A DNA stretch of 64,000 nucleotides from the NCBI RefSeq assembly GCF_029581195.1, contig NZ_CP120737.1, positions 1,116,001 through 1,180,000 on the forward strand, written 5' to 3'. This stretch comes from Solwaraspora sp. WMMD791 (lineage in GTDB: Bacteria > Actinomycetota > Actinomycetes > Mycobacteriales > Micromonosporaceae). The first letter of the stretch is position 1, and every line of letters starts with the position of its first letter. Under the pieces are notes generated by a model. That model was given only the letters and a program-made list of their open reading frames with translations, made no database searches and was not told where the DNA came from. Position numbers and translations under genes: made by a program. This document shows, piece after piece, positions 1 through 64,000 of this stretch.

Positions 1-800
1 GGCAGCCCGGCGGCCCGGGCCAGCCGACGCACCAGTCGGAACACCGCGTGCCGGTCCAGCCGGGCACCGGTCGCGGTGACCAGCAGCGGGCCGGTGAGCG
101 AGTCGACGGTCGTCGCGGCTGCCCGCGCCCGTTCGTCGAGGTAGGCGTCGAGGATTCGCGCGGTGTCCGGGGCGAGCGCCCGCCGCCGCGAGCGGCCGCC
201 CTTGCCGACGAACCGCACACTCCGGTGCCCCCGTTCGTGACCCAGGTCGGACACGTTCAACGACACCAGTTCACCGACCCGCAACCCGAGGTCGGCCAGC
301 AGGGCCAGTACGGCCAGGTTGCGCCCGCCATTGGGACGCGGGTCGGCGCGGGCCGCCACGAACAGCGCGTCGACCTGGTCGGGGGTGAGCCCGATCGTCG
401 CCGAATGGTCGCGATTGATCCGGGGCCGGTCGGCGTCGGTGACCGGATTGGCCGGCACCGCCCGCAGCCGCACCAGGAACGCGTACCAGCTGGACAGCGC
501 CGACAGTTTGCGGGCCACCGTCGCCGGGGTCAGCAGCCGGCCGCTGCGCGGGTCGATCGTCGCCTCCAGCACACGGGCGTAGGCGTTGACGTCCAGGAAC
601 GACGCCTGCAGCGGGTCGAGGTCGGCGCCGGCGCACCAGGTCAGCCAGCCGGCGACGTCGCGGCGGTACGCCTCCCGGGTGTGCGCCGACAGTCGGCGGT
701 TGCGCAGCCACGCCTCGGTGAAGTCGGCCGGTGCGGTGGCGGCGGTCAGGGCCCGGTCGGTCGGCCGGGGGACGAGACCGGGGACGGCTGCGCGGCGCAT
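1..800 (-). CDS. Tyrosine recombinase/integrase, truncated by window edge
   Basis: The reverse strand stays open from ATG at 800 to the window edge, giving at least 266 residues. The N-terminal ~110 residues look like the SAM-like core-binding domain of XerC/D-type recombinases (EAWLRNRRLSAHTREAYRRD). This is followed by the start of the catalytic domain, with GLRVGEL carrying the first catalytic Arg and GKGGRSRR carrying the Lys. The HxxR and Tyr nucleophile lie beyond the left edge, so I cannot tell whether the enzyme is intact. Such proteins cut and rejoin DNA at paired recombination sites, either in dimer resolution or element integration. No att site or phage genes are visible nearby, so its role is open. 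Confidence 0.8.
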   Translation of the reverse strand, partial: MRRAAVPGLVPRPTDRALTAATAPADFTEAWLRNRRLSAHTREAYRRDVAGWLTWCAGADLDPLQASFLDVNAYARVLEATIDPRSGRLLTPATVARKLSALSSWYAFLVRLRAVPANPVTDADRPRINRDHSATIGLTPDQVDALFVAARADPRPNGGRNLAVLALLADLGLRVGELVSLNVSDLGHERGHRSVRFVGKGGRSRRRALAPDTARILDAYLDERARAAATTVDSLTGPLLVTATGARLDRHAVFRLVRRLARAAGL

Positions 801-863
801 CGCAGCAGGATGCCAAAACCGTACGGTGTCGGCGGCGCCGGCACGCCGGACAGATGATCATTT

Positions 864-887
864 CCCGCCCGCCCGCCCGCCCGCCCG
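864..887. repeat. CCCG tetranucleotide microsatellite (6 units)
   Basis: Six perfect CCCG units followed by a degenerate CTCG lie between the recombinase start and the SDR stop. This is a simple-sequence tract prone to slippage and has no evident coding role. Confidence 0.85.
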
Positions 888-930
888 CTCGGCCGTCCCG
901 GTCCCTCGGTGGCGGCGGTGGCGTCGCGGC

Positions 931-1755
931 TCAGGACATCCGGATGATCTGGCCGGTGACGTAGCGAGCCTGGTGTGCGGCGAGCAGCACGACGACCTCG
1001 GCGACGTCCTCCGGCCGTGCGATGCGGCTCACCGGGCTGGCGCCGGTGACCTGCTGCGCGACCTCCGGGGTCACCCAGCCGGTGTCGGTCACCGGCGGCG
1101 CCACCACGTTGGCCGTCACCCCGTACGGGGCGAGTTCGGCGGCCGCCGACATCGTGTAGTTCTCCTGCGCCGCCTTGGCCGCCCCGTAGGAGACCTCCTC
1201 GGGGAAGCCGTGCGGACCGCCGGAGGTCAACCCGATGATCCGCCCCCAGGTGGCCTTGCGGGCCAGGTGCCGGCGGGCGAACTCGGCGATCAGCAGGGCT
1301 GGGGCGCGGGCGTCGACGGCGAACTGCCGGTCGAAGGTGCCGGCGTCGACGTGGCTCAACGGCCGGCCGAACCGGTCCCGGCTGTCCGGGCGGAACGTGT
1401 CGCTGAGCCAGCCGCTGGCGTTGTTGACCAGGATGTCGACCGGGCCGAACGAGGCGGCCGCCTCGTCGAACAACCGCGCCGGGGTGGCCGGGTCGGCCAG
1501 GTCCGCCTCGACGGCGATGGCCTTGCCGCCGGCGGCGACGATCCGGTCGACCACGCTACGCGCGCTCTGGGCGCGGGCCCGGCCGTACTGGGCGGGGAAC
1601 GACGGGTCGTCGGCGTAGGGCGCCGGGTCCATCCGCAGGTACGTGGCGAGCACCGCCGCTCCCTGGGTGGCCAGCGCGACAGCGATCGCCGCGCCGATGC
1701 CCTGGTTGGCACCGGTCACGATGGCCACGTGGCCGGTCAACCGGGGATCGATCAT
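931..1755 (-). CDS. SDR-family oxidoreductase
   Basis: 274 residues, classical short-chain dehydrogenase/reductase length. Visible features are the dinucleotide-binding TGANQGIG (residues 14-21), the structural NNAS, and the catalytic pair YGAAK (YxxxK) preceded by a Ser in LTSGGPHGF. C-terminal ARPEDVAEVVVLLAA and VTGQIIRMS are typical of FabG-like members. The ORF extends upstream, but ATG at 1755 follows a GAGGAG ribosome site and begins at the usual distance from the glycine-rich motif. Substrate unknown. It is separated from the upstream hsp20 gene by a long hairpin, so it is probably transcribed alone. Confidence 0.85.
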   Translation of the reverse strand: MIDPRLTGHVAIVTGANQGIGAAIAVALATQGAAVLATYLRMDPAPYADDPSFPAQYGRARAQSARSVVDRIVAAGGKAIAVEADLADPATPARLFDEAAASFGPVDILVNNASGWLSDTFRPDSRDRFGRPLSHVDAGTFDRQFAVDARAPALLIAEFARRHLARKATWGRIIGLTSGGPHGFPEEVSYGAAKAAQENYTMSAAAELAPYGVTANVVAPPVTDTGWVTPEVAQQVTGASPVSRIARPEDVAEVVVLLAAHQARYVTGQIIRMS

Positions 1756-1870
1756 GGCCGGGCCGGCTCCTCGCGGTCGGGGTACGGTGCTGCCGGTCCA
1801 GGATGCCGCCTCGGTGGCACCGCTGCGACCCGTTTCCCGGCTTGTCCCCCTGCCGCCCCGCCCGTTTCCC

Positions 1871-1919
1871 ACCATGCGGCCCTCTGCCCGGCGTCACGCC
1901 GGGCAGAGGGCCGCATGGT
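1871..1919. terminator. Perfect 24-bp inverted repeat downstream of hsp20
   Basis: Two 24-bp arms with a single central base form a near loopless stem, 10 bp after the hsp20 stop and before the SDR promoter region. There is no U-tract, as is usual for actinobacterial intrinsic terminators. Confidence 0.8.
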
Positions 1920-1928
1920 CGGGCGTTG

Positions 1929-2354
1929 TCAGTTGGCGAGCTGCCGGCGGCCGGTGTCGCCGACGCTGATCGAGACACGACGCGGCTTGGCCCGCTCGGC
2001 CACCGGGATCCGCAGGGTCAGCACGCCGGCCTCGTAGCCGGCCTCCAGCTTGTCGGTGTCGAGGGTGTCACCGAGGAACAGCTGACGGGTGAAGGTGCCC
2101 ATCGGGCGTTCGGCGGCGACCAGTTCGACCTTGTCGCCGGTGGGACGCTTGCGCTCGGCGCGGACGGTGAGCACGTTGCGCTCCACGGTGCACTCGATGC
2201 TGTCCGGGTCGACGCCGGGCAGGTCGAACGCGGCGTAGAACCAGTCGCCGTCCCGGTAGGCGTCCATGTGCATCACGGCCGGACGCGCGGTGGTGCCGAA
2301 GAACTGCTCGGCGATCCGGTCGATCTCACGGAACGGGTCGGTGCGCATCAACAT
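1929..2354 (-). CDS. Hsp20/alpha-crystallin small heat-shock protein
   Basis: 141 residues. It is an ATP-independent holdase that binds unfolding proteins. The alpha-crystallin domain spans roughly residues 30-125, with DAYRDGDWFYAAFDLPGV, the ERNVLTVRAERK strand and the conserved GVLTL box (110-114). The start follows GAGGAGG with good spacing (ATG at 2354; an in-frame ATG two codons later is possible). Upstream are a strong housekeeping-type promoter and an inverted repeat matching the HAIR operator of the repressor HspR, so heat-inducible derepression is likely. HspR itself is not encoded in this window. Confidence 0.93.
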   Translation of the reverse strand: MLMRTDPFREIDRIAEQFFGTTARPAVMHMDAYRDGDWFYAAFDLPGVDPDSIECTVERNVLTVRAERKRPTGDKVELVAAERPMGTFTRQLFLGDTLDTDKLEAGYEAGVLTLRIPVAERAKPRRVSISVGDTGRRQLAN

Positions 2355-2394
2355 TGTCGGACCTCCTCACGGGTGCGAGCTCCCTCGCCTCGGG

Positions 2395-2417
2395 AGTTGA
2401 GCCATTCAGACTCAACT
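2395..2417 (-). promoter_or_regulatory. HAIR-like (HspR) operator of hsp20
   Basis: Arms AGTTGAG and CTCAACT are separated by 9 bp. The core TTGAG-N9-CTCAA has exactly the spacing of the HAIR consensus (CTTGAGT-N7-ACTCAAG) bound by HspR. It lies just downstream of the -10 box, so a bound repressor would block initiation. Confidence 0.7.
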
Positions 2418-2425
2418 TACTTATA

Positions 2426-2454
2426 GCTATAGCGCGCAACTTTGCGGTCGTCAA
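2426..2454 (-). promoter_or_regulatory. Housekeeping-type promoter of hsp20
   Basis: On the reverse strand TTGACG (2454-2449) and TATAGC (2431-2426) are 17 bp apart, which is close to the sigma-70 consensus. The predicted start falls at about 2419, at the edge of the HAIR repeat. Confidence 0.7.
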
Positions 2455-2517
2455 GTTGTCCCGCGTACGCGTCAAAGCGGTCGACACCGCACCGCCGCCG
2501 CCGGCAGGATCACGTGC

Positions 2518-3303
2518 GTGCCCACTGACCGCGACCGCCCCACCGAGCAGCCGCTGACCGGCGGAAACGTCGCCGCCGCCGTGGTCCGCGTCGGGGACAC
2601 CGTGCGCCGCCCCACCGGCGAATGGACCCCGGCCGTGCACGCCTACCTCACCCACCTGCACGACGTCGGCTTCGACGGCGCGCCCCGCCCGCTGGGCATC
2701 GACGACGCCGGCCGCGAGGTGCTGACCTACGTACCGGGAACGGTCCCCTGGCCGGACCGGTTCGACCTGCTCAGGCCCGACGCCGCGGTACGCCGGGTCG
2801 GTCGACTCCTGCGTGACCTGCACGACGCGGCGGCCAGCTTCACCCCGCCGCCGCACGCCCGGTGGCGGCGGCTCATCCCACCCGACGGCACCGACCTGGT
2901 CGTCCACCACGACCCGGCCCCGTGGAACCTGGTCGTCGGCGACCGGTGGGCGTTCATCGACTGGGACACCGCCGCACCGGGCACCCGGCTGTGGGACCTG
3001 GCGTACGCGGCCAAGAGCGTCGTGCCGCTGACCGCCGACCCGGCGTGGCAGCCGGCCGCCCCCGGCCGGCGGCTGCGGATCCTGGCCGACGGGTACGGGC
3101 TCGACGAGCGGCAGCGCCAGGCACTGGTCCCGCTGCTGACCCGCCGGGCCCGGTCGATGTACGAGTTCCTCGCCGCCCAGGCCGCCGTCGGCACCGCGCC
3201 CTGGACCCGGCTGTGGCACGAGGGCCACGGCACCGTCTGGCGCGACGACGCCGCCTACATCCAGGTCCACCAGCATCGCTGGACCGACGCTCTACTCGGC
3301 TGA
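2518..3303 (+). CDS. Aminoglycoside phosphotransferase (APH)-fold kinase
   Basis: 261 residues. It has the APH/choline-kinase catalytic loop HHDPAPWN (residues 130-137, Brenner motif with catalytic Asp) and the metal-binding IDWD (147-150). The N-terminal lobe is short. Family members phosphorylate aminoglycosides, macrolides, choline, homoserine or fructosamine, and the sequence does not decide between these. GTG at 2518 lies seven bases after CAGGAT, a plausible -10 box for a leaderless start. Its 3' end overlaps the convergent Clp-N gene by 12 bp. It could be an intrinsic resistance gene, but this is not shown. Confidence 0.75.
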   Translation: MPTDRDRPTEQPLTGGNVAAAVVRVGDTVRRPTGEWTPAVHAYLTHLHDVGFDGAPRPLGIDDAGREVLTYVPGTVPWPDRFDLLRPDAAVRRVGRLLRDLHDAAASFTPPPHARWRRLIPPDGTDLVVHHDPAPWNLVVGDRWAFIDWDTAAPGTRLWDLAYAAKSVVPLTADPAWQPAAPGRRLRILADGYGLDERQRQALVPLLTRRARSMYEFLAAQAAVGTAPWTRLWHEGHGTVWRDDAAYIQVHQHRWTDALLG

Positions 3304-4110
3304 CACGCCGGCCCGCTGCTCCAACCGCTCCAGCCGGGCGAGGACCGGCACCAACTCGCGGCGGACCAGGGCCGCGACCGCAGTGGCGGCGTCCGCCCCG
3401 ACCGGCGCGGCACCTGTGCCCAGACCACCGCCGACCGCGTTCACGCCGCCGGAGGCGGGGAAGGCGCCGGCGGTCTGGGCACGCAGGTGCGCGTACCCGA
3501 CGAGGGCCGCCGCGACCGCCCGACGGGTCGCCCGCAGGTCGGCACCGGACTCCCGCAGCACCCGCCCGGCGGCACCGTCCGGTTCGGCGACCAGCCCGAG
3601 CAGCAGATGCTCGCAGCCGACGTAGTTGTGCCCGAGTGCGGTCGCCTCGGTGACGGCCAGTTCCAGCGCGCCCGCCCCGGCCGCCGACCACCGCGTCGCC
3701 GGACCGGTCGCCTCCACCGTCGCCGCTGCGTCCCCGGTCGCGCTGTCCGTCGCCAACCGGGTCGTCAGGTGGGCCGGTGACACGTCGATCGTCCGCAGCA
3801 CCCGTACGCCGAGGTTGTCGCCCTCGTCGAGCAGCGCCGCCAGCAGATGTCCGGTCCCGACCTCGGCGGCACAGGCGGCCCGGGCCTGGTCCCGGGCCCG
3901 CAACAGGACGTCGCGCAGCCGGGCGGTCAGGTGCGGCAGCCGCGCCGCCAACTGCTCGGCGTCGAGATCGGCCGGAGGGACCGCCCGGACCGCGGTGACC
4001 CGCCGGACGGCCTGTTCGAGTGCCTGCTGGCAGACCGCCGACACCGGGATCCCGGTGTCGCGGACCGCGTCGGCGAGGTCGTCGGGCAGGTAGACGTTGA
4101 TTTTCGGCAT
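3292..4110 (-). CDS. Ribbon-helix-helix plus Clp N-terminal domain protein
   Basis: 272 residues. Residues 1-40 (MPKINVYLPDDLADAVRDTG) read as a CopG/Arc-type ribbon-helix-helix DNA-binding fold. Residues ~55-110 and ~145-200 resemble the duplicated Clp N domain used by ClpA/C for adaptor or substrate binding (GTGHLLAALLDEGDN, GCEHLLLGLVAEP). No AAA+ ATPase domain follows, so this is not an unfoldase. The C-terminal part is Gly/Ala-rich and ends in a short helix. A large inverted repeat just upstream could be its own operator. Function unproven; a DNA-bound sensor of the Clp system is an inference. Confidence 0.75.
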   Translation of the reverse strand: MPKINVYLPDDLADAVRDTGIPVSAVCQQALEQAVRRVTAVRAVPPADLDAEQLAARLPHLTARLRDVLLRARDQARAACAAEVGTGHLLAALLDEGDNLGVRVLRTIDVSPAHLTTRLATDSATGDAAATVEATGPATRWSAAGAGALELAVTEATALGHNYVGCEHLLLGLVAEPDGAAGRVLRESGADLRATRRAVAAALVGYAHLRAQTAGAFPASGGVNAVGGGLGTGAAPVGADAATAVAALVRRELVPVLARLERLEQRAGVSAE

Positions 4111-4146
4111 GGCGTGGTCGCCTCTTCTCCCGTCTGAGCAGCCGGA

Positions 4147-4200
4147 ATAACCCCAAGCATAACCCCTATTCGGGGTTATGCTTGGGGTTATGCTTGGGGG
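4147..4200. promoter_or_regulatory. Large inverted repeat with iterated half-sites upstream of the RHH-Clp gene
   Basis: Perfect 20-bp arms (4147-4166 and 4172-4191) flank 5 bp. Each arm contains GGGGTTATGCTTGGGG, and the right arm continues into another TTATGCTTGGGG copy. Iterated 12-bp units suit cooperative binding by ribbon-helix-helix dimers. It sits 37 bp before the RHH-Clp start and 11 bp after the terC stop, so it may instead, or also, terminate terC. Confidence 0.6.
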
Positions 4201-4210
4201 GCCGGTCGAG

Positions 4211-5173
4211 TCAGCCGACCCGGCCGGACCGCTCGTCGACCGGTGCCGGCGACCGGCCCGCGCCGCGGGTGCTGCGCAGGCTCCACACGATCGACACAGT
4301 GATGGTGACGACGATGACGCCCAGGGTCACCGGGATCGGCAGCTTGCCGACCGGGGTCTCGGACAGGATCAGCTTGACTCCGGCGAAGGCGAGCAGGACG
4401 GCCAGGCCGTAGTGCAGGTGCACGAATCGGCGCAGTAGTCCGGCGAGGCAGAAGTAGAGGCTGCGCAGGCCGAGGATGGCGAAGGCGTTGGCGGTCCAGA
4501 CGATGAACGTGTCGGTGGTGATGGCCAGGATCGCCGCCACTGAGTCGATGGCGAAGATGAGGTCGGTGGCCTCGACGGCGACGAGGACCACGAACAGCAG
4601 CGTGGCGACGCGCCGACCGTTCACGCGGGTGAAGAACCGGTCACCGTGGTACGCCGGGTCGGTCGGGACGACCCGGCGGACGAGGCGGACGACGGGGTTG
4701 CGGTCCGGCGGGGTCTGCTCGCTGTGGCGGAACGCCATCGTGTAACCGGTGTAGATGAGGAACACGCCGAACACGTACGCCGTCCAGAAGAACGTCTCGA
4801 GCAGTTCGGCGCCGACGAAGATGAACACCAGGCGGAACACCAACGCACCGATGACCCCCCAGAACAGCACCTTGTGCTGGTAGGAGGCCGGCACCGCGAA
4901 GTACGTGAAGATCAACGCGAAGACGAAGACGTTGTCGACCGAGAGCGCCTTCTCGATCAGGTAACCGGCGTAGTACGTGCCGGCGACGTCGCCGCCCTGC
5001 CACGCCCACAGCAGCACCCCGAACAGCAGACCCGCGGCGATCCAGATTCCCGACCAGGTCAGGGCCTCGCGGAACTCGATGACATGGTTGTCGCGGTGCA
5101 GGTACAGATCGACCGCGAGCATCGCGGCGACCCCGACCATGACGACGGCCCACACCCACCAGGAGACAGCCAA
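4211..5173 (-). CDS. terC: TerC-family integral membrane protein (metal export)
   Basis: 320 residues from TTG at 5173, chosen because it follows an AAAGG site and starts at the first hydrophobic segment; an in-frame start at 5245 would add a hydrophilic tail. Seven to nine membrane segments are visible. The family signatures are SVDNVFVFALIF and DLIFAIDSVAAIL, whose acidic residues lie in the membrane and are thought to bind metal. TerC/Alx/MeeF proteins are linked to Mn2+ efflux and to metallating exported enzymes. A probable manganese riboswitch in the leader supports a manganese role. Single gene with its own leader. Confidence 0.88.
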   Translation of the reverse strand: MAVSWWVWAVVMVGVAAMLAVDLYLHRDNHVIEFREALTWSGIWIAAGLLFGVLLWAWQGGDVAGTYYAGYLIEKALSVDNVFVFALIFTYFAVPASYQHKVLFWGVIGALVFRLVFIFVGAELLETFFWTAYVFGVFLIYTGYTMAFRHSEQTPPDRNPVVRLVRRVVPTDPAYHGDRFFTRVNGRRVATLLFVVLVAVEATDLIFAIDSVAAILAITTDTFIVWTANAFAILGLRSLYFCLAGLLRRFVHLHYGLAVLLAFAGVKLILSETPVGKLPIPVTLGVIVVTITVSIVWSLRSTRGAGRSPAPVDERSGRVG

Positions 5174-5221
5174 CGCAGGACCTTTCGACCGGCCGCACCC
5201 GCTGTCGCGGGCCGGCACCAC

Positions 5222-5340
5222 TGGTCGACGGTCTCCCCGGGTCACCGCCTGCGGGCGGTGACCGCGCCACCGGGGCCCGGATCCGCCGGACCCGTACTGA
5301 CGACAGCGCGTCGAACGCCGGGTACTCCCCCTCGAACTAC
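5222..5340 (-). ncRNA. Probable yybP-ykoY (manganese) riboswitch in the terC leader
   Basis: Reading the reverse strand toward terC, the leader shows in order GGGGGAGTA (about 5334-5323), GTCGTCAGTACG (5304-5293), a perfect 9-bp hairpin (5262-5241, 4-nt loop) and GGGGAGACC. These match the conserved internal-loop motifs of yybP-ykoY RNAs (GGGGAGUA, then a UGAGACC-like loop after a variable hairpin). terC is a common target of this class. I could not verify the closing P1 helix by eye. The rest of the 312-bp gap 5174-5485 shows no gene. Confidence 0.6.
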
Positions 5341-5485
5341 GCTCAACTATTCACGAAGCGAAGTTCGTCTGTCAAGGGTGGTCGGCGCGCCGACCGGTGG
5401 CGGCGGCCCACACCCGGGACTTACGATGCGATTTTCACGTCTCGTCGTACGCATGTGGACGCCGCCACCGTAGGAGGACCGCACC

Positions 5486-5791
5486 GTGTCAGGCACCGAC
5501 GCGCCGCCGCCGACACGCCAACGGAGCTGGACGTTCCTGACCAACCACGCCCACGTCCTGCTGGCCATCGCCCGCGACCCCACCGCCCGGCTGCGCGACG
5601 TCGCCACCACCATCGGCATCACCGAACGCGCCGCCCAGGCCATCGTCGCCGACCTGGTCGCCGCCGGCTACCTGCGCCGCGAACGGGTCGGCCGCCGCAA
5701 CCAGTACACGGTCGACCGCTCCGGGCACTTCCGCCACCCCGCCGAAGCCGACCGCAGCATCGGCGACCTGCTCAGCCTGTTCACCGACTGA
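5486..5791 (+). CDS. Small winged-helix transcriptional regulator
   Basis: 101 residues. Residues ~18-80 form a winged helix of MarR/ArsR type: AHVLLAIARDPTARLRDVA, recognition helix ITERAAQAIVADLVAAGYL, then a basic wing RRERVGRRNQYTVD. No ligand-binding or metal motif remains, so it is little more than a DNA-binding domain. GTG at 5486 follows GTAGGAGG. The 3' end overlaps the convergent MerR-like gene by 11 bp. Target unknown. Confidence 0.75.
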   Translation: MSGTDAPPPTRQRSWTFLTNHAHVLLAIARDPTARLRDVATTIGITERAAQAIVADLVAAGYLRRERVGRRNQYTVDRSGHFRHPAEADRSIGDLLSLFTD

Positions 5792-6482
5792 CCGGCGTCG
5801 TCGTCGCCCGCTCCCGCAGATAGGCGTCCAACTCGGCCGCCCCGGCCAGCATCGCCCGGCCCCGCACCGACAACCGGTCGTGCCAGCCCCGCAGGGTCGA
5901 CTCCAACGGGGCGACCCCGCCGGCGGACCGGACCTGGACGATCAACGGAGCGATCTGCGCCAGCAGATGGCCGCCCCGCCGCAACTGATGGATCAGCATC
6001 ACGTCCCGGACGTCGTGCGCGTCGTAGACGCGGTACCCCGTCCGCCGGTCCCGACGCGGCCGGACCAGCCCGGCCGCCTCCCACTTGCGCAGCGTCGCCG
6101 GCCGCAGACCAAGTCGGGCCGCCAGCGGGCCGATGAACATCTCACCGGACACGGCAGCGACCGGGGCCAGCTCACCCAACACCGCCTCGACGGCCCGCAC
6201 GGTACGCCGGTCCTCGCGCAACTGACAGTGGCTGTCGTCGATGATCCGCAGCGCATCGTCGACAGCGTCCCGGTTGACCGCCCGCATGACCGACGTCGCC
6301 GTGGCGTGACCGTGCCCGCGTACCAACGCGACGAACGCCCGCAGCGCCCGCGCGTGCAGCGGCGTGTAGCAGCGGTAACCGGCGGCCGTCCGCGCGGCCG
6401 CGGGCAGGACACCGGCGTCCTCGTAGTTGCGGACCGCCTGCGTGGACAGGCCGTGCTCCCGTGCCAGGTCCACCGGCCGCAT
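5781..6482 (-). CDS. Double MerR-type regulator (TioE-like)
   Basis: 233 residues containing two MerR winged-helix motifs in one chain. The first is residues ~1-60 (MRPVDLAREHGLSTQAVRNYEDAG and YRCYTPLHARALRAF), the second ~117-180 (FIGPLAARLGLRPATLRKWE and GYRVYDAHDVRDVMLIHQL). There is no cysteine metal site, so it is not a metal sensor. Tandem-HTH proteins of this kind are annotated as TioE-family regulators. ATG at 6482 follows GGGGGAG. It is divergent from the erythromycin-esterase-like gene and probably controls it through the repeats in 6498-6570. A paralogue lies at 8218-9021. Confidence 0.8.
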   Translation of the reverse strand: MRPVDLAREHGLSTQAVRNYEDAGVLPAAARTAAGYRCYTPLHARALRAFVALVRGHGHATATSVMRAVNRDAVDDALRIIDDSHCQLREDRRTVRAVEAVLGELAPVAAVSGEMFIGPLAARLGLRPATLRKWEAAGLVRPRRDRRTGYRVYDAHDVRDVMLIHQLRRGGHLLAQIAPLIVQVRSAGGVAPLESTLRGWHDRLSVRGRAMLAGAAELDAYLRERATTTPVSR

Positions 6483-6496
6483 CGACTCCCCCTCAT

Positions 6497-6573
6497 TTGA
6501 GGGTTTTCCAGGCCTGGACAGCGTGTCCGATACACAAACCCTCCACCGTCGGTTCAACGATACCGTTGAAGCA
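6497..6573. promoter_or_regulatory. Divergent promoter/operator region, MerR gene and ereA-like gene
   Basis: On the + strand TACCGT (6561-6566) lies 7 nt before ATG 6574, fitting a leaderless transcript. A perfect inverted repeat TTCAACG-ATAC-CGTTGAA (6553-6570) overlaps this -10 box. A wider pair of 8-bp arms, GAGGGTTT (6499-6506) and AAACCCTC (6536-6543), lies upstream. These are candidate sites for the adjacent double-MerR protein. Confidence 0.5.
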
Positions 6574-7746
6574 ATGACCATCACGGACCTCGCCCGACCC
6601 GCCGACGGCGACGCCATCTCGGCGTTCCTGCGGGCCCAGCCCACCCGCCCCCTGCTACTCGGCCTCGGCGAAGCCCGGCACTTCGTCGGTGAACTGGGCG
6701 AACTACGAAACAAGATCTTCCGACACCTCGTCACCCACGAGGGCTACCGGTCGTTCGCCGTCGAAAGCGACTGTCTGCGGGGCCTGCTCGTCGACGACCA
6801 CCTCGCCACCGGCGCCGGCAGCATCGACGACGTCATGCGCGACGGCTTCAGCCACCACTTCGGCACCTCACCGGCCAATCGCGACCTCGTACGCTGGATG
6901 CGGGCCTACAACGACGACCACGACGACAAGCTGCGGTTCTTCGGCATCGACGGCCCACTGGAGTACTGGGCGGACAGCCCCCGGACGGCACTGACCGCCC
7001 TGCACGACCTGCTCGACGGCCCGCTGCCCTGCACCCGGGAGACCCTCGACGCACTACTGGGACCCGACGACCGCTGGTCGGACGAGGCCACCGTACGGGA
7101 CCCGTCCCGATCGATCGGCAGATCCGCCGACGCCTGCCAGCTCCGGCTGATCGCCGACGACCTGCTGGCGCTGCTCGACACCCAGTTGCCGCAACTGGAG
7201 CCGGCCCACCGCGAACGGGCACAGCTGTACGGGCGTACCGCCGTCGGTCTGCTGCGCTACCACCACGCGATGGCCGACCCGTCCCCGGCCCGGCTCTCCC
7301 GACTGTCCGCGCTCCGCGACGCCATGATGGCCGCGAACCTGCTCGCCGCCGCCGAACACGGCCCCACCCTGGTCTTCGCCCACAACCTGCACCTGCAGCG
7401 CCACCGCAGCGTCCTGTCCCTCGGCGACCAGCAGCTGCGGATGTGGAGCGCTGGTGCGATCACCGCGACCCGCCTCGGTGACCGGTACGCCTACCTGGCC
7501 TCGGCCTTCGGCACGCTCGGCGACGACACCCCGCCACCGGACACCGTCGAAGGCGTCCTGGCCACACTGGGCTGGGACAGCTGCCTCGTCGACGCCCGCG
7601 CGCTCGCCCGGACCCGCGTCACGGCCACGACCGTGACGCGGGTCAGCCCGGACTTCGCCTACTTCCCGCTCGACCCGGCCCAGCTCGACACCGTCGACGG
7701 TGTCGTCTTCCTCAACCAGGCCCGCCAGCTGCAGGACCCGTGGTGA
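6574..7746 (+). CDS. Erythromycin-esterase-like hydrolase
   Basis: 390 residues, near the usual length of Ere-type esterases. The family elements are GLGEARHFVGELGELRNK near residue 35, where the conserved Glu and catalytic His of the GExxH region are kept, FAVESD a little later, and FAHNLHLQR around residue 270, the conserved His-containing AHNxH box. Ere proteins hydrolyse the macrolide lactone ring. Many chromosomal homologues are not resistance enzymes, so the substrate is uncertain. ATG 6574 is predicted leaderless. It overlaps the convergent DUF6194 gene by 35 bp. Confidence 0.8.
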   Translation: MTITDLARPADGDAISAFLRAQPTRPLLLGLGEARHFVGELGELRNKIFRHLVTHEGYRSFAVESDCLRGLLVDDHLATGAGSIDDVMRDGFSHHFGTSPANRDLVRWMRAYNDDHDDKLRFFGIDGPLEYWADSPRTALTALHDLLDGPLPCTRETLDALLGPDDRWSDEATVRDPSRSIGRSADACQLRLIADDLLALLDTQLPQLEPAHRERAQLYGRTAVGLLRYHHAMADPSPARLSRLSALRDAMMAANLLAAAEHGPTLVFAHNLHLQRHRSVLSLGDQQLRMWSAGAITATRLGDRYAYLASAFGTLGDDTPPPDTVEGVLATLGWDSCLVDARALARTRVTATTVTRVSPDFAYFPLDPAQLDTVDGVVFLNQARQLQDPW

Positions 7747-8191
7747 CCCGACGCGGCCCGCGACCCTGATCACGACGGTGGGCCGCGACCAGCAGCTCCC
7801 GCACCACCGACGCGGTCCGCGGACCGGGGTCGACCACCGCCAGCCAGCCGACGCCCCCGTAGACAGGATGGACGAACACCGTGTCGGCGGCAGCAGGATC
7901 GACCCCGGCCGAGTCGTGCCCGGCATGGCGCCGCGCCTCGTCACGGCCCACGGCGATGTTGAGTCGGAACACCCCGGGCCGGTCCAGCCGCGACGACGCG
8001 TCACCGGGATAGTCCTTGGTCACGATCGTGGCGAACGGCTGACGCCGGGCCGGGACCGTACCGTCGGGCGAGACGTAGAAGAACGTGTCACCCCAGCTGA
8101 TCGGTGGTGTGCCGCCGCCGGCGGCCGGCCGCAGCACCAGTACGTCGTCGCCGAGGCCGGCGACGAAGGCGATGATCTCTTCCTGCGTCAT
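7712..8191 (-). CDS. DUF6194 family protein
   Basis: 159 residues. It shows the pattern of this uncharacterised actinobacterial family: WGDTFFYVSPDG, RQPFATIVTKDYPGDA, LDRPGVFRLNIAVGRDE and HPVYGGVGWLAVVDPG. The C-terminal ~20 residues are low complexity and overlap the 3' end of the esterase-like gene, so the true end of the conserved domain is near residue 140. It starts 26 bp from the divergent second MerR gene, so the two may share control. Biochemical role unknown. Confidence 0.75.
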   Translation of the reverse strand: MTQEEIIAFVAGLGDDVLVLRPAAGGGTPPISWGDTFFYVSPDGTVPARRQPFATIVTKDYPGDASSRLDRPGVFRLNIAVGRDEARRHAGHDSAGVDPAAADTVFVHPVYGGVGWLAVVDPGPRTASVVRELLVAAHRRDQGRGPRRVTTGPAAGGPG

Positions 8192-8217
8192 CGCTCCAGC
8201 GTTACATTGCAGTGCTT

Positions 8218-9021
8218 ATGGAGACTTCACGCCATCGACCACAGGTGAACGGGGCGGCAGGTCTCCACTCGCCGGTGCTGCGCACGGTCGACGTCGCCCG
8301 CCGGGCCGGGTACGGCGTCCAACAGATCCGCAACCTGGAACGCGACGGCGTCCTGCCGTCGGCGCGGCGCACCGCCGCCGGCCATCGGGTCTACGGACCA
8401 CTGCACCTGTACTGCGTGCTGGCCTACCGGGCCCTGGCCGCCGCGGCGGGTCCGGCCGACGCCCGCCGGATCGTCACTGCCGCACACCAGGGCCCACCCG
8501 CCGCGATGCTCGCGCTGCTCGACGCCGTACACGCCCGGCTGGACACCGAACGCGCCGACCTGCGCCAGGCCCAACTGGCCGCCGAGGCCATCGCCGCCGA
8601 ACCGATGACCGACGTCCGCCCGTGCGACGCGATGGGCATCTCCGAACTCGCCGCCGCCCTCGGCGTACGCCCGTCGACCCTGCGGCACTGGCACGCCGAA
8701 GGTCTCGTCGTGCCCGACCGCGACCGGCCGGGCACCACCCGGCGGTACACCCCGGAGCAGGTCCGCGACGCGCGGATCGTGCACCAGTTGCGGTCCGCCG
8801 GCTACCGGATCGCGCCACTGCGGGCACTGATGCCGCAGCTACGGACCGCCCGCCGGTCGGCCGACGTCCGTACCGCGCTCGCGGCCCGCGACGCCACGAT
8901 CACCGCCCGGTCCCGGGCCCTGCTCGACGCGGCCGCCGCGCTCGGTACGGTGTTGACCCTCACCGCCGACGTGCCCGCACCAGGACCCGACGTGAGTGGG
9001 CGACGAACACCCCGTCGGTGA
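8218..9021 (+). CDS. Double MerR-type regulator (TioE-like), second copy
   Basis: 267 residues. It has the same architecture as the regulator at 5781-6482: a first MerR motif (LRTVDVARRAGYGVQQIRNL, HRVYGPLHLYCVLAYRAL), a helical linker, then a second (MGISELAAALGVRPSTLRHW, RRYTPEQVRDARIVHQLR). Its N-terminus is ~20 residues longer. I chose ATG 8218; GTG at 8212 is also possible. TACATT at 8204-8209 may serve as a -10 box with almost no leader. It is divergent from DUF6194. The 3' end overlaps the convergent methyltransferase by 62 bp, which is long, so the last ~20 residues may not be conserved. Confidence 0.78.
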   Translation: METSRHRPQVNGAAGLHSPVLRTVDVARRAGYGVQQIRNLERDGVLPSARRTAAGHRVYGPLHLYCVLAYRALAAAAGPADARRIVTAAHQGPPAAMLALLDAVHARLDTERADLRQAQLAAEAIAAEPMTDVRPCDAMGISELAAALGVRPSTLRHWHAEGLVVPDRDRPGTTRRYTPEQVRDARIVHQLRSAGYRIAPLRALMPQLRTARRSADVRTALAARDATITARSRALLDAAAALGTVLTLTADVPAPGPDVSGRRTPRR

Positions 9022-9709
9022 CGATCCGCTGGTGCACCGCCGCCAGTTCGGGACGGAACCTGTCGACGGTGAACCCCGACACCGTCCAGACGACCTTACG
9101 CAGGAACACGATCACCGCCGCGACATCGAAGAACTCCATCCGCAGCGACTCCGTCCGCAGGTCTACCACGTCCAGCCCGGCCGCCGTCGCGGCGGCGCGG
9201 ATCCGGTCCGGGTGCTGATCGGTACGCGGCGGCGTCGACACGCCCAGCGCCGCCCGCAGCTCCCCGACCGAGTCCGGACCGATCTGCTGCGACAGGTAGT
9301 CGCCGCCGCGTTCCAGTACCCGGGCCACCTCGGGCCAGCGCACCACCGTCGGATGCCGGCTCGCGACCAGGTCGAAGACGCCGTCACGAAACGGCAGGTC
9401 GGCGTCCTCGGCGGCGTGCACGACGGTCACCCCCAGCGCGGTGAGCCGGTCGCGTGCCACCTCGACGTTCGGCGGCCAGCCTTCCGTGGCCACCAGTACG
9501 GGCGGCGGTGTCGCCATCGTGGCCAGCACCTCACCGCCACCGGTCTGCAGGTCCACCGCCCGCCGCGCGGTGGCCATCCGTGCGCTCAACAGAGCGGAGT
9601 ACCCCCAGGAGGGACGCTGCTCGGTCGCCCGGCCGGCGAACCACGAGAAGTCCCAGCCGGCCACCGGTACCGCCGCCGCCTCGGCGACGTACTCGTCGAA
9701 GGTCGACAC
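8960..9709 (-). CDS. Class I SAM-dependent methyltransferase
   Basis: 249 residues from GTG 9709, preceded by GGAAGAA. The SAM-binding motif I is AVDLQTGGGEVLA (around residue 52), followed by an acidic strand end in VLVATEGWPPNVEVARDRL and by DLPFRDGVFDLVASRHP, the usual substrate-side motif. The C-terminus RMEFFDVAAVIVFLRKVVWT is typical of small-molecule methyltransferases. Substrate unknown. It ends inside the convergent MerR gene. Confidence 0.8.
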   Translation of the reverse strand: MSTFDEYVAEAAAVPVAGWDFSWFAGRATEQRPSWGYSALLSARMATARRAVDLQTGGGEVLATMATPPPVLVATEGWPPNVEVARDRLTALGVTVVHAAEDADLPFRDGVFDLVASRHPTVVRWPEVARVLERGGDYLSQQIGPDSVGELRAALGVSTPPRTDQHPDRIRAAATAAGLDVVDLRTESLRMEFFDVAAVIVFLRKVVWTVSGFTVDRFRPELAAVHQRIVTDGVFVAHSRRVLVRARRR

Positions 9710-9741
9710 CGGCTGATTCTTCCGTCGGGCCGGTCGGGGCC

Positions 9742-10251
9742 TCAACCGGATAACGGCGGCGTCGTGGCCGACGGGCCGGAGCGGGACGTCGCACCCTGTG
9801 CGACGAGATGCGTTTCCAGATACGCCCGCACCTTGTCCAGCAGGGCAGGGTTCTCCTCGACCGCCCGTGTCACCAGATTGCAGCGGTGGCAGAGCAACTG
9901 CCGGACGACTCCGCTGCGGTGGTCGTGGTCGACCGCCAGACGCCGTGGTGCACCGCCACGGCCGCGCGCGGTCTCGGACTGACCGCAGATCGCGCACCGC
10001 CCTGCCTGATCGGCCAGCATCTGCTCGTACTGCGCCGAGGTGAGGTTGTACTTCTCGCGCAGGACCTGCGCGTGCGAGACGCGGTCGCCGTCCTTGGTCG
10101 CGTAGCGGGCACGTTTGTCCGCCAGGATGCAGGCCTTGCATGGTCTGCGGGGCAGCGACGAGTGCAGCTGGTCGTAGAAGGCGGTGCGTGGCTTCGTCTG
10201 GCCACATTTTCGGCAGAACACCATGTCGTCACCCACTACTGCACCATACAT
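9742..10251 (-). CDS. HNH/recombination endonuclease VII-like nuclease
   Basis: 169 residues. An N-terminal zinc knuckle (CRKCG and CKAC) is followed by an endonuclease VII/HNH core with CAICGQSE, LAVDHDHRSGVVRQLLCHRCN and a paired-cysteine zinc site. Such proteins cut branched or invading DNA; many are phage-derived or free-standing homing-type nucleases. The start is uncertain: ATG 10251, or ATG 10224 directly before FCRKCG. Upstream is a strikingly AT-rich stretch and then a truncated methyltransferase, suggesting recent insertion. It is probably not part of a larger operon. Confidence 0.8.
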   Translation of the reverse strand: MYGAVVGDDMVFCRKCGQTKPRTAFYDQLHSSLPRRPCKACILADKRARYATKDGDRVSHAQVLREKYNLTSAQYEQMLADQAGRCAICGQSETARGRGGAPRRLAVDHDHRSGVVRQLLCHRCNLVTRAVEENPALLDKVRAYLETHLVAQGATSRSGPSATTPPLSG

Positions 10252-10370
10252 GCTGTGTGTTGTTGCCGCATAACTGTCATTATGGTGTTCCGTGTCCTCA
10301 GGTCCCGGCGGACACCCTAATTACTGAATTACCAACAACAACAATCCAATAATTGGGTCACGTGGTGGCC
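10252..10370. other. AT-rich junction between endonuclease and truncated gene
   Basis: This stretch is far richer in A/T than the surrounding ~70% GC sequence, with clusters such as CTAATTACTGAATTACC and CCAATAATTGG. It may carry the endonuclease promoter (CATAAT-like boxes on the reverse strand) and probably marks an old insertion or deletion breakpoint. Confidence 0.5.
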
Positions 10371-10785
10371 GCAAGCGATAGCGGGCATCTGGTCCGCTGC
10401 GGATCTCCCCCGCGCACACGCACCTTCCGCGCAGGACTGGACGGCACCACTGGCCGAGCTGCGGCGTGTGCTCAAGCCCGGGGGCCGCCTTCTGCTGTCG
10501 GTCAACCACCCCCGCATCCTCGAGTCGAGCGACCCCAGCGCCGACTACTTCGCCGTCACGCCGTACTCGTTCGAGTACACCTTCGGCGAGGACCGTGCGA
10601 CGTTGACCTTCTGGCACCGCCCCCTGCATGCCATGACCGACGCGTTCACCCGGGCCGGCTTCCGGATCGCGGTCGTCAGTGAGCCGCCCTTCTCACCCGA
10701 CACCCCACGCGAACTCCTCCCGCCCGACCTCGGCGACCGCACGGCCTTCATCTGCTTCATCTTCTTCGTCCTGGAAGCACACTGA
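10369..10785 (+). pseudogene. 5'-truncated SAM methyltransferase remnant
   Basis: The frame ending at 10785 reads DWTAPLAELRRVLKPGG then LLLSVNHPRILE, the post-motif-III region of a class I methyltransferase, and continues to a natural C-terminus. The N-terminal SAM-binding half is missing. Upstream in-frame sequence (WWPQAIAGIWSAADLPRAHA) is not recognisable and runs into the AT-rich junction. No start with a ribosome site precedes the conserved part; the first GTG, at 10468, would lose even more. I read it as a decayed gene, possibly broken by the event that brought in the adjacent endonuclease. Confidence 0.65.
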
Positions 10786-10871
10786 CACCGTCCACGGCAC
10801 CTCCTTCCGCCGACCGCCTCCCCTGGCCGGGTCGACCGGACCGACGGATGCACCACTACACTTCGGCGGCG

Positions 10872-12035
10872 ATGGACACCCCGCCGCCGGCCACGGCACC
10901 CCCGACCCGGCCCTGCGCGCACTGCGGAGCCCCGGTACCGCAGCGGGCCGCCGCCGGCCGACCTTTCCGGTACTGCCGTGACAACGACGGCGCCTGCCAG
11001 CGTGCCTCCCGCGCCAGCCGGATGCGCCACCGCGACGCGCCGGGCCTGGCCGGACAGCTCGCCCGCAGCTGGGAGCTGGTCGACCGGCTCGACCAGATGG
11101 TCGGCACCCTCACCGAGACCCTGCACGCCGAGCTGTCACCGGCAGGTGTAGAACGGCGGGTGGCGCAGGTACGCGCCGAAGCCGCCGCCATGCTCGCCGC
11201 CGCCCAGGCCGAACGCGACGACGCCAGGCAGGCGGCCGAGTCCGCCGCCGAGGTCGCGGCCACAGCCGAGCGCAACGCCGCTGACGCCGCCGAGCAGGCG
11301 CGGCAGGCGCGTCGGCGGGCCGAGGAGGCCGAGTCCGCCGCCGAGGCGGCCCGTACCGACGCCGCCACGGCGTACGCCGCGCAGACGACAGCGCAGCAGC
11401 AGGCAGCCGCCGCGGACGCGCTGCGGCAGCAGGCCGCCGCCGACCTGGCGGCTGCCCGCACCGAACTGGCGCAGCTCACCGCCGCCCGTGACGACGACCG
11501 ACGCACCATCGAAGCCCTGCGCCGCGACCTTGCCGCCGCCGACGCGGCGACCAGACAGGCGCAGACACAGGCCGCCGACGCGCAGCTGCGGTGCCGGCAG
11601 GCGCAGGAGGAGGCCGAGCGGGCCGCCGCCGACGCCGCATCGGCCCGCGCCGAGGCCGCCGCACTCACGGAAACGCTGCACGGGGTCCGAGTCGCCGCCG
11701 ACGCCGTCCGCCGCGACGCCGAACATGCCACGCGACGGGCCGACACCGCCGACGCCGACGCCGCGTCCGCCCGCGCGGCGGCGGAGACCGCGAGGGAAGA
11801 AGCGGAACAGGCCCGCGCCGCCGCCGACGCGGCATCCGCCGGAATGGACCAGGCCCAGCGGGACCTTGCCGCCCGCACCGCCGAACGGGACAGCGCCCGG
11901 GCCGAACGGGACAGCGCACTGACCCGGGTGGCAGAACTGACCCGTCAGGTCAGCGACCTGGCCGGAGCGTTCGCCGCGCTCAGCGCCGCCGCACCGGCGA
12001 CCGCCCCGCCGCCGGGCGCATCCTCGTCACAGTGA
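10872..12035 (+). CDS. Zinc-finger plus long alanine-rich coiled-coil protein
   Basis: 387 residues from ATG 10872 (ATG at 10848 would add 8). Residues ~12-45 contain CAHCG and YCRDNDGAC, a CxxC...C...C zinc-binding pattern. From ~85 to ~370 the chain is a near-continuous Ala/Glu/Arg/Gln coiled coil with heptad-like RAEAAAMLAAAQAERDDARQ segments, and it ends in an Ala/Pro-rich tail. No ATPase or membrane segment is present. A structural, chromosome- or cytoskeleton-associated role would fit, as in KfrA-like or SMC-hinge-less filaments, but I do not recognise a characterised family. Confidence 0.7.
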   Translation: MDTPPPATAPPTRPCAHCGAPVPQRAAAGRPFRYCRDNDGACQRASRASRMRHRDAPGLAGQLARSWELVDRLDQMVGTLTETLHAELSPAGVERRVAQVRAEAAAMLAAAQAERDDARQAAESAAEVAATAERNAADAAEQARQARRRAEEAESAAEAARTDAATAYAAQTTAQQQAAAADALRQQAAADLAAARTELAQLTAARDDDRRTIEALRRDLAAADAATRQAQTQAADAQLRCRQAQEEAERAAADAASARAEAAALTETLHGVRVAADAVRRDAEHATRRADTADADAASARAAAETAREEAEQARAAADAASAGMDQAQRDLAARTAERDSARAERDSALTRVAELTRQVSDLAGAFAALSAAAPATAPPPGASSSQ

Positions 12036-12207
12036 CATACATCGCATCCGCGCCGTCACCGGTATGCCAAACTTCGTTAACGCCACGTTTCAATCACCTG
12101 ACAATGCCCGACGACGGACGGCATCGACGCCGCGACGGGCACCCGCCGGATACGCTCGCACAGGTCCGGCGCGGACCCGGCACCACCGGGCAGCGCCGAC
12201 CAACGGC

Positions 12208-12235
12208 GGGAATCGCCCGCCCCGCGCACATCGTT
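12208..12235 (+). promoter_or_regulatory. Sigma-R-type (thiol-oxidative stress) promoter of rbpA
   Basis: GGGAAT at 12208-12213 and GTT at 12233-12235 are separated by 19 bp, fitting the SigR/SigH pattern GGAAT-N18/19-GTT. In Streptomyces coelicolor rbpA is known to belong to the SigR regulon, so context supports the match. Confidence 0.65.
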
Positions 12236-12276
12236 ACACCTGAAGACCAGCAACACGACCGAGGGGATAGCCGATC

Positions 12277-12618
12277 ATGGGCGAGCGCATGCTGCGCGGA
12301 AGCCGTCTGGGAGCAGTCAGCTACGAGTCCGACCGCAACACGGAACTCGCGCCGCGCCAGACCCGCGAGTACCTCTGCGCCAAGGGGCACCAGTTCGAGG
12401 TCCCGTTCGCCGTCGACGCAGAAGTCCCGGTCACCTGGGAATGCAAGTTCGACGGCAGCGTCGCCCGGCTGGTCGACGGCAGCGAACCGGAGCAGAAGAA
12501 GGCCAAGCCACCCCGTACCCACTGGGACATGCTGCTGGAACGCCGGTCGATCGCCGAGCTCGAAGACATCCTGGCCGAACGCCTGCAGGAGGTCCGCAAC
12601 CGCCGCGGCGGCGTCTGA
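12277..12618 (+). CDS. rbpA: RNA polymerase-binding protein RbpA
   Basis: 113 residues, full length. RbpA is an actinobacterial transcription factor that binds group I/II sigma factors and stabilises the open complex. The sequence shows the N-terminal tail, the core fold with CAKGHQFEVPF and TWECKFDG (zinc/beta-barrel region), a basic linker (EQKKAKPPRTHWDMLLERR) that contacts promoter DNA, and the C-terminal sigma-interaction helices (SIAELEDILAERLQEVR). The start follows GAGGGG. A sigma-R-type promoter lies ~40 bp upstream, and a perfect hairpin follows the gene. Confidence 0.96.
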   Translation: MGERMLRGSRLGAVSYESDRNTELAPRQTREYLCAKGHQFEVPFAVDAEVPVTWECKFDGSVARLVDGSEPEQKKAKPPRTHWDMLLERRSIAELEDILAERLQEVRNRRGGV

Positions 12619-12650
12619 CCCCGGGAGGCGACACCAAGGTCCGGCCAGCC

Positions 12651-12695
12651 AACGGTGTGGGGCCCGTACGCGTCGCGTACGGGCCCCACACCGTT
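12651..12695. terminator. Bidirectional 22-bp perfect hairpin
   Basis: Arms 12651-12672 and 12674-12695 are perfectly complementary around one central T. It lies between the convergent rbpA and fxsA genes and can serve both. Confidence 0.85.
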
Positions 12696-12702
12696 TCCAC
12701 GA

Positions 12703-13221
12703 TCAGCGTGGATCCACGATCTCGCCCTCGATCGTCGGGCCGTCCGTCGCCGGCTGCGCGGTACCCGGCCCAGCCGGCGACCCGCCGCCCGGCGGCGGAG
12801 GGTACACCCGGACCCGCCGCGGCCCGAACACCTGTCCGGCCGCGGCCGACGACATCCGCCGCTCCGCCGCGACCTGGACCCGGCGCCGTACCAGCCGGCG
12901 CACCGGCGGTACCGCCAGCACCGCGCCAGCGGCTCCACTGACCAGACCGGGCGTCGCCAGCAGCAGACCGGCGACCAGCCCGAGCACACCGTCGCTGACC
13001 TGCTCGCCCGGCGGCTGACCGGCCTGCGCCGCCGCGCGGAAGCTACGCCACGCGCGGACACCTTCGCGCCGCAGCAGCACCATTCCCGCCATCGACGCCG
13101 CCACCACCACCAGCAGCGCCCAGCCGTACCCGATCTGGCGGGCCACCGCGACGAAGACGACAGGTTCCAGGATCAACCCGGCGACCAGCGCCAGCGGAAT
13201 CCAGCGCACCCCCCGACGCAT
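12703..13221 (-). CDS. fxsA: FxsA family membrane protein
   Basis: 172 residues from ATG 13221, behind a strong GGAGGTG site; an upstream in-frame start lacks one. Three to four hydrophobic segments (LALVAGLILEPVVFVAV, ALLVVVAASMAGMVLL, GVLGLVAGLLLATPGLV) and the conserved GLLLATPGLVSGAAGA loop identify FxsA, a cytoplasmic-membrane protein whose overproduction relieves phage exclusion by F-plasmid PifA in E. coli. Its normal role is unknown. The long Pro-rich cytoplasmic tail ends EGEIVD, as in other actinobacterial members. Confidence 0.85.
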   Translation of the reverse strand: MRRGVRWIPLALVAGLILEPVVFVAVARQIGYGWALLVVVAASMAGMVLLRREGVRAWRSFRAAAQAGQPPGEQVSDGVLGLVAGLLLATPGLVSGAAGAVLAVPPVRRLVRRRVQVAAERRMSSAAAGQVFGPRRVRVYPPPPGGGSPAGPGTAQPATDGPTIEGEIVDPR

Positions 13222-13279
13222 GTCACCTCCAACGAACGTGTGGCGTGGCGTCACCCGTCCAGCATGACACGCCGTACCG

Positions 13280-14095
13280 TCACGGCCAGCGCGCCGACGA
13301 CGCGGCGTCGCGGTCGCGGCGGCCCGCGCCGGTCACCGCGTCACGGCGGGCCCGCAGCCCCCACACCGTGACCCGCCACAGCGCCTCCCGCACGATCGCG
13401 GCGCTCATCTTGCTGGCACCCTGCTCCCGCTCGGCGAAGGTGATCGGCACCTCGACGATGCGGAACCCCTCCCGGTACGCCCGCCAGGTCAGCTCCACCT
13501 GGAACGAGTAGCCCTGCGACGACACACTTCCGTAGTCGATCTTGTCGAGGACCGGCAGCCGGTACACCCGGTACCCGCCGGTGGCGTCACGCACCGGCAT
13601 CCCCAACGCCAACCGGGTGTACAGGTTGCCGCACTGCGACACCAGCCACCGGTGCCGGGGCCAGTTCAGCACCTCACCGCCGGGCACCCACCGCGACCCG
13701 ATGACCACGTCGGCGCTGCGGGCCGCGTCCAGCAGCTGCGGCAACTGCTCCGGCGCGTGCGAACCGTCGGCGTCCATCTCCACGACAGCGTCGTAGCCGC
13801 GTTCCTTCGCCCAGCTGAAGCCGGCCACGTACGCCGCGCCCAGTCCCTGCTTACCGGGGCGGTGCAGCACGAACACCTGCCCGTCGGCGCCGGCCAGCTC
13901 GTCGGCCACCGCCCCGGTGCCGTCCGGCGAGTTGTCGTCGGCGATCAGGACGTCGACCTGCGGCACGGCGGCGCGGACCCGCCCGACGATGAGCCGTACG
14001 TTGTCCGCCTCGTTGTACGTGGGAACGACCACCAGCACCCGGCCGACACCCGGGTAGCCCTCCGGGCCATCGCCCGCCGACACCGCCTCGCTCAC
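13280..14095 (-). CDS. ppm1: Polyprenol-phosphate-mannose synthase (GT2)
   Basis: 271 residues. It transfers mannose from GDP-mannose to polyprenol phosphate on the cytoplasmic membrane face, supplying the lipid donor for protein O-mannosylation and lipoglycans. GT2 motifs are VVVPTYNEADN, LIADDNSPDGTG and EMDADGSHAPEQLP (DxD). QGYSFQVELTWRAY and ITFAEREQGASKM are typical of dolichol-phosphate-mannose synthases. There is no C-terminal membrane anchor. GTG 14095 overlaps the lnt stop by 4 bp, so the two are translationally coupled. In mycobacteria the same two functions are fused or adjacent. Confidence 0.93.
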   Translation of the reverse strand: MSEAVSAGDGPEGYPGVGRVLVVVPTYNEADNVRLIVGRVRAAVPQVDVLIADDNSPDGTGAVADELAGADGQVFVLHRPGKQGLGAAYVAGFSWAKERGYDAVVEMDADGSHAPEQLPQLLDAARSADVVIGSRWVPGGEVLNWPRHRWLVSQCGNLYTRLALGMPVRDATGGYRVYRLPVLDKIDYGSVSSQGYSFQVELTWRAYREGFRIVEVPITFAEREQGASKMSAAIVREALWRVTVWGLRARRDAVTGAGRRDRDAASSARWP

Positions 14096-15732
14096 CGTGC
14101 CTCCGCATCCACGCCGCCCGAGCGCCGGCGCAGCCACGCCGCCGCGACCACGACCGCACCGGCGGCCACCACCAGCACCATCTCGGGCCAGAAACCTGTC
14201 CGAGTCGCAAGAGTACGCGTCGAGCCCAGCTCCAACTCACTCACCACGACGGCGGCGGTGTTGAACTCGGTCGGCTGCGACACCCGCCCATTGTCATCGA
14301 CAAAAGCCGATACGCCAACGGTCGAGGCCATCAGCCCCGCCCGCCCGTGCTCCACCGCCCGCAGCCGCACCATCGCCAACTGCTGGCCGGCCTCCGCCGC
14401 GTTGAACGTCGCGTTGTTCGTCTGCACCGCCAACACCTGCGCCCCACCGGTCACCGTGTCACGGACCAACCCGTCGTAGGCCACCTCGAAACAGATGATG
14501 CCGCTGACCGCCACCGGACCCACCCGCAGCACACCCGGCTGCGAACCGGCCACGAAATCCGCTCGGACCAGATCCACCTGGTCAGTGACCATCCGCGCCA
14601 GCCGCCGAAACGGTACGTACTCGGCGAACGGCACCGGATGCCGCTTCACGTACACCTGCTCGACGTCGCCACCGGAACCCGGCTCCCACACCAGACTCAC
14701 GTTGCGCACCTCACCGGCACCGGGCCCGTACGCCAACGCACCCACCAGAATCGGCACCCCGACGGCCGCCGCCGCCTCGTCGATACTCGCCGCCGCCTGC
14801 GCGTCCCGCGTCGGATCCACGTCACTGGCGTTCTCCGGCCAGACCACCAGATCCGGCGCCGGCACCTGCCCCGCCCGCACCTGCCGCGCCAACCGGACCG
14901 TGCCCTGCACATGGTTGTCCAGCACCGCCCGCCGCTGCGCGTTGAAATCCAACCCCATCCGCGGCACGTTGCCCTGCACGATCGCCACCGTCACCGACCC
15001 CGCCGTACCACCACCCAGCGGCACCGCCGCCCCCACCAGCAGCACCCCCGCCGCGACCAGCACCCCACCGGCAGCCACCAGCGCCGACCGGCCGACCCGC
15101 CACCGCCGCCACACCGCCGCCGCCACCACCCCACCGGCCACCGCCACCACGAACGTCACCAGCGGCGCGCCACCGACAGCCGCCCACGCCAACGCCGGCG
15201 AATCACCCTGGCTGAACGCCAACCGGCCCCACGGAAAACCACCGAACGGGGTCCGACCCCGCAACGCCTCCTGCCCCACCCACAGCACACCCGTCACCAC
15301 CGGCCACACCACCAGCCGCCGCCGGTCCACCACCGGCGACACGAACGCCGCCACCGCCCCCAGCACCGCCAGGTAACTGGCCTGCAACCCCGACAGCAGC
15401 ACCCACGGCAAACTGCCCGTGTGCAGATTCGTCCAACTCAGCAACGGCGCGAAGAACACCACACCCGCCAGGAAACCGACACCCGCGCCCGCCCACCATC
15501 GCCGACGGTGCACCGCCACCGCCAGCGCCGCCACCCCCACCGGCGCCGCCCACCACAGGTCATACGGCGGAAACGCCACCAGCAGCGCCACCCCGGCGAC
15601 CACCGCCAACCCCACCGCCACCGGGGCCGACACCGCCCGACCCGGCACCGCCGACACCGGCGGACCCGACCGCACCGGCACCGCCACCGCATCCACCATC
15701 GCCACGTCGAGCCCCACTGCGCCGCGGGCCAC
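14092..15732 (-). CDS. lnt: Apolipoprotein N-acyltransferase
   Basis: Up to 546 residues. It N-acylates the lipid-modified cysteine of lipoproteins. The N-terminal half has about six to seven membrane segments. The C-terminal half is a nitrilase-fold domain with the catalytic triad visible as Glu in VVWPENASD, Lys in VYVKRHPVPF and Cys in GIICFEVAYD, followed by a last membrane helix. The start is uncertain: GTG 15732 is used here, ATG 15699 is an alternative, and neither has a strong ribosome site. It forms a two-gene operon with ppm1, linking membrane glycolipid and lipoprotein maturation. Confidence 0.92.
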   Translation of the reverse strand: MARGAVGLDVAMVDAVAVPVRSGPPVSAVPGRAVSAPVAVGLAVVAGVALLVAFPPYDLWWAAPVGVAALAVAVHRRRWWAGAGVGFLAGVVFFAPLLSWTNLHTGSLPWVLLSGLQASYLAVLGAVAAFVSPVVDRRRLVVWPVVTGVLWVGQEALRGRTPFGGFPWGRLAFSQGDSPALAWAAVGGAPLVTFVVAVAGGVVAAAVWRRWRVGRSALVAAGGVLVAAGVLLVGAAVPLGGGTAGSVTVAIVQGNVPRMGLDFNAQRRAVLDNHVQGTVRLARQVRAGQVPAPDLVVWPENASDVDPTRDAQAAASIDEAAAAVGVPILVGALAYGPGAGEVRNVSLVWEPGSGGDVEQVYVKRHPVPFAEYVPFRRLARMVTDQVDLVRADFVAGSQPGVLRVGPVAVSGIICFEVAYDGLVRDTVTGGAQVLAVQTNNATFNAAEAGQQLAMVRLRAVEHGRAGLMASTVGVSAFVDDNGRVSQPTEFNTAAVVVSELELGSTRTLATRTGFWPEMVLVVAAGAVVVAAAWLRRRSGGVDAEAR

Positions 15733-15840
15733 CGCCCACGGCGGCCTCTCCGATACGTCCGACGAAGGCTACCGGCAACCCGGCCCCAGCGGCGACGCAA
15801 GCGACCACCGCGAACGGCGTACCGTCCGCACACGAAGAAT

Positions 15841-15868
15841 CGGGGCGCGGCCGGTCGGCCGCGCCCCG
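15841..15868. terminator. 12-bp perfect GC hairpin between lysine operon and lnt
   Basis: CGGGGCGCGGCC (15841-15852), a 4-nt loop and the exact complement (15857-15868). It lies downstream of the last gene of the kam operon and upstream of lnt on the same strand. Confidence 0.75.
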
Positions 15869-15960
15869 CACTCCCAGGCCCCCGCCGGTGCGACAGGACA
15901 CCCGTGCAGTGACCTTCGGACCGACCCACCGGGAACTGGCTGCCCCCGACGGGCCGTTGT

Positions 15961-16227
15961 CTACTGGCCCTGCACGACCACCTGCCCACACACCGGAAAG
16001 TCGCGGCCGGTCCGCGCCGCCTCGCCGACCCTCGCCCACTGGACCTGGCCGATGCGGACACCACCTGTGGCAGACCCACAGGTGGCCCACCCGCACTGCG
16101 ACACACGTCGCTCGGCCAGCGGACGAAGAAACGAAGCGAACATCAGCCGCTTCCCGTGGTAGGACTCAAAGACGGTACGCGCCAGACCCCCCGTGCTGTC
16201 AACCCGGCCCAGGGCATCGACCACCAC
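15961..16227 (-). CDS. Doubtful 88-codon ORF after the MutL-like gene
   Basis: The reading frame continues, in phase, directly after the TAG stop of the MutL-like gene, beginning with GTG. The product is Cys-containing (SQCGWATCG, DFPVCGQVVV), suggesting a possible small zinc site, but I recognise no family. Third positions are clearly less GC-biased than in neighbouring genes, and a 10-bp perfect hairpin (16061-16085) lies inside it, both arguing for non-coding sequence. A terminator follows at 15841-15868. If it is not real, 15733-16227 contains only hairpins. Confidence 0.2.
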   Translation of the reverse strand: MVVDALGRVDSTGGLARTVFESYHGKRLMFASFLRPLAERRVSQCGWATCGSATGGVRIGQVQWARVGEAARTGRDFPVCGQVVVQGQ

Positions 16228-17643
16228 CTACCGCGTGTCGACCGGCGTGTCCCCACCGACACCCCGCCGACCACCAGACGCAACCCCCGACGCGGCCAGC
16301 ACGTAACGCTCCACCAGACCCGCCGCCGCCTGCGGAAACTCCCCCACCAGCAGACCCGCCGCCGCCAACACGTACGACGCGTCGACCACCGGCACCGCCG
16401 CCCGCGGCACCAACCAGCCACCACCCCGGTCGTCGGCCAGCCGCCGCAACACCCCGACCGCGTCAGCCGCCGACGCGTGCCGCAACACCCCACCCGAACC
16501 CACCAGCCACCGCACCCGCCGCAGATCCCGCCCACCGCCCGGCTCCTGCCCGCCCCCACGCGCGTGCCGACGCACCGCCACCACCGCCGCCAACTCCACC
16601 AGCCGCAGATCCACCGCCCGACCCGCGTCGTCGACCGGCACCAGACCCGGACACGCCACCCGCCGCGCCGCCGCCGCCGTCAACGCCACCGCCTCGGCGT
16701 CACCGACCAGACGCTCCGCCACCGCCGCAGCGACCACCCCCGCCGCACCCACCCGCACCCCCAGGTCGCCCTCCACCGTGCGAGCCTGACCCCACCAGCC
16801 GGCCACCTCCGGCGTGGACACCGGTTCGGCACCCGCCGGCTCACCGTCCGGCGCCACCACCGAATACACGTCCGTCGTCGCCCCGCCCACGTCGACCACC
16901 AGCACATCGGCCCCCACCCGGTCAGCGAGGACCCCCACCCCCGACACCACCGCGTCCGGCGTCGCCGCCCGCACGCTCGACGCGAACCGGCCGTCACGCG
17001 ACAACCCCGAGCCGCCGATCACATGTCGCAGAAAGACCTCCCGCACCGCAGCCCGCGCCGACGCCGGTGCCAACACCCCCAACCGGGGCAGCACGTTGTC
17101 CGCCACCGTCACCGCCAACCCCGCAGCCCGCAACGCGGCGCCCGCCACCGCCCGCCCCTGCACGTTGCCCGCCACCACCACCGGCGTCGACATTCCCGCC
17201 GACGCCAACCTCGCCGCGTTGTGCAGCAGCACCTCCACGTCACCGCCGTCGGTCCCCCCGACCAGCAGCACCACGTCCGGTGCCGCCGCCCGCAGCCGTG
17301 CCACCTCCGGCGCGTCCAACCGGCCCGCCGCCACGTGCACCACCCGCGCCCCCGCCGACAACCCCACCCGGACCCCGGCCCGCGCCGTCACCAACGGCTC
17401 ATACCCCACCACCGCCAGCCGCAGCCCACCACCCGCCGACGAACACACCAGCCACGGCGCACCCCGTACCCCGCCCGGCACCCCCGCCCCCGCCGCCGTC
17501 ACCGCCGCCGCCAGACCCTCCCACACGTCCGAGCCCACCGTCGTCGGATGCGCCGCCGACGCCAGCAGCGCCCCGTCGGCCACATCCACCACCACGACCT
17601 TCGTCACCGTCGACCCGACATCGGCACACACCGCCACGCTCAC
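16228..17643 (-). CDS. MutL/GlmL-like reactivating chaperone of a B12 mutase
   Basis: 471 residues from GTG 17643. It has an actin/Hsp70 (ASKHA) fold with phosphate-1 motif ADVGSTVTKVVVVD at residues 7-20 and phosphate-2 motif VVDVGGATTDVYSV. The family, annotated glutamate mutase L, accompanies B12-dependent aminomutases and is thought to exchange damaged cobalamin using ATP. Here it ends an operon encoding lysine 5,6-aminomutase, so that enzyme is its likely client. The start overlaps the kal stop by 4 bp. It is unrelated to the mismatch-repair protein of the same name. Confidence 0.88.
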   Translation of the reverse strand: MSVAVCADVGSTVTKVVVVDVADGALLASAAHPTTVGSDVWEGLAAAVTAAGAGVPGGVRGAPWLVCSSAGGGLRLAVVGYEPLVTARAGVRVGLSAGARVVHVAAGRLDAPEVARLRAAAPDVVLLVGGTDGGDVEVLLHNAARLASAGMSTPVVVAGNVQGRAVAGAALRAAGLAVTVADNVLPRLGVLAPASARAAVREVFLRHVIGGSGLSRDGRFASSVRAATPDAVVSGVGVLADRVGADVLVVDVGGATTDVYSVVAPDGEPAGAEPVSTPEVAGWWGQARTVEGDLGVRVGAAGVVAAAVAERLVGDAEAVALTAAAARRVACPGLVPVDDAGRAVDLRLVELAAVVAVRRHARGGGQEPGGGRDLRRVRWLVGSGGVLRHASAADAVGVLRRLADDRGGGWLVPRAAVPVVDASYVLAAAGLLVGEFPQAAAGLVERYVLAASGVASGGRRGVGGDTPVDTR

Positions 17644-18038
17644 TCGGCACCACCCGCCGCCGGCACCACCACCGTCCCCGTCGCCGTCACCGCCACCAAC
17701 GGCGGCACCACCACCCGCGCCGCCGACACCGACAGTTCCGGCCGCCCCCGACACACCACCGCGCACTCGAACCGCACCGACCGGCTGCGCACCCCCACCC
17801 GTACCACCGTCCCGGTCGCCTCCACCACGTCCCCGGCCCGCACCGGAGCCACGAACCGCACCTCGTCGTAGCCCGCGAACAACCCTTCGTCGCCGTCACC
17901 CCGGATACACAACTCCGTCGCCACGTCACCGAACAGACCCAGCACGTACGCGCCGTCGACCAGACCACCCGCGTAGTGCGCGTGCCCGTACGGCACGTAC
18001 CGCCGATGCGTCACCGACAACCCGACCACCGCGCTCAC
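17640..18038 (-). CDS. kal: 3-aminobutyryl-CoA ammonia-lyase
   Basis: 132 residues, hot-dog fold size. It eliminates ammonia from L-3-aminobutyryl-CoA to give crotonyl-CoA, the last specific step of lysine fermentation. The family-like segments are YVPYGHAHYAGGLVDGAYVLGLFGDVATEL and the substrate-tunnel strand DEGLFAGYDEVRFVAPVRAGD, cut here to show the start region only: YVPYGHAHYAGG near residue 14. Assignment to Kal rather than a generic thioesterase-fold protein rests strongly on its place directly after kamDE. It overlaps kamE and the MutL-like gene by 4 bp each. Confidence 0.85.
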   Translation of the reverse strand: MSAVVGLSVTHRRYVPYGHAHYAGGLVDGAYVLGLFGDVATELCIRGDGDEGLFAGYDEVRFVAPVRAGDVVEATGTVVRVGVRSRSVRFECAVVCRGRPELSVSAARVVVPPLVAVTATGTVVVPAAGGAE

Positions 18039-18781
18039 GCCGCCACCCGGGCCCGGGCCACCACCGCGTGCACCAGGTAACTCGCCACCTCACGCGGTGT
18101 CGCACCCCGACCGAAGATCCGGTCCACCCCCAACTCGCGCGCCATCAACTCGTCGAACCGGGGACCACCGACCACCAGCAACGGCCGCCGCGCCGCCGGC
18201 ACCGCCTCCCGCACCGCCGCCGACAGCTCCCGCACATTGTGCAAATGCGCATCACGTTGTGTCACCACCTGGGAGACCAGGATCGCGTCCGCGTCCACCC
18301 GCACCGCCTCCTCCACCAGCTCCGCCACCGGCACCTGCGCCCCCATGTTGACCACCGCGAACTCCCGGTAGTACTCCAAACCCTTCTCCCCTGCGATTCC
18401 CTTGACGTTGAGAATCGCGTCGATGCCGACCGTGTGCGCGTCCGTACCGATACACGCCCCCACCACCGACAACCGGCGCCCCAGCCCGGCCCGCACCGCC
18501 GCATTGACCTCCTTGGCCGCCAACAACGGAAAGTCCCGCTCCACCACCCGCACCGCCGACAGATCCACCAGATGACGCACCCGCCCGTACACCACGAAGA
18601 ACGTGAAACCCTCCCCGACCGGCGCAGCGTGCACCACCATCACCGCCTCGAGCCCCATCTTCTGCGCCAACTGCGCCGCCGCGCCCTCCGCCCGCTTACC
18701 CGCCGGCACCGGCAACGTGAACGACACCTGCACCATCCCGTCACCGGTCGTGTCCCCGTACGGACGCACCACCTCAGCCAC
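18035..18781 (-). CDS. kamE: Lysine 5,6-aminomutase beta subunit
   Basis: 248 residues from GTG 18781, with nearby upstream GTG codons also possible. It carries adenosylcobalamin and PLP for moving the terminal amino group of lysine or beta-lysine. The B12-binding motif DAHTVG (114-119) supplies the cobalt-ligating His116. Lys127 in NVKG is 11 residues further on, matching the His133/Lys144 spacing of the characterised clostridial enzyme, where the Lys binds PLP. The Rossmann-like SVVGACIGTD and VVGGPRFDELM elements complete the domain. It partners with KamD, encoded 4 bp upstream. Confidence 0.94.
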   Translation of the reverse strand: MAEVVRPYGDTTGDGMVQVSFTLPVPAGKRAEGAAAQLAQKMGLEAVMVVHAAPVGEGFTFFVVYGRVRHLVDLSAVRVVERDFPLLAAKEVNAAVRAGLGRRLSVVGACIGTDAHTVGIDAILNVKGIAGEKGLEYYREFAVVNMGAQVPVAELVEEAVRVDADAILVSQVVTQRDAHLHNVRELSAAVREAVPAARRPLLVVGGPRFDELMARELGVDRIFGRGATPREVASYLVHAVVARARVAA

Positions 18782-20366
18782 CGTCACCACCACCCACCGG
18801 CTCCGCCAACAACTCCGACACCGGATTGACGTACCCGTCGGCCTGCGCCACGACCCCGTCACGGCCCTTACCGCCGTCCACCGGCCGACGCATCACACCG
18901 AACGTTCCGTCGGCGATCGCCGACAACAACGACCCGTCGACGATCCGCTCCAACAACTCCACCGCCTCGCCCAGCACCTGCCCGGCCCGCCGTTGAATGA
19001 ACCCACCCGGCGCCGGAACGAAATCCTCCGCCAGACCCCCGGCCGCACCCAGCACGTACCGCACGTTCTGCAACGCGATGTCCCGGTCACTGAGCCACGG
19101 CGTCGCCACCGCCTCCGTCATCATGCCGACCAGCAGAATCCCCTGCCCCGTCAACACCCCCGCCAAATTGAAGAACCCGTTCAGCAGATTCCCCCGGAAC
19201 ACGTCACCGGTCATGTGCCGAGTCGGCGGCATCCACTTCAACGGCGCCTCCGGAAACAACTCCCGCGCCAACAACGCATGCGCCAGCTCCAACCGGAACG
19301 ACTCCGGCACCGACGGATCGATCTCGAACGCGTGCCCCAGCCCCAACTGCCAGTCCGCCAGCCCCGCCTCCCGGGCGAAGAACTCGTTCAGCAGCTGCGA
19401 CACCGTCACCGTGTGCGCCGCCTCCACCGCGTCCGCCGTCGTCAGATAATTGTCCTCACCAGTGTTGATGATGATGCCCGCCCGCGCGTGCACCTGCCGA
19501 GAAAACCGCTGATCGACGAACGTCCGCACCGGATTGATGTCCCGGAACAAAATCCCGTACATCGAATCGTTCAACATCATGTCCAGCCGTTCCAGACCAG
19601 CCAACGCCGCCATCTCCGGCATACACAGACCCGACGCGTAATTCGTCAACCGCACATATCGACCCACCTCGGCTGACACCTCGTCCAACGCCGCCCGCAT
19701 CAACCGGAAGTTCTCCTGCGTCGCGTACGTCCCCGCGAACCCCTCCCGCGTCGCCCCCTCCGGCACGTAGTCCAACAACGACTGCCCCGTCGAGCGGATC
19801 ACCGCGATCACATCCGCACCGGCCCGTGCCGCCGCCTGCGCCTGCGGCACATCCTCATGGATGTCCCCCGTCGCCACGATCAGATACACCCACGGCCGCC
19901 GCGGCGGATCACCCCACCGCGCCACCAGCCGCTCCCGCTCCCGCCGCGCCCTGTCCACCCGCCCCACCCCGACCGCCGCCGCCGCCCGCGCCCACCGCCG
20001 CGCCGCCTGCGCCGCCGCACCCACCGGCACCTCGAACCGCACCCCACCCGACGCCGCCTCCTGCGCCAACCGGGTCAACGCCGCCCCGTCCACCCGTGAC
20101 GCCCCACCCCGCAGCACCGCGTCACACACCGGCACCGCCACCCCCAACCCCAACCCCACCTGATCCGCCACCGCGTCCACCAAGCGGTTCACCCACGGAA
20201 TCCCCTCCGCGTCCGCCCCGGCCACCCCCATCAACCGCAGCACCGCCCGCTCCACCGACACCGTCGTACGGCTACGGGCCAACTCCACCACCGGCGCACC
20301 CGCCCGCGCCGCCAGCTCCCGCGCCCGCGCCACCACCACCGGGTCCAGGCCCAACACCCCGCTCAC
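18774..20366 (-). CDS. kamD: Lysine 5,6-aminomutase alpha subunit
   Basis: 530 residues, normal for the large TIM-barrel subunit. With KamE it converts beta-lysine (or D-lysine) to the diaminohexanoate. The conserved core includes ATGDIHEDVPQAQAAA, IRSTGQSLLDYVP, ATQENFRLMRAAL, LTNYASGLCMPEMA, INTGEDNYLTTADAVEAAH and PPTRHMTGDVFRG. GTG 20366 overlaps the stop of the upstream amidohydrolase by 4 bp, so translation is coupled through the operon. Third positions are almost all G/C, like neighbours, so recent transfer is not obvious. Confidence 0.95.
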   Translation of the reverse strand: MSGVLGLDPVVVARARELAARAGAPVVELARSRTTVSVERAVLRLMGVAGADAEGIPWVNRLVDAVADQVGLGLGVAVPVCDAVLRGGASRVDGAALTRLAQEAASGGVRFEVPVGAAAQAARRWARAAAAVGVGRVDRARRERERLVARWGDPPRRPWVYLIVATGDIHEDVPQAQAAARAGADVIAVIRSTGQSLLDYVPEGATREGFAGTYATQENFRLMRAALDEVSAEVGRYVRLTNYASGLCMPEMAALAGLERLDMMLNDSMYGILFRDINPVRTFVDQRFSRQVHARAGIIINTGEDNYLTTADAVEAAHTVTVSQLLNEFFAREAGLADWQLGLGHAFEIDPSVPESFRLELAHALLARELFPEAPLKWMPPTRHMTGDVFRGNLLNGFFNLAGVLTGQGILLVGMMTEAVATPWLSDRDIALQNVRYVLGAAGGLAEDFVPAPGGFIQRRAGQVLGEAVELLERIVDGSLLSAIADGTFGVMRRPVDGGKGRDGVVAQADGYVNPVSELLAEPVGGGDGG

Positions 20367-22006
20367 CCCGCACCCACCGCGACCTGCCCCGCCGCCACGA
20401 AGATCTCCCGCCCCCGCGACACCGTCCGCAGACACCGCGGCAACGGCGTCGGATCCGCCGGACCCCACACCGCCGGATCATCCGCCAACACCACCGGCAA
20501 TCCCTGTGGCGACACCCCCGCCGGAGCCGACCACACCGCGAACGTCGCCGCCGCACCCAACGCCAACACCCCCTCCCGGGACGCGTCCACCACCCCCGGC
20601 GGCAACGCCCGCCACCCGCCCCGGGTATGCGCCGCGAACGCCGACCGCACCGCCAACCGCGACGCCGGATTGAAATGCGCCGCCGCCGCCCGCACCGCAC
20701 CCCACGGATCCAGCGGCGTCACCGGCGAATCCGACCCGAACGCCAACGGCACCCCCACCCCGTGCAGCACCGCGAACGGATTCGACGCCAACGCCCGCTC
20801 CGCACCCAACCGGGCCGCGTACATCTGACTGTCACCACCCCACAACCGATCGAACGCCGGCTGCACGCTCGCCACCACCCCGAACTCCACGAACGCCGCC
20901 ACCACCCGCCGATCCAGCAGCTCCACATGCTCCACCCGGTGCCGACCCGCCCGCAGCCGATCCACCCCGACCTGACGCGCCGCCGCCGCGAATCCGTCCG
21001 CCACCGCCGACAACGCCGCGTCACCGATCGCGTGGAACCCGCCCTGCACTCCCCACCGGACACACTCCACCAGATGCGCCGCCACCTGATCCGCGGTCAG
21101 AAAACACCGACCACAGCCATCCCGGTCGACGTACGGCCGCGACACGTACGCCGTACCCGAACCGAACGCGCCATCAACGAACAGATCACCCCCGGCACCC
21201 ACCGCACCCAGCTCCCGCGCCCGCTGCAGCCCCATCAACTCGCCCCAGTAGCCGTACACCTCCGGCAGCCCGTCCCCCGACATCGCCAACACACCGGCGA
21301 AATCCGCCTCCGACGAGATGACCGGACCACCGCACTCGTGCACCGCCGCGATCCCCGCCCGCGCCGCCGACTCCAACGCCGCCCGCTGCGCGCCCGCCCG
21401 CTGCACCGCACCCAACGCACCGAACGCCGCCGCCCGCACCGCATGATGCGCATCCGCCCGCACCCAACCCGGCACCCCGCCAACCGCCGGCACGTCCGCC
21501 TCGGTCGTCGGCGCCGACGGCACCGCCGCCAGCAGCGCCTGCGACACCAACGCCGAATGCATCGACGCCTGCGACAGGTACACCCGACGGCCGCCGGCCG
21601 CCCTCGACAACTGCCCCGCGTCCGGCGGCACGGCCCGCCCCCACGTCGACTCGTCCCAGCCGTGCCCCAGCACCACCGCGTCACCCGGCAGCCCCGCCGC
21701 GAACCCCGCCACCCGGTCCAGCAGCTCCTGCGGCGACCGCACCGCCGACAGATCCAGCCCGGACGACACCAGACCGGTGTCCGTCGCGTGCACGTGGGCA
21801 TCCACGAACGCCGGCGTCACCACCGCCCGGTCCAGGTCCACCACCACGTCGGCCCGGGGCGCGTCCGCGTCCACCCCCAACCAGGCGATCCGGCCGTCGC
21901 GCACCAGCAACGCCGTCGCCCCCGGCTGCGCCGGACAGTACAACCGGCCACCCCGGTACAGCACCGCCGGCAGATCGGCACCGGACACCATCGCAGGATT
22001 CGTCAT
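20363..22006 (-). CDS. Metal-dependent amidohydrolase (YtcJ-like) in the lysine operon
   Basis: 547 residues. It is an amidohydrolase-superfamily enzyme of the YtcJ/formamidase-like group. FVDAHVHATD supplies the HxH metal ligands, FHAIGDAAL and RHRVEHVELLD hold the later His ligands, and AFGSDSPVTPLDPW holds the catalytic Asp. Such enzymes hydrolyse amide or lactam C-N bonds. It is locked between kdd and kamD (5-bp gap, 4-bp overlap), yet no step in the known lysine pathway needs it. Possible roles are opening a lactam formed from a diamino or keto-amino intermediate, or deacylating a lysine derivative; both are inferences. Confidence 0.85.
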   Translation of the reverse strand: MTNPAMVSGADLPAVLYRGGRLYCPAQPGATALLVRDGRIAWLGVDADAPRADVVVDLDRAVVTPAFVDAHVHATDTGLVSSGLDLSAVRSPQELLDRVAGFAAGLPGDAVVLGHGWDESTWGRAVPPDAGQLSRAAGGRRVYLSQASMHSALVSQALLAAVPSAPTTEADVPAVGGVPGWVRADAHHAVRAAAFGALGAVQRAGAQRAALESAARAGIAAVHECGGPVISSEADFAGVLAMSGDGLPEVYGYWGELMGLQRARELGAVGAGGDLFVDGAFGSGTAYVSRPYVDRDGCGRCFLTADQVAAHLVECVRWGVQGGFHAIGDAALSAVADGFAAAARQVGVDRLRAGRHRVEHVELLDRRVVAAFVEFGVVASVQPAFDRLWGGDSQMYAARLGAERALASNPFAVLHGVGVPLAFGSDSPVTPLDPWGAVRAAAAHFNPASRLAVRSAFAAHTRGGWRALPPGVVDASREGVLALGAAATFAVWSAPAGVSPQGLPVVLADDPAVWGPADPTPLPRCLRTVSRGREIFVAAGQVAVGAG

Positions 22007-22011
22007 GGCGA

Positions 22012-23061
22012 TCAGTCTGCCGTCAGCCGGGCCTCGAACAACGCCCGAACCCCCGGCTCGGCACGCAGCAGCCCCACCGCGAACTCCGCATGACCCGGCA
22101 CGAACCCGTTGCCGACCAGCATCGTCACATCCGCCGCCAGCCCCTCGGCGCCCAACGCCGCCGCCGCGAAGCTCGTCGCCATCGAGAAGAACACCACCGT
22201 TCCACCATCCGCGGTCGACAACACCGCCCCGTGCTCACAGCCGGGCACGTCGACACAGACCACCGTCACATCGGCCCCGCCACCCAGGACCTCGCGCACG
22301 GCGGCCGACACCGCCACCGGATCCCGCGCGTCCGCCACCACCACCGCCGACGCCAGACCAGTCGCCGCCAACCGGTCATGCTCCGCCCGGGTCGGCACCA
22401 CCCCGACCGTACGGGCGGCTCCCGCCCGCCGCGCCGCCGCCACCGCGAGACAGCCACTCTTGCCCGCCGCGCCCAGTACCGCGACCGACAACCCCGCACG
22501 CGGATCCGCCGGCACCTGCCGGCGCACCACCCGGTCGGTCAACGCCGGCGCGCCGCACACGTCGAACACCGCCAGCGCCAGCCGGTCCGGCAGATCAGCC
22601 GGCAGCGGTGCCACCACGGTACGGCCGAACAGGATCGCGTGCCCCGTACACGGCACCTGCTCGCCGGTACCGTCCCAACCCGCCAGCCCGTCGGTGACCA
22701 CCAACGGCGTCAACGTCAACGAGACCAGGCTGGCCACCCGCTGCCCCACCCGCACACCGGCGGTCGACCGGGAACCGACGGCGTCGACGGTGCCGATCAG
22801 CATCCCACCGGAGCCGGTCACCGGGTTGTGCATCTTCCCCCGCCGCGCAATGATCCCCGCGACCTCGGCTCGCACCGCCGCACCGTCACCGCCGTGCGCC
22901 TCGCGCAGCTGGCGGAAGCTGGCCGCGTCGAGGTTGAGCCGCTCCACCCGGATCCGGATCTCGTCGTCGGCGATCCGGGGGTCGGTGTCCAACCGCCAGG
23001 CCGCCTGCGGCAATGCCCCGACCGGCTCGCGCACCCGATGCAGACCGACCGGCGACAGCAC
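22012..23061 (-). CDS. kdd: L-erythro-3,5-diaminohexanoate dehydrogenase
   Basis: 349 residues from GTG 23061, directly after AAGGAGGG; the longer open frame upstream lacks such a site and crosses the divergent promoter. Kdd oxidatively deaminates 3,5-diaminohexanoate to 3-keto-5-aminohexanoate with NAD(P)+. The protein has an alcohol-dehydrogenase-like layout: an N-terminal GroES-like part (GSGGMLIGTVDAVG) and a Rossmann part SVAVLGAAGKSGCLAVAAAR, with LGAEGLAADVTMLVGNG near the C-terminus. First gene of the minus-strand operon. Confidence 0.88.
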   Translation of the reverse strand: MLSPVGLHRVREPVGALPQAAWRLDTDPRIADDEIRIRVERLNLDAASFRQLREAHGGDGAAVRAEVAGIIARRGKMHNPVTGSGGMLIGTVDAVGSRSTAGVRVGQRVASLVSLTLTPLVVTDGLAGWDGTGEQVPCTGHAILFGRTVVAPLPADLPDRLALAVFDVCGAPALTDRVVRRQVPADPRAGLSVAVLGAAGKSGCLAVAAARRAGAARTVGVVPTRAEHDRLAATGLASAVVVADARDPVAVSAAVREVLGGGADVTVVCVDVPGCEHGAVLSTADGGTVVFFSMATSFAAAALGAEGLAADVTMLVGNGFVPGHAEFAVGLLRAEPGVRALFEARLTAD

Positions 23062-23113
23062 CGCACCCTCCTTCGCAGCAAACCCGCCTGCAGTCAAGAA
23101 CCTCAACCTGGGC

Positions 23114-23143
23114 CTGACAAGACGGGAAGTCTTCCGGCAGAAT
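23114..23143 (+). promoter_or_regulatory. Candidate kamA promoter
   Basis: CTGACA (23114-23119) and CAGAAT (23138-23143) are separated by 18 bp, giving a leader of about 50 nt before ATG 23200. The 138-bp intergenic region must also hold the divergent kdd promoter. Confidence 0.45.
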
Positions 23144-23199
23144 AGTGGGACAGCGAAAAGATATCCAGATGCCCTCGAGGTCGGCCCGCAGGAGCACAC

Positions 23200-24591
23200 A
23201 TGCCGCAACCCATCTCGGCCACGACCACCTCGGCCACCTCGGCCACCCCGCACCAGCCGTACGCCTACCGCCGACGCCCCCTCGTCGAACCCGACTGGAC
23301 CCGGCTGCCCGGATGGCGACACGTCACGACCGACGAATGGCACTCCGCCCAGTGGCAGCGGGCCCACTGCGTCAAGACCGCCGCCCAGCTACGCGCCGTC
23401 CTCGGCGACCTGGCCGACGACAGCTTCTACGCCGATCTCGCCGCCGACCAGACCGGCAACGCCACGATGTCGATGCTCATCACCCCACAAATGATCAACA
23501 CGATGGTGCCCGACCGCGCCCCCGACACCGACTCGCTGCGCGCCGACCCCGTCCGCCGCTACATGCTCCCGCTGGCCAGCGACCGCCGCACCGACTGGCC
23601 GTCCCACCCGTACGCCAGCCGCGACTCGCTGCACGAACACGACATGTGGGTCGCCGAAGGCCTCACCCACCGCTATCCCACCAAGGTCCTCGCCGAACTC
23701 CTCGCCACCTGCCCGCAGTACTGCGGGCACTGCACCCGGATGGACCTCGTCGGCAACTCCACCCCCACCGTCGACAAACTCCGCCTCACCCTGCGACCCG
23801 CCGCCCGGTACGAGGCCCAGCTCGACTACCTGCGTACCCACCCGCAGGTGCGCGACGTCGTCGTGTCCGGTGGCGACGTGGCGAACCTGCCCTGGCGACA
23901 CCTGGAGAGCTACCTGCAGGGCCTGCTCGAGATCGACACCGTCCGCGACATCCGGCTGGCCACCAAGGCGCTGATGGGACTACCACAGCACTGGCTGCAG
24001 CCCGACGTCGTGGCCGGCCTGGAACGGATCGCCCGGACCGCGGCCAGCCGCAGCGTCAACCTGGCCATCCACACCCACGTCAACCACGCCCAGTCGCTCA
24101 CTCCGCTGGTCGCCCGCGCCGCGCAGACCGCACTCGACGTGGGCATCCGCGACGTCCGCAACCAGGGTGTGCTGATGCGCGGCGTCAACGCCGACCCCGA
24201 CGCCCTGCTCGACCTCTGCTTCGCGCTGCAGGGCGAAGCAGGCATCCTGCCCTACTACTTCTACCTGTGTGACATGATCCCCAACGCCGAACACTGGCGG
24301 GTCCCGGTCGCCGTCGCCCAGCAACTGCAGCACGACATCATGGGCTACCTGCCCGGCTACGCCACCCCGCGGATCGTCTGCGACGTCCCCCTCGTCGGCA
24401 AACGGTGGGTGCACATGCCCACCGAGTACGACCGGGAACACGGCATCTCCTACTGGACGAAGAACTACCGCACGTCGCTCGACGGCGACACCGACGACGC
24501 CCTGGACCGCCGCTACCCGTACTACGACCCGATCGACACGCTGTCAGAGTCCGGGCAGCGATGGTGGCGTCGGCACCGGCTCCCGGCCTGA
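23200..24591 (+). CDS. kamA: Lysine 2,3-aminomutase family radical SAM enzyme
   Basis: 463 residues, preceded by AGGAG. The [4Fe-4S]/SAM motif is Cys171, Cys175 and Cys178 in CPQYCGHC. Asp358 in YLCDMIPN and Asp395 in RIVCD match the two aspartates that hold the lysine side chain in the clostridial enzyme. The PLP lysine is probably Lys401 in PLVGKRW, but the usual glycine-rich PGGGGK is absent and the Lys is one residue closer to Asp395. It should convert L-lysine to beta-lysine, feeding KamDE encoded divergently. A hairpin follows. Confidence 0.9.
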   Translation: MPQPISATTTSATSATPHQPYAYRRRPLVEPDWTRLPGWRHVTTDEWHSAQWQRAHCVKTAAQLRAVLGDLADDSFYADLAADQTGNATMSMLITPQMINTMVPDRAPDTDSLRADPVRRYMLPLASDRRTDWPSHPYASRDSLHEHDMWVAEGLTHRYPTKVLAELLATCPQYCGHCTRMDLVGNSTPTVDKLRLTLRPAARYEAQLDYLRTHPQVRDVVVSGGDVANLPWRHLESYLQGLLEIDTVRDIRLATKALMGLPQHWLQPDVVAGLERIARTAASRSVNLAIHTHVNHAQSLTPLVARAAQTALDVGIRDVRNQGVLMRGVNADPDALLDLCFALQGEAGILPYYFYLCDMIPNAEHWRVPVAVAQQLQHDIMGYLPGYATPRIVCDVPLVGKRWVHMPTEYDREHGISYWTKNYRTSLDGDTDDALDRRYPYYDPIDTLSESGQRWWRRHRLPA

Positions 24592-24618
24592 GACCGCGAG
24601 AAACCCGAAGGACCAGAC

Positions 24619-24662
24619 CAGATTGGCCGGGCGGCCCCGAAAGGGGCCGCCCGGCCAATCTG
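24619..24662. terminator. 20-bp perfect hairpin with GAAA loop after kamA
   Basis: Arms 24619-24638 and 24643-24662 with a GAAA tetraloop, placed between the convergent kamA and CsbD-like genes. Confidence 0.88.
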
Positions 24663-24677
24663 TATCGAAGCGCCTGA

Positions 24678-24872
24678 TCAGGCGCCGAACGCGTCCTTGA
24701 CGTTGCGCCCGGCGTCCTTGGCATGCTCACCGGCCTGCTTGGTGCGCGCCTTGCTCGCCTCCGCCGCGCCCTCGGCCCGCATCTGCTCGTTGTCCGTGGC
24801 CGCGCCGTAGCGCTCCTTCGCCTGTGCCTTGAGTTCCTCGGCCTTGTTACGCGCCTTCTCGGTCATGCTCAT
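24678..24872 (-). CDS. CsbD-like general stress protein
   Basis: 64 residues, very hydrophilic: KARNKAEELKAQAKERYG then a KQAGEHAKDAGRNVKDAFG repeat of the CsbD fold. CsbD proteins are small, abundant general-stress proteins of unknown mechanism, controlled by sigma-B in Bacillus. ATG 24872 follows GAAGGAG. A sigma-B-like promoter lies in the leader. Confidence 0.88.
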   Translation of the reverse strand: MSMTEKARNKAEELKAQAKERYGAATDNEQMRAEGAAEASKARTKQAGEHAKDAGRNVKDAFGA

Positions 24873-24929
24873 GGTCGGTCACTCCTTCAGGTGCATCGGG
24901 TCGGCCGGTACTCCGCCGGTGCTTCCTGA

Positions 24930-24954
24930 ATTCCCTCCCCGGTGCTGCTCAAAC
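24930..24954 (-). promoter_or_regulatory. Sigma-B/SigH-like stress promoter of the CsbD gene
   Basis: On the reverse strand GTTT (24954-24951) and GGGAAT (24935-24930) are 15 bp apart, fitting GTTT-N14/17-GGGTAT used by stress sigma factors of the SigB family. Regulation of this gene family by such factors is known. Confidence 0.55.
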
Positions 24955-25009
24955 GGGTGGGGTGGTGGTGTGAGGGTCGGCACGTCCCGTAGAGCATCCT
25001 AGGACGCTA

Positions 25010-25029
25010 GGTGTCGGAGTGCCGACACC
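25010..25029. terminator. Short hairpin downstream of the Lrp-like gene
   Basis: GGTGTCGG (25010-25017), AGTG loop, CCGACACC (25022-25029), followed by a second direct copy of CCGACACC. It could end the Lrp transcript. Confidence 0.45.
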
Positions 25030-25064
25030 CCGACACCGGGGTCGGGAGGCGACCACCGCCCGCT

Positions 25065-25508
25065 TCAGCTCAGCCGGGGCGGACGGGCCTCGTACGGCGT
25101 CGACAGCACCACGGTCGTCCGGGTCGTCACGTTGGCCGCGGTCCGAATCTCCTGCAGCAACCGTTCCAGGTCCGCCGGGCTACCCACCCGTACCAGCAGC
25201 AGATAGAAATCCTCCCCCGCCACCGAGTAGCACGAGTCGATCTCGGGCAGGTGCGACAACCGCTCCGGGGCGTCGTCGGGCTGCGACGGATCGAGCGGCC
25301 GGATCGCCACGAACGCACTCAGCGGCAGACCCACCGCCTCGTAGGACACCCGCGCCGCGTACCCCTTGACGACGCCCCGCTGCTCCAGGCGCCGGACCCG
25401 CTGATGGACGGCCGACACCGACAGACCCACCCGCTCGGCCAGGTCGGTGTACGACACCCGGCCGTCAGTGGTCAACGCGGTGACGATGGCGCGATCGGTC
25501 TCCTCCAC
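25065..25508 (-). CDS. Lrp/AsnC-family transcriptional regulator
   Basis: 147 residues. The N-terminal winged helix (LTTDGRVSYTDLAERVGLSV, SAVHQRVRRLEQRGVVKGY) is followed by an alpha-beta RAM domain (AFVAIRPL, CYSVAGEDFYLLLVRVG) that binds amino acids and oligomerises. GTG 25508 is predicted leaderless: TAGGTT lies 7 nt upstream. Its position 0.5 kb from kamA makes lysine-responsive control of the lysine genes a reasonable guess, but no operator was identified. Confidence 0.9.
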   Translation of the reverse strand: MEETDRAIVTALTTDGRVSYTDLAERVGLSVSAVHQRVRRLEQRGVVKGYAARVSYEAVGLPLSAFVAIRPLDPSQPDDAPERLSHLPEIDSCYSVAGEDFYLLLVRVGSPADLERLLQEIRTAANVTTRTTVVLSTPYEARPPRLS

Positions 25509-25583
25509 GGCGGCAAACCTACCGCCGCCGGTCGGCGCGCGCGAGGCCGATACCCACGTCGAGCGGACTCCCCCGCGCAGGTC

Positions 25584-26726
25584 TCAGTCCCGGGCGAGGG
25601 CGCGGGAGATCACCACCCGTTGGATCTGGTTCGTGCCCTCCACGATCTGCAGCACCTTCGCCTCCCGTAGGTAGCGCTCCACCGGGTGGTCGCTGACGTA
25701 GCCGTACCCGCCGAGAACCTGGACCGCGTCGACCGTGACCCGCATCGCGACATCCGTCGCGAACAGCTTCGCCTTTGCCGACTCGACCGCGTACGGTCGG
25801 CCGGCGTCGCGCAACCGGGCGGCGGCCAGGGTCATCGCCCGCGCCGCCGACACCTGGGTCGCCATGTCGGCGAGCAGGAACCCGAGACCCTGCAGATCGA
25901 TGATGCGGCGACCGAACTGCTCCCGCTCACGGGCGTAGCCGACCGCGTGATCCAGCGCCGCCTGGGCCAGGCCCACCGCACAGGCCGCGATTCCCAACCG
26001 GCCGCCCGCCAGCGCCGACATCGCCACCGTGAAGCCCTGGCCGGGCTCGCCCACCACCTGGTCGGTCGACACCCGGACGTCATCGAAGACCAGCTGCGCC
26101 ACCGGCGACGAACGCAGACCCATGGTCCGCTCCGCCGGCTGCGCGGCCATCCCCGGCGTACCGGCGGGAACCAGCAGGCAGGAGATCCCGCCCGCTCCCG
26201 GACCACCGGTCCGGCAGAACACGTTGTAGAAGTCGGCCACCGCGGCGTGGGTGATCCACGCCTTCGTCCCGGACACCACGTAGTCGGCACCGTCGCGGAC
26301 CGCCCGGGTGGTCAACGCCGCCGCGTCCGAGCCGCCCTGCGGTTCACTGAGGCAGTACGCACCGAGCAGGTCCCCGCCGAGCATCTCGGGCAACGCCTTG
26401 CGCTGGCGTTCGCTGCCGAACTCGGCGACCGGGCCGCAGGACAGGGTGTGCACGCTCACCGCCTCGGCGACGGCCAGCCACCGGCTCGCCAGCACCTCCA
26501 GCACCTGCAGGTAGACCTCGTACGGCTGGCCACCGCCACCGTCGGCCTCGGCGAACGGCAGCCCCAGCAGACCGGCGCGGCCCAGGGTCCGAATCACCTC
26601 GCGGGGGAACTCGCCGCGCGACTCGAAGTCGTCGACCCGGCCGGCCAGCTCCCGGTCGGCGATCTCGGTGGTCAACTCGATCAGGTCGTACGCCTCCGGA
26701 GAGGGCAGAATCCGTTCGACGGTCAT
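25584..26726 (-). CDS. Acyl-CoA dehydrogenase
   Basis: 380 residues, standard length for the FAD-dependent family. Signatures are AYCLSEPQGGSDAAAL, KAWITHAAVADFY and the C-terminal QVLGGYGYVSDHPVERYLREAK, LQIVEGTNQIQR. The catalytic Glu is carried in the YVSDHPVERYLREAK/IVEGTNQIQ region typical of short-chain enzymes. It follows AGGAG. Short-chain specificity would connect it to crotonyl/butyryl-CoA produced by the nearby lysine pathway, but it could equally serve branched-chain or fatty acid oxidation. Confidence 0.9.
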   Translation of the reverse strand: MTVERILPSPEAYDLIELTTEIADRELAGRVDDFESRGEFPREVIRTLGRAGLLGLPFAEADGGGGQPYEVYLQVLEVLASRWLAVAEAVSVHTLSCGPVAEFGSERQRKALPEMLGGDLLGAYCLSEPQGGSDAAALTTRAVRDGADYVVSGTKAWITHAAVADFYNVFCRTGGPGAGGISCLLVPAGTPGMAAQPAERTMGLRSSPVAQLVFDDVRVSTDQVVGEPGQGFTVAMSALAGGRLGIAACAVGLAQAALDHAVGYAREREQFGRRIIDLQGLGFLLADMATQVSAARAMTLAAARLRDAGRPYAVESAKAKLFATDVAMRVTVDAVQVLGGYGYVSDHPVERYLREAKVLQIVEGTNQIQRVVISRALARD

Positions 26727-26808
26727 GACAGGGCGCTCCTGGGTGGTGAGCGGGTCCGACGCCGACCACGGTGGTGCCCGGCGGTGCCGCCAGCGACACC
26801 CTGCAAGC

Positions 26809-27954
26809 TTAACGTTCGTTTGGTAGCGGGACGGACGGGTCCAGGCCGAGCGCGGTCGCCACCAGCGGCCGGGTCCACGCCACGTCGGTCAGCAGCCCGG
26901 CATGGTCGACGAACTGGTCCACACCGCCCACCGCCGGCAGGGCGCGCAGCCGCTCGTTACCGATCGCCGCGCGCAGCACCCGGGCGAACCGACCGGCGTC
27001 GAGCACCAGGAACGGCCGGTCATGGAACGGACGCACGGTCGGCTCCACCGGGTCGGCCAACCCCAGGGCGTTGGTCCGCACCGCCAGCAACTCGTACGCC
27101 CGGCAGAGCTGCCGGGAACGGACCTGCCAGTTCCCGGCCGTCGCCGCCACCGACAAGACCTCCGCCAGGCCGTCGTCGTCGGGCAGGCGGGCGAACGCGG
27201 TGCCCAACCATTTGCCGTACGGCGGATAGCGCCGCCCGACCAGCAACGCCAGCCGTATCAGGTCACGGATCAACCGGGCGGCCACCACCGCCCCGCCGAT
27301 CTCGTCGCCCACCTCACCGCAGCGACCGACGAACGGCTCCTCCCCGGCGACCCGCGACCAGCCGGCCGCCAGGACGTAACGCCACACGTCGTCCGGGTAC
27401 CACGCCAACCGGTCCCGCCGCGCGCACAGCCCGCCCCGGGTCCGGTCGCCGCCCAGTGCCGACGGCCCGGCCGGCAGGCCGTCGTGGAACACGTCGCCGC
27501 CGGTGAACTCCGCCAGCCGCTGGGTCGGTACCGCGAGCCAGTCCAGCAACCCCACCCCGGACAATGGGTCGAAGCCCAGCGCCCGTCGGCACCAGTCGCC
27601 GACCCGGGTCACCGTCACCCCGTGCCGGGTCCCGTCGAGCGTCGGCACCCCGAGACTGCGGTACGCGTCCGGCCTGAACCGGGTCGGAAACCCCAGATAG
27701 GTCTCCGGCAGGGCGGCCCCGACCACGTCGCGCACCCGGTCGGCCAGATCGGGGCCGGCGTCGTCCAGGAAGACCTGCAGCCGCGGACCCCAGTCGTGGT
27801 CGCGGGAGCGGACCGTGTCGAACCCGAACAGTTCCGAACCGTTGTCGACGCGCGCCGCGGCGTAGCTCAACCCCGGAAACCGGGTGGCGAGCACCGGTGC
27901 CACCACATCGTGGTGGAACCGCCGGCTCAGCTCCAGACCAGGCAGGAACCCCAT
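26809..27954 (-). CDS. DUF4037 protein with nucleotidyltransferase-like N-terminus
   Basis: 381 residues. The N-terminal segment ELFGFDTVRSRDHDWGPRLQ has the acidic pattern of minimal nucleotidyltransferases (GxD...DHDWGPR). The rest, including GDVFHDGLPAGPSALG, YPDDVWRYVLAAGW and YPPYGKWLGTAFARL, is the DUF4037 helical domain. The function of this family is unknown; the fold suggests transfer of a nucleotide to a small molecule or protein. CAGGCT six bases before ATG 27954 could be a leaderless -10 box. Confidence 0.8.
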   Translation of the reverse strand: MGFLPGLELSRRFHHDVVAPVLATRFPGLSYAAARVDNGSELFGFDTVRSRDHDWGPRLQVFLDDAGPDLADRVRDVVGAALPETYLGFPTRFRPDAYRSLGVPTLDGTRHGVTVTRVGDWCRRALGFDPLSGVGLLDWLAVPTQRLAEFTGGDVFHDGLPAGPSALGGDRTRGGLCARRDRLAWYPDDVWRYVLAAGWSRVAGEEPFVGRCGEVGDEIGGAVVAARLIRDLIRLALLVGRRYPPYGKWLGTAFARLPDDDGLAEVLSVAATAGNWQVRSRQLCRAYELLAVRTNALGLADPVEPTVRPFHDRPFLVLDAGRFARVLRAAIGNERLRALPAVGGVDQFVDHAGLLTDVAWTRPLVATALGLDPSVPLPNER

Positions 27955-28121
27955 GTCCGCAGCCTGCCGTACCGGAGCCCGACGTGCCCGGCCAACGGAC
28001 CTGCCCGGCCAACCGGTGGTCCGGCCCGCACCGCGGGTGCGGCGCTCGGGGTGGGTACGGACCGACAGGCGCGGGGTGCGGACGTTCGGCGGTGTCGGTG
28101 GCGTGTGCGACGCTGGACCGC

Positions 28122-29099
28122 GTGACCCGACCCGACTCTCTGCTGGCGGTCGACGCGCCCAGCCTGTACTTCCGGGCCTACTTCGGGGTGCCCGAGTCCG
28201 CCGCCCGCACCGACGCCGGTGAGCCGGTCAACGCGGTGCGCGGCTTTCTCGACATGCTCACCTCGCTGATCACCCGTCGCCGGCCGGGGCAGCTCATCTG
28301 CGCGCTCGACCACGACTGGCGGCCGGCGTGGCGGGTCGAGTTGCTGGCGACGTACAAGGCCCACCGGGTCGCGCCTGCCGGCGGCGAGATCGTCCCCGAC
28401 ACACTCGCCCCGCAGATACCGGTGCTCCTGGACGTGCTGGCGGCACTCGGCGTACCGGCCGTCGGCGTGGCCGGCTACGAGGCCGACGACGTCCTCGGCA
28501 CGCTGGCCGCCCGCCACGGCGGCCCGGTCGAGGTGGTCTCAGGTGACCGGGACCTGTTCCAACTGGTCGACGACGACCACCCGGTCCGGTTGCTCTACGT
28601 CGGCCGCGGGGTGGCCAAGCTGGAGGACTGCGACGACGCGGCCGTCCGGGACCGGTTCGGCGTACCGGCCGGCGCGTACGCCGACTTCGCGGCGCTGCGT
28701 GGCGACCCCAGTGACGGGCTGCCGGGGGTGCCCGGTGTGGGCGCCAAGACCGCGGCCCGGCTGCTGGAACGCTACGGCGACCTCGCCGGGGTGCTCGCCG
28801 CGCTCGACGATCCCGGCGCCGGCTTCGCCCCTGGGCTGCGGCGGCGGCTGGCCGACGCCCGGGAGTACCTGGCGGTCGCTCCGACGGTGGTGCGGGTCGC
28901 CCGCGACGTCGACGTGCCGGCACCGCCGGCACGGCTACCCGCCGCACCGGCGGACCCGCAGCGTCTGATGGCGTTGGCCGAACGGTGGAACCTCGCCGGA
29001 TCCTGTCGGCGGCTGGTCGACGCGATGACGCTCGGTCCGGCTACCGCAGCGGCTCCGTCACTGCGGCCGTCAGGCCTGGAACCCGTTGAATCCGCCTGA
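28122..29099 (+). CDS. FEN-like 5'-3' exonuclease
   Basis: 325 residues from GTG 28122; the open frame extends upstream but the domain starts here (LAVDAPSLYFRAYF). It resembles the 5' nuclease domain of DNA polymerase I without the polymerase. Metal-binding acidic clusters are ALDHDW, YEADDVLG and SGDRDLFQL, and the helix-hairpin-helix is LPGVPGVGAKTAARLLERYG. Such stand-alone enzymes remove RNA primers and flaps during replication and repair. It overlaps the convergent MHYT gene by 30 bp. Confidence 0.9.
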   Translation: MTRPDSLLAVDAPSLYFRAYFGVPESAARTDAGEPVNAVRGFLDMLTSLITRRRPGQLICALDHDWRPAWRVELLATYKAHRVAPAGGEIVPDTLAPQIPVLLDVLAALGVPAVGVAGYEADDVLGTLAARHGGPVEVVSGDRDLFQLVDDDHPVRLLYVGRGVAKLEDCDDAAVRDRFGVPAGAYADFAALRGDPSDGLPGVPGVGAKTAARLLERYGDLAGVLAALDDPGAGFAPGLRRRLADAREYLAVAPTVVRVARDVDVPAPPARLPAAPADPQRLMALAERWNLAGSCRRLVDAMTLGPATAAAPSLRPSGLEPVESA

Positions 29100-29972
29100 G
29101 CCACCACTGGAGGAGTCCCGGTCACCGGTGCCAGCGGCGGATCCGCTGCGCAACGGGGTGAACCCGGTGGGCCGCGCCGGTGGCGGCGGCGGCGCGCCGC
29201 GCCGCTGCGCGATCCGCGCGTCCAGGTAGGCGGCCGCCGCCCGGTCCTCCTCAGTGGGGGCGGACAGCACCGCGTAGACCAGGCCGATCACCACCAGCAG
29301 CACCGCGACGCCGATGGGGACCAGCAGCGTCGCGGCGGTGGCGCCGCTGAGCAGCCCGGTCGGCTCGTGCAGGTGCACCGACATGGCGGTCATCCCGGTG
29401 AAGTGCATGCCGTTGACCGCCACGCCCATCAGCAGCGCGGAGCCGGTCATCGCCAGCGGCCGACGGACCGTCACCGCCAGCCACAACGCCACGGTCGCGG
29501 CGACCACCGCGATCACCACGGACAACGCGACCCGGCCGGCGTCGTAGCCGATGTCGCCGTTGAGCCGCATCGCGGCCATCCCGGTGTAGTGCATCGCGGC
29601 CACCCCGAGGCCGGTGAGGACCCCGCCGGAAAGGATCTTCACCAGTGACGGACGGCCGAACCCGACGAGGAAGAGGCCGAACCCGACGGCCGCGATGGCG
29701 ATCACCGCGCTGGCGATGGTGATCGCGATGTCGTACCGGATCTGGGTGCCGGCCACGCTGAAGCCGAGCATCGCCATGAAGTGCATGGTCCAGATCGCGG
29801 TGCCGCCGATCGCGAACGCGGCGAGCACCAACCACCAGGCCCGTCGACCCGGGGTGTTCGACTCACGGACCCGCACCGCGCAGATCAGACCCAGAAACGA
29901 ACCGAGCACCGACAGCGCGTAGCTCAGTGTCGGCGTGATGAAGCCGTACTCGAAATGGTTGATCTCTGCCAC
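29070..29972 (-). CDS. MHYT-domain membrane sensor protein
   Basis: 300 residues from GTG 29972 behind GAAGGGG. Seven membrane helices carry three MHYT-type repeats (TMHFMAML, AMHYTGMAAM, GMHFTGMTAM), proposed to bind copper and sense O2, CO or NO. No GGDEF, EAL or kinase domain follows; the cytoplasmic tail is ~60 residues, Pro/Gly/Ser-rich. Actinobacterial MHYT proteins of this stand-alone type have no assigned output. The 180-bp leader contains nested repeats (CTGCTCA...TGAGCAG, 29993-30032) of unknown role. Confidence 0.85.
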   Translation of the reverse strand: MAEINHFEYGFITPTLSYALSVLGSFLGLICAVRVRESNTPGRRAWWLVLAAFAIGGTAIWTMHFMAMLGFSVAGTQIRYDIAITIASAVIAIAAVGFGLFLVGFGRPSLVKILSGGVLTGLGVAAMHYTGMAAMRLNGDIGYDAGRVALSVVIAVVAATVALWLAVTVRRPLAMTGSALLMGVAVNGMHFTGMTAMSVHLHEPTGLLSGATAATLLVPIGVAVLLVVIGLVYAVLSAPTEEDRAAAAYLDARIAQRRGAPPPPPARPTGFTPLRSGSAAGTGDRDSSSGGSGGFNGFQA

Positions 29973-30152
29973 GTCCGCCCCTTCATGGCCCTGCTCACCG
30001 GGCTGTTTCCCCGGAAACGATCCTGAGCAGCCAAAAGGCTCTTCGCAAGCGAACGATCGGTTGTTTCGAGGGTCCGTGTCGACATCGTGACGTTACGGCG
30101 CGGACAGCCACCCCACCCCACTACGGACGGCAATCCACCTGTCGACGAAAGG

Positions 30153-32933
30153 TCAGCTGACCGCGTTGAACGCCAGCACTCCGCGTTGCAGTGCGGACAC
30201 TGCCTGTGCGGCGGTCCTGGTCAGCTGCTGCGACGCGCCGTGCGCCTGGGCGAGCTGCCCGAGCAGATCCGCCACCTGCCGGGCCCAGCGCACGAAGTCG
30301 CCCGCCGGCATCTCCCCGTCCAGACTGTCCCCGCTGGCGAGCACCTTCGCCAGCGGCTCACCGCGCGCCCAGCGGTACACCGGCCAGACGAACCCAGGAT
30401 CCGGCTCGCGGGTCGACTCCAGCCCGGCGGCGGCCTCGTCGGCCTCCAACTGCGCCCAGATCGCCGCGGTCGCCTCGACCGCCGCCGTCACCGGACCGCG
30501 AGGCAGGGCCGCCCGCTCGTCGGTGTCCCGACGGGCCTCGTACACCAGCACCGACACGGCCGCGGCCAGCTCCGCTGGCGCCAGGCCGTCCCAGACGCCC
30601 CGGCGCAGACACTCCGCTACCAGCAGGTCGGTCTCGGCCCAGATCCGGCCCAGCATCCGGCCCGCGTCGCTGACCGTACCGTCGGCGAGCAGGTAGCCGC
30701 GCGCGGTGAGCAACCCGCAGACCCGGTCGAAGGTGCGGGTCAGCGACCCGGTCCGGCCTGCCACCCGGTCACGCAGCTCATCGGTGTCCCTGGCCAACCG
30801 ACGCCGCCGCTCCGCCCACCGGGCGTGCTCCTCACGGTCCGGGCAGCCGTGACACGGATGCCGGCGCAGCTCGGACCGCAACTGCGCGACCCGGTCGTCG
30901 GCCCCGTCGTCGCCGCCCCGGCCCCGCCGCCGACCACCGTGGCGGTGCAGCCCGGTGCCGGCGACCGCCGACGCCAGGTCCCGGCGGGCGGCCGGGGACC
31001 GGTGGTTGAAGTGCTTCGGTACGCGAATCCGCGTCAACACCTCGGCCGGCACGGTGAAGTCGCTGGCCGCCACCCGGCCGGCCCAGCGGTCCTGGGTCAG
31101 CACCAGCGGACGTGGCTCGCCGAACCCTCCCGTGTCGGGGTCCAGGACCACCGCCAGACCGGCACGGCGGCCCGACGGCACCCGGATGACGTCACCGACC
31201 CGCAACCGCTGCAACGAGTCCGCCGCCGCTGCCCGCCGCTGCTGCTGACTACGGCGGGCCAGTTCCCGCTCCCGGTCGGCGATCGCCACCCGCAGGTCGA
31301 AGTACTCGTCGAAGTCACCCAGGTCACAGCTGACCTCGACGCCGTACGCCTCGATGGTCTCGATGTTGCGCTGCACCTGGCGGGCCAGGCCGACCACCGA
31401 CCGGTCCGCCTGGAACTGCGCGAACGACGATTCCAGCAGCTCACGGGCGGCGTCCGCGCCGACCGAGCCGACCAGGTTGACCGCCATGTTGTACGACGGC
31501 CGGAAACTCGATCGCAACGGGTAGGTGCGCGTCGACGCCAGCCCGGCGACGTGCCGCGGATCGACCTCCGGGGACCAGACCACCACCGCGTGGCCCTCCA
31601 CGTCGATCCCACGCCGACCGGCCCGGCCGGTGAGCTGCGTGTACTCGCCCGGGGTCAGGTCGACGTGCGCCTCACCGTTGAACTTGACCAGCCGCTCCAG
31701 CACCACGCACCGGGCCGGCATGTTGATGCCCAGCGCCAATGTCTCGGTGGCGAAGACCGCCTTGATCAGGCCTCGGACGAACAGCTCCTCGACGACCTCC
31801 TTGAACGCCGGCAGCATCCCGGCGTGGTGTGCCGCCAGGCCCCGCTCCAACCCGTCGAGCCACCCCCAGTAGCCGAGCACGGACAGGTCCTCGGCCGGCA
31901 GGTCGGCCAGCCGCGACTCCGCCACCCGGCGGATCTCCACCCGCTCGTCGGGGGTGGTCAGCCGCAGCCCCGACGCCAGGCACTGGGCGACCGCGGCGTC
32001 ACAGCCGGCCCGGCTGAACACGAACACGATCGCCGGAAGCAGCCCTTCCCGGTCGAGGCGTTCGATCACGTCGGCGCGGGCCGGCGGACGCCAGCGTGGG
32101 CCGCGCCCACCGGAACGGCCCCAGCCCGGCCCGTGGGTGCGGCCGTCGCCGAGCTCCAGCCGGCGCAGCATCTCCCGGCTGTAGCGCACCAGCTCCGGAT
32201 GTACGTCGTGTTTGCGGGCCGCGTCCGCGTCGTGGAACAGGTCGAACATCCGCCGGCCGACCAGCATGTGCTGCCACAGCGGCACCGGACGGTGTTCGCT
32301 GACCACCACTTCCGTCTCACCCCGTACGGTGACCAGCCAGTCGGCGAACTCCTCGGCGTTGGACACCGTCGCCGACAGCGACACCAGGGTGACCGACGAC
32401 GGCAGGTGGATGATCACCTCCTCCCAGACCGCACCCCGGAACCGGTCGGCGAGGTAGTGGACCTCGTCCATCACCACGTACGCGAGACCCTCCAGGGTGG
32501 CCGACCCCGCGTAGAGCATGTTGCGCAGCACCTCGGTGGTCATCACCACCACCGGCGCGTCACCGTTGATCGCGTTGTCGCCGGTGAGCAGCCCCACGTT
32601 CGCCGCGCCGTGGCGGTCCACCAGGTCGTGGTACTTCTGGTTCGACAGCGCCTTGATCGGCGTGGTGTAGAAACACTTGCGCCGTGCGCCACCACCGGGC
32701 GACCCGCCCCGCAGGGCCAGATGGACCGCGAACTCGCCGACCACGGTCTTGCCCGCGCCGGTCGGCGCGCAGACCAGCACCCCGCTGCCACGCTCCAGTG
32801 CCTGGCAGGCCGACCGCTGGAAGTCGTCGAGGTCGAACCCGAGATCGAGGGCGAACTCCGCGAGGGCGGGAAAGGAGGAGGCCTGCGCGGCCCGGCGGCG
32901 CGCTGCGGCGTACCGCTCGGCGGGGCTCGACAT
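30153..32933 (-). CDS. helY: Ski2/Mtr4-like DEAD/DEAH-box RNA helicase
   Basis: 926 residues. Superfamily 2 motifs are APTGAGKTVVGEFAVH (Walker A), VMDEVHYLADRFRG (DEVH box), SLSATVSNAEEF and QLTGRAGRRGID. The C-terminal half has the DSHCT-like helical domain of exosome helicases. Actinobacterial HelY is thought to act in RNA or ribosome metabolism. ATG 32933 is predicted leaderless (TAATCT six bases upstream). In mycobacteria helY lies next to tatC-tatA-pafCBA; here an intervening HAD/methyltransferase pair on the other strand separates them. Confidence 0.92.
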   Translation of the reverse strand: MSSPAERYAAARRRAAQASSFPALAEFALDLGFDLDDFQRSACQALERGSGVLVCAPTGAGKTVVGEFAVHLALRGGSPGGGARRKCFYTTPIKALSNQKYHDLVDRHGAANVGLLTGDNAINGDAPVVVMTTEVLRNMLYAGSATLEGLAYVVMDEVHYLADRFRGAVWEEVIIHLPSSVTLVSLSATVSNAEEFADWLVTVRGETEVVVSEHRPVPLWQHMLVGRRMFDLFHDADAARKHDVHPELVRYSREMLRRLELGDGRTHGPGWGRSGGRGPRWRPPARADVIERLDREGLLPAIVFVFSRAGCDAAVAQCLASGLRLTTPDERVEIRRVAESRLADLPAEDLSVLGYWGWLDGLERGLAAHHAGMLPAFKEVVEELFVRGLIKAVFATETLALGINMPARCVVLERLVKFNGEAHVDLTPGEYTQLTGRAGRRGIDVEGHAVVVWSPEVDPRHVAGLASTRTYPLRSSFRPSYNMAVNLVGSVGADAARELLESSFAQFQADRSVVGLARQVQRNIETIEAYGVEVSCDLGDFDEYFDLRVAIADRERELARRSQQQRRAAAADSLQRLRVGDVIRVPSGRRAGLAVVLDPDTGGFGEPRPLVLTQDRWAGRVAASDFTVPAEVLTRIRVPKHFNHRSPAARRDLASAVAGTGLHRHGGRRRGRGGDDGADDRVAQLRSELRRHPCHGCPDREEHARWAERRRRLARDTDELRDRVAGRTGSLTRTFDRVCGLLTARGYLLADGTVSDAGRMLGRIWAETDLLVAECLRRGVWDGLAPAELAAAVSVLVYEARRDTDERAALPRGPVTAAVEATAAIWAQLEADEAAAGLESTREPDPGFVWPVYRWARGEPLAKVLASGDSLDGEMPAGDFVRWARQVADLLGQLAQAHGASQQLTRTAAQAVSALQRGVLAFNAVS

Positions 32934-32939
32934 ACCGCA

Positions 32940-33012
32940 AGATTAATCCCCGCCGTCCGACGGCGTACCGCTCAGGGCAACCTGCGGGGCGGATCAACCG
33001 GCTCGATAGGGT
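32940..33012. promoter_or_regulatory. Divergent leaderless promoters, helY and HAD gene
   Basis: Reverse strand TAATCT (32945-32940) is 6 nt before the helY ATG; forward TAGGGT (33007-33012) is 6 nt before the HAD GTG at 33019. Both fit the actinobacterial leaderless pattern. Confidence 0.65.
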
Positions 33013-33018
33013 GCAGGC

Positions 33019-33810
33019 GTGCCGGAGCATCCCGAAAGTCCCCTCGCCGACGTACCCGCCGGACCCGTGCACGAACCGGCGGTGGGTGTCCCCGGGCGGC
33101 CACCCAGCCGGCCGGTGGAGGCGGTGCTGTTCGACTTCCACGGCACCCTCGCCCAGGTCGAGGACGCCGTACGGTGGGTCACCCAGGGTGCCGCCAGCTG
33201 CGGCGTCGACCTCGACCGGGGGCGGGCCACCGTACTCGCCGACCGGCTGCTGACCGCCGGTCGCGCCGGCGGGCCGCTGCCGGCCCGGGTCCCGCCGCAG
33301 CTGGCCGAGGTCTGGGCCGAACGGGACCTGTACCCGCACGCGCACCGGGCGGCCTACACCGGGCTGGCCGCCACCGTCGACAGCGGCGTCGACGGACTGG
33401 CCGAGGCGCTCTACGAGCGGCTGCTCGTCGCCGACGGCTGGCTGCCGTACGCCGACACCGCCGCCACCCTACGGACGTTGCACGCCGCCGGGGTGCCGGT
33501 GGCCGTGGTGAGCAACATCGGCTTCGACATCCGGCCGCATTTCGCCGCGTGGGGCCTGGCCGACCTCGTCGACGCCTGGGCGCTGTCCTACGAGGTCGGC
33601 CGCTGCAAACCCGACCCGGCGATCTTCCACCGCGCCTGTGGGATGCTGCGGGTCGACCCGGAACGCACGCTGATGGTCGGTGACACCCCGGCCGACGCCG
33701 GAGCCGTCCGGGCCGGCTGCGCCGCGCTGGTGCTGCCGGCGGCCGAGGCCGGACGCGCCAACGGGCTCGCCGCGGTGCTGGACCTGGCCACCGGCGGACC
33801 GGCCAGCTGA
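33019..33810 (+). CDS. HAD-family hydrolase
   Basis: 263 residues. HAD motif I is LFDFHGTLAQ, where the second Asp of DxD is replaced by His (DFHGT), as in some HAD subgroups. Motif II is AVVSNIGFD, motif III the Lys in GRCKPDPAIF, and motif IV VGDTPADAGA. The first ~35 residues are a Pro-rich extension, so a later start cannot be excluded, although the leaderless signal points to GTG 33019. Probably a small-molecule phosphatase, followed 27 bp later by a methyltransferase. Confidence 0.85.
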   Translation: MPEHPESPLADVPAGPVHEPAVGVPGRPPSRPVEAVLFDFHGTLAQVEDAVRWVTQGAASCGVDLDRGRATVLADRLLTAGRAGGPLPARVPPQLAEVWAERDLYPHAHRAAYTGLAATVDSGVDGLAEALYERLLVADGWLPYADTAATLRTLHAAGVPVAVVSNIGFDIRPHFAAWGLADLVDAWALSYEVGRCKPDPAIFHRACGMLRVDPERTLMVGDTPADAGAVRAGCAALVLPAAEAGRANGLAAVLDLATGGPAS

Positions 33811-33837
33811 CCCGACGTGGCGGAAAGGAGCCCGGAC

Positions 33838-34584
33838 ATGGATCTGCCCCGCATCTTCACCATCCGTGAAAGCGGCCACCGGATCCACAACCCGCTGACG
33901 GCGGCCAAGTTGGCCGCGCTGGGCGACGCGCTCCACCTCGCCCCCGGGACCCGGGTGCTCGACCTGGCCAGCGGCTCAGGCGAGATGTTGTGCACCTGGG
34001 CGCGGGATCACGGCATCACCGGCACCGGGGTGGACATCAGCACGGTCTTCACCGCACAGGCCCGCGCCCGAGCCGTCGAACTCGGCGTCGCCGACCGGGT
34101 CGAGTTCGTCCACGGTGACGCCGCCGGCCACGTGGCGGACCACCCGGCCGATCTGGCCGCCTGTGTCGGTGCCACCTGGATCGGTGGCGGCGTCGCCGGA
34201 ACGGCCGAACTGCTCGGCCGCAGCCTGCGCCCGGCAGGCCTGATGCTGATCGGCGAGCCGTACTGGCGGCGGACCCCGCCGGACGAGCAGACCGCGACGG
34301 ACTGCCACGCAGGCGCCATCGCCGATTTTCTGCCGCTGCCGGAGCTGCTCGAACAGTTCCAGGAACTCGGGTACGACGTCGTCGAGATGATGCTCGCCGA
34401 CCAGGACAGCTGGGACCGGTACGCCGCCGCTCAGTGGCTCACCATGCGCCGCTGGCTCGACCGCAACCCGGACGACGACCTGGCCGACGAGGTACGGCAG
34501 GAACTCGCCACCGAACCTGCCCGCTACGCGCGCGCCACCCGGGAGTACCTCGGCTGGGGTGTCTTCGCCCTGATGCGACGCTGA
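33838..34584 (+). CDS. SAM-dependent methyltransferase
   Basis: 248 residues from ATG 33838 after AAAGGAG. Class I motifs are RVLDLASGSGEMLCTWA (motif I), GTGVDIS (motif II), and DLAACVGATWIGGG then LRPAGLMLIGEPYW, which resemble the UbiE/CMAS-like group. The C-terminal half contains WDRYAAAQWLTMRRWLD, a conserved element in actinobacterial homologues of unknown substrate. Likely co-transcribed with the HAD gene. Confidence 0.85.
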   Translation: MDLPRIFTIRESGHRIHNPLTAAKLAALGDALHLAPGTRVLDLASGSGEMLCTWARDHGITGTGVDISTVFTAQARARAVELGVADRVEFVHGDAAGHVADHPADLAACVGATWIGGGVAGTAELLGRSLRPAGLMLIGEPYWRRTPPDEQTATDCHAGAIADFLPLPELLEQFQELGYDVVEMMLADQDSWDRYAAAQWLTMRRWLDRNPDDDLADEVRQELATEPARYARATREYLGWGVFALMRR

Positions 34585-34638
34585 TCGCGCCGCTTCGGGT
34601 GGTCGGCGCAGGAGCCTGGTCAGCGCAGGAGCGGGGGG

Positions 34639-35565
34639 TCAGCGCAGGAGCCGGAGCGCGTCCGGTACGGCGGTGACGGTCAACGGCAGCGGCCCGAGCC
34701 GTTCCCCGTCGGCGTACCCGACCACCCCGGCCGCTTCGATAATGATCTGCCTGGCCCGGAAGCTGCGGACCTGCGGATGCCCGACGTGGGTGCCCCGGTA
34801 GACCTGGGGCTTGATCCGGATCAGGGTGGCCCGCCCGACCGGACCGGCGACCACCACGTCGAGCAGCCCGTCGGCGGGATCCGCCGCCGGGCAGATCCGC
34901 ATCCCGCCGCCGTAGCTGGCGCAGTTGCCGACCGCGACCAGCACCGCGTCGAGGTGGTGCGGTTCGCCGTCGAGCACGATGCGGTACCGGCGCGGCCGCA
35001 GCCTGGCCAGCTCGACCAGAATGGCCAGGTCGTAGCGGCGTGGCCCCGACGGCCAGCGCATCCGGTTGGCGCGTTCGTTGACGATCGCGTCGAAGCCGGC
35101 GGCCAGCACCGCGCCGTACCAGCGGTCCGGCGTGTCGGCGACGCTGACCCGGGCCAGGTCGACACCCTGGGTCCGGCCCGCTCGGATCGCGTCGGCGATG
35201 GCTGCGGCCGCCGCTGTCGGATCGGCCGGGAACCCGGTGGCCAGGGCGAAGTCGTTGCCGGTGCCGGCGGGCACCGGTCCCAGCGGGACGCCGGTGGTGG
35301 CCAGGGCCTGCAGCGCGGCGTGCACCGTGCCGTCGCCGCCGACGGTGACCAGGGCCGACGCACCGGCGGCCACCGCCCGGCGGCAGACCGCCACGGCGTC
35401 GGCGGCGGTCGCCGCCGACAGCAGGCACACCGGCCGCCCGGCGGCGGTCAGCAGCTCCCGTACGGCCGGGAGCAGACCGCCGTGGCGGCCGCGCCCGGCC
35501 GACGGATTGGCCAGCACCGCCACCGCACCGGGGGTCACCGGCGTGGTGGCAGATCCAAGGCTCAC
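34639..35565 (-). CDS. Diacylglycerol/sphingosine kinase-family lipid kinase
   Basis: 308 residues. The DAGK catalytic fold is shown by VLANPSAGRGRHG near the N-terminus and TVGGDGTVHAAL, the GGDGT nucleotide-binding loop, then GPVPAGTGNDFALATG. GYADGERLGPLPLTV near the C-terminus matches the family's second conserved block. It phosphorylates a lipid, probably diacylglycerol or a polyprenol-like alcohol. GTG 35565 overlaps the tatC stop by 4 bp, so it is translationally coupled to the Tat genes. A 13-bp GCGCAGGAG-containing repeat occurs around its stop (34607-34653). Confidence 0.88.
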   Translation of the reverse strand: MSLGSATTPVTPGAVAVLANPSAGRGRHGGLLPAVRELLTAAGRPVCLLSAATAADAVAVCRRAVAAGASALVTVGGDGTVHAALQALATTGVPLGPVPAGTGNDFALATGFPADPTAAAAAIADAIRAGRTQGVDLARVSVADTPDRWYGAVLAAGFDAIVNERANRMRWPSGPRRYDLAILVELARLRPRRYRIVLDGEPHHLDAVLVAVGNCASYGGGMRICPAADPADGLLDVVVAGPVGRATLIRIKPQVYRGTHVGHPQVRSFRARQIIIEAAGVVGYADGERLGPLPLTVTAVPDALRLLR

Positions 35566-36512
35566 GTCATGTCGTCGTAGCGACGCTCGATCGGCAGCGG
35601 TTTCGGCACCGGCTGGGCCGGCACGATCGGCGCGACGGTCTCGGTACGGTCGGCGACCGACACCGGCTGCGGATCGTCGTCCAGCGGCGACGCCTCGTCG
35701 TCGTCGAGTCCGGCATACACCTCCTTGCCCCGGCCACGACGCTTGTCGTTGAGGAACGCCACCCCGACCGCGACGAAGTACAGGGCGGAAAGACACGCTG
35801 CCAACGCGGTCATCCCGAACGGGTCGGGTGTAGGGGTGACCAGGGCAGAGAACAGGAAGAAGACGAATACGGCGACCCGCCACCAACTCAGGAGACGCTT
35901 GGCACTCGCAATCCCCACAAAGTTGAGCATCAGGACAACGAGCGGAAACTCAAATGCCACACCAAAAAGCAAGATCAGGTTCGTGACAAATGTTATGTAC
36001 CTCGTCACCTCGAGTGTTGTATTAATATCATCTCCGGCGAAGTTCATCAGGAACTCGAGGCCCTTTTCGACCACGAAGAACGCAAGAACCGCACCGGCCG
36101 CAAACAGGGGAGCCGCAATAGCGGTAAAGATGTAGGCATACCGCCGCTCATTGCGATGCAGCCCGGGAGCGATGAATGCCCAGAGCTGGTACAGCCAGAA
36201 CGGCGCCGCCACGATAAGGCCAACCCAAAGGGCTACCTTGAGGTTCAGCAGAAAGACGTCTGCCGGCCCCAGCTGGACGAACTTACACTGTCCGTCGGGC
36301 CCGATCGAGGTGGGCAGGTTGCAGTACGGCTGCTGCAACAACCCACGTACCGGCTCTGCCAACCAAAATCCGAGCGCGATACCAACCACGATGGCAATCG
36401 AAGCGCGGAACAGCCTGGAACGCAGCTCGCGAAAGTGCTCGATCAGGGTCATCGAGCCGTCGGAGGCGCGGTCGAAATTGCTCGGACCGCGCCGGCGCAG
36501 GGCGAAGCCCAC
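35562..36512 (-). CDS. tatC: Sec-independent protein translocase TatC
   Basis: 316 residues. Six-helix Tat receptor that binds twin-arginine signal peptides. The cytosolic N-terminus SMTLIEHFRELRSRLFRA is the diagnostic TatC motif, and helices up to ALYFVAVGVAFL follow. The C-terminal ~60 residues are an acidic actinobacterial extension. The middle of the gene uses many codons ending in A or T (ATA, TTT, GGA, ACA), unlike its neighbours; the tail returns to high GC. Operon with tatA upstream (18-bp gap) and the lipid kinase downstream. Confidence 0.95.
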   Translation of the reverse strand: MGFALRRRGPSNFDRASDGSMTLIEHFRELRSRLFRASIAIVVGIALGFWLAEPVRGLLQQPYCNLPTSIGPDGQCKFVQLGPADVFLLNLKVALWVGLIVAAPFWLYQLWAFIAPGLHRNERRYAYIFTAIAAPLFAAGAVLAFFVVEKGLEFLMNFAGDDINTTLEVTRYITFVTNLILLFGVAFEFPLVVLMLNFVGIASAKRLLSWWRVAVFVFFLFSALVTPTPDPFGMTALAACLSALYFVAVGVAFLNDKRRGRGKEVYAGLDDDEASPLDDDPQPVSVADRTETVAPIVPAQPVPKPLPIERRYDDMT

Positions 36513-36530
36513 GGGAGGAGGCCCTTCCGG

Positions 36531-36833
36531 TCAGTTGGCGTCGCGGACGCGCTGTGGCTGCTCGGCCATCGGTGCCGCAGGTGGCTGGTAGCCGGGCTGG
36601 TGCACGCTGGTCGGCTCGATAATCGGCTCGGCCTGGTACGGCGCGCGGCCGTGCTGGGCGTCGGCCTTCTCCGCGAGGTCCTTGTCGTCCTCGGCGAGGC
36701 TCTTGGTCTCGGCCTTGATGATCCGCAGGGATCGACCAAGCGACCGCGCCGCGTCCGGCAGCCGCTTGGCGCCGAAGAGCAGGATCAGCACGACCACGAG
36801 GACGGCGATGTGCCACGGCTTCAGGATGTGCAT
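36531..36833 (-). CDS. tatA: Sec-independent protein translocase TatA
   Basis: 100 residues from ATG 36833. One N-terminal membrane helix (PWHIAVLVVVLILLFGAKRLP) with the FG hinge is followed by an amphipathic helix DAARSLGRSLRIIKAE and an acidic, Pro-rich tail. It oligomerises to form the Tat translocation pore. The open frame extends upstream but lacks membrane character. Confidence 0.94.
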   Translation of the reverse strand: MHILKPWHIAVLVVVLILLFGAKRLPDAARSLGRSLRIIKAETKSLAEDDKDLAEKADAQHGRAPYQAEPIIEPTSVHQPGYQPPAAPMAEQPQRVRDAN

Positions 36834-37037
36834 GGCAAGGCTCCAGTCGGTGCGTCGGTGGTGACGAGCCCATCGTACGTGCGTTCGCTGGGTCCGCCAC
36901 CTGCCAGACCGGGTCAATCTGGCCTGGTCGGTGAAGTCTCAACCACGATCAACTGGCCCGTCAACCACGCGGGCACCAGCTGAAGGCGTCGGACCTGACG
37001 GCATGACCGAACAGGCCAGGTCGGCGTGGTCTGGCGG

Positions 37038-37286
37038 TCAGCTGGTACGGTCCGCGCGGGCCATCGCGCGGCGGCGCTCGGCGGCCTCCAGGTTGCGTTG
37101 CAGCTGGTCGACCCGGGTCTGCAGCTGCTCGGCCCGCAGCGCCAACGCCTCGACCTCGCCCTGGCGATGCTGCAGCGCCAGCACCGCCCGGCGCAGCGTA
37201 GGCAGCCGGGACAGCACCGGACGGACCGACAGGACGAGCAGCACCAGGGCACAGCCCAGCACGGCGAGGACGATCCAGGTCAGCAC
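37038..37286 (-). CDS. Small membrane-anchored coiled-coil protein
   Basis: 82 residues. A single N-terminal membrane helix (WIVLAVLGCALVLLVLSV) is followed by a ~45-residue coiled coil (LALRAEQLQTRVDQLQRNLE) and a basic end. It is FtsL/FtsB-like in shape but lacks identifiable signatures. It lies 9 bp after pafC and before tatA on the same strand; similar small ORFs occupy this position in related actinomycetes. Function unknown. Confidence 0.7.
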   Translation of the reverse strand: MLTWIVLAVLGCALVLLVLSVRPVLSRLPTLRRAVLALQHRQGEVEALALRAEQLQTRVDQLQRNLEAAERRRAMARADRTS

Positions 37287-37295
37287 CTGAGCAGA

Positions 37296-38336
37296 CTAGC
37301 CGGTACCGACCGGGGCCGCAGCCGACGTCTCCTGGCCCGGCACCGGGTCGGCGTACGCCGCCGGCTCCGGTGCCGGGGCCGCGTACGCCGCCAGCGCCTG
37401 CGCCGCCGCCGCATGCACCTGGGCGACCAGCTCGGCCGGCGCGGTGACCGTCACGTCCGCGCCGAGGGAGAGCACGAACCGCCGGGCCCAGGCCAGGTCG
37501 GTCACTCGCAAGGTGACCAGCCAGTCGCCGGTCGGCTCGACCTCCACCCGGTCACACGGGTAGTACTCGGTGATCCAGCGCCCGCCGCGACCCACCCGCA
37601 GGGTGACCACCGGCAGGTCCGCCGTGGGCTGGAACGCGGTCTCGCGCGGCTCGGCCCGGCCGGCCTGCGGCGGTACGGCGGCCGGTTCGTCGAGTTCGAC
37701 CAGTGCGTCGATGCGGTCGGCGCGGAACAGCCGCACCGCGTCGGCGCGCCGGCACCACGCCTCCAGGTAGCCGCGCCCACCGATCATCAGCACCCGGATC
37801 GGGTCGACGGTGCGTTCGGTGGTCTCGTCGCGAGTCGCCGTGTAGTAGGTGATCCGCACCGCCCGGCCGCTCTGGGCAGCCGTCCGCAGCCGGTCCAGCC
37901 GCTCCGGGTCGCCGGCCAGCCGCACCGCCACCGGGGCTCCGGCCAGCTCCCCCGCCGCGTCCTCGATCTTGGCCAACGCCCGTTCGACCGCGTCGCGACC
38001 GGCCAGGCCCGGTGTCTCTGCCAACATCCGCAGCGCCACCACCAGCGCCAACGCCTCGTCCGGGGTGAGTCGCAGCGGCCGGTCGATGCCGGCGTCGTAG
38101 GTGATGGTCACCCGGTCACCGTCGAACGCCATGTCGATCAGGTCGCCGGGCCCGTAGCCGGGCAGCCCACACACCCAGAGCAGCTCGAGGTCCTCCCGCA
38201 ACTGCCGGTCCGTGGTGCCCAGGTCCGCCGCCGCCTGGGCGATCTCCACACCGGGTCGGGCCAGCAGGTACGGCACCAGATTGAGCAGCCGGGCCAGCCG
38301 GTCGGCCGACGCCCGGGATCCGGTCGGTTTCGTCAC
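37296..38336 (-). CDS. pafC: WYL-domain transcriptional regulator PafC
   Basis: 346 residues. An N-terminal winged helix (LLNLVPYLLARPGVEIAQAA), a WYL domain (GRAVRITYYTATRDETTERT, YLEAWCRRADAVRLFRADRI) and a C-terminal WCX domain. PafB and PafC form a heterodimer that activates the LexA-independent DNA-damage response in mycobacteria, with single-stranded DNA as the proposed signal. GTG 38336 overlaps the pafB stop by 4 bp, which suits obligate heterodimer assembly. Confidence 0.92.
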   Translation of the reverse strand: MTKPTGSRASADRLARLLNLVPYLLARPGVEIAQAAADLGTTDRQLREDLELLWVCGLPGYGPGDLIDMAFDGDRVTITYDAGIDRPLRLTPDEALALVVALRMLAETPGLAGRDAVERALAKIEDAAGELAGAPVAVRLAGDPERLDRLRTAAQSGRAVRITYYTATRDETTERTVDPIRVLMIGGRGYLEAWCRRADAVRLFRADRIDALVELDEPAAVPPQAGRAEPRETAFQPTADLPVVTLRVGRGGRWITEYYPCDRVEVEPTGDWLVTLRVTDLAWARRFVLSLGADVTVTAPAELVAQVHAAAAQALAAYAAPAPEPAAYADPVPGQETSAAAPVGTG

Positions 38337-39328
38337 CTCGGCACCTCCGCCCCGGCCGGCTCGTGCGCCGCGACGATCTCCTTGAGTCGTTGGACCACCA
38401 GGTCGCGTACCTCTGGTGGATCGAGGACCCGCACGTCGGCACCGTACCCGGCGAGGTGTCCGGCGAGCGCCTCCGGTTCGCCGTAGCGCAGGGTGAGCCG
38501 GTCGCCGTCGGGCCCGGTGACGCAGGTCTGCGCGGTGCGGCGCAGGCCGGCGGCCCGGCCGGGCCGGACCAGCACCGTGGCCACGCCGGTGCGCTCCACC
38601 GGGCCGGACCACCGGGCGACGTGGCTGATCAGGTCGATGTCGGTGGGCGGGGTGAAGCTGCCGGGAGCGCCGGTCGGGCGGACCGGGCCGACCACCCGGG
38701 ACAACCGGAAGCAGCGGGTCGCCGCGCGGTCCTCGTCGTGGCCGACCACGTACCAGCGGCCCCGCCAGCAGACCACGCCCCAGGGCTGCAGCCGGCGGCG
38801 GGTCGGGGTGTCACCTTCGGGAACCCGGTAGTCGAAGCCGACCGGGCGGCGGTCGCGGGCCGCCGCCGTCAGGGCGGCGAACGCCGGATCGACGGTGACC
38901 ACCGGCTCCACCCCGAGGGTGGCCTGCGGGTCGACGTCGATGCCGGCGGCGCGCAACTTGGCCAGCCCGGACGACGCGGCGGCGGCCAGTCCGGCGTGCT
39001 GCCACAGCCGGGCGGCGATACCGACGGCGGCCGCCTCCTCCGGCGCCAGCGGAATCTCCGGCAGGGCGTACTCGCGGCGGGCGATCCGGTAGCCCGGCTC
39101 GCTGTCGAAGACGCTGGCGGTGCCGGTTTCCAGCGGTACGCCGAGATCACGCAGCTCCGCCTTGTCGCGTTCGAACTTGCGCTGGAACGCCTCGTGGTCG
39201 CGGGAGTCGGTGGGATCGTGCTCATAGCCGGGCACGGTCGCGGCGATCTGCGCGGCGGTCAGGAACCGTCGGGTCGACAGCAGGCAGATCACCAAATTGA
39301 CCAGGCGTTCGGTCCGGTTGCGGGACAC
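38333..39328 (-). CDS. pafB: WYL-domain transcriptional regulator PafB
   Basis: 331 residues. N-terminal helix-turn-helix (RLVNLVICLLSTRRFLTAAQ, then RKFERDKAELRDLGVPL), WYL domain (FDYRVPEGDTPTRRRLQPWG, WYVVGHDEDRAATRCFRLSR) and WCX domain. Partner of PafC in DNA-damage gene control. GTG 39328 is predicted leaderless: TAGCGT (39340-39335) ends 6 nt upstream. Confidence 0.92.
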   Translation of the reverse strand: MSRNRTERLVNLVICLLSTRRFLTAAQIAATVPGYEHDPTDSRDHEAFQRKFERDKAELRDLGVPLETGTASVFDSEPGYRIARREYALPEIPLAPEEAAAVGIAARLWQHAGLAAAASSGLAKLRAAGIDVDPQATLGVEPVVTVDPAFAALTAAARDRRPVGFDYRVPEGDTPTRRRLQPWGVVCWRGRWYVVGHDEDRAATRCFRLSRVVGPVRPTGAPGSFTPPTDIDLISHVARWSGPVERTGVATVLVRPGRAAGLRRTAQTCVTGPDGDRLTLRYGEPEALAGHLAGYGADVRVLDPPEVRDLVVQRLKEIVAAHEPAGAEVPR

Positions 39329-39334
39329 GGCACG

Positions 39335-39402
39335 ACGCTAGCAGTGCCGACGCCACGCCGACCGCCCCACCCGGCGGGGACGACGCACGGGTTGACTACC
39401 GT
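39335..39402. promoter_or_regulatory. Divergent leaderless promoters, pafB and DUF3866 gene
   Basis: Reverse TAGCGT (39340-39335) precedes pafB GTG by 6 nt; forward TACCGT (39397-39402) precedes ATG 39410 by 7 nt. Confidence 0.65.
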
Positions 39403-39409
39403 GCCGGGC

Positions 39410-40546
39410 ATGGTGCGTTGGCGCAGTGGCACGGTGACCGGGATCCGACGACGGTGGCGGGGCGCGGTGGAACTCGACGTCGCAGTCGACGCTACGACCG
39501 TACGGGCGTTGGCCTATCCGGAACTGGTCGGCGTGCCGGAGCCCGGCGACGCGGTGCTGCTCAACGTCGGCGCGCTGGCGATGGGCCTGGGCACCGGTGG
39601 TTACGCCCTCGTGGTGGCGGTGCCGCAGCGGCTGCCGGCCGACCCGCCCGGCGGCGACGACCGCTCCGGTGGCCACCTGGTCAAGGCGCGGTACACGCCG
39701 CTGCAGGCGATCGTCTGCGGCGTCGACGAGGAGGCCTCGCCGTACCGGCGGGTGCTGGTCGACGCCGACGACCTGGCCGGCATGCCGGTCGTCACCGCGG
39801 ACCTGCACTCGGCGCTGCCGGCGATCGTCGCCGGTGCCCTCGCCGACTCACCGGCGCTGCGGATCGCGTACGTGATGACCGACGGCGGTGCGCTCCCGGC
39901 CGGTTTCTCCCGCACCCTCGACGGGCTGGCCGGTACCCTGGCCGGCACGGTGACCGTCGGTCAGTGCTTCGGTGGTGACCTGGAGGCCACCACCACGCAC
40001 AGCGGCCTGCTCGCCGCCCGCCACGTGCTGCGCGCCGACATCGCCGTGGTCAGCCAGGGCCCCGGCAATCTCGGCACCGGCACCCGGTGGGGGTTCTCGG
40101 GTGTCGCGGTGGGTGAAGCGGTCAACGCGGTCGCCACCCTCGGCGGCCGGCCGGTCGGCGCACTACGGATATCCGACGCCGACCCCCGGGCACGCCACCA
40201 CGGCGTGTCGCATCACAGCGTCACCGCGTACGGGCGGGTCGCGCTCGCCCCGGCGGACCTGGTGGTGCCGGCGGAGCTGCCGGCGACGATCGCCGCCGAG
40301 GTGGTGGCGGCGCTGGCGCCGCTGACCGCGCCGGTCGGTCGGCACCGGATGGTCCAGGTGCCGACCGACGGCCTGACCGAAGCGCTGCGGGCCAGCCCGG
40401 TGCCGTTGCGCACGATGGGCCGGGACCTGGCCGGCGACCACGCCTACTTCCTGGCCTGCGCGGCGGCCGGCCGCTACGCCGCTGGGCTGGCGGCGGCATC
40501 CGGCCGGACCGGCGACGGCAACGCCGAGGGCGACGGCGTCAGCTGA
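39410..40546 (+). CDS. DUF3866 family protein
   Basis: 378 residues. Recognisable blocks are the N-terminal small beta domain (GDAVLLNVGALAMGLGTGGY), KARYTPLQAIVCGVDE, YVMTDGGALPAGFSRTLDGL, TVGQCFGGDLEATTTHSGL and ADIAVVSQGPGNLGTGTRWG with a HHGVSHHSVTAYGR motif. The Gly- and His-rich motifs suggest an enzyme, but no reaction is known. It is conserved next to the pafA/tat region in actinobacteria. Leaderless start at 39410; overlaps the convergent small membrane gene by 8 bp. Confidence 0.82.
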   Translation: MVRWRSGTVTGIRRRWRGAVELDVAVDATTVRALAYPELVGVPEPGDAVLLNVGALAMGLGTGGYALVVAVPQRLPADPPGGDDRSGGHLVKARYTPLQAIVCGVDEEASPYRRVLVDADDLAGMPVVTADLHSALPAIVAGALADSPALRIAYVMTDGGALPAGFSRTLDGLAGTLAGTVTVGQCFGGDLEATTTHSGLLAARHVLRADIAVVSQGPGNLGTGTRWGFSGVAVGEAVNAVATLGGRPVGALRISDADPRARHHGVSHHSVTAYGRVALAPADLVVPAELPATIAAEVVAALAPLTAPVGRHRMVQVPTDGLTEALRASPVPLRTMGRDLAGDHAYFLACAAAGRYAAGLAAASGRTGDGNAEGDGVS

Positions 40547-40814
40547 CGATGATCAGGGTGGCCCAGGCCGCCAGGATCAGCCCGAGCGCGGCGGCGAGCA
40601 CCCAGGTCGGCACGGTGTACTCGCCACGGCGGTTACGCGCGATCTCCTCGACGACCTTCCGGCGTCGGCGCTCCAGCCAGGACTCGGTGGCCGGAAACGG
40701 GCTCCATGGCGGTGTGGCCGCCGGTGGCGGCGACGCGCCGGGGCCCGCCGGATCGGACCGCCCGGCGGGCGTCGACGGATCCGGCGGGGATCCGGGTCGG
40801 GTGGGGTCAGCCAT
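40539..40814 (-). CDS. Small C-tail-anchored membrane protein
   Basis: 91 residues. A Pro/Ser-rich disordered N-terminus, a basic segment ESWLERRRRKVVEEIARNRR, and a single C-terminal membrane helix (VPTWVLAAALGLILAAWATLI). It lies 18 bp after the pafA stop in the same direction and is probably co-transcribed. No known family; it may simply be a conserved accessory membrane protein. Confidence 0.65.
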   Translation of the reverse strand: MADPTRPGSPPDPSTPAGRSDPAGPGASPPPAATPPWSPFPATESWLERRRRKVVEEIARNRRGEYTVPTWVLAAALGLILAAWATLIIVS

Positions 40815-40832
40815 GACCGGGCGAGCCTACCG

Positions 40833-42191
40833 TCACATGCTCGCGATCAGCCGCTCGACCCGTTCGTCGTAGGCGCGGAACGGATCCTTGCACAGCACCG
40901 TCCGTTGTGCCTGGTCGTTCAGCTTCAGGTGCACCCAGTCGACGGTGAAGTCGCGGCGCTTCTCCTGGGCGTGGCGGATGAACTCCCCGCGCAGCCGGGC
41001 CCGGGTGGTCTGCGGCGGGGTCTCCTTGGCCTCGAAGATCTCCAGGTTGGTGGCCACCCGATCGACCTGCCCCCGCCGTTCCAGCAACGCGTACAGGCCC
41101 CGGCCGCGCCGCAGGTCGTGGTAGGCGAGATCCATCTGGGCGATCCGGGGATGCGACAGCGGCAGGTCGTGTTTGCGCTGGTAACGCTCGATCAGCTTCA
41201 GCTTCGTGACCCAGTCGATCTCCCGGGCCACCGGATCCAGGTCCCCGGTCTCCACCGCCCGCAGCACCCGGCCCCACAGTTCGACCACCCGCTTGGCGGT
41301 CTGGTCGCCGCCGCGACGCTCGACGAACTCCGTCGCCCGGGCCAGGTATTCCTGCTGGATCTCCAGGGCGCTGACCTCCTTGTTGGAGGCGAGACGGATC
41401 TTGCGGCGGCCGGTGATGTCGTGGGAGACCTCGCGGATCGCCCGGATCGGGTTCTCCAGCGACAGGTCCCGCATCACCACACCCGCCTCGATCATCCGCA
41501 GCACGATGTCCGCGCTGCCGACCTTGAGCAGGGTCGTGACCTCGTTCATGTTGGAGTCGCCGACGATGACGTGCAGCCGGCGGTAGCGTTCGGCGTCGGC
41601 ATGCGGCTCGTCGCGGGTGTTGATGATCGGCCGGGACCGGGTCGTCGCCGACGAGACCCCTTCCCAGATGTGCTCGGCCCGCTGCGACAGGCAGTACACC
41701 GCACCCCGGGGAGTCTGCAGCACCTTGCCGGCACCGCAGATCAACTGCCGGGTGACCAGGAACGGAATCAGCACGTCAGCCAGCCGGCCGAACTCGCCGT
41801 GCCGGGAGACCAGGTAGTTCTCGTGGCACCCGTAGGAGTTGCCGGCCGAGTCGGTGTTGTTCTTGAACAGGTAGATCTCGCCGGCGATGCCTTCGTCGTG
41901 CAGCCGCTTCTCGGCGTCGACCAGCAGACCTTCCAGGATCCGCTCGCCGGCGCGGTCGTGCGCGACCAGATCGGTCACCGAGTCGCACTCCGGGGTCGCG
42001 TACTCCGGGTGTGAGCCGACGTCGAGGTAGAGCCGGGCGCCGTTGCGGAGGAAGACGTTGCTGGACCGCCCCCAGGAGACCACCCGGCGGAACAGGTAAC
42101 GCGCCACCTCGTCCGGCGACAGCCGTCGCTGGCCGCGGTAGGTGCAGGTGACACCGTACTCGGTTTCGAGCCCGAAGATTCGCCGTTCCAT
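40833..42191 (-). CDS. pafA: Pup--protein ligase PafA
   Basis: 452 residues, full length. It attaches the C-terminal glutamate of Pup to substrate lysines via a phosphorylated intermediate. Glutamine-synthetase-like fold with the N-terminal metal/ATP loop [10 protein letters not shown], the conserved [35 protein letters not shown] and [14 protein letters not shown] 42191 is predicted leaderless (TAGTGT six bases upstream, 42203-42198). It is separated from pup, dop and the proteasome genes by a 5.3-kb sugar locus. Confidence 0.97.
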
Positions 42192-42236
42192 GAGCAGACA
42201 CTAGCCGCCCGGGACGGTCCATGGTCAGTCTCGGAT

Positions 42237-42290
42237 GACCTGTCGGGCGTTGTTCGCGGGTCGGTGGCCGCAGATGCCGCCCGACAGGTC
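42237..42290. terminator. 13-bp inverted repeat after rmlC
   Basis: GACCTGTCGGGCG (42237-42249) and its exact complement (42278-42290) flank a 28-nt loop, between the rmlC stop and the pafA promoter. Confidence 0.6.
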
Positions 42291-42304
42291 CGATCTGCGT
42301 AGAG

Positions 42305-42928
42305 TTACTGCGGCGATGCGTACGGTGATTCTTCGGTCTTCAACCGGGTGACGAACTCCTGACACCGCGCATACTCCGGCAGCAGTCCGTCGGCGCGGGC
42401 CTGCGCCAGGGTCGGTGCCGCCGCGTCCCGTGCGGACAACTGAGGCGACCCGGTCGGCCAGTCGATGGCCAGGTCAGGGTCGAGCGGGTGCACCGCGTGC
42501 TCGGCCTGCGGGTTGTACGTCGTCGAGCAGAGGTAGCTGAGGGTGGCGTCGTCGGTCATGGCGCAGAACCCATGCCCGAGCCCTTCACTGATGTACACCG
42601 CCCGGCGGTCCACGTCGTCGAGCCGTACCGCCGTCCACCGGCCGAAGGTCGGCGATCCGACCCGCAGGTCCACGATGACGTCGACCACGGCACCCCGCAC
42701 GCAGGTCACGTACTTGGCCTGGCCGGGCGGTACGTCGGCGAAGTGGATGCCGCGCACCACGTCGCGGGCGGACACCGACAGGTTGCCCTGGGCGAGCCGC
42801 AGCGGATGGCCGACCGCCTCGGCAAGGTGATCGAAGCGGTACCACTCCATGAACAACCCGCGTGGGTCGCCGTGCTGCGCGGTGGTGACCTCCCACGCGC
42901 CCGGGACCTCCAGTTCGCGGAACTTCAT
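42305..42928 (-). CDS. rmlC: dTDP-4-dehydrorhamnose 3,5-epimerase
   Basis: 207 residues. RmlC cupin fold: [20 protein letters not shown], then [20 protein letters not shown] with the catalytic His, [20 protein letters not shown], and [20 protein letters not shown]. It epimerises C3 and C5 of the 4-keto sugar in dTDP-L-rhamnose formation. It follows GAGGAGG; its start overlaps the rmlA stop by 4 bp. It ends in TAA, a rare stop in this window. Confidence 0.93.
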
Positions 42929-43836
42929 CGTCCCTCCTCGCCGGTGCCGGCCCCGTTGAGCCGGCGGTCGTACCGCTCGTCGAGCAGGCTCAACAGGTAG
43001 TCTCCGTACCCGCTCTTGGTCAGCGGCTCGGCCAGCGTCCGTAGCTGGCTGTCGTCGATCAACCCGGCCCGCCAGGCGACCTCCTCGACGCAGCCGATCT
43101 TCATGCCCTGACGCTCCTCGATGACCCGGACGAACTCCGCCGCCTGCATCATCGAGGCGAAGGTGCCGGTGTCCAACCAGGCGGTGCCCCGGTCCAGTAC
43201 GGTGACCGAGAGCTGGCCCGCCCGGCGGTAGGCCTCGTTGACGGCGGTGATCTCCAACTCGCCCCGGGCGCTCGGGGTCAGCCCCGCGGCGATCTCCACG
43301 ACCCGGTTGTCGTAGAAGTACAGTCCCGGCACCGCGTACCGCGACCGGGGCCGCTGCGGCTTCTCCTCGATCGACAGCACCCGGCCACTGGAGTCGAAGT
43401 CGACCACCCCGTAGGCCTGCGGATTCGCCACCGGGTAGGCGAAGATCAGCCCACCGACGAGATCGCCGTGGTCGGACAACTGCCGCCCCAGGCCGACACC
43501 GTGAAAAATGTTGTCACCGAGGATCAACGCGACCGCCTCGTCGGCGATGAAGTCCGCACCCAGGACGAACGCCTGCGCGATGCCTTCGGGCCGGGGCTGG
43601 GACCGGTAGGACAACCGTAGCCCGAACTGGGACCCGTCGCCGAGCAACCGCTGAAACTGCGGCTGGTCGTCCGGGGTGGTGACGACCAGGATCTCCTTGA
43701 CGCCGGACATGATCAAGGTGGAGAGCGGATAGTAGATCATCGGCTTGTCGAAGACCGGCATGAGCTGCTTCGACACCGCACGGGTAATGGGCCACAACCG
43801 CGATCCGGTGCCACCGGCGAGTAGGATTCCACGCAC
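42925..43836 (-). CDS. rmlA: Glucose-1-phosphate thymidylyltransferase
   Basis: 303 residues from GTG 43836. Makes dTDP-glucose, the entry step. Nucleotide-binding [20 protein letters not shown], then [17 protein letters not shown], metal-binding ILGDNIFHG and FSIEEKP-like [29 protein letters not shown] follows. The longer open frame upstream is non-coding on codon grounds. TAGGCT (43849-43844) lies 7 nt before the start, indicating a leaderless mRNA. First of a two-gene rmlA-rmlC operon. Confidence 0.95.
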
Positions 43837-43900
43837 GGCCGGGAGCCTACCGGGCGGGCGTCGACGGGCGGGCGTCGACGGGTCATGATCGGGGGCACCA

Positions 43901-44569
43901 GTGGGGATAGGCACCTTCGTCCGACACCGGCTGGGCCGGTTGGAGATCCCGGCCGCCGAACTGTACCGCCGGTTCTTCATCGACCTCGACCACCTGGGCG
44001 GCCGGATCGCGGCGCTGCACCCGGCGAAACGGATCCTGGAGATCGGTTGTGGCGACGGGGCGCTGGCCCAGCGGCTCACCACGGTCTTCGCCACCGCGGA
44101 ATACCTCGGCATCGACCCGGCGGCGACCGCTGGTCGGCTCTACCGGGGCGATCCCGCCCGCGCCGAGTTCCGCCGCCAGGACATCGCCATGCTGGCGGCC
44201 GGGCAGCCCGACCCGTTCGACCTGGTCGTCATCGTCGACGTGCTGCACCACATCCCCGCCGCCGCCCGCCCAGCGGTGCTGCGACACGCCGCCGCGCTGA
44301 CCGCCGCCGGCGGACTCCTGCTGGTCAAGGAGTGGGCCCGGGACCGGCCGGTCGCCGGCCGGCTGGCCTACTGGGCCGACCGCTACATCACCGGCGACCG
44401 CGACGTCGAGTTCATGACCGAGGCGCAGCTGGCGACGCTGCTGGGCGGGACGTTGCCGGAATTCACCCGGACCACCCTGGCGCCGATTCCGCCGTGGCGG
44501 GAGAACGTCCTGGTCGCGTTGGAGCGGACTACCGACAGTGCGGGCCCGGGCCCCGGCGCGGTCGCGTAG
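43901..44569 (+). CDS. SAM-dependent methyltransferase in the sugar locus
   Basis: 222 residues, GTG 43901. Motif [16 protein letters not shown], motif II YLGIDPA, and post-motif [14 protein letters not shown]. The N-terminus [17 protein letters not shown] resembles class I enzymes that act on lipids or sugars. It opens the plus-strand operon that continues with rmlB 12 bp later, so it may methylate the deoxysugar product or its carrier; this is an inference. The stop codon falls inside a TAGACT box that may be an internal promoter for rmlB. Confidence 0.82.
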
Positions 44570-44581
44570 ACTTCGTGACCC

Positions 44582-45568
44582 GTGAGGATCCTCGTCACCG
44601 GCGGTGCCGGCTTCATCGGTTCCGAATTCGTCCGTATGCTGCTCACCGACCCGGAAACGGCGGGGGTGGCCCCCAGCGCCGTCACGGTGCTGGACAAGTT
44701 GACCTACTCCGGCAATCTCGCCAACCTCGACCCGGTCCGTGACGATCCGCGGCTGCGGTTCGTCCAGGCCGACATCTGCGACGCCGCCGCGGTCGAACGG
44801 GCCCTGCCCGACCACGACATGGTGGTGCACTTCGCGGCGGAGTCGCACGTCGACCGCTCGATCTCCGGGGCGGCCGAGTTCGTCACCACCAACGTGCTGG
44901 GCACCCAGACTCTGCTCGACGCGGCGATGCGCCACCGCGTCGGTCGGTTCGTTCACGTCTCCACCGACGAGGTGTACGGGTCGATCGAGGACGGATCCTG
45001 GACGGAGGACTGGCCGCTGTCGCCGAACTCGCCGTACTCGGCCTCCAAGGCCGGTTCCGACCTGCTGGCCCTGGCCTACCACCGCACCCACGGGATGGAC
45101 GTGGTGGTGACCCGCTGTTCCAACAACTACGGGCCCTACCAGTTCCCGGAGAAGGTCATCCCGCTGTTCGTCACCAACCTGCTCGACGGTGGCACGGTGC
45201 CGCTGTACGGCGACGGCGGCAACATCCGGGACTGGCTGCACGTACGCGACCACTGCGTGGGCATCGGACTGGTGGCCGCGGGCGGGCGGGCCGGCGAGGT
45301 CTACCACATCGGCGGCGGCACCGAGTTGACCAACAAGGAGCTGACCGGACGTCTGCTCGACGCCTGCGGGGTCGGCTGGGACCGGGTGGTACCGGTCACC
45401 GACCGCAAGGGCCATGACCGCCGCTACTCGCTCGACATCGGCAAGATCTCCCGCGAACTCGGCTACGCGCCGAGCGTCACCCTCGACGAGGGGCTGGCTG
45501 AGACGGTCCGCTGGTACCGGGAGAACCGTGCCTGGTGGGAGCCGCTCAAGAAGCCCGTGGCGAAGTGA
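44582..45568 (+). CDS. rmlB: dTDP-glucose 4,6-dehydratase
   Basis: 328 residues. Extended SDR: NAD-binding ILVTGGAGFIGSEFVRML at the N-terminus, FAAESHVDRSI, STDEVYGS with the catalytic Thr-Asp-Glu, YSASKAGSDLLALAYHRT with YxxxK, and RCSNNYGPYQFPEK. It converts dTDP-glucose to the 4-keto-6-deoxy sugar. The rmlD start overlaps its stop by 4 bp. Confidence 0.96.
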   Translation: MRILVTGGAGFIGSEFVRMLLTDPETAGVAPSAVTVLDKLTYSGNLANLDPVRDDPRLRFVQADICDAAAVERALPDHDMVVHFAAESHVDRSISGAAEFVTTNVLGTQTLLDAAMRHRVGRFVHVSTDEVYGSIEDGSWTEDWPLSPNSPYSASKAGSDLLALAYHRTHGMDVVVTRCSNNYGPYQFPEKVIPLFVTNLLDGGTVPLYGDGGNIRDWLHVRDHCVGIGLVAAGGRAGEVYHIGGGTELTNKELTGRLLDACGVGWDRVVPVTDRKGHDRRYSLDIGKISRELGYAPSVTLDEGLAETVRWYRENRAWWEPLKKPVAK

Positions 45569-46449
45569 GCGCACCGGACCGGTGGCTGGTCACCGGGGCC
45601 GGCGGGATGCTCGGCCTCGACCTGCTCGCCGTCCTCGCCGACCAGCCCGAGCCGGTGGCGGTCACCGCCTGCACCCGCGCCGAACTGGACATCACCGACC
45701 CGGCCGCCGTCGCGGCGGCCGTCGACGGACACCGGGTGGTCGTCAACGCCGCCGCCTGGACCGATGTGGACGGCGCGGAGACCGCCGAGACGGCGGCCAC
45801 CGCCGTCAACGGCACCGGGGTCGCCCACCTGGCGCAGGCCTGCGCCGAGCGGGGCACTGTCCTGGTCCACGTCTCGACCGACTACGTCTTCGCCGGTGAC
45901 GGGCGGTCACCGTACCCCGAGGACGCCCCGACCGTGCCGGTCAACGCGTACGGGCGCAGCAAGCTCGTCGGCGAGCAGGCGGTCACCCGGCTGCTGCCGG
46001 ACACCGGCTACATCGTGCGCACCGCCTGGCTCTACGGTGCCCACGGCCCGAACTTCGTCGCCACGATGCTGCGGCTGGCCGGCCAACGCGACCACCTCGA
46101 CGTGGTCGACGACCAGCACGGCCAGCCGACCTGGTCGTACGCGCTCGCCGAGCGGCTGGTCGCGCTGGCCCGGGCGGCGCGGGCCGGGACCGCGCCGGCC
46201 GGGATCTACCACGGTACGGCCAGCGGCCAGACCACCTGGTGCGGACTGGCCCGGGAGGCGTTCGCGCTGCGTGGACTCGATCCGGACCGGATCCGGCCCA
46301 CCGACAGCGGTCAGTTCCGTCGGCCCGCCGCCCGACCTGCGTACTCGGTCCTCGGACATCAGCGTTGGGCGCTCGCCGGGCTCCCCGCCATGGCAGACTG
46401 GCGGAGCATGCTCTCCGCCGCGCTGCGTGACCCTCGGTTCGTCAGCTGA
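45565..46449 (+). CDS. rmlD: dTDP-4-dehydrorhamnose reductase
   Basis: 294 residues from GTG 45565. SDR with LVTGAGGMLGLDLLAVLADQ, VNAAAWTDVDGAE, VHVSTDYVFAGDG, NAYGRSKLVGEQAV (YxxxK) and RTAWLYGAHGPNFV. Reduces the C4 keto group, completing dTDP-L-rhamnose. C-terminal RPAARPAYSVLGHQRW is characteristic of RmlD. All four rml genes are therefore present, two on each strand. Confidence 0.95.
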   Translation: MSAPDRWLVTGAGGMLGLDLLAVLADQPEPVAVTACTRAELDITDPAAVAAAVDGHRVVVNAAAWTDVDGAETAETAATAVNGTGVAHLAQACAERGTVLVHVSTDYVFAGDGRSPYPEDAPTVPVNAYGRSKLVGEQAVTRLLPDTGYIVRTAWLYGAHGPNFVATMLRLAGQRDHLDVVDDQHGQPTWSYALAERLVALARAARAGTAPAGIYHGTASGQTTWCGLAREAFALRGLDPDRIRPTDSGQFRRPAARPAYSVLGHQRWALAGLPAMADWRSMLSAALRDPRFVS

Positions 46450-46523
46450 CCCTTGCGGCCCGGCCCGCCGCCGCGGGTCGTGATCCCCACCCCGCGATCC
46501 CCACCCCCAGGAGAGACATCGAC

Positions 46524-47567
46524 ATGTCGGCAAGCAATCCTGAGCAGGACTCCACCGGACTCCCACGGGTCAGCGCGATCGTGCTGGCCTGGGGGGCGGA
46601 ACCGCTGCTGCGGCGCAGCGTGGAGGCGCTGCTGCACTCGGCGAAGGTCGACGTCGACGTCGTGCTGGTCGACAACGGGTGCACCACCGACGACGTCACC
46701 CACCTGCGGGAGGTCCCCGGGGTGAGCGTGGTCGGCCACGGTGAGAACGTCGGCTTCTCGGCCGGCTGCAACCTCGGCGTCGAGGCCTCCACCGGCGAGT
46801 ACGTGGCGCTGATCAACGGCGACGCGGTGGTCGAACCGACCACCCTGGCCCGGCTGGTCGAGGAGCTCGCCGACCCCAGCATCGGCATCGCCGCCGGGGC
46901 GGTACGCCTGGCCGACGAGCCTGAGCTGTTGAACTCCAGCGGCAACGAGGTGCACGTGCTCGGGCTGAGCTGGATCGGCGGGTTCCGGCAGCGGGAGACC
47001 CGCACCGAACCGACCGAGACGGCCGGCGCGATGGGTGCCTGCCTGGTGACCCGACGGACCCACTGGGACCGGCTCGGCGGGTTCGACCCGCACTACTTCG
47101 CCTATCACGAGGACGCCGACCTGTCGTTGCGTACCTGGCGGGTCGGCCTGCGGGTGGTCAACGTACCGGACGCGGTGGCGCTGCACCGCTACGAGTTCAG
47201 TCGTAACAGCTTCAAGTTCTACCTTGTCGAGCGCAACCGGGTGATGTTCGTCGTGACCCTGTGGGGAGCCCGCTCGCTGGTCCTGCTCGGCCCGCCGTTG
47301 CTGGCGCTGGAGTTGGCGATGCTGGCGTTGGCCACCAAGGACGGATGGTTGCGGGACAAGCTCCGCGGCTACCGCTGGCTGTGGCAGCACCGGCGGCACC
47401 TGCGACACCGGCGGGCCCAGCTGCAGGCCGAACGGACCGTCGCCGACCGGATCTGGATGCGGGTGCTCACCGACCGGCTGGACACCCCGCTGATCAACCC
47501 ACCGGGCACGCCGGTGTTCAACGCCGCGATGTCGGCCTACTGGCGGCTGGTGCGCCGCTGGGTGTGA
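46524..47567 (+). CDS. GT2 family glycosyltransferase (rhamnosyltransferase-like)
   Basis: 347 residues after AGGAGAG. N-terminal GT-A fold: AIVLAWGAEPLLRRSVEALL, VVLVDNGCTTDD, GFSAGCNLGVEAST and ALINGDAVVEP (the DxD-like site is NGDA). AMGACLVTRRTHWDRLGGFD and YFAYHEDADLSLRTW are typical of WbbL/RfbF rhamnosyltransferases. It ends in a membrane-associated region (VLLGPPLLALELAMLAL) and basic tail. It probably places rhamnose from the adjacent pathway on a cell-wall linker or surface glycan. Confidence 0.88.
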   Translation: MSASNPEQDSTGLPRVSAIVLAWGAEPLLRRSVEALLHSAKVDVDVVLVDNGCTTDDVTHLREVPGVSVVGHGENVGFSAGCNLGVEASTGEYVALINGDAVVEPTTLARLVEELADPSIGIAAGAVRLADEPELLNSSGNEVHVLGLSWIGGFRQRETRTEPTETAGAMGACLVTRRTHWDRLGGFDPHYFAYHEDADLSLRTWRVGLRVVNVPDAVALHRYEFSRNSFKFYLVERNRVMFVVTLWGARSLVLLGPPLLALELAMLALATKDGWLRDKLRGYRWLWQHRRHLRHRRAQLQAERTVADRIWMRVLTDRLDTPLINPPGTPVFNAAMSAYWRLVRRWV

Positions 47568-47574
47568 CGCCACA

Positions 47575-47630
47575 GCCCGGCGAGGGTCGGCGACGGCTGC
47601 CGAGCATGCCGTCACCGGCCCTCGCCGGGC
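47575..47630. terminator. Two-step inverted repeat between the glycosyltransferase and prcA
   Basis: Outer 12-bp arms (47575-47586 and 47619-47630) and inner GACGGC/GCCGTC arms (47592-47597, 47608-47613) lie between convergent genes. Confidence 0.75.
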
Positions 47631-47634
47631 GGTG

Positions 47635-48495
47635 TCAGTCCTGGTCGGTGTCGGCGGACCCGGCCGTGTCCTCCAGGTCTGCGGAGGCCGCTGACGAGGT
47701 CGGCTTGTCCGCCGCGGACCCGGGCAGTCGCGGCCCGTCCGTCCGGCTCGCCGCCCCGCCCGCCTCGTCGTCGTCCGACGCCGAGGCGGCGGTGGTTTCG
47801 CCGTCGAGCAGCGCGGTGAGCGCGGCACCGGTCACCCGGCGGAACGTCCGTCCACGACGGCGACGGTCGAGCACCGCCACTTCGAGCTGGTTGGCGGCGA
47901 GGCTGCGGGTCGTGCCGTTCTCCGCGCCGACGCCAGCGAGCGAACGCACCGCGAGCGAGATCGCGTCAGCCAGCGACATGTCCGCCCGATGGTCCGCCCG
48001 CAGCGTGCCGGTGATCGTCTCGGCGTGCCCACCCATCGCCATGCAGCCCGGCTCATCTGTCACCGAACCGTCGTAGGTCAGCCGGTAGATCTCGTCCGCC
48101 GCCGGCTCCAGGCCCACCTCCGCGACGCAGATCTCGACCTCGAACGGCTTGGACTGCTCGGTGAAGATGGCACCGAGAGTCTGCGCGTACGCGTTGGCGA
48201 GCGCCAGGCCGGTGACGTCCCGCCGGTCGTAGCTCAGGCCGTTCAGGTCGGCCATCCGCACCCCGGCCCGCCGCAGGTTCTCGAACTCGTTGTATCGGCC
48301 GACCGCGGCGAAACCAATCCGGTCGTAGATCTCACTCACCTTGTGCAGCGCGCTGGACAGGTTCTCCGCGACGAAGAGGACCCCGCCCTCGTAACTGAGC
48401 ACGAGTGCGCTGCGGCCCCGGGCGATGCCCTTGCGGGCCAGCTCGGAACGGTCCCGCATGATCTGCTCGGGCGAGGCGTAGAACTGCATTGCCAC
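47635..48495 (-). CDS. prcA: 20S proteasome alpha subunit
   Basis: 286 residues. [20 protein letters not shown] is the N-terminal alpha-subunit signature that gates the pore. The core continues through [20 protein letters not shown] and [16 protein letters not shown]. The C-terminal ~50 residues are an acidic, low-complexity tail. It forms the outer rings of the barrel docked by ARC. GTG 48495 is used, after GAAGGAGAG; ATG two codons later is possible. It lies 65 bp after prcB. Confidence 0.97.
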
Positions 48496-48560
48496 GGCGG
48501 CGGCTCTCCTTCGGCCAGGTGGATCGACGACAGCGGACGTGACGGTCGGTGGTGGACCGC

Positions 48561-49400
48561 TCAGCCGCCGGGATTCTCGGTACGCGCGGCGACAACGGCC
48601 TCGGCGATCTCCGCGGACTCCGCGTCGGTGAGCCGATGGGTGCCGTCGGCGGTCGCGGTCATCACCACCGGGAAGATCCGGCGGGTGAGGTCCGGGCCGC
48701 CGGTGGCGGTGTCGTCGTCAGCGGCGTCGTAGAGTGCCTCGACCGCGAGCCGGACAGCCTCGGCACTGCTGAGCCCGGACCGGTAGCGCTTCTTCAACGC
48801 GGCCTTGGCGAACAGCGAGCCCGAACCGATCGCGTCGTAGCCGGTCGTCTCGTAGGGGCCACCGGTCACGTCGAAGCTGAAGATCCGGCCCGCCGTGGCG
48901 GGGTCGGTGGCGGCCAGGTCGTAGCCGGCGAACAGCGGTACCACGGCCAGGCCCTGCAGGGCGGCCCCGAGATTGTTGCGGATCATCGAGGCGAGGCGGT
49001 TCGCCTTGCCGTCGAGGGAGAGCACCGCGCCCTCCATTTTCTCGTAGTGCTCCAGCTCGACCTGGAACAGCCGCATCAGCTCGATGCCGATACCGGCCGT
49101 GCCGGCGATGCCGATCAGCGAGTACGCGTCGGCCGGATGCACCTTCTCGATGTCCCGGTTGGCGATCAGGTTGCCCATCGTCGCCCGCCGGTCACCGGCC
49201 ATCACCACACCGTCGGCGGTGACGAGGGTGACGATCGTGGTGGCGTGCGGCGCGACGTCGGCACTGAGCCCGGGCGGCAGCGGGCGACGCCCGGGCAACA
49301 GCTCCGGCGCGGCCATCGCCAGGAACTGGGTGAAGGAGGACGTCCCCGCGTTGGTGAACACGTCCGGTAGGCGCCCGGATGGATCAAATCCCGCTGCCAC
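48561..49400 (-). CDS. prcB: 20S proteasome beta subunit
   Basis: 279 residues. Synthesised with a 53-residue propeptide; autocleavage before Thr54 in [11 protein letters not shown] exposes the N-terminal threonine nucleophile. [35 protein letters not shown] and [20 protein letters not shown] follow family conservation. GTG 49400. The 138-bp gap from pup contains a hairpin and TAGTCT (49492-49487, reverse), so prcBA may have its own promoter with an ~80-nt leader. Confidence 0.97.
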
Positions 49401-49497
49401 GTGGTCCCTCTCTGCAGAACTGAACGCCTCGACCAGCCAGCTGTCACAGCCATCCGACCGGTCGAGGGCCGCCGTGTGGTTGAAGCAGACTAGCGTG

Positions 49498-49514
49498 CGC
49501 GCCCGGCGGGCGCG
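49498..49514. terminator. Short GC hairpin between pup and prcB
   Basis: CGCGCCC-GGC-GGGCGCG, 24 bp after the pup stop. It could attenuate read-through into prcBA. Confidence 0.45.
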
Positions 49515-49538
49515 ATCATCACCCGCTGGGCGCGGCGA

Positions 49539-49754
49539 CTACTGGCCGCCCTTCTGGACGTACCCGCGGACGAACTCCTCGGCGTTCTCCTCGAGGACCG
49601 AGTCGATCTCGTCGAGCAGGTCGTCGACGTCCTCCGTGATCTCCGCGTGCCGCTGCGCGACCTCGGGGTCGACCTCGGTGACCGCCTCGTCGACCTCCTC
49701 GGCCCGGCGGGTCTTGCCGGACTGGGACTGCCCTGCGTTGTCACGGGTAGCCAT
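49539..49754 (-). CDS. pup: Prokaryotic ubiquitin-like protein Pup
   Basis: 71 residues from ATG 49754, after GAGGAGG. It is intrinsically disordered and highly acidic, with a central coiled-coil-forming segment DVDDLLDEIDSVLEENAEEF that binds the ARC/Mpa coiled coil. It ends ...VQKGGQ: the terminal Gln must be deamidated by Dop to Glu before PafA can conjugate it. Lies between dop and prcB on the same strand. Confidence 0.97.
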   Translation of the reverse strand: MATRDNAGQSQSGKTRRAEEVDEAVTEVDPEVAQRHAEITEDVDDLLDEIDSVLEENAEEFVRGYVQKGGQ

Positions 49755-49848
49755 CAGGTGCCTCCTCAACGATCGCCTGGGTGAAACTTACCTCGCGGCG
49801 GCGGCGGCGGGCGAGGTGACCGCGCGCCCCGCCGTCGCCGCGGCGACG

Positions 49849-51366
49849 TCAGCTGTTGGTGAGCGCCTCCAGCAGGTCCTTCGCGCTGGGGCAGCGGTCG
49901 AACAGAGCGCCGACGTGCGCCCGGGTACCGCGCTCGGGTTCCATCATCGGCACTCGGACCAGCGACTCGCGGCCGACGTCGAAGATGACCGAGTCCCAGC
50001 TGGCCGCGACGACCTCCGAGGCGTACTGGGCCAGGCAGCGGCCCCGGAAGTAGGCCCGGGTGTCCTCTGGTGGTTCGACCATGGCGCTGCGGGTCTCGGC
50101 GTCGTCGAGCAGGGTCCGCATCGCGCCCCGGCTGACCAGTCGGTGGTAGAGGCCCTTCTCCGGACGGACGTCGGCGTACTGCAGATCGACCAGTTGCAGC
50201 TTCGGCGACGCCCAGGTCAGCCCTTCCCGCTCCCGGTAGCCCTCGAGCAGCCGCAGCTTCGCGACCCAGTCGAGGTCGGAGGCGCAGGACAGCACGTCGC
50301 GGCCGAGCCGGTCCAGGACGTCCTCCCACCGGTCGAGCACGTCGGCCGTGGCGTCGTCGACGTCGTCGCCGTACCGGTCGGCGACGAAGGCCTTCACCCG
50401 CTCGAAGAACGCCCACTGCAGGTCGAGCGCGGTCAGCCGCCGCCCATCGCGCAACCGCATCAGGTGCGACAGCGACGGGTCGTGACTGACCGCCTTGAGC
50501 TCGGCGACCGGATCGGCGATACCGAGATCGGCGCCGAGCGCCTTCTCCTCGATCATGGTCAGGATCAGCGACGTGGTGCCGACCTTGAGGTACGTGGAGA
50601 TCTCCGACAGGTTCGCGTCACCGATGATCACGTGCAGCCGGCGGTACTTGTCCGCGTCGGCGTGCGGCTCGTCGCGGGTGTTGATGATCGGCCGCTTCAG
50701 CGTGGTCTCCAGGCCGACCTCGACCTCGAAGAAGTCGGCCCGCTGGGAGATCTGGAACCCGGCGTGCCCGCCGTCCTGGCCGATGCCGACCCGGCCCGCG
50801 CCGCAGACGATCTGCCGGGTGACGAAGAACGGTGTCAGATACGCGACGATGTCGGCGAACGGCGTCTGCCGCCGCATCAGGTAGTTCTCGTGCGCCCCGT
50901 AGCTGGCACCCTTGTTGTCGGTGTTGTTCTTGTACAACTGGATCGGGTGGGCGCCGGGGATGGTCGCCGCGCGGCGGGCCGCCTCCGCCATCACCCGCTC
51001 CCCCGCCTTGTCCCACCGGACCAGGTCACGCGGGTTGGTCACCTCGGGGGTGGAGTACTCCGGGTGGGCGTGGTCGACATAGAGCCGGGCGCCGTTGGTG
51101 AGGATCACGTTGGCCAGGCCCAGGTCCTCGTCGGCGAGCGCCTCGGCCGGGTCGTACGCCGCACCCGAGTAGGTGAAGCCGCGGGCGTCACGCAGCGGCG
51201 ACTCCTCCTCGTAGTCCCACCGGGCACGGCCGCCCCGGTTCAACTCGGGACGGGCACCGTAGGCGTTGACCACCTGCGAGGAGGTCACCATCGGGTTGGC
51301 TCCGGGCTGGCCGGGTACGGAGATGCCGTACTCCACCTCGGTGCCCATGATCCGCCGCACACTCAT
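49849..51366 (-). CDS. dop: Depupylase/Pup deamidase
   Basis: 505 residues, homologous to Paf[21 protein letters not shown] is the N-terminal ATP/metal loop; [20 protein letters not shown] and [20 protein letters not shown] are shared with PafA. The segment between residues ~40 and 80 is the Dop-specific loop ([20 protein letters not shown]). It deamidates Pup-Gln and removes Pup from substrates. ATG 51366. Confidence 0.97.
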
Positions 51367-51507
51367 GCCGTTACCTCATCGCTTCCCTCGGTGCCGGTCA
51401 GGTCGAGCGTAGTCCGCGCGTGGGCGGATCCGGACGCGGCGTGCCTGTCGGCTCCTCGGACAGCGCATCAGGACATCCGGCACCGGGGCGGTACCGACAG
51501 GAGCCGT

Positions 51508-51560
51508 CGCGACGGCGGTGGCCCGCACCCCAGGTCCGGGTGCGGGCCACCGCCGTCGCG
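51508..51560. terminator. 23-bp perfect hairpin downstream of arc
   Basis: Arms 51508-51530 and 51538-51560 with a 7-nt loop, immediately after the arc stop and before dop on the same strand. It separates arc from the dop-pup-prcBA unit. Confidence 0.88.
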
Positions 51561-51562
51561 CG

Positions 51563-53344
51563 TCAGAGGTACTGGCCCGTGTTGCTGGCCGTCTCGATCG
51601 ACCGGCCGGCCTCGGTCCCCTTGCCGCCGGAGACGAGGGTACGGATGTAGACGATCCGCTCCCCCTTCTTGCCGGAGATCCGTGCCCAGTCGTCCGGGTT
51701 GGTGGTGTTCGGCAGGTCTTCGTTCTCCCGGAACTCGTCGACGCAGGCGTCGAGCAGGTGCTGCAGCCGCAGACCCTTCCGCCCGGAGGTGAGGAACTCC
51801 TTGATCGCCATCTTCTTGCCCCGGTCGACGATGTTCTGGATCATCGCGCCGGAGTTGAAGTCCTTGAAGTACAGGACCTCCTTGTCGCCGTTGGCGTAGG
51901 TGACCTCCAGGAACCGGTTCTCGTCGGTCTCCGAGTACATCCGCAGGACCACGGCGTCGATCATCGCCGACACGGTGGCCTGCGGATCGTTGCCATGCTC
52001 GGCCAGGTCGTCGGCGTGCAGCGGCAACCCGGTGAGGATGTACTTGGAGAAGATGTCCTTGGCCGCCTCGGCGTCCGGACGCTCGATCTTGATCTTGACA
52101 TCGAGTCGGCCGGGCCGCAGGATCGCCGGATCGATCATGTCCTCCCGGTTGGAGGCACCGATCACGATCACGTTCTCCAGGCCCTCGACCCCGTCGATCT
52201 CGCTGAGCAGCTGCGGGACGATGGTGTTCTCCACGTCCGAGGAGACCCCGGAGCCCCGGGTCCGGAAGACCGAGTCCATCTCGTCGAAGAACACGATCAC
52301 CGGAGTGCCCTCGCCGGCCTTCTCCCGGGCCCGCTGGAAGATCAACCGGATGTGCCGCTCAGTCTCGCCGACGTACTTGTTGAGCAGCTCCGGGCCCTTG
52401 ATGTTGAGGAAGAAGCTGGTGTGCTTCTCCTCACCACGTCGTTCGGCGATCTTCTTCGCCAGCGAGTTGGCCACCGCCTTGGCGATCAGCGTCTTGCCGC
52501 AACCCGGCGGGCCGTAGAGCAGGATGCCCTTCGGCGGCCGCAACTGGTGCTCACGGAACAGCTCCGCGTGCAGGAACGGCAACTCCACCGCGTCGCGGAT
52601 CTGCTCGATCTGGGAGTGCAGGCCACCGATGTCGGTGTAGTCGACGTCCGGCACCTCCTCCAGCACCAGCTCCTCGACCTCGCTCTTCGGGATGCGCTCG
52701 TACGCGTACGCCGACCGGGGCTCGATCATCAACGAGTCACCGGCCCGCAACGCGGCGCCCACCAGCGTCTCCGCCAGATGGACCACCCGCTCCTCGTCGG
52801 CGTGCGAGATGACCAGCGCACGGTCACTCGCCTCACCGGTCGGGTTGTCGAGAAGCTCCTTGAGCATCACCACCTCGCCGACCCGCTCGTAGCCGAACGC
52901 GTCGACCACGTTGAGCGCGTCGTTGAGCAGGACCTCCTGTCCGCGCTGGAGCTCATCGGCGTCCAACGACGGAGAGAGCGCCACCCGCAGCTTCCGGCCA
53001 CCGGTGAACACGTCCACCGTGCCGTCGGCATGCCGGGCCAGGAAGACGCCGTACCCGCTGGGCGGTTGCGCCAGCCGGTCGATCTCCTCCTTGAGCGTGA
53101 CGATCTGGGCCCGGGCCTCCTTGAGGGTGGCCACGAGCCGTTCGTTGTTCTCGGTCAGTCGGGCCAGCTGCGCCTGCGCTGCCGCCAGCCGTTCCTCGAG
53201 CTGCCGGACGTGTCGGGGGCTTTCGGTCAACTTGCGCCGCACCAGAGCGAGTTCCTCTTGAAGAAACGCGACCTGGGTGGAGAGATCGTGGGCCTCCTTC
53301 TCCCACCGTGCGGCGCGCGAGTCCGCGTCGTCGCTGCGTGCCAC
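51563..53344 (-). CDS. arc: Proteasome-associated AAA ATPase (ARC/Mpa)
   Basis: 593 residues. N-terminal coiled coil (~15-80) that captures Pup, tandem OB domain, then one AAA+ module: Walker [18 protein letters not shown], Walker [13 protein letters not shown] and the arginine-finger region [13 protein letters not shown]. The C-terminus is SNTGQYL; the GQYL tail docks on and opens the proteasome gate. GTG 53344 follows GGGGAGG. Followed by a strong hairpin. Confidence 0.97.
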
Positions 53345-53547
53345 GTCCCACCTCCCCGGGGGCTAAAACGTACTGCCCTAACACTAGCTGTTTGCCGGAC
53401 GTTTCGAACCCACGCAACACAGTCGTCCCACAACGTTGATCGCTTTGTTCACGTCTCCAGGGGTCCGGACGGGCTCTGGCGTGCCGCCGACCCGGCGTGT
53501 CGGGTACCGTCGAGCGCGACCATGGTCAGCATCCAGGGAGGGCACTC

Positions 53548-53877
53548 GTGACGACCCCGGCCGAGATCCGGGCCACCGACGCACCGGGGGCACCGACCGA
53601 CGCACACCTGCAGGTCTGGGTCGACCAGGACCTCTGCACCGGCGACGGGCTCTGCGTGCAGTACGCCCGGGACGTGTTCGAGTTCGACATCGACGGGCTC
53701 GCCTACGTCAAGGACGGCGAGGGGCAGCTGCAGGTCGCCGAGGGCGCCCGGGTCGCCGTACCGGCGCACCTGCGGCTGGACGTCATCGACGCGGCCAAGG
53801 ACTGCCCCGGTGAGTGCATCCACGTGGTGCGGGCCGACGACCAGGTCGAGGTCGCCGGTCCGGCGGCTGACGGCTGA
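53548..53877 (+). CDS. Ferredoxin with a single Fe-S cluster
   Basis: 109 residues from GTG 53548 after GGGAGGG; an earlier in-frame start lacks a site. The cluster cysteines are in DLCTGDGLCVQYA and DCPGECIHVV, a reduced spacing as in actinobacterial 3Fe-4S/4Fe-4S ferredoxins that serve cytochromes P450 and oxygenases. Cytosolic electron carrier; no redox partner is adjacent. TACCGT at 53508-53513 may be its -10 box. The 3' end runs into a TGACGGC heptad repeat. Confidence 0.9.
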   Translation: MTTPAEIRATDAPGAPTDAHLQVWVDQDLCTGDGLCVQYARDVFEFDIDGLAYVKDGEGQLQVAEGARVAVPAHLRLDVIDAAKDCPGECIHVVRADDQVEVAGPAADG

Positions 53878-53895
53878 CGGCTGACGGCTGACGGC
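53868..53895. repeat. Four tandem TGACGGC heptads at the ferredoxin stop
   Basis: Four perfect 7-bp copies spanning the last codons, with the stop TGA supplied by the second copy. A 7-bp unit changes the frame when copy number changes. Confidence 0.85.
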
Positions 53896-53898
53896 AAT

Positions 53899-53924
53899 CC
53901 TGGCCGGGTCCGGACCCGGCCAGG
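53899..53924. terminator. 26-bp perfect palindrome between convergent genes
   Basis: Two 13-bp arms with no loop lie between the ferredoxin and DUF5998 stops. Probably a bidirectional terminator. Confidence 0.75.
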
Positions 53925-53926
53925 GA

Positions 53927-56654
<2,728 letters not shown>

Positions 56655-56661
56655 CAGCACG

Positions 56662-56776
56662 ATGCTACGGAACGCCCGGTCGCCCGCCGCGCACGGTTTG
56701 CCGTCTGGTCGGTCGACGCCACCACCCACGCCACCCGCCGGGCGCGGGCCGGGGCGTCACACCCGTGCCATACCCT
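56662..56776. promoter_or_regulatory. Divergent leaderless promoters, M50 protease and RecB-like gene
   Basis: Reverse TAGCAT (56667-56662) is 7 nt before ATG 56654; forward TACCCT (56771-56776) is 7 nt before ATG 56784. Confidence 0.65.
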
Positions 56777-56783
56777 GCCTGCC

Positions 56784-57743
56784 ATGACAGCGGAAACGGT
56801 ACGGCGCACGACGATCGGCGCGGACGGTGCACCCGAGGTCGAACATCCCCGGCACGCCACCCTCTCGCCGTCGCGGGCCGCCGACTTCAAGACCTGTCCG
56901 CTGCTGTACCGCTTCCGCAGCATCGACCGGCTGCCCGAACGGCCCACCGCCGACCAGGCCCGCGGCACGCTGGTGCACGCGGTGCTGGAGCGGCTGTTCG
57001 ACCTGCCCGCGCCGGACCGGACCCCGCAGGCCGCCGCCGATCTGGTGGCACCGCAGTGGCAACGGCTGCTCGCCGAGGATCCGGCGCTGGCCGGTGTCCT
57101 CGCCGACCCGACCACGACCGGCGCGACCAGCGACGACACGGACACACCCGGCGACGGAAACCACGCCGTCGACCGCCAGCAGGAGACGTTCCTCGCCGCC
57201 GCCCGGCGACTGCTGGACGGGTACTTCACCGTCGAGGATCCCCGCCGGCTGGAGCCGGCCGAGCGGGAGACCCTGGTCAACGCCGTGGTCGACGACGAGT
57301 TGCTGATCCGGGGCTACATCGACCGGCTCGACGTCTCGCCCAGCGGCGACCTGCGGGTGGTCGACTACAAGACCGGCGGCGCGCCTCGCGAGGCGTTCGA
57401 GTCCCGGGCGCTGTTCCAGTTGAAGTTCTACGCGCTGGTGCTGTGGCGCACCCGGGGGGTGGTCCCCCGGGTGCTGCGGCTGGTGTACCTGCGCGACGCC
57501 GAAATCTGCGACTACACGCCGGACGCCGAGGAACTGCTGCGGTTCGAACGCACGGTCGTGGCGCTGTGGCGGGCGATCCTGCAGGCGACCCGCAGCGGTG
57601 ACTTCCGACCCAAACCCAGCCGGCTCTGCGACTGGTGCAGCTACCAGGCGTACTGCCCGTCGTACGGCGGTACCCCGCCGCCGTACCCCGACCCGGGTGT
57701 GCCGAGCGGGCCGCCCTCCGGACCGGAGGCCGTCTCCTCCTGA
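56784..57743 (+). CDS. RecB-family PD-(D/E)XK nuclease with probable Fe-S site
   Basis: 319 residues. The nuclease core is RGTLVHAVLERLF (motif with His), GYIDRLDVSPSGDLRVVDYK (Asp and D-x-K of the active site) and RALFQLKFYALVL (Gln/Tyr motif). Cysteines in FKTCPLLYRF and RLCDWCSYQAYC (one upstream, three close to the C-terminus) match the 4Fe-4S arrangement of AddB/RecB-like nucleases. Stand-alone actinobacterial members have an unclear role in DNA repair. Leaderless start. A tandem repeat begins in the last codons. Confidence 0.88.
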   Translation: MTAETVRRTTIGADGAPEVEHPRHATLSPSRAADFKTCPLLYRFRSIDRLPERPTADQARGTLVHAVLERLFDLPAPDRTPQAAADLVAPQWQRLLAEDPALAGVLADPTTTGATSDDTDTPGDGNHAVDRQQETFLAAARRLLDGYFTVEDPRRLEPAERETLVNAVVDDELLIRGYIDRLDVSPSGDLRVVDYKTGGAPREAFESRALFQLKFYALVLWRTRGVVPRVLRLVYLRDAEICDYTPDAEELLRFERTVVALWRAILQATRSGDFRPKPSRLCDWCSYQAYCPSYGGTPPPYPDPGVPSGPPSGPEAVSS

Positions 57744-57808
57744 CAGGGTCGTCTCCTCCTGACAGGGGTCGTCTCCTCCTGACAGGGGCCGTCTCCTCCT
57801 GAAGGAGG
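57731..57808. repeat. 19-20-bp tandem repeat (about 4 units) at the recB-like stop
   Basis: Units beginning CGTCTCCTCCTGACAGGG occur at 57731, 57750 and 57770, with a fourth diverged copy at 57790 that ends in CCTCCTGAAGGAGG, a small palindrome. The first unit supplies the stop codon of the nuclease gene. Confidence 0.85.
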
Positions 57809-57855
57809 AGGTGAGGTTCGCGCCGTGGCGGGCGGACCGCTCCGATGTCACCGGC

Positions 57856-57861
57856 TACCGT
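57856..57861 (+). promoter_or_regulatory. Leaderless -10 box of the histidine kinase gene
   Basis: TACCGT ends 6 nt before ATG 57868. It supports this start over the upstream in-frame GTG at 57811, whose only GGAGG site abuts it too closely. Confidence 0.55.
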
Positions 57862-57867
57862 CGCGAC

Positions 57868-59148
57868 ATGCCACCCGCCACGTCCGGTACACCCGTCGTC
57901 CGCACGGCGGCGTACCGCTGGTGGCACCGCGCGCGGGCGGCGGGTCCGGCCGAACCCGTCGCCGGGCTGCTGACCCGCGACGGGCTGCTGGCGGCGGCGG
58001 TGGTCCTGGTCGACCTGGCGCTCACCGCGATCGGTCCACCGGAGATCGACGCCGGCCTCGGCTGGCCGGCGATCGTCGGCTGGGGCATGCTGGCCGCGGT
58101 GCCGATCGCGGCCCGCCGGGTGCTCGTCTGGCCGGCGATCGTGGTCAGCGCCGCGACCCTGGCGATTCCATTGGCCACCGACCACCAGCCCGCCAGCATC
58201 GGGCTCGGGCTGATGATCATGACCTACACGGCGGCGTGCTGGCTGCCGCTGCGCGGTGCCGTGATCGCCACGACCATACTGTGGCTGCCGGTCGTGACGG
58301 CCAACGCCCTGCTGCCACCGGACGCGGAGACACCCAATCTGTCCTGGCCGTACCTGATGTTCATCAACGGGCTCACCGCGCTGGTCAGCTTCTTCATCGG
58401 GCGTGCGGTGCATGCCCGGCGCGCCTCGACGCTGGCGCTGACCGAACGCGCCAGGGTCGCCGAGGCCAACCAGCGAGTCGCCGCCGAGCAGGCCGTCGCC
58501 GACGAGCGGCGGCGCATCGCCCGCGAACTGCACGACGTGGTGGCGCACCACGTCAGTGTGATGGGGGTGCTCGCCACCGGGGCGCGACGGGTGCTGCACC
58601 GCGATCCTGACGCCGCCGACGAGGCGCTCGGCACGATCGCCGAGACCAGCCGCAGCACTCTGCGGGAGATGCGCAGACTGCTCGACGTCCTGCGTACCGA
58701 CGCCGAACCGGCCGGTGCCGAGCTGGCACCCCAGCCGGGGCTCAGTGGCATCCAGTCGCTGGTCGAACAGGTACGCGAGGCGGGCCTGCCGGTGACGTTG
58801 CGGGTCGACGGGGTACCCGGCGACCTCGATCCAGGTGTGACGTTGACGCTCTACCGGATCGTGCAGGAGGCGCTCACCAACGCCCTGAAACACGCCGGAA
58901 CCCCGGCGACCGCCGAGGTGCGGCTCAGCTTCGGCATCTACTGGCTGATCGTCGAGGTGTTCGACACCGGTCGGGGCCCCGCACCGGACCGGACCCGGCT
59001 GGGACACGGTCTGGTCGGTATGCGCGAGCGGGTTGCCCTGTACGGTGGCACGCTGCGGACCGGTCCCCGACCCGGCGGCGGCTTCCGCATCTACGCCAAG
59101 CTGCCGATGGAGCAGTTGGGCGCGGCGAATCGAGAAGGAGCACCGTGA
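57868..59148 (+). CDS. Two-component sensor histidine kinase (NarL/DesK type)
   Basis: 426 residues. Five to six membrane helices form a short sensor with no large external loop, then a HisKA_3 dimerisation domain with phospho-acceptor His in RRIARELHDVVAHHVSVMG and an HATPase domain (VQEALTNALKHAG N box, VFDTGRG, GHGLVGMRERVALYGG). Intramembrane-sensing kinases of this type often monitor envelope stress or antibiotics. The stop overlaps the response regulator start (GTGA). An ABC exporter follows, the usual target arrangement. Confidence 0.92.
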   Translation: MPPATSGTPVVRTAAYRWWHRARAAGPAEPVAGLLTRDGLLAAAVVLVDLALTAIGPPEIDAGLGWPAIVGWGMLAAVPIAARRVLVWPAIVVSAATLAIPLATDHQPASIGLGLMIMTYTAACWLPLRGAVIATTILWLPVVTANALLPPDAETPNLSWPYLMFINGLTALVSFFIGRAVHARRASTLALTERARVAEANQRVAAEQAVADERRRIARELHDVVAHHVSVMGVLATGARRVLHRDPDAADEALGTIAETSRSTLREMRRLLDVLRTDAEPAGAELAPQPGLSGIQSLVEQVREAGLPVTLRVDGVPGDLDPGVTLTLYRIVQEALTNALKHAGTPATAEVRLSFGIYWLIVEVFDTGRGPAPDRTRLGHGLVGMRERVALYGGTLRTGPRPGGGFRIYAKLPMEQLGAANREGAP

Positions 59149-59843
59149 GCGAGCCCGCATCCGTCGCGCAGTCCGCCGCCCGTCCGGTCCGAATCCTGCT
59201 CGCCGACGACCAGCCGCTGCTGCGTACCGGGTTCCGGATGGTGCTCGGCGCGGAGGACGACCTCGACATCGTGGGTGAGGCCGGGGACGGCGCGGAAGCC
59301 GTGGACCTGGCCCGGCGGTTGCTGCCCGACGTGGTGCTGATGGACATCCGGATGCCCCGGATGGACGGGGTGGCCGCCACCCGGGCGATCGTCGACGCCC
59401 GGCTGCCGGTCCGGGTGCTCATCCTGACCACGTTCGACCTCGACGAGTACGTGGTCGGTGCGCTGCGGGCCGGCGCCAGCGGGTTCCTCGCCAAGGACGT
59501 GCCCGCCGAGGACCTGGTGGCCGCGATCCGTACGGTGGCCGTCGGCGAAGCCGTCGTCGCCCCCCGGATCCTCCGCCGGCTGCTGGACAAGTTCGCGCTC
59601 GCCCTGCCCGACCCGGACGCGGCACCGCCGAAGACCGTCGACGTGCTGACCGAACGGGAACGGGAGGTGCTCGTCCAGATGGCCAAGGGGCTGTCCAACG
59701 CCGAGATCGCCGCCGCGCTGTCGGTCAGTGAGACCACGATCAAGACCCACGTCGGGCATGTGCTGACCAAACTCGGGCTCCGCGACCGGGTGCAGGCCGT
59801 CGTGCTGGCGTACGAGTCCGGGCTGGTCCGGCCCGGACTCTGA
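59145..59843 (+). CDS. LuxR/NarL-family response regulator
   Basis: 232 residues. Receiver domain with ILLADDQPLLRTGFRMVLGA and the phospho-acceptor Asp in LLPDVVLMDIRMPRMDGV. The C-terminal LuxR HTH is LTEREREVLVQMAKGLSNAE, IAAALSVSETTIKTHVGHVL. Cognate partner of the preceding kinase (4-bp overlap). The following 211-bp gap probably contains the ABC promoter; TACCGT at 60012-60017 is a candidate -10 box. Confidence 0.95.
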   Translation: MSEPASVAQSAARPVRILLADDQPLLRTGFRMVLGAEDDLDIVGEAGDGAEAVDLARRLLPDVVLMDIRMPRMDGVAATRAIVDARLPVRVLILTTFDLDEYVVGALRAGASGFLAKDVPAEDLVAAIRTVAVGEAVVAPRILRRLLDKFALALPDPDAAPPKTVDVLTEREREVLVQMAKGLSNAEIAAALSVSETTIKTHVGHVLTKLGLRDRVQAVVLAYESGLVRPGL

Positions 59844-60054
59844 GCCGCGACGCAGAGGGCGGAGGCCGCGCGACGACGACCGCAGGGGTCGCCGTCGGCC
59901 GCCGGGCGGACGTCGGCGGAGCTCAGCTCCTTCTCAGGTGGGAGGGCCGGTCGCGCCGTGACCGAGCGGTGAACCCTTCCCCGGCACGAGGGAACCGGCC
60001 CGGCCCGCGCCTACCGTGAGATGACAGTCCGCAACGGTAGGAGTGATGATCGAC

Positions 60055-60819
60055 ATGACGACAGCGACGGGTCCCGCGGCCCGGGCGACGGACGTGTGGA
60101 AGGTGTACGGCACGGGCGAGGCACAGGTCATCGCCCTGCACGGGGTCAGCATCGACCTCGAGGCCGGCCACTTCACCGCGATCATGGGCCCCTCCGGCTC
60201 CGGCAAGTCCACCCTCATGCACTGCCTCGCCGGACTCGATTCCGTCACCCGCGGCACCATCACCATCGGCGACACCACGGTCACCGGCCTGAACGACAAC
60301 GGCCTCACCCGCCTGCGCCGCGACAAGGTCGGCTTCATCTTCCAGCAGTTCAACCTGCTGCCCACCCTGACCGCGCAGGAGAACATCCTGCTCCCCCTGT
60401 CCATCGCCGGGCGCAAACCCGACCCCGCCTGGTACGACACGGTGATCGACACCGTCGGCCTGCGTGACCGCCTGCACCACCGGCCCACCCAGCTGTCCGG
60501 CGGACAACAGCAACGCGTCGCCTGCGCCCGCGCGCTGGTCGCCCGACCCGACGTCGTCTTCGCCGACGAGCCCACCGGCAACCTCGACTCCCGCGCCGGC
60601 GCCGACGTCCTGGGTTTCCTGCGCAACTCGGTACGCGATCACGGCCAGACCATCGTGATGGTCACCCACGACCCCGTCGCCGCCTCCTACGCCGACCGTG
60701 TCGTCTTCCTCGCCGACGGCCGGATCGTCTCCGAGCTGACCGCGCCGACCGCCGAGGCGGTCCTCGACCGGCTGAAGAACCTCGACGTCACCGTGCCCGC
60801 CGGGCAGGAGCACGTCTGA
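60055..60819 (+). CDS. MacB-type ABC transporter ATP-binding protein
   Basis: 254 residues from ATG 60055, 10 nt after AGGAG; upstream ATG/GTG codons lie too close to the site. Walker [20 protein letters not shown]-loop [17 protein letters not shown], signature [15 protein letters not shown], Walker [15 protein letters not shown] and H-loop VMVTHDP. These subunits power mechanotransmission exporters or lipoprotein release. Its stop and the permease start overlap (TGATG). Confidence 0.96.
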
Positions 60820-63365
60820 TGCTGCGCGCCACGCTGAAGAGTCTGCTCTCGCGCAAGCTGCGACTGGTGCTGTCCGGGGTGGCGATCATCCTCGGAGTGC
60901 TGTTCGTGTCGAGCGCCACCGTCCTCACCGACAGCCTCAGTGACCGCTTCGAGCGGCTGTTCCAGACGGTCAACGCCGACGTCGCCGTCCAGGTACAGGC
61001 CGCCGACCCGGCCAGTCAGCAGGCGCAACCACCGCTACTGACCGAGGCGGACCTCGACCGTCTCGCCGCCGTGCCCGGCGTGGCCTCGGTCACCGGCGAC
61101 GCCAGCGCCACCGGGGTGATCCCGTTCCGGGCCGCTGACGACAAGGCGGTGCCGAGCCAGGCCCCGCAGCTGGGCATCGGGCTGGCCGACACCGGCGACG
61201 ACGACGCGCTGCTGCAGGTCGCCCAGGGGCGGGCCCCGGCCGCCGACGACGAGGTCGCGCTCACCAGGCTGACCGCCGACCAGGCCGGCGTCACCGTCGG
61301 CGACCGGCTGCGTGTCTACGTCTCCAGCACCTACGAGACCAGCGAGTACGAGGTGGTCGGTCTGCTGGAGTACAGCGGCGGACGGGCCACCCTCGGCGGG
61401 GAGACCCTGGTCGCCTTCACCGTGGCGCACGCCCAGCAGCTGTTCTACGGCGAGACCGGGGTGTTCGGTGCCGCGCAGCTGACCGCCGACGACGGCATCG
61501 CCGACGACGAGCTCAAACGCCTGGTCGCAGCAGAGGTGCCGGCCGGATTCGAAGCGGTGACCGGCGCGGAAGTCGCCGACGAGCAGGCCTCCCAGTTCAC
61601 CCAGCTGCTGACCTTCGTGAACTGGTTCTTCCTCGGGTTCGCGCTGATCGCCCTGCTGGTCGGTATGTTCCTGATCTTCAACACGTTCAACATCCTGGTC
61701 GCCCAGCGGTCCCGTGAGCTGGCTCTGCTGCGGGCCCTCGGCGCCAGCTGGACCCAGGTGACCTCCACGGTGCTGATCGAGGCGCTGGTCGTCGGGCTGA
61801 TCGCGTCCACCCTCGGGCTCGCCGCCGGCGTCGGTGTCGCCGCCGGGCTGCAGTACGTGGCGGTCAGCGCCCTGTCACTGCCCGCCGGCGGCCTGATCGT
61901 CTCGCCGACGGCGGTACTCGCCTCGTACCTGGTCGGCGTCCTGATGACCGTGGTCGCGGCGTTGGTGCCGGCGGTCCGCGCCTCGTCGGTGCCGCCGATC
62001 GCGGCGATGCGCGACGTGGTACGCCCGGACCGGTCGTTGACCGGGCTCACCGTCACCGGCGCGGTCGTCACCGCCGTCGGCGCCGTCGGACTCGCCCTCG
62101 GACTCGCCGGCGTACCCGGAGTGACCGTCATCGCCCTCGGCGGCGGCGTCCTACTGTCGATGATCGGTGTGGCACTGCTGTCCCCCGCCCTGACCCGACC
62201 GATCGCTGGCACCGTCGGGCGTCTGGTCAGCTGGGGTACGGCCAGCGGTCTCGGGCGGCGCAACACGTTGCGCAACCCGCGCCGCACCGCGGTCACCGCC
62301 GCCGCGCTCATGATCGGTGTGACCCTGGTCAGCACGATCGCCGTGATCGGCGCGTCGCTGAAGGCCACCACCACGGACCTGGTCGAGAACGGGCTCGGCG
62401 CCGAGATCATCATCCTGACCAACGGTCAACAGCTGCCAACCGGACGGGAAGGTTTCGATCCGCAACGGCTCGACGAGGTCGCCGCGCTCGACGGGGTGAC
62501 CGGCACCCTGGCCTACCACTTCGTGCTGCTCACCGCCGACGGGCGGCCGAACCAGATCATCTCCGCCACCGACCTGTCCCAGGCCGGTTCGATGTTCGCC
62601 TTCGAGATCGAGCAGGGTCGCCTCGACGCCGCCGACGACGAGGCGGTGGTGGACACCAACACCGCGCAGACCAACGGTTGGGCACTCGGCGACGAGGTGG
62701 TCGTCGACATGCCGCGCGGCGGCGAACGCTCCTATGAGATCGTCGGGATCTACCGCACCGCCCTGACCGCCGGCCTGATCCTGCCGCAGTCGCAGGTGCA
62801 GTACTTCGCCGGGCCGCTGGCATACCAGGGATTCGTGGCCACCGCACCGGACGCCGACGTCGCACGGATCGTCACCCAGACCGAGGAGCTGATGGCCGAC
62901 TACCCGCTGGTGACCGTCGGGGACCGGTCGAGTTTCGTGCAGCAACAGAACCAGTTGGTCGACATCCTGCTCAGCATCTTCTACGTCCTGCTGGCCCTGG
63001 CCGTCCTGGTGGCGTTCATCGGAATCATCAACACGCTCGTCCTGAGCATCTACGAACGGACCCGCGAGCTGGGCCTGCTCCGCGCGGTGGGGATGAGCCG
63101 GCGGCAGGTCCGTCGGATGGTCCGCGTCGAGTCACTACTGATGGCGGTCTTCGGCTGCCTGCTCGGCGTCGGACTGGGCGTCGCGCTCGGCCTGTCCGCC
63201 TCGTACGCCATGCGCAGCCAGGACGTACTGTCCGTGGTGAGCGTCCCGTACGGGCAGCTGGCCGGATTCGTGGTGGCCGCCGCCCTGGCCGGGGTGGTCG
63301 CCGCCTGGTGGCCGGCCTGGCGGGCGTCACGGCTCAACGTGCTGCAGGCCATCGCCTACGAGTGA
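60819..63365 (+). CDS. FtsX-family ABC transporter permease
   Basis: 848 residues. Duplicated FtsX architecture: an N-terminal membrane helix (LVLSGVAIILGVLFVSSA), a MacB-like periplasmic domain (~60-255), three helices with an internal loop, a second helix-plus-extracellular unit (~500-700), and three terminal helices ending ASRLNVLQAIAYE. With the preceding ATPase it forms a type VII exporter, probably of lipids, peptides or antibiotics, controlled by the upstream two-component system. Confidence 0.93.
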   Translation: MLRATLKSLLSRKLRLVLSGVAIILGVLFVSSATVLTDSLSDRFERLFQTVNADVAVQVQAADPASQQAQPPLLTEADLDRLAAVPGVASVTGDASATGVIPFRAADDKAVPSQAPQLGIGLADTGDDDALLQVAQGRAPAADDEVALTRLTADQAGVTVGDRLRVYVSSTYETSEYEVVGLLEYSGGRATLGGETLVAFTVAHAQQLFYGETGVFGAAQLTADDGIADDELKRLVAAEVPAGFEAVTGAEVADEQASQFTQLLTFVNWFFLGFALIALLVGMFLIFNTFNILVAQRSRELALLRALGASWTQVTSTVLIEALVVGLIASTLGLAAGVGVAAGLQYVAVSALSLPAGGLIVSPTAVLASYLVGVLMTVVAALVPAVRASSVPPIAAMRDVVRPDRSLTGLTVTGAVVTAVGAVGLALGLAGVPGVTVIALGGGVLLSMIGVALLSPALTRPIAGTVGRLVSWGTASGLGRRNTLRNPRRTAVTAAALMIGVTLVSTIAVIGASLKATTTDLVENGLGAEIIILTNGQQLPTGREGFDPQRLDEVAALDGVTGTLAYHFVLLTADGRPNQIISATDLSQAGSMFAFEIEQGRLDAADDEAVVDTNTAQTNGWALGDEVVVDMPRGGERSYEIVGIYRTALTAGLILPQSQVQYFAGPLAYQGFVATAPDADVARIVTQTEELMADYPLVTVGDRSSFVQQQNQLVDILLSIFYVLLALAVLVAFIGIINTLVLSIYERTRELGLLRAVGMSRRQVRRMVRVESLLMAVFGCLLGVGLGVALGLSASYAMRSQDVLSVVSVPYGQLAGFVVAAALAGVVAAWWPAWRASRLNVLQAIAYE

Positions 63366-63380
63366 CGCCGCTCGTCAGGC

Positions 63381-63453
63381 GGCTGACCCGCCAACGGGGG
63401 CGGTGGGGACGACCGGCGAACCGGTCGTCCCCACCGGCGTCGGCGGGTCAGCC
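63381..63453. terminator. Nested bidirectional hairpin
   Basis: An inner 16-bp perfect stem (63401-63416/63421-63436, CGAA loop) is enclosed by 12-bp arms (63381-63392/63442-63453). It lies between the convergent permease and HAD genes and overlaps the HAD stop. Confidence 0.85.
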
Positions 63454-64000
63454 CACCTCGGCCCGTGGCACGGCCCAGGCACCGGAGAACACCGCGGCCA
63501 GGTCCGCCACGGTGATCCCGACGAGACTGTCGACGACCCGGACATCGGCGGCGACCGCGAACGACACGTCCGCCGGCACGACGAGCACCGCCGCGCCGGC
63601 GGCACGGGCGCTGGCGACACCCGCCGGCGAATCCTCGACCGCCAGACACCGCCTCGCCGGGACGCCGAGCGCGGCCGCCGCGGACAGGTACGGTGCCGGA
63701 TCGGGCTTGGTCGCGGTCACCTCGTCACCACAGACGACGACGTCGAAGTTGGCCCGCCCCAACGTGTGCAGCGCCACCTCCACCAGGGCACGCTCGGTGG
63801 AGGTCACCAACGCGGTGGGCAGGCCGGCAGCGCGTACCGCCCGCAGCAGGTCGGCCGCACCTGGCCGCCACTGGACCCCGGCGGCGAACAGGGCGGCCAC
63901 CCGGTGCGTCAACCAGGCGGCACCGACCTGCGGATCCCGCTCCGGCTGACCGATGTCGTCGTGCAACAGCCGCATCGTCGTGGCCATGTCCGACCCGACC
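63448..64000 (-). CDS. HAD-superfamily phosphatase, truncated by window edge
   Basis: The frame is open to 64000 and reads VGSDMATTMRLLHDD, the cap region of a beta-phosphoglucomutase-like HAD enzyme, so the N-terminal DxDxT motif lies outside. Visible motifs are II in ALVTSTERALVEVAL, III in VTATKPDPAPYLSAA and IV in CLAVEDSPAGVASARAAG. At least 184 residues. Likely a sugar-phosphate phosphatase or mutase; substrate unknown. Confidence 0.85.
   Translation of the reverse strand, partial: VGSDMATTMRLLHDDIGQPERDPQVGAAWLTHRVAALFAAGVQWRPGAADLLRAVRAAGLPTALVTSTERALVEVALHTLGRANFDVVVCGDEVTATKPDPAPYLSAAAALGVPARRCLAVEDSPAGVASARAAGAAVLVVPADVSFAVAADVRVVDSLVGITVADLAAVFSGAWAVPRAEVG

Follow-up and report, generated by a model that had tools for sequence, protein, structure and literature searches.

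A conserved gene cluster predicted to encode aminomutase-type lysine degradation in Micromonosporaceae, with a candidate kce gene outside the cluster

The lysine gene cluster of Solwaraspora sp. WMMD791, together with one unlinked gene, probably encodes the classical lysine degradation route, a reading to which we assign a probability of roughly 0.85. The cluster, mutL-kal-kamE-kamD-amh-kdd divergent from kamA, lies in a window of 64,000 nt (the whole stretch of DNA analysed, 1116001-1180000 of NZ_CP120737.1). Judged from the genomes compared, it belongs to the core catabolic equipment of Micromonosporaceae and is neither a fermentation oddity nor a peculiarity of one strain. Micromonosporaceae are a large family of filamentous, aerobic actinomycetes from soil and sea, drug producers among them, and the breakdown of lysine through radical and B12 aminomutases is usually presented as a fermentation without oxygen. 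Since the cluster is a near-universal genomic trait of the family, models of lysine catabolism in these bacteria would need revising. In the open-access literature we found no link of the pathway to Micromonosporaceae, a search that may miss comma-bearing wording such as lysine 2,3-aminomutase.

In the proposed pathway, KamA would convert L-lysine to beta-lysine, from which KamDE, depending on adenosylcobalamin and PLP and kept active by the MutL-type protein, would produce 3,5-diaminohexanoate. Kdd would oxidise and deaminate this intermediate to 3-keto-5-aminohexanoate, and removal of ammonia by Kal would lead to crotonyl-CoA, which could feed general beta-oxidation. Acetoacetate could be activated by a CoA-transferase or synthetase encoded elsewhere. 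Which genes these are, how widely they are conserved and that they occur and are lost together can be read directly from the genomes; from this we infer each reaction in Solwaraspora sp. WMMD791, the use of the route when oxygen is present and what becomes of crotonyl-CoA and acetoacetate.

The enzyme set and reaction order are those of lysine fermentation in Clostridium sticklandii, which comprises KamA, KamDE, Kdd, Kce and Kal according to PMC3149608. Differences from that system are that the family considered here is taken as aerobic, that KamA belongs to a separate subfamily, that kce is unlinked and that the cluster is built round amh at lnt. The same source describes a Cloacamonas variant in which Kat replaces Kal, so that the first four steps are held in common and the final deamination is exchangeable. 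The window contains Kal, and the exchange that we propose below would occur earlier, directly behind beta-lysine.

Gene content and enzyme assignments

The five genes named in the preliminary description (kamA, kdd, kamD, kamE and kal) are all present where it had placed them, but it had overlooked a MutL/GlmL-type gene (16228-17643) and the amidohydrolase gene amh (20363-22006; Amidohydro_3, PF07969, 205 bits). Besides these two, the minus strand carries kal (17640-18038), kamE for the beta subunit (18035-18787, with the start at 18787 or 18781) and kamD for the alpha subunit of lysine 5,6-aminomutase (18774-20366), and kdd for L-erythro-3,5-diaminohexanoate dehydrogenase (22012-23061), whose probable start at 23061 replaces 23367. 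The divergent kamA occupies 23200-24591 on the plus strand, and the intergenic region between kdd and kamA (23062-23199) presumably holds the promoters, as suggested by its position only. The lysine genes are flanked by lnt for apolipoprotein N-acyltransferase (14092-15732, minus strand; PF20154 and PF00795). The tight, operon-like packing claimed earlier is visible in the sequence: 4-bp GTGA overlaps join mutL to kal (17640-17643), kal to kamE (18035-18038) and kamD to amh (20363-20366), kamE starts 8-14 bp inside kamD, and 5 bp separate amh from kdd.

Four proteins exceed the cut-offs of their NCBIfam equivalog models, namely KamD (NF052384, 678.5 bits, cut-off 600), KamE (NF052385, 347.7 bits, cut-off 280), Kdd (NF052381, 255.2 bits, 255-256 across runs, cut-off 200) and Kal (NF052388, 185 bits, cut-off 160). 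With E-values from 1e-55 to 1e-204, chance is excluded as an explanation of these matches. The best solved matches of KamE are the D-lysine 5,6-aminomutase beta subunits 8t0v and 9q1a, and KamD matches 8t0v with an E-value of 7e-158. By contrast, the ornithine aminomutase model OraE gave only 124.5 (with KamD) and 118 bits against a cut-off of 800, which together with the equivalog scores argues against an ornithine aminomutase and bears out the assignment of the genes to lysine-type aminomutase degradation. By the curated models KamDE is a lysine 5,6-aminomutase, and its predicted activity is on beta-lysine. The MutL/GlmL-type protein (PF13941, 404.8 bits) is probably the reactivase of the B12 aminomutase; it reaches 223 bits with the GlmL family model TIGR01319 (cut-off 204) but falls short of the equivalog cut-offs for GlmL and for Or-4.

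KamA is less typical. It scores 160.8 bits with TIGR03820 (AblA/KamA), below the cut-off of 525.4, and lies under all NCBIfam cut-offs, so that the models identify it no more closely than as a KamA-type protein. Its sole solved match is the lysine 2,3-aminomutase 2a5h. Alignment to this structure revealed the CxxxCxxC motif, the Asp pair and the Lys, the latter offset by one residue, and the CPQYCGHC motif, two Asp and one Lys are kept in 37 of 37 aligned rows of the subfamily. We take the two Asp to contact the lysine side chain and the Lys to be the PLP lysine. KamA represents a separate, divergent KamA-like subfamily that probably works like lysine 2,3-aminomutase.

A distant kce candidate and its joint loss with the pathway

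The statement that the cluster lacks kce holds for the window but not for the organism. Neither a BKACE nor a Pfam CoA-transferase match was found within the 64,000 nt, as described before, and all four CoA-transferase matches of the genome lie outside (586300-587771 and 6628100-6629589). A whole-genome search found the single BKACE at 5468364, 4.3 Mb from the cluster, in the order ygfZ-kce-ansA. Its best family is the Kce model (289.7 bits, yet below the NCBIfam cut-off of 382) and its best solved match is Kce 2y7d. In an alignment of 43 BKACE rows, Glu occupies the position of Kce Glu14 in 34 of 34 rows of about 64% identity or more, and Val, Met or Asp in all nine rows of 38% identity or less. 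The full Kce residue set, whose roles including that of Glu14 we assume, is present in the BKACE of the window's genome and in 32 of the 34 orthologous rows; the two deviating rows are one G013 gene fetched twice, with one residue changed. Glu14 is not the sole residue found beside Kdd-like genes, because in L135, a locus of another family, a 34% identical BKACE with Asp at position 14 adjoins such a gene. According to PMC4922564, group G2 of the BKACE family (DUF849) acts on 3-keto-5-aminohexanoate. The Solwaraspora protein resembles this group in having the Kce-type residues and in being nearest to solved Kce, but it falls below the NCBIfam Kce cut-off.

Kdd was found in 112 of 121 family genomes, and all 112 contain a BKACE. 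kdd lies near kamA in 78 of 80 loci, the contig beginning at kamA in the other two. Three further species of the genus (G079, G093, G114) are without mutL-kal-kamED, kdd and the distant kce: ygfZ and ansA adjoin with no kce between them, and kamA and amh are retained. Joint loss of these genes indicates that kce belongs to the pathway, and as the three species form one clade, a single loss event is probable. A truly missing kce is contradicted by the distant BKACE, the presence of a BKACE in all Kdd-positive genomes and this joint loss. Two Kdd-negative genomes, G094 and G113, keep the ygfZ-linked BKACE (85% identical in G113). Both are drafts that hold kamA, and in G094 kamD lies at a contig edge; assembly gaps are the likely explanation for the absence of kdd. 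The Fisher tests take no account of shared ancestry and serve description only; the second of them treats these two genomes as having Kce and the other seven without Kdd as lacking it.

Alternative readings and neighbouring genes

It seems quite improbable that the ygfZ-linked BKACE acts on another beta-keto acid and that a non-homologous enzyme handles 3-keto-5-aminohexanoate. Such a division of labour would agree with the score under the Kce cut-off and with the distribution of the best BKACE matches: among the 112 genomes with Kdd, just nine (9 of 121 in the family) have theirs near kdd. In exactly these nine genomes, however, an orthologue is found within about 2.5 kb of kdd, and it is placed directly behind kamA in all four that were mapped (64-70% identical); co-loss across 4.3 Mb and the Kce-type residue at position 14 likewise argue for a function as Kce. 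Very improbable, too, is a role of the genes in supplying beta-lysine or 3,5-diaminohexanoate for the assembly of a specialised metabolite instead of in lysine degradation. Precedents exist: a close KamA (70%) is encoded in a polyketide-type cluster (L285, group f4, probably Streptomyces), aminomutase-made beta-amino acid starters are known in actinomycetes (PMC9230918), and a lysine aminomutase is mentioned for an Actinoplanes polyketide cluster (PMC3364876). But no biosynthetic genes were identified among the clustered genes, Kal and Kce fit breakdown to CoA esters, and conservation in 112 of 121 genomes is unlike that of a specialised-metabolite cluster.

Less remote, though still unlikely, is a genuine pathway function of amh, for example as a hydrolase of lactams or N-acyl derivatives of beta-lysine or 3-keto-5-aminohexanoate. 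Of 43 family loci, 40 have the gene placed between kamD and kdd, as do five loci of group f9, which belongs to another class of the phylum; in two f9 loci without kdd it adjoins kamA. On the other hand, amh is kept beside lnt in species of the genus that have lost the pathway and stands beside ppm/lnt in f4 and f2 (probably Mycobacteriaceae) genomes in which Kdd was not found. It is also absent from the cluster in the three remaining family loci, those with kce behind kamA, and in G011, G013 and G014, genomes of their genera, amh is located elsewhere, beside lnt. A role as defining pathway gene is unlikely in Micromonosporaceae, where amh stands beside lnt without the pathway; most likely, it is an old lnt neighbour enclosed by the lysine genes.

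Together with amh, the Lrp/AsnC regulator (25065-25508, minus strand) and the acyl-CoA dehydrogenase (25584-26726, minus strand) mostly appear to be inherited surroundings of the lnt locus. Both are found near amh in pathway-less species of the genus (L151-L153); in group f4, where the pathway is absent, Lrp is near amh in L154-L156 and the dehydrogenase in two of these three loci (L155-L156). The suggestion that the nearby acyl-CoA dehydrogenase serves the pathway is weakened by its persistence where the pathway is lost, and we regard it as an old neighbour that is not pathway-specific. Lrp is a possible regulator of kamA, to which it is divergent in group f9.

An alternative operon in genomes without kdd

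Genomes that contain this KamA but lack Kdd carry another operon, encoding an aldehyde dehydrogenase, an aminotransferase, a CoA-transferase and a second aminotransferase. Its first aminotransferase was present in 20 of 22 tested KamA-positive, Kdd-less genomes compared with none of 12 Kdd-positive ones. The two modules nevertheless do not strictly exclude each other: five Kdd-positive family genomes (G004, G007, G066, G097, G106) have strong matches (69-74%) to this aminotransferase. As four of them carry the whole alternative operon (G106 only part), the modules are alternatives able to coexist.

The closest matches of the aldehyde dehydrogenase are 1-pyrroline-5-carboxylate (P5C) dehydrogenases; those of the first aminotransferase are 7vno, an entry named hypothetical 4-aminobutyrate aminotransferase, and an acetylornithine-type group. 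The two enzymes resemble the pair of ornithine delta-aminotransferase and P5C dehydrogenase. The predicted substrate differs, being beta-lysine, whose amino groups are spaced as in ornithine, and a CoA-transferase and the second aminotransferase would follow. With odds only a little better than even, we propose that in Actinomycetota one KamA subfamily provides the entry to beta-lysine, followed by either of two interchangeable modules: the B12-dependent kamDE/kdd/kce/kal set, or this undescribed B12-free operon of a P5C-dehydrogenase-like aldehyde dehydrogenase, an ornithine-aminotransferase-like enzyme, a glutaconate-type two-subunit CoA-transferase and a second class III aminotransferase. 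The latter would take beta-lysine via 3-amino-6-oxohexanoate and 3-aminoadipate to 3-oxoadipyl-CoA and hence to succinyl-CoA and acetyl-CoA. Within the window's genus the modules would have been exchanged and kamA kept. This contrast suggests that lysine may also be degraded by a new route by way of 3-oxoadipate, and the matched species of the genus, with the module present or gone with the other operon in place and kamA in both, make the genes testable. Among the three species without the rest of the B12-dependent set, kamA has a dN/dS of 0.085-0.107, which argues for selection and against a mere relic.

Lysine genes of the window and a distant probable kce

Between lnt (14092–15732) and an Lrp gene (25065–25508), the window carries a compact series of minus-strand genes, mutL (16228–17643), kal (17640–18038), kamE (18035–18787), kamD (18774–20366), the amidohydrolase gene amh (20363–22006) and kdd (22012–23061), followed by kamA on the plus strand (23200–24591). 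The preliminary description rightly recognized a lysine cluster here, and the gene overlaps it claimed held on a check of the sequence. KamD, KamE, Kdd and Kal exceed the NCBIfam equivalog cut-offs of the lysine pathway, and the ornithine aminomutase model scored far lower than the lysine-pathway models. MutL passes the GlmL-family model TIGR01319 (223, cut-off 204) and stays below the GlmL equivalog (303, cut-off 475). KamA, at 160.8 bits, fell short of the 525.4-bit cut-off, passed no NCBIfam cut-off and matched no Pfam family at E 0.001; at this threshold lysine 2,3-aminomutase 2a5h was its only solved relative. An excerpt of PMC3149608 gives the reaction sequence of lysine fermentation, and one of PMC4922564 the groups of the BKACE family, to which Kce belongs.

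The same description had the cluster "without kce", which for the organism is very probably wrong. Our family search found one BKACE gene in this single-contig genome of 6.93 Mb, at 5468364 and 4.3 Mb from the cluster, flanked by ygfZ and an asparaginase-like gene, ansA (both names were assigned here from translations). Kce is the best NCBIfam model for its product (289.7 bits, under the cut-off of 382), and Kce 2y7d the best solved match. BKACE lies no more than about 2.5 kb from kdd in nine of the 121 Micromonosporaceae genomes sampled (seven of one genus, g12, plus G013 and G014) and directly behind kamA in all four genomes mapped (G099, G011, G013 and G014), whose BKACE proteins are 64–70% identical to that of the window's genome. 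A BKACE alignment of 43 rows, in which some genes occur twice, divides into 34 rows with identities of about 64% or higher, all with Glu at the position of Kce Glu14, and nine rows with 38% or lower, which have Val, Met or Asp there. One of the nine, a 34% BKACE with Asp at this position, is from another family (L135 8090–10313), where it lies beside a low-scoring Kdd-like gene and is possibly a second type of Kce. Thus, Glu14 is an indication and not proof.

Distribution and loss of the pathway

Kdd occurs in 112 of the 121 family genomes (42 of 44 genera) and BKACE in 116, including all 112 with Kdd; BKACE orthology was judged by identity and residues for the 43-row alignment. Across 296 genomes of the phylum Kdd was found in 22, of which 17 were over the cut-off. 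The organism very probably has the full lysine pathway, which is very probably also a trait of Micromonosporaceae, a family taken to be aerobic. Our literature search found no paper on the pathway in this family.

Nine family genomes are Kdd-negative. Five of them (G079, G093, G114, G059 and G063) have no BKACE either; the first three belong to the window's own genus and are 99–100% complete, the last two are 82% and 77% complete. In these three congeners, mutL-kal-kamED and kdd are gone from either side of amh, and ygfZ and ansA are neighbours, their matched stretches 95 bp apart; still present are ppm, lnt, amh, kamA, Lrp, the acyl-CoA dehydrogenase gene (ACAD) and ygfZ. As they form one clade in a four-gene tree, the loss was probably a single event. 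In G030, of a different genus, kdd, kamD and kce are likewise absent, the sole BKACE being a weak match (1e-26), and kamA appears only as N-terminal pieces at two contig ends. G033 has a BKACE of 38% identity; kamA was not found in G033 and G059 (genus g34). The drafts G094 and G113 possess the ygfZ-linked BKACE and kamA, and in G094 kamD lies at a contig edge, so that assembly gaps are likely there.

amh and the KamA subfamily

Of 43 family loci, 40 have amh between kamD and kdd; the cluster is without it in the other three, those with kce behind kamA. It adjoins ppm or lnt in genomes that are probably Streptomyces (f4), lnt in five that are probably Mycobacteriaceae (f2), and ppm or lnt also in the species that lost the lysine pathway. 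In the same class but outside the family, two genomes (L126, L128) show the window's layout at lnt. The arrangement is most simply explained if the lysine genes settled around an old lnt-amh pair. In f9, a group in another class of the phylum, an amh relative adjoins kdd in five loci and, in two that have no kdd, adjoins kamA; this counts against a pure bystander role of amh. At L136 7210–9755 and L137 7819–10271, low-scoring Kdd-like genes (92 and 46 bits) stand beside lnt and an amh relative; no aminomutase gene was seen within these stretches.

The iron-sulphur motif, two Asp and a Lys of KamA are kept in all 37 aligned subfamily rows, and also in three distant ones. The subfamily (about 60% identity or more) was present in 44 of the 296 phylum-sample genomes, with weak matches in six further, and Kdd accompanies it in 12 of the 44. 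An over-abundance of kamA relative to other pathway genes is noted in the excerpt of PMC3149608, and part of PMC8397731 describes ammonia-oxidising archaea that have Kal and Kat but lack the key enzymes. Among 80 named KamA loci (of 581 named relatives, the window's own record possibly not included), kdd is near kamA in 78, and in the other two the contig starts at kamA. These loci belong to genera of Micromonosporaceae, among them Micromonospora, Salinispora, Actinoplanes, Catellatospora and Dactylosporangium, or carry the family's label. The dN/dS of kamA among G079, G093 and G114 (0.085–0.107) suggests purifying selection on the gene in these three species, which have lost the rest of the pathway. 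L103 (G106) has about 4 kb between kamA and kdd, breaking the usual divergent pair. G105 has two cluster copies, L115 and L116, on two contigs with equal match percentages, probably an assembly duplicate. In three f15 genomes (L290, L297, L299) a carbon-nitrogen hydrolase gene, weakly amidase-like in L297, lies close to kamA.

A second operon and its predicted chemistry

Five f9 loci have kdd-amh-kamD after the divergent pair Lrp-kamA. The alternative there, with or without amh, begins with an aldehyde dehydrogenase gene (two complete and two truncated loci) and, where the contig continues, proceeds to an aminotransferase, a two-subunit CoA-transferase and a second aminotransferase. A search for the first aminotransferase in 34 genomes (E 1e-90) gave matches in 20 of the 22 that have no Kdd, G079, G093, G114 and G030 among them, and in none of the 12 Kdd-positive genomes, one of which (G190) showed no KamA. 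The two Kdd-negative genomes lacking a match are G350, a draft whose kamA contig stops inside the aldehyde dehydrogenase, and G313, a member of f4 whose kamA lies within a polyketide cluster. In the phylum sample 32 genomes have KamA and no Kdd, and 18 of them were included in this search. Nine of the 121 family genomes gave a strong match (69% or more; next 50%): the same G079, G093, G114 and G030, together with five genomes that have Kdd; the whole operon is present in four of these five. Among 18 loci around the first aminotransferase, ten have all five genes (one with a cut aldehyde dehydrogenase), G079, G093 and G114 have the aldehyde dehydrogenase and both aminotransferases with no CoA-transferase between, four run into the end of the contig or stretch, and G162 has the first two genes alone. 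The operon, whole or in part, lies at L295 11981–17992, L289 11182–17061 and in L326–L343, L350, L351, L353 and L354. It is frequent where KamA is present and Kdd absent, and is a candidate for a new beta-lysine route. The cluster gains in interest from what looks like a swapping of modules behind a single KamA subfamily.

In beta-lysine the amino groups sit on C3 and C6, a spacing shared with ornithine. The aldehyde dehydrogenase most resembles P5C dehydrogenases, with scores under their cut-offs, and the first aminotransferase is closest to 7vno; its f9 version narrowly passes the threshold for an acetylornithine-type group (554.1, cut-off 552). From this spacing and these likenesses we propose a route via 3-aminoadipate. 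Beta-lysine would be converted to 3-amino-6-oxohexanoate, which could cyclise like P5C, and then to 3-aminoadipate. The CoA-transferase, whose nearest solved relative is glutaconate CoA-transferase, and the second aminotransferase, nearest to solved class III aminotransferases, would yield 3-oxoadipate or its CoA ester, acting in either order, and the CoA ester would undergo thiolysis. Substrates other than beta-lysine are possible. The literature search found no paper with both beta-lysine and 3-oxoadipate.

At L285 843–18456 (f4), a KamA of 70% identity lies amid AMP-binding enzymes, a carrier protein, an amine oxidase and a type I polyketide synthase, possibly a cluster for a beta-lysine-derived product. 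An Actinoplanes polyketide cluster with a lysine aminomutase is described in part of PMC3364876.
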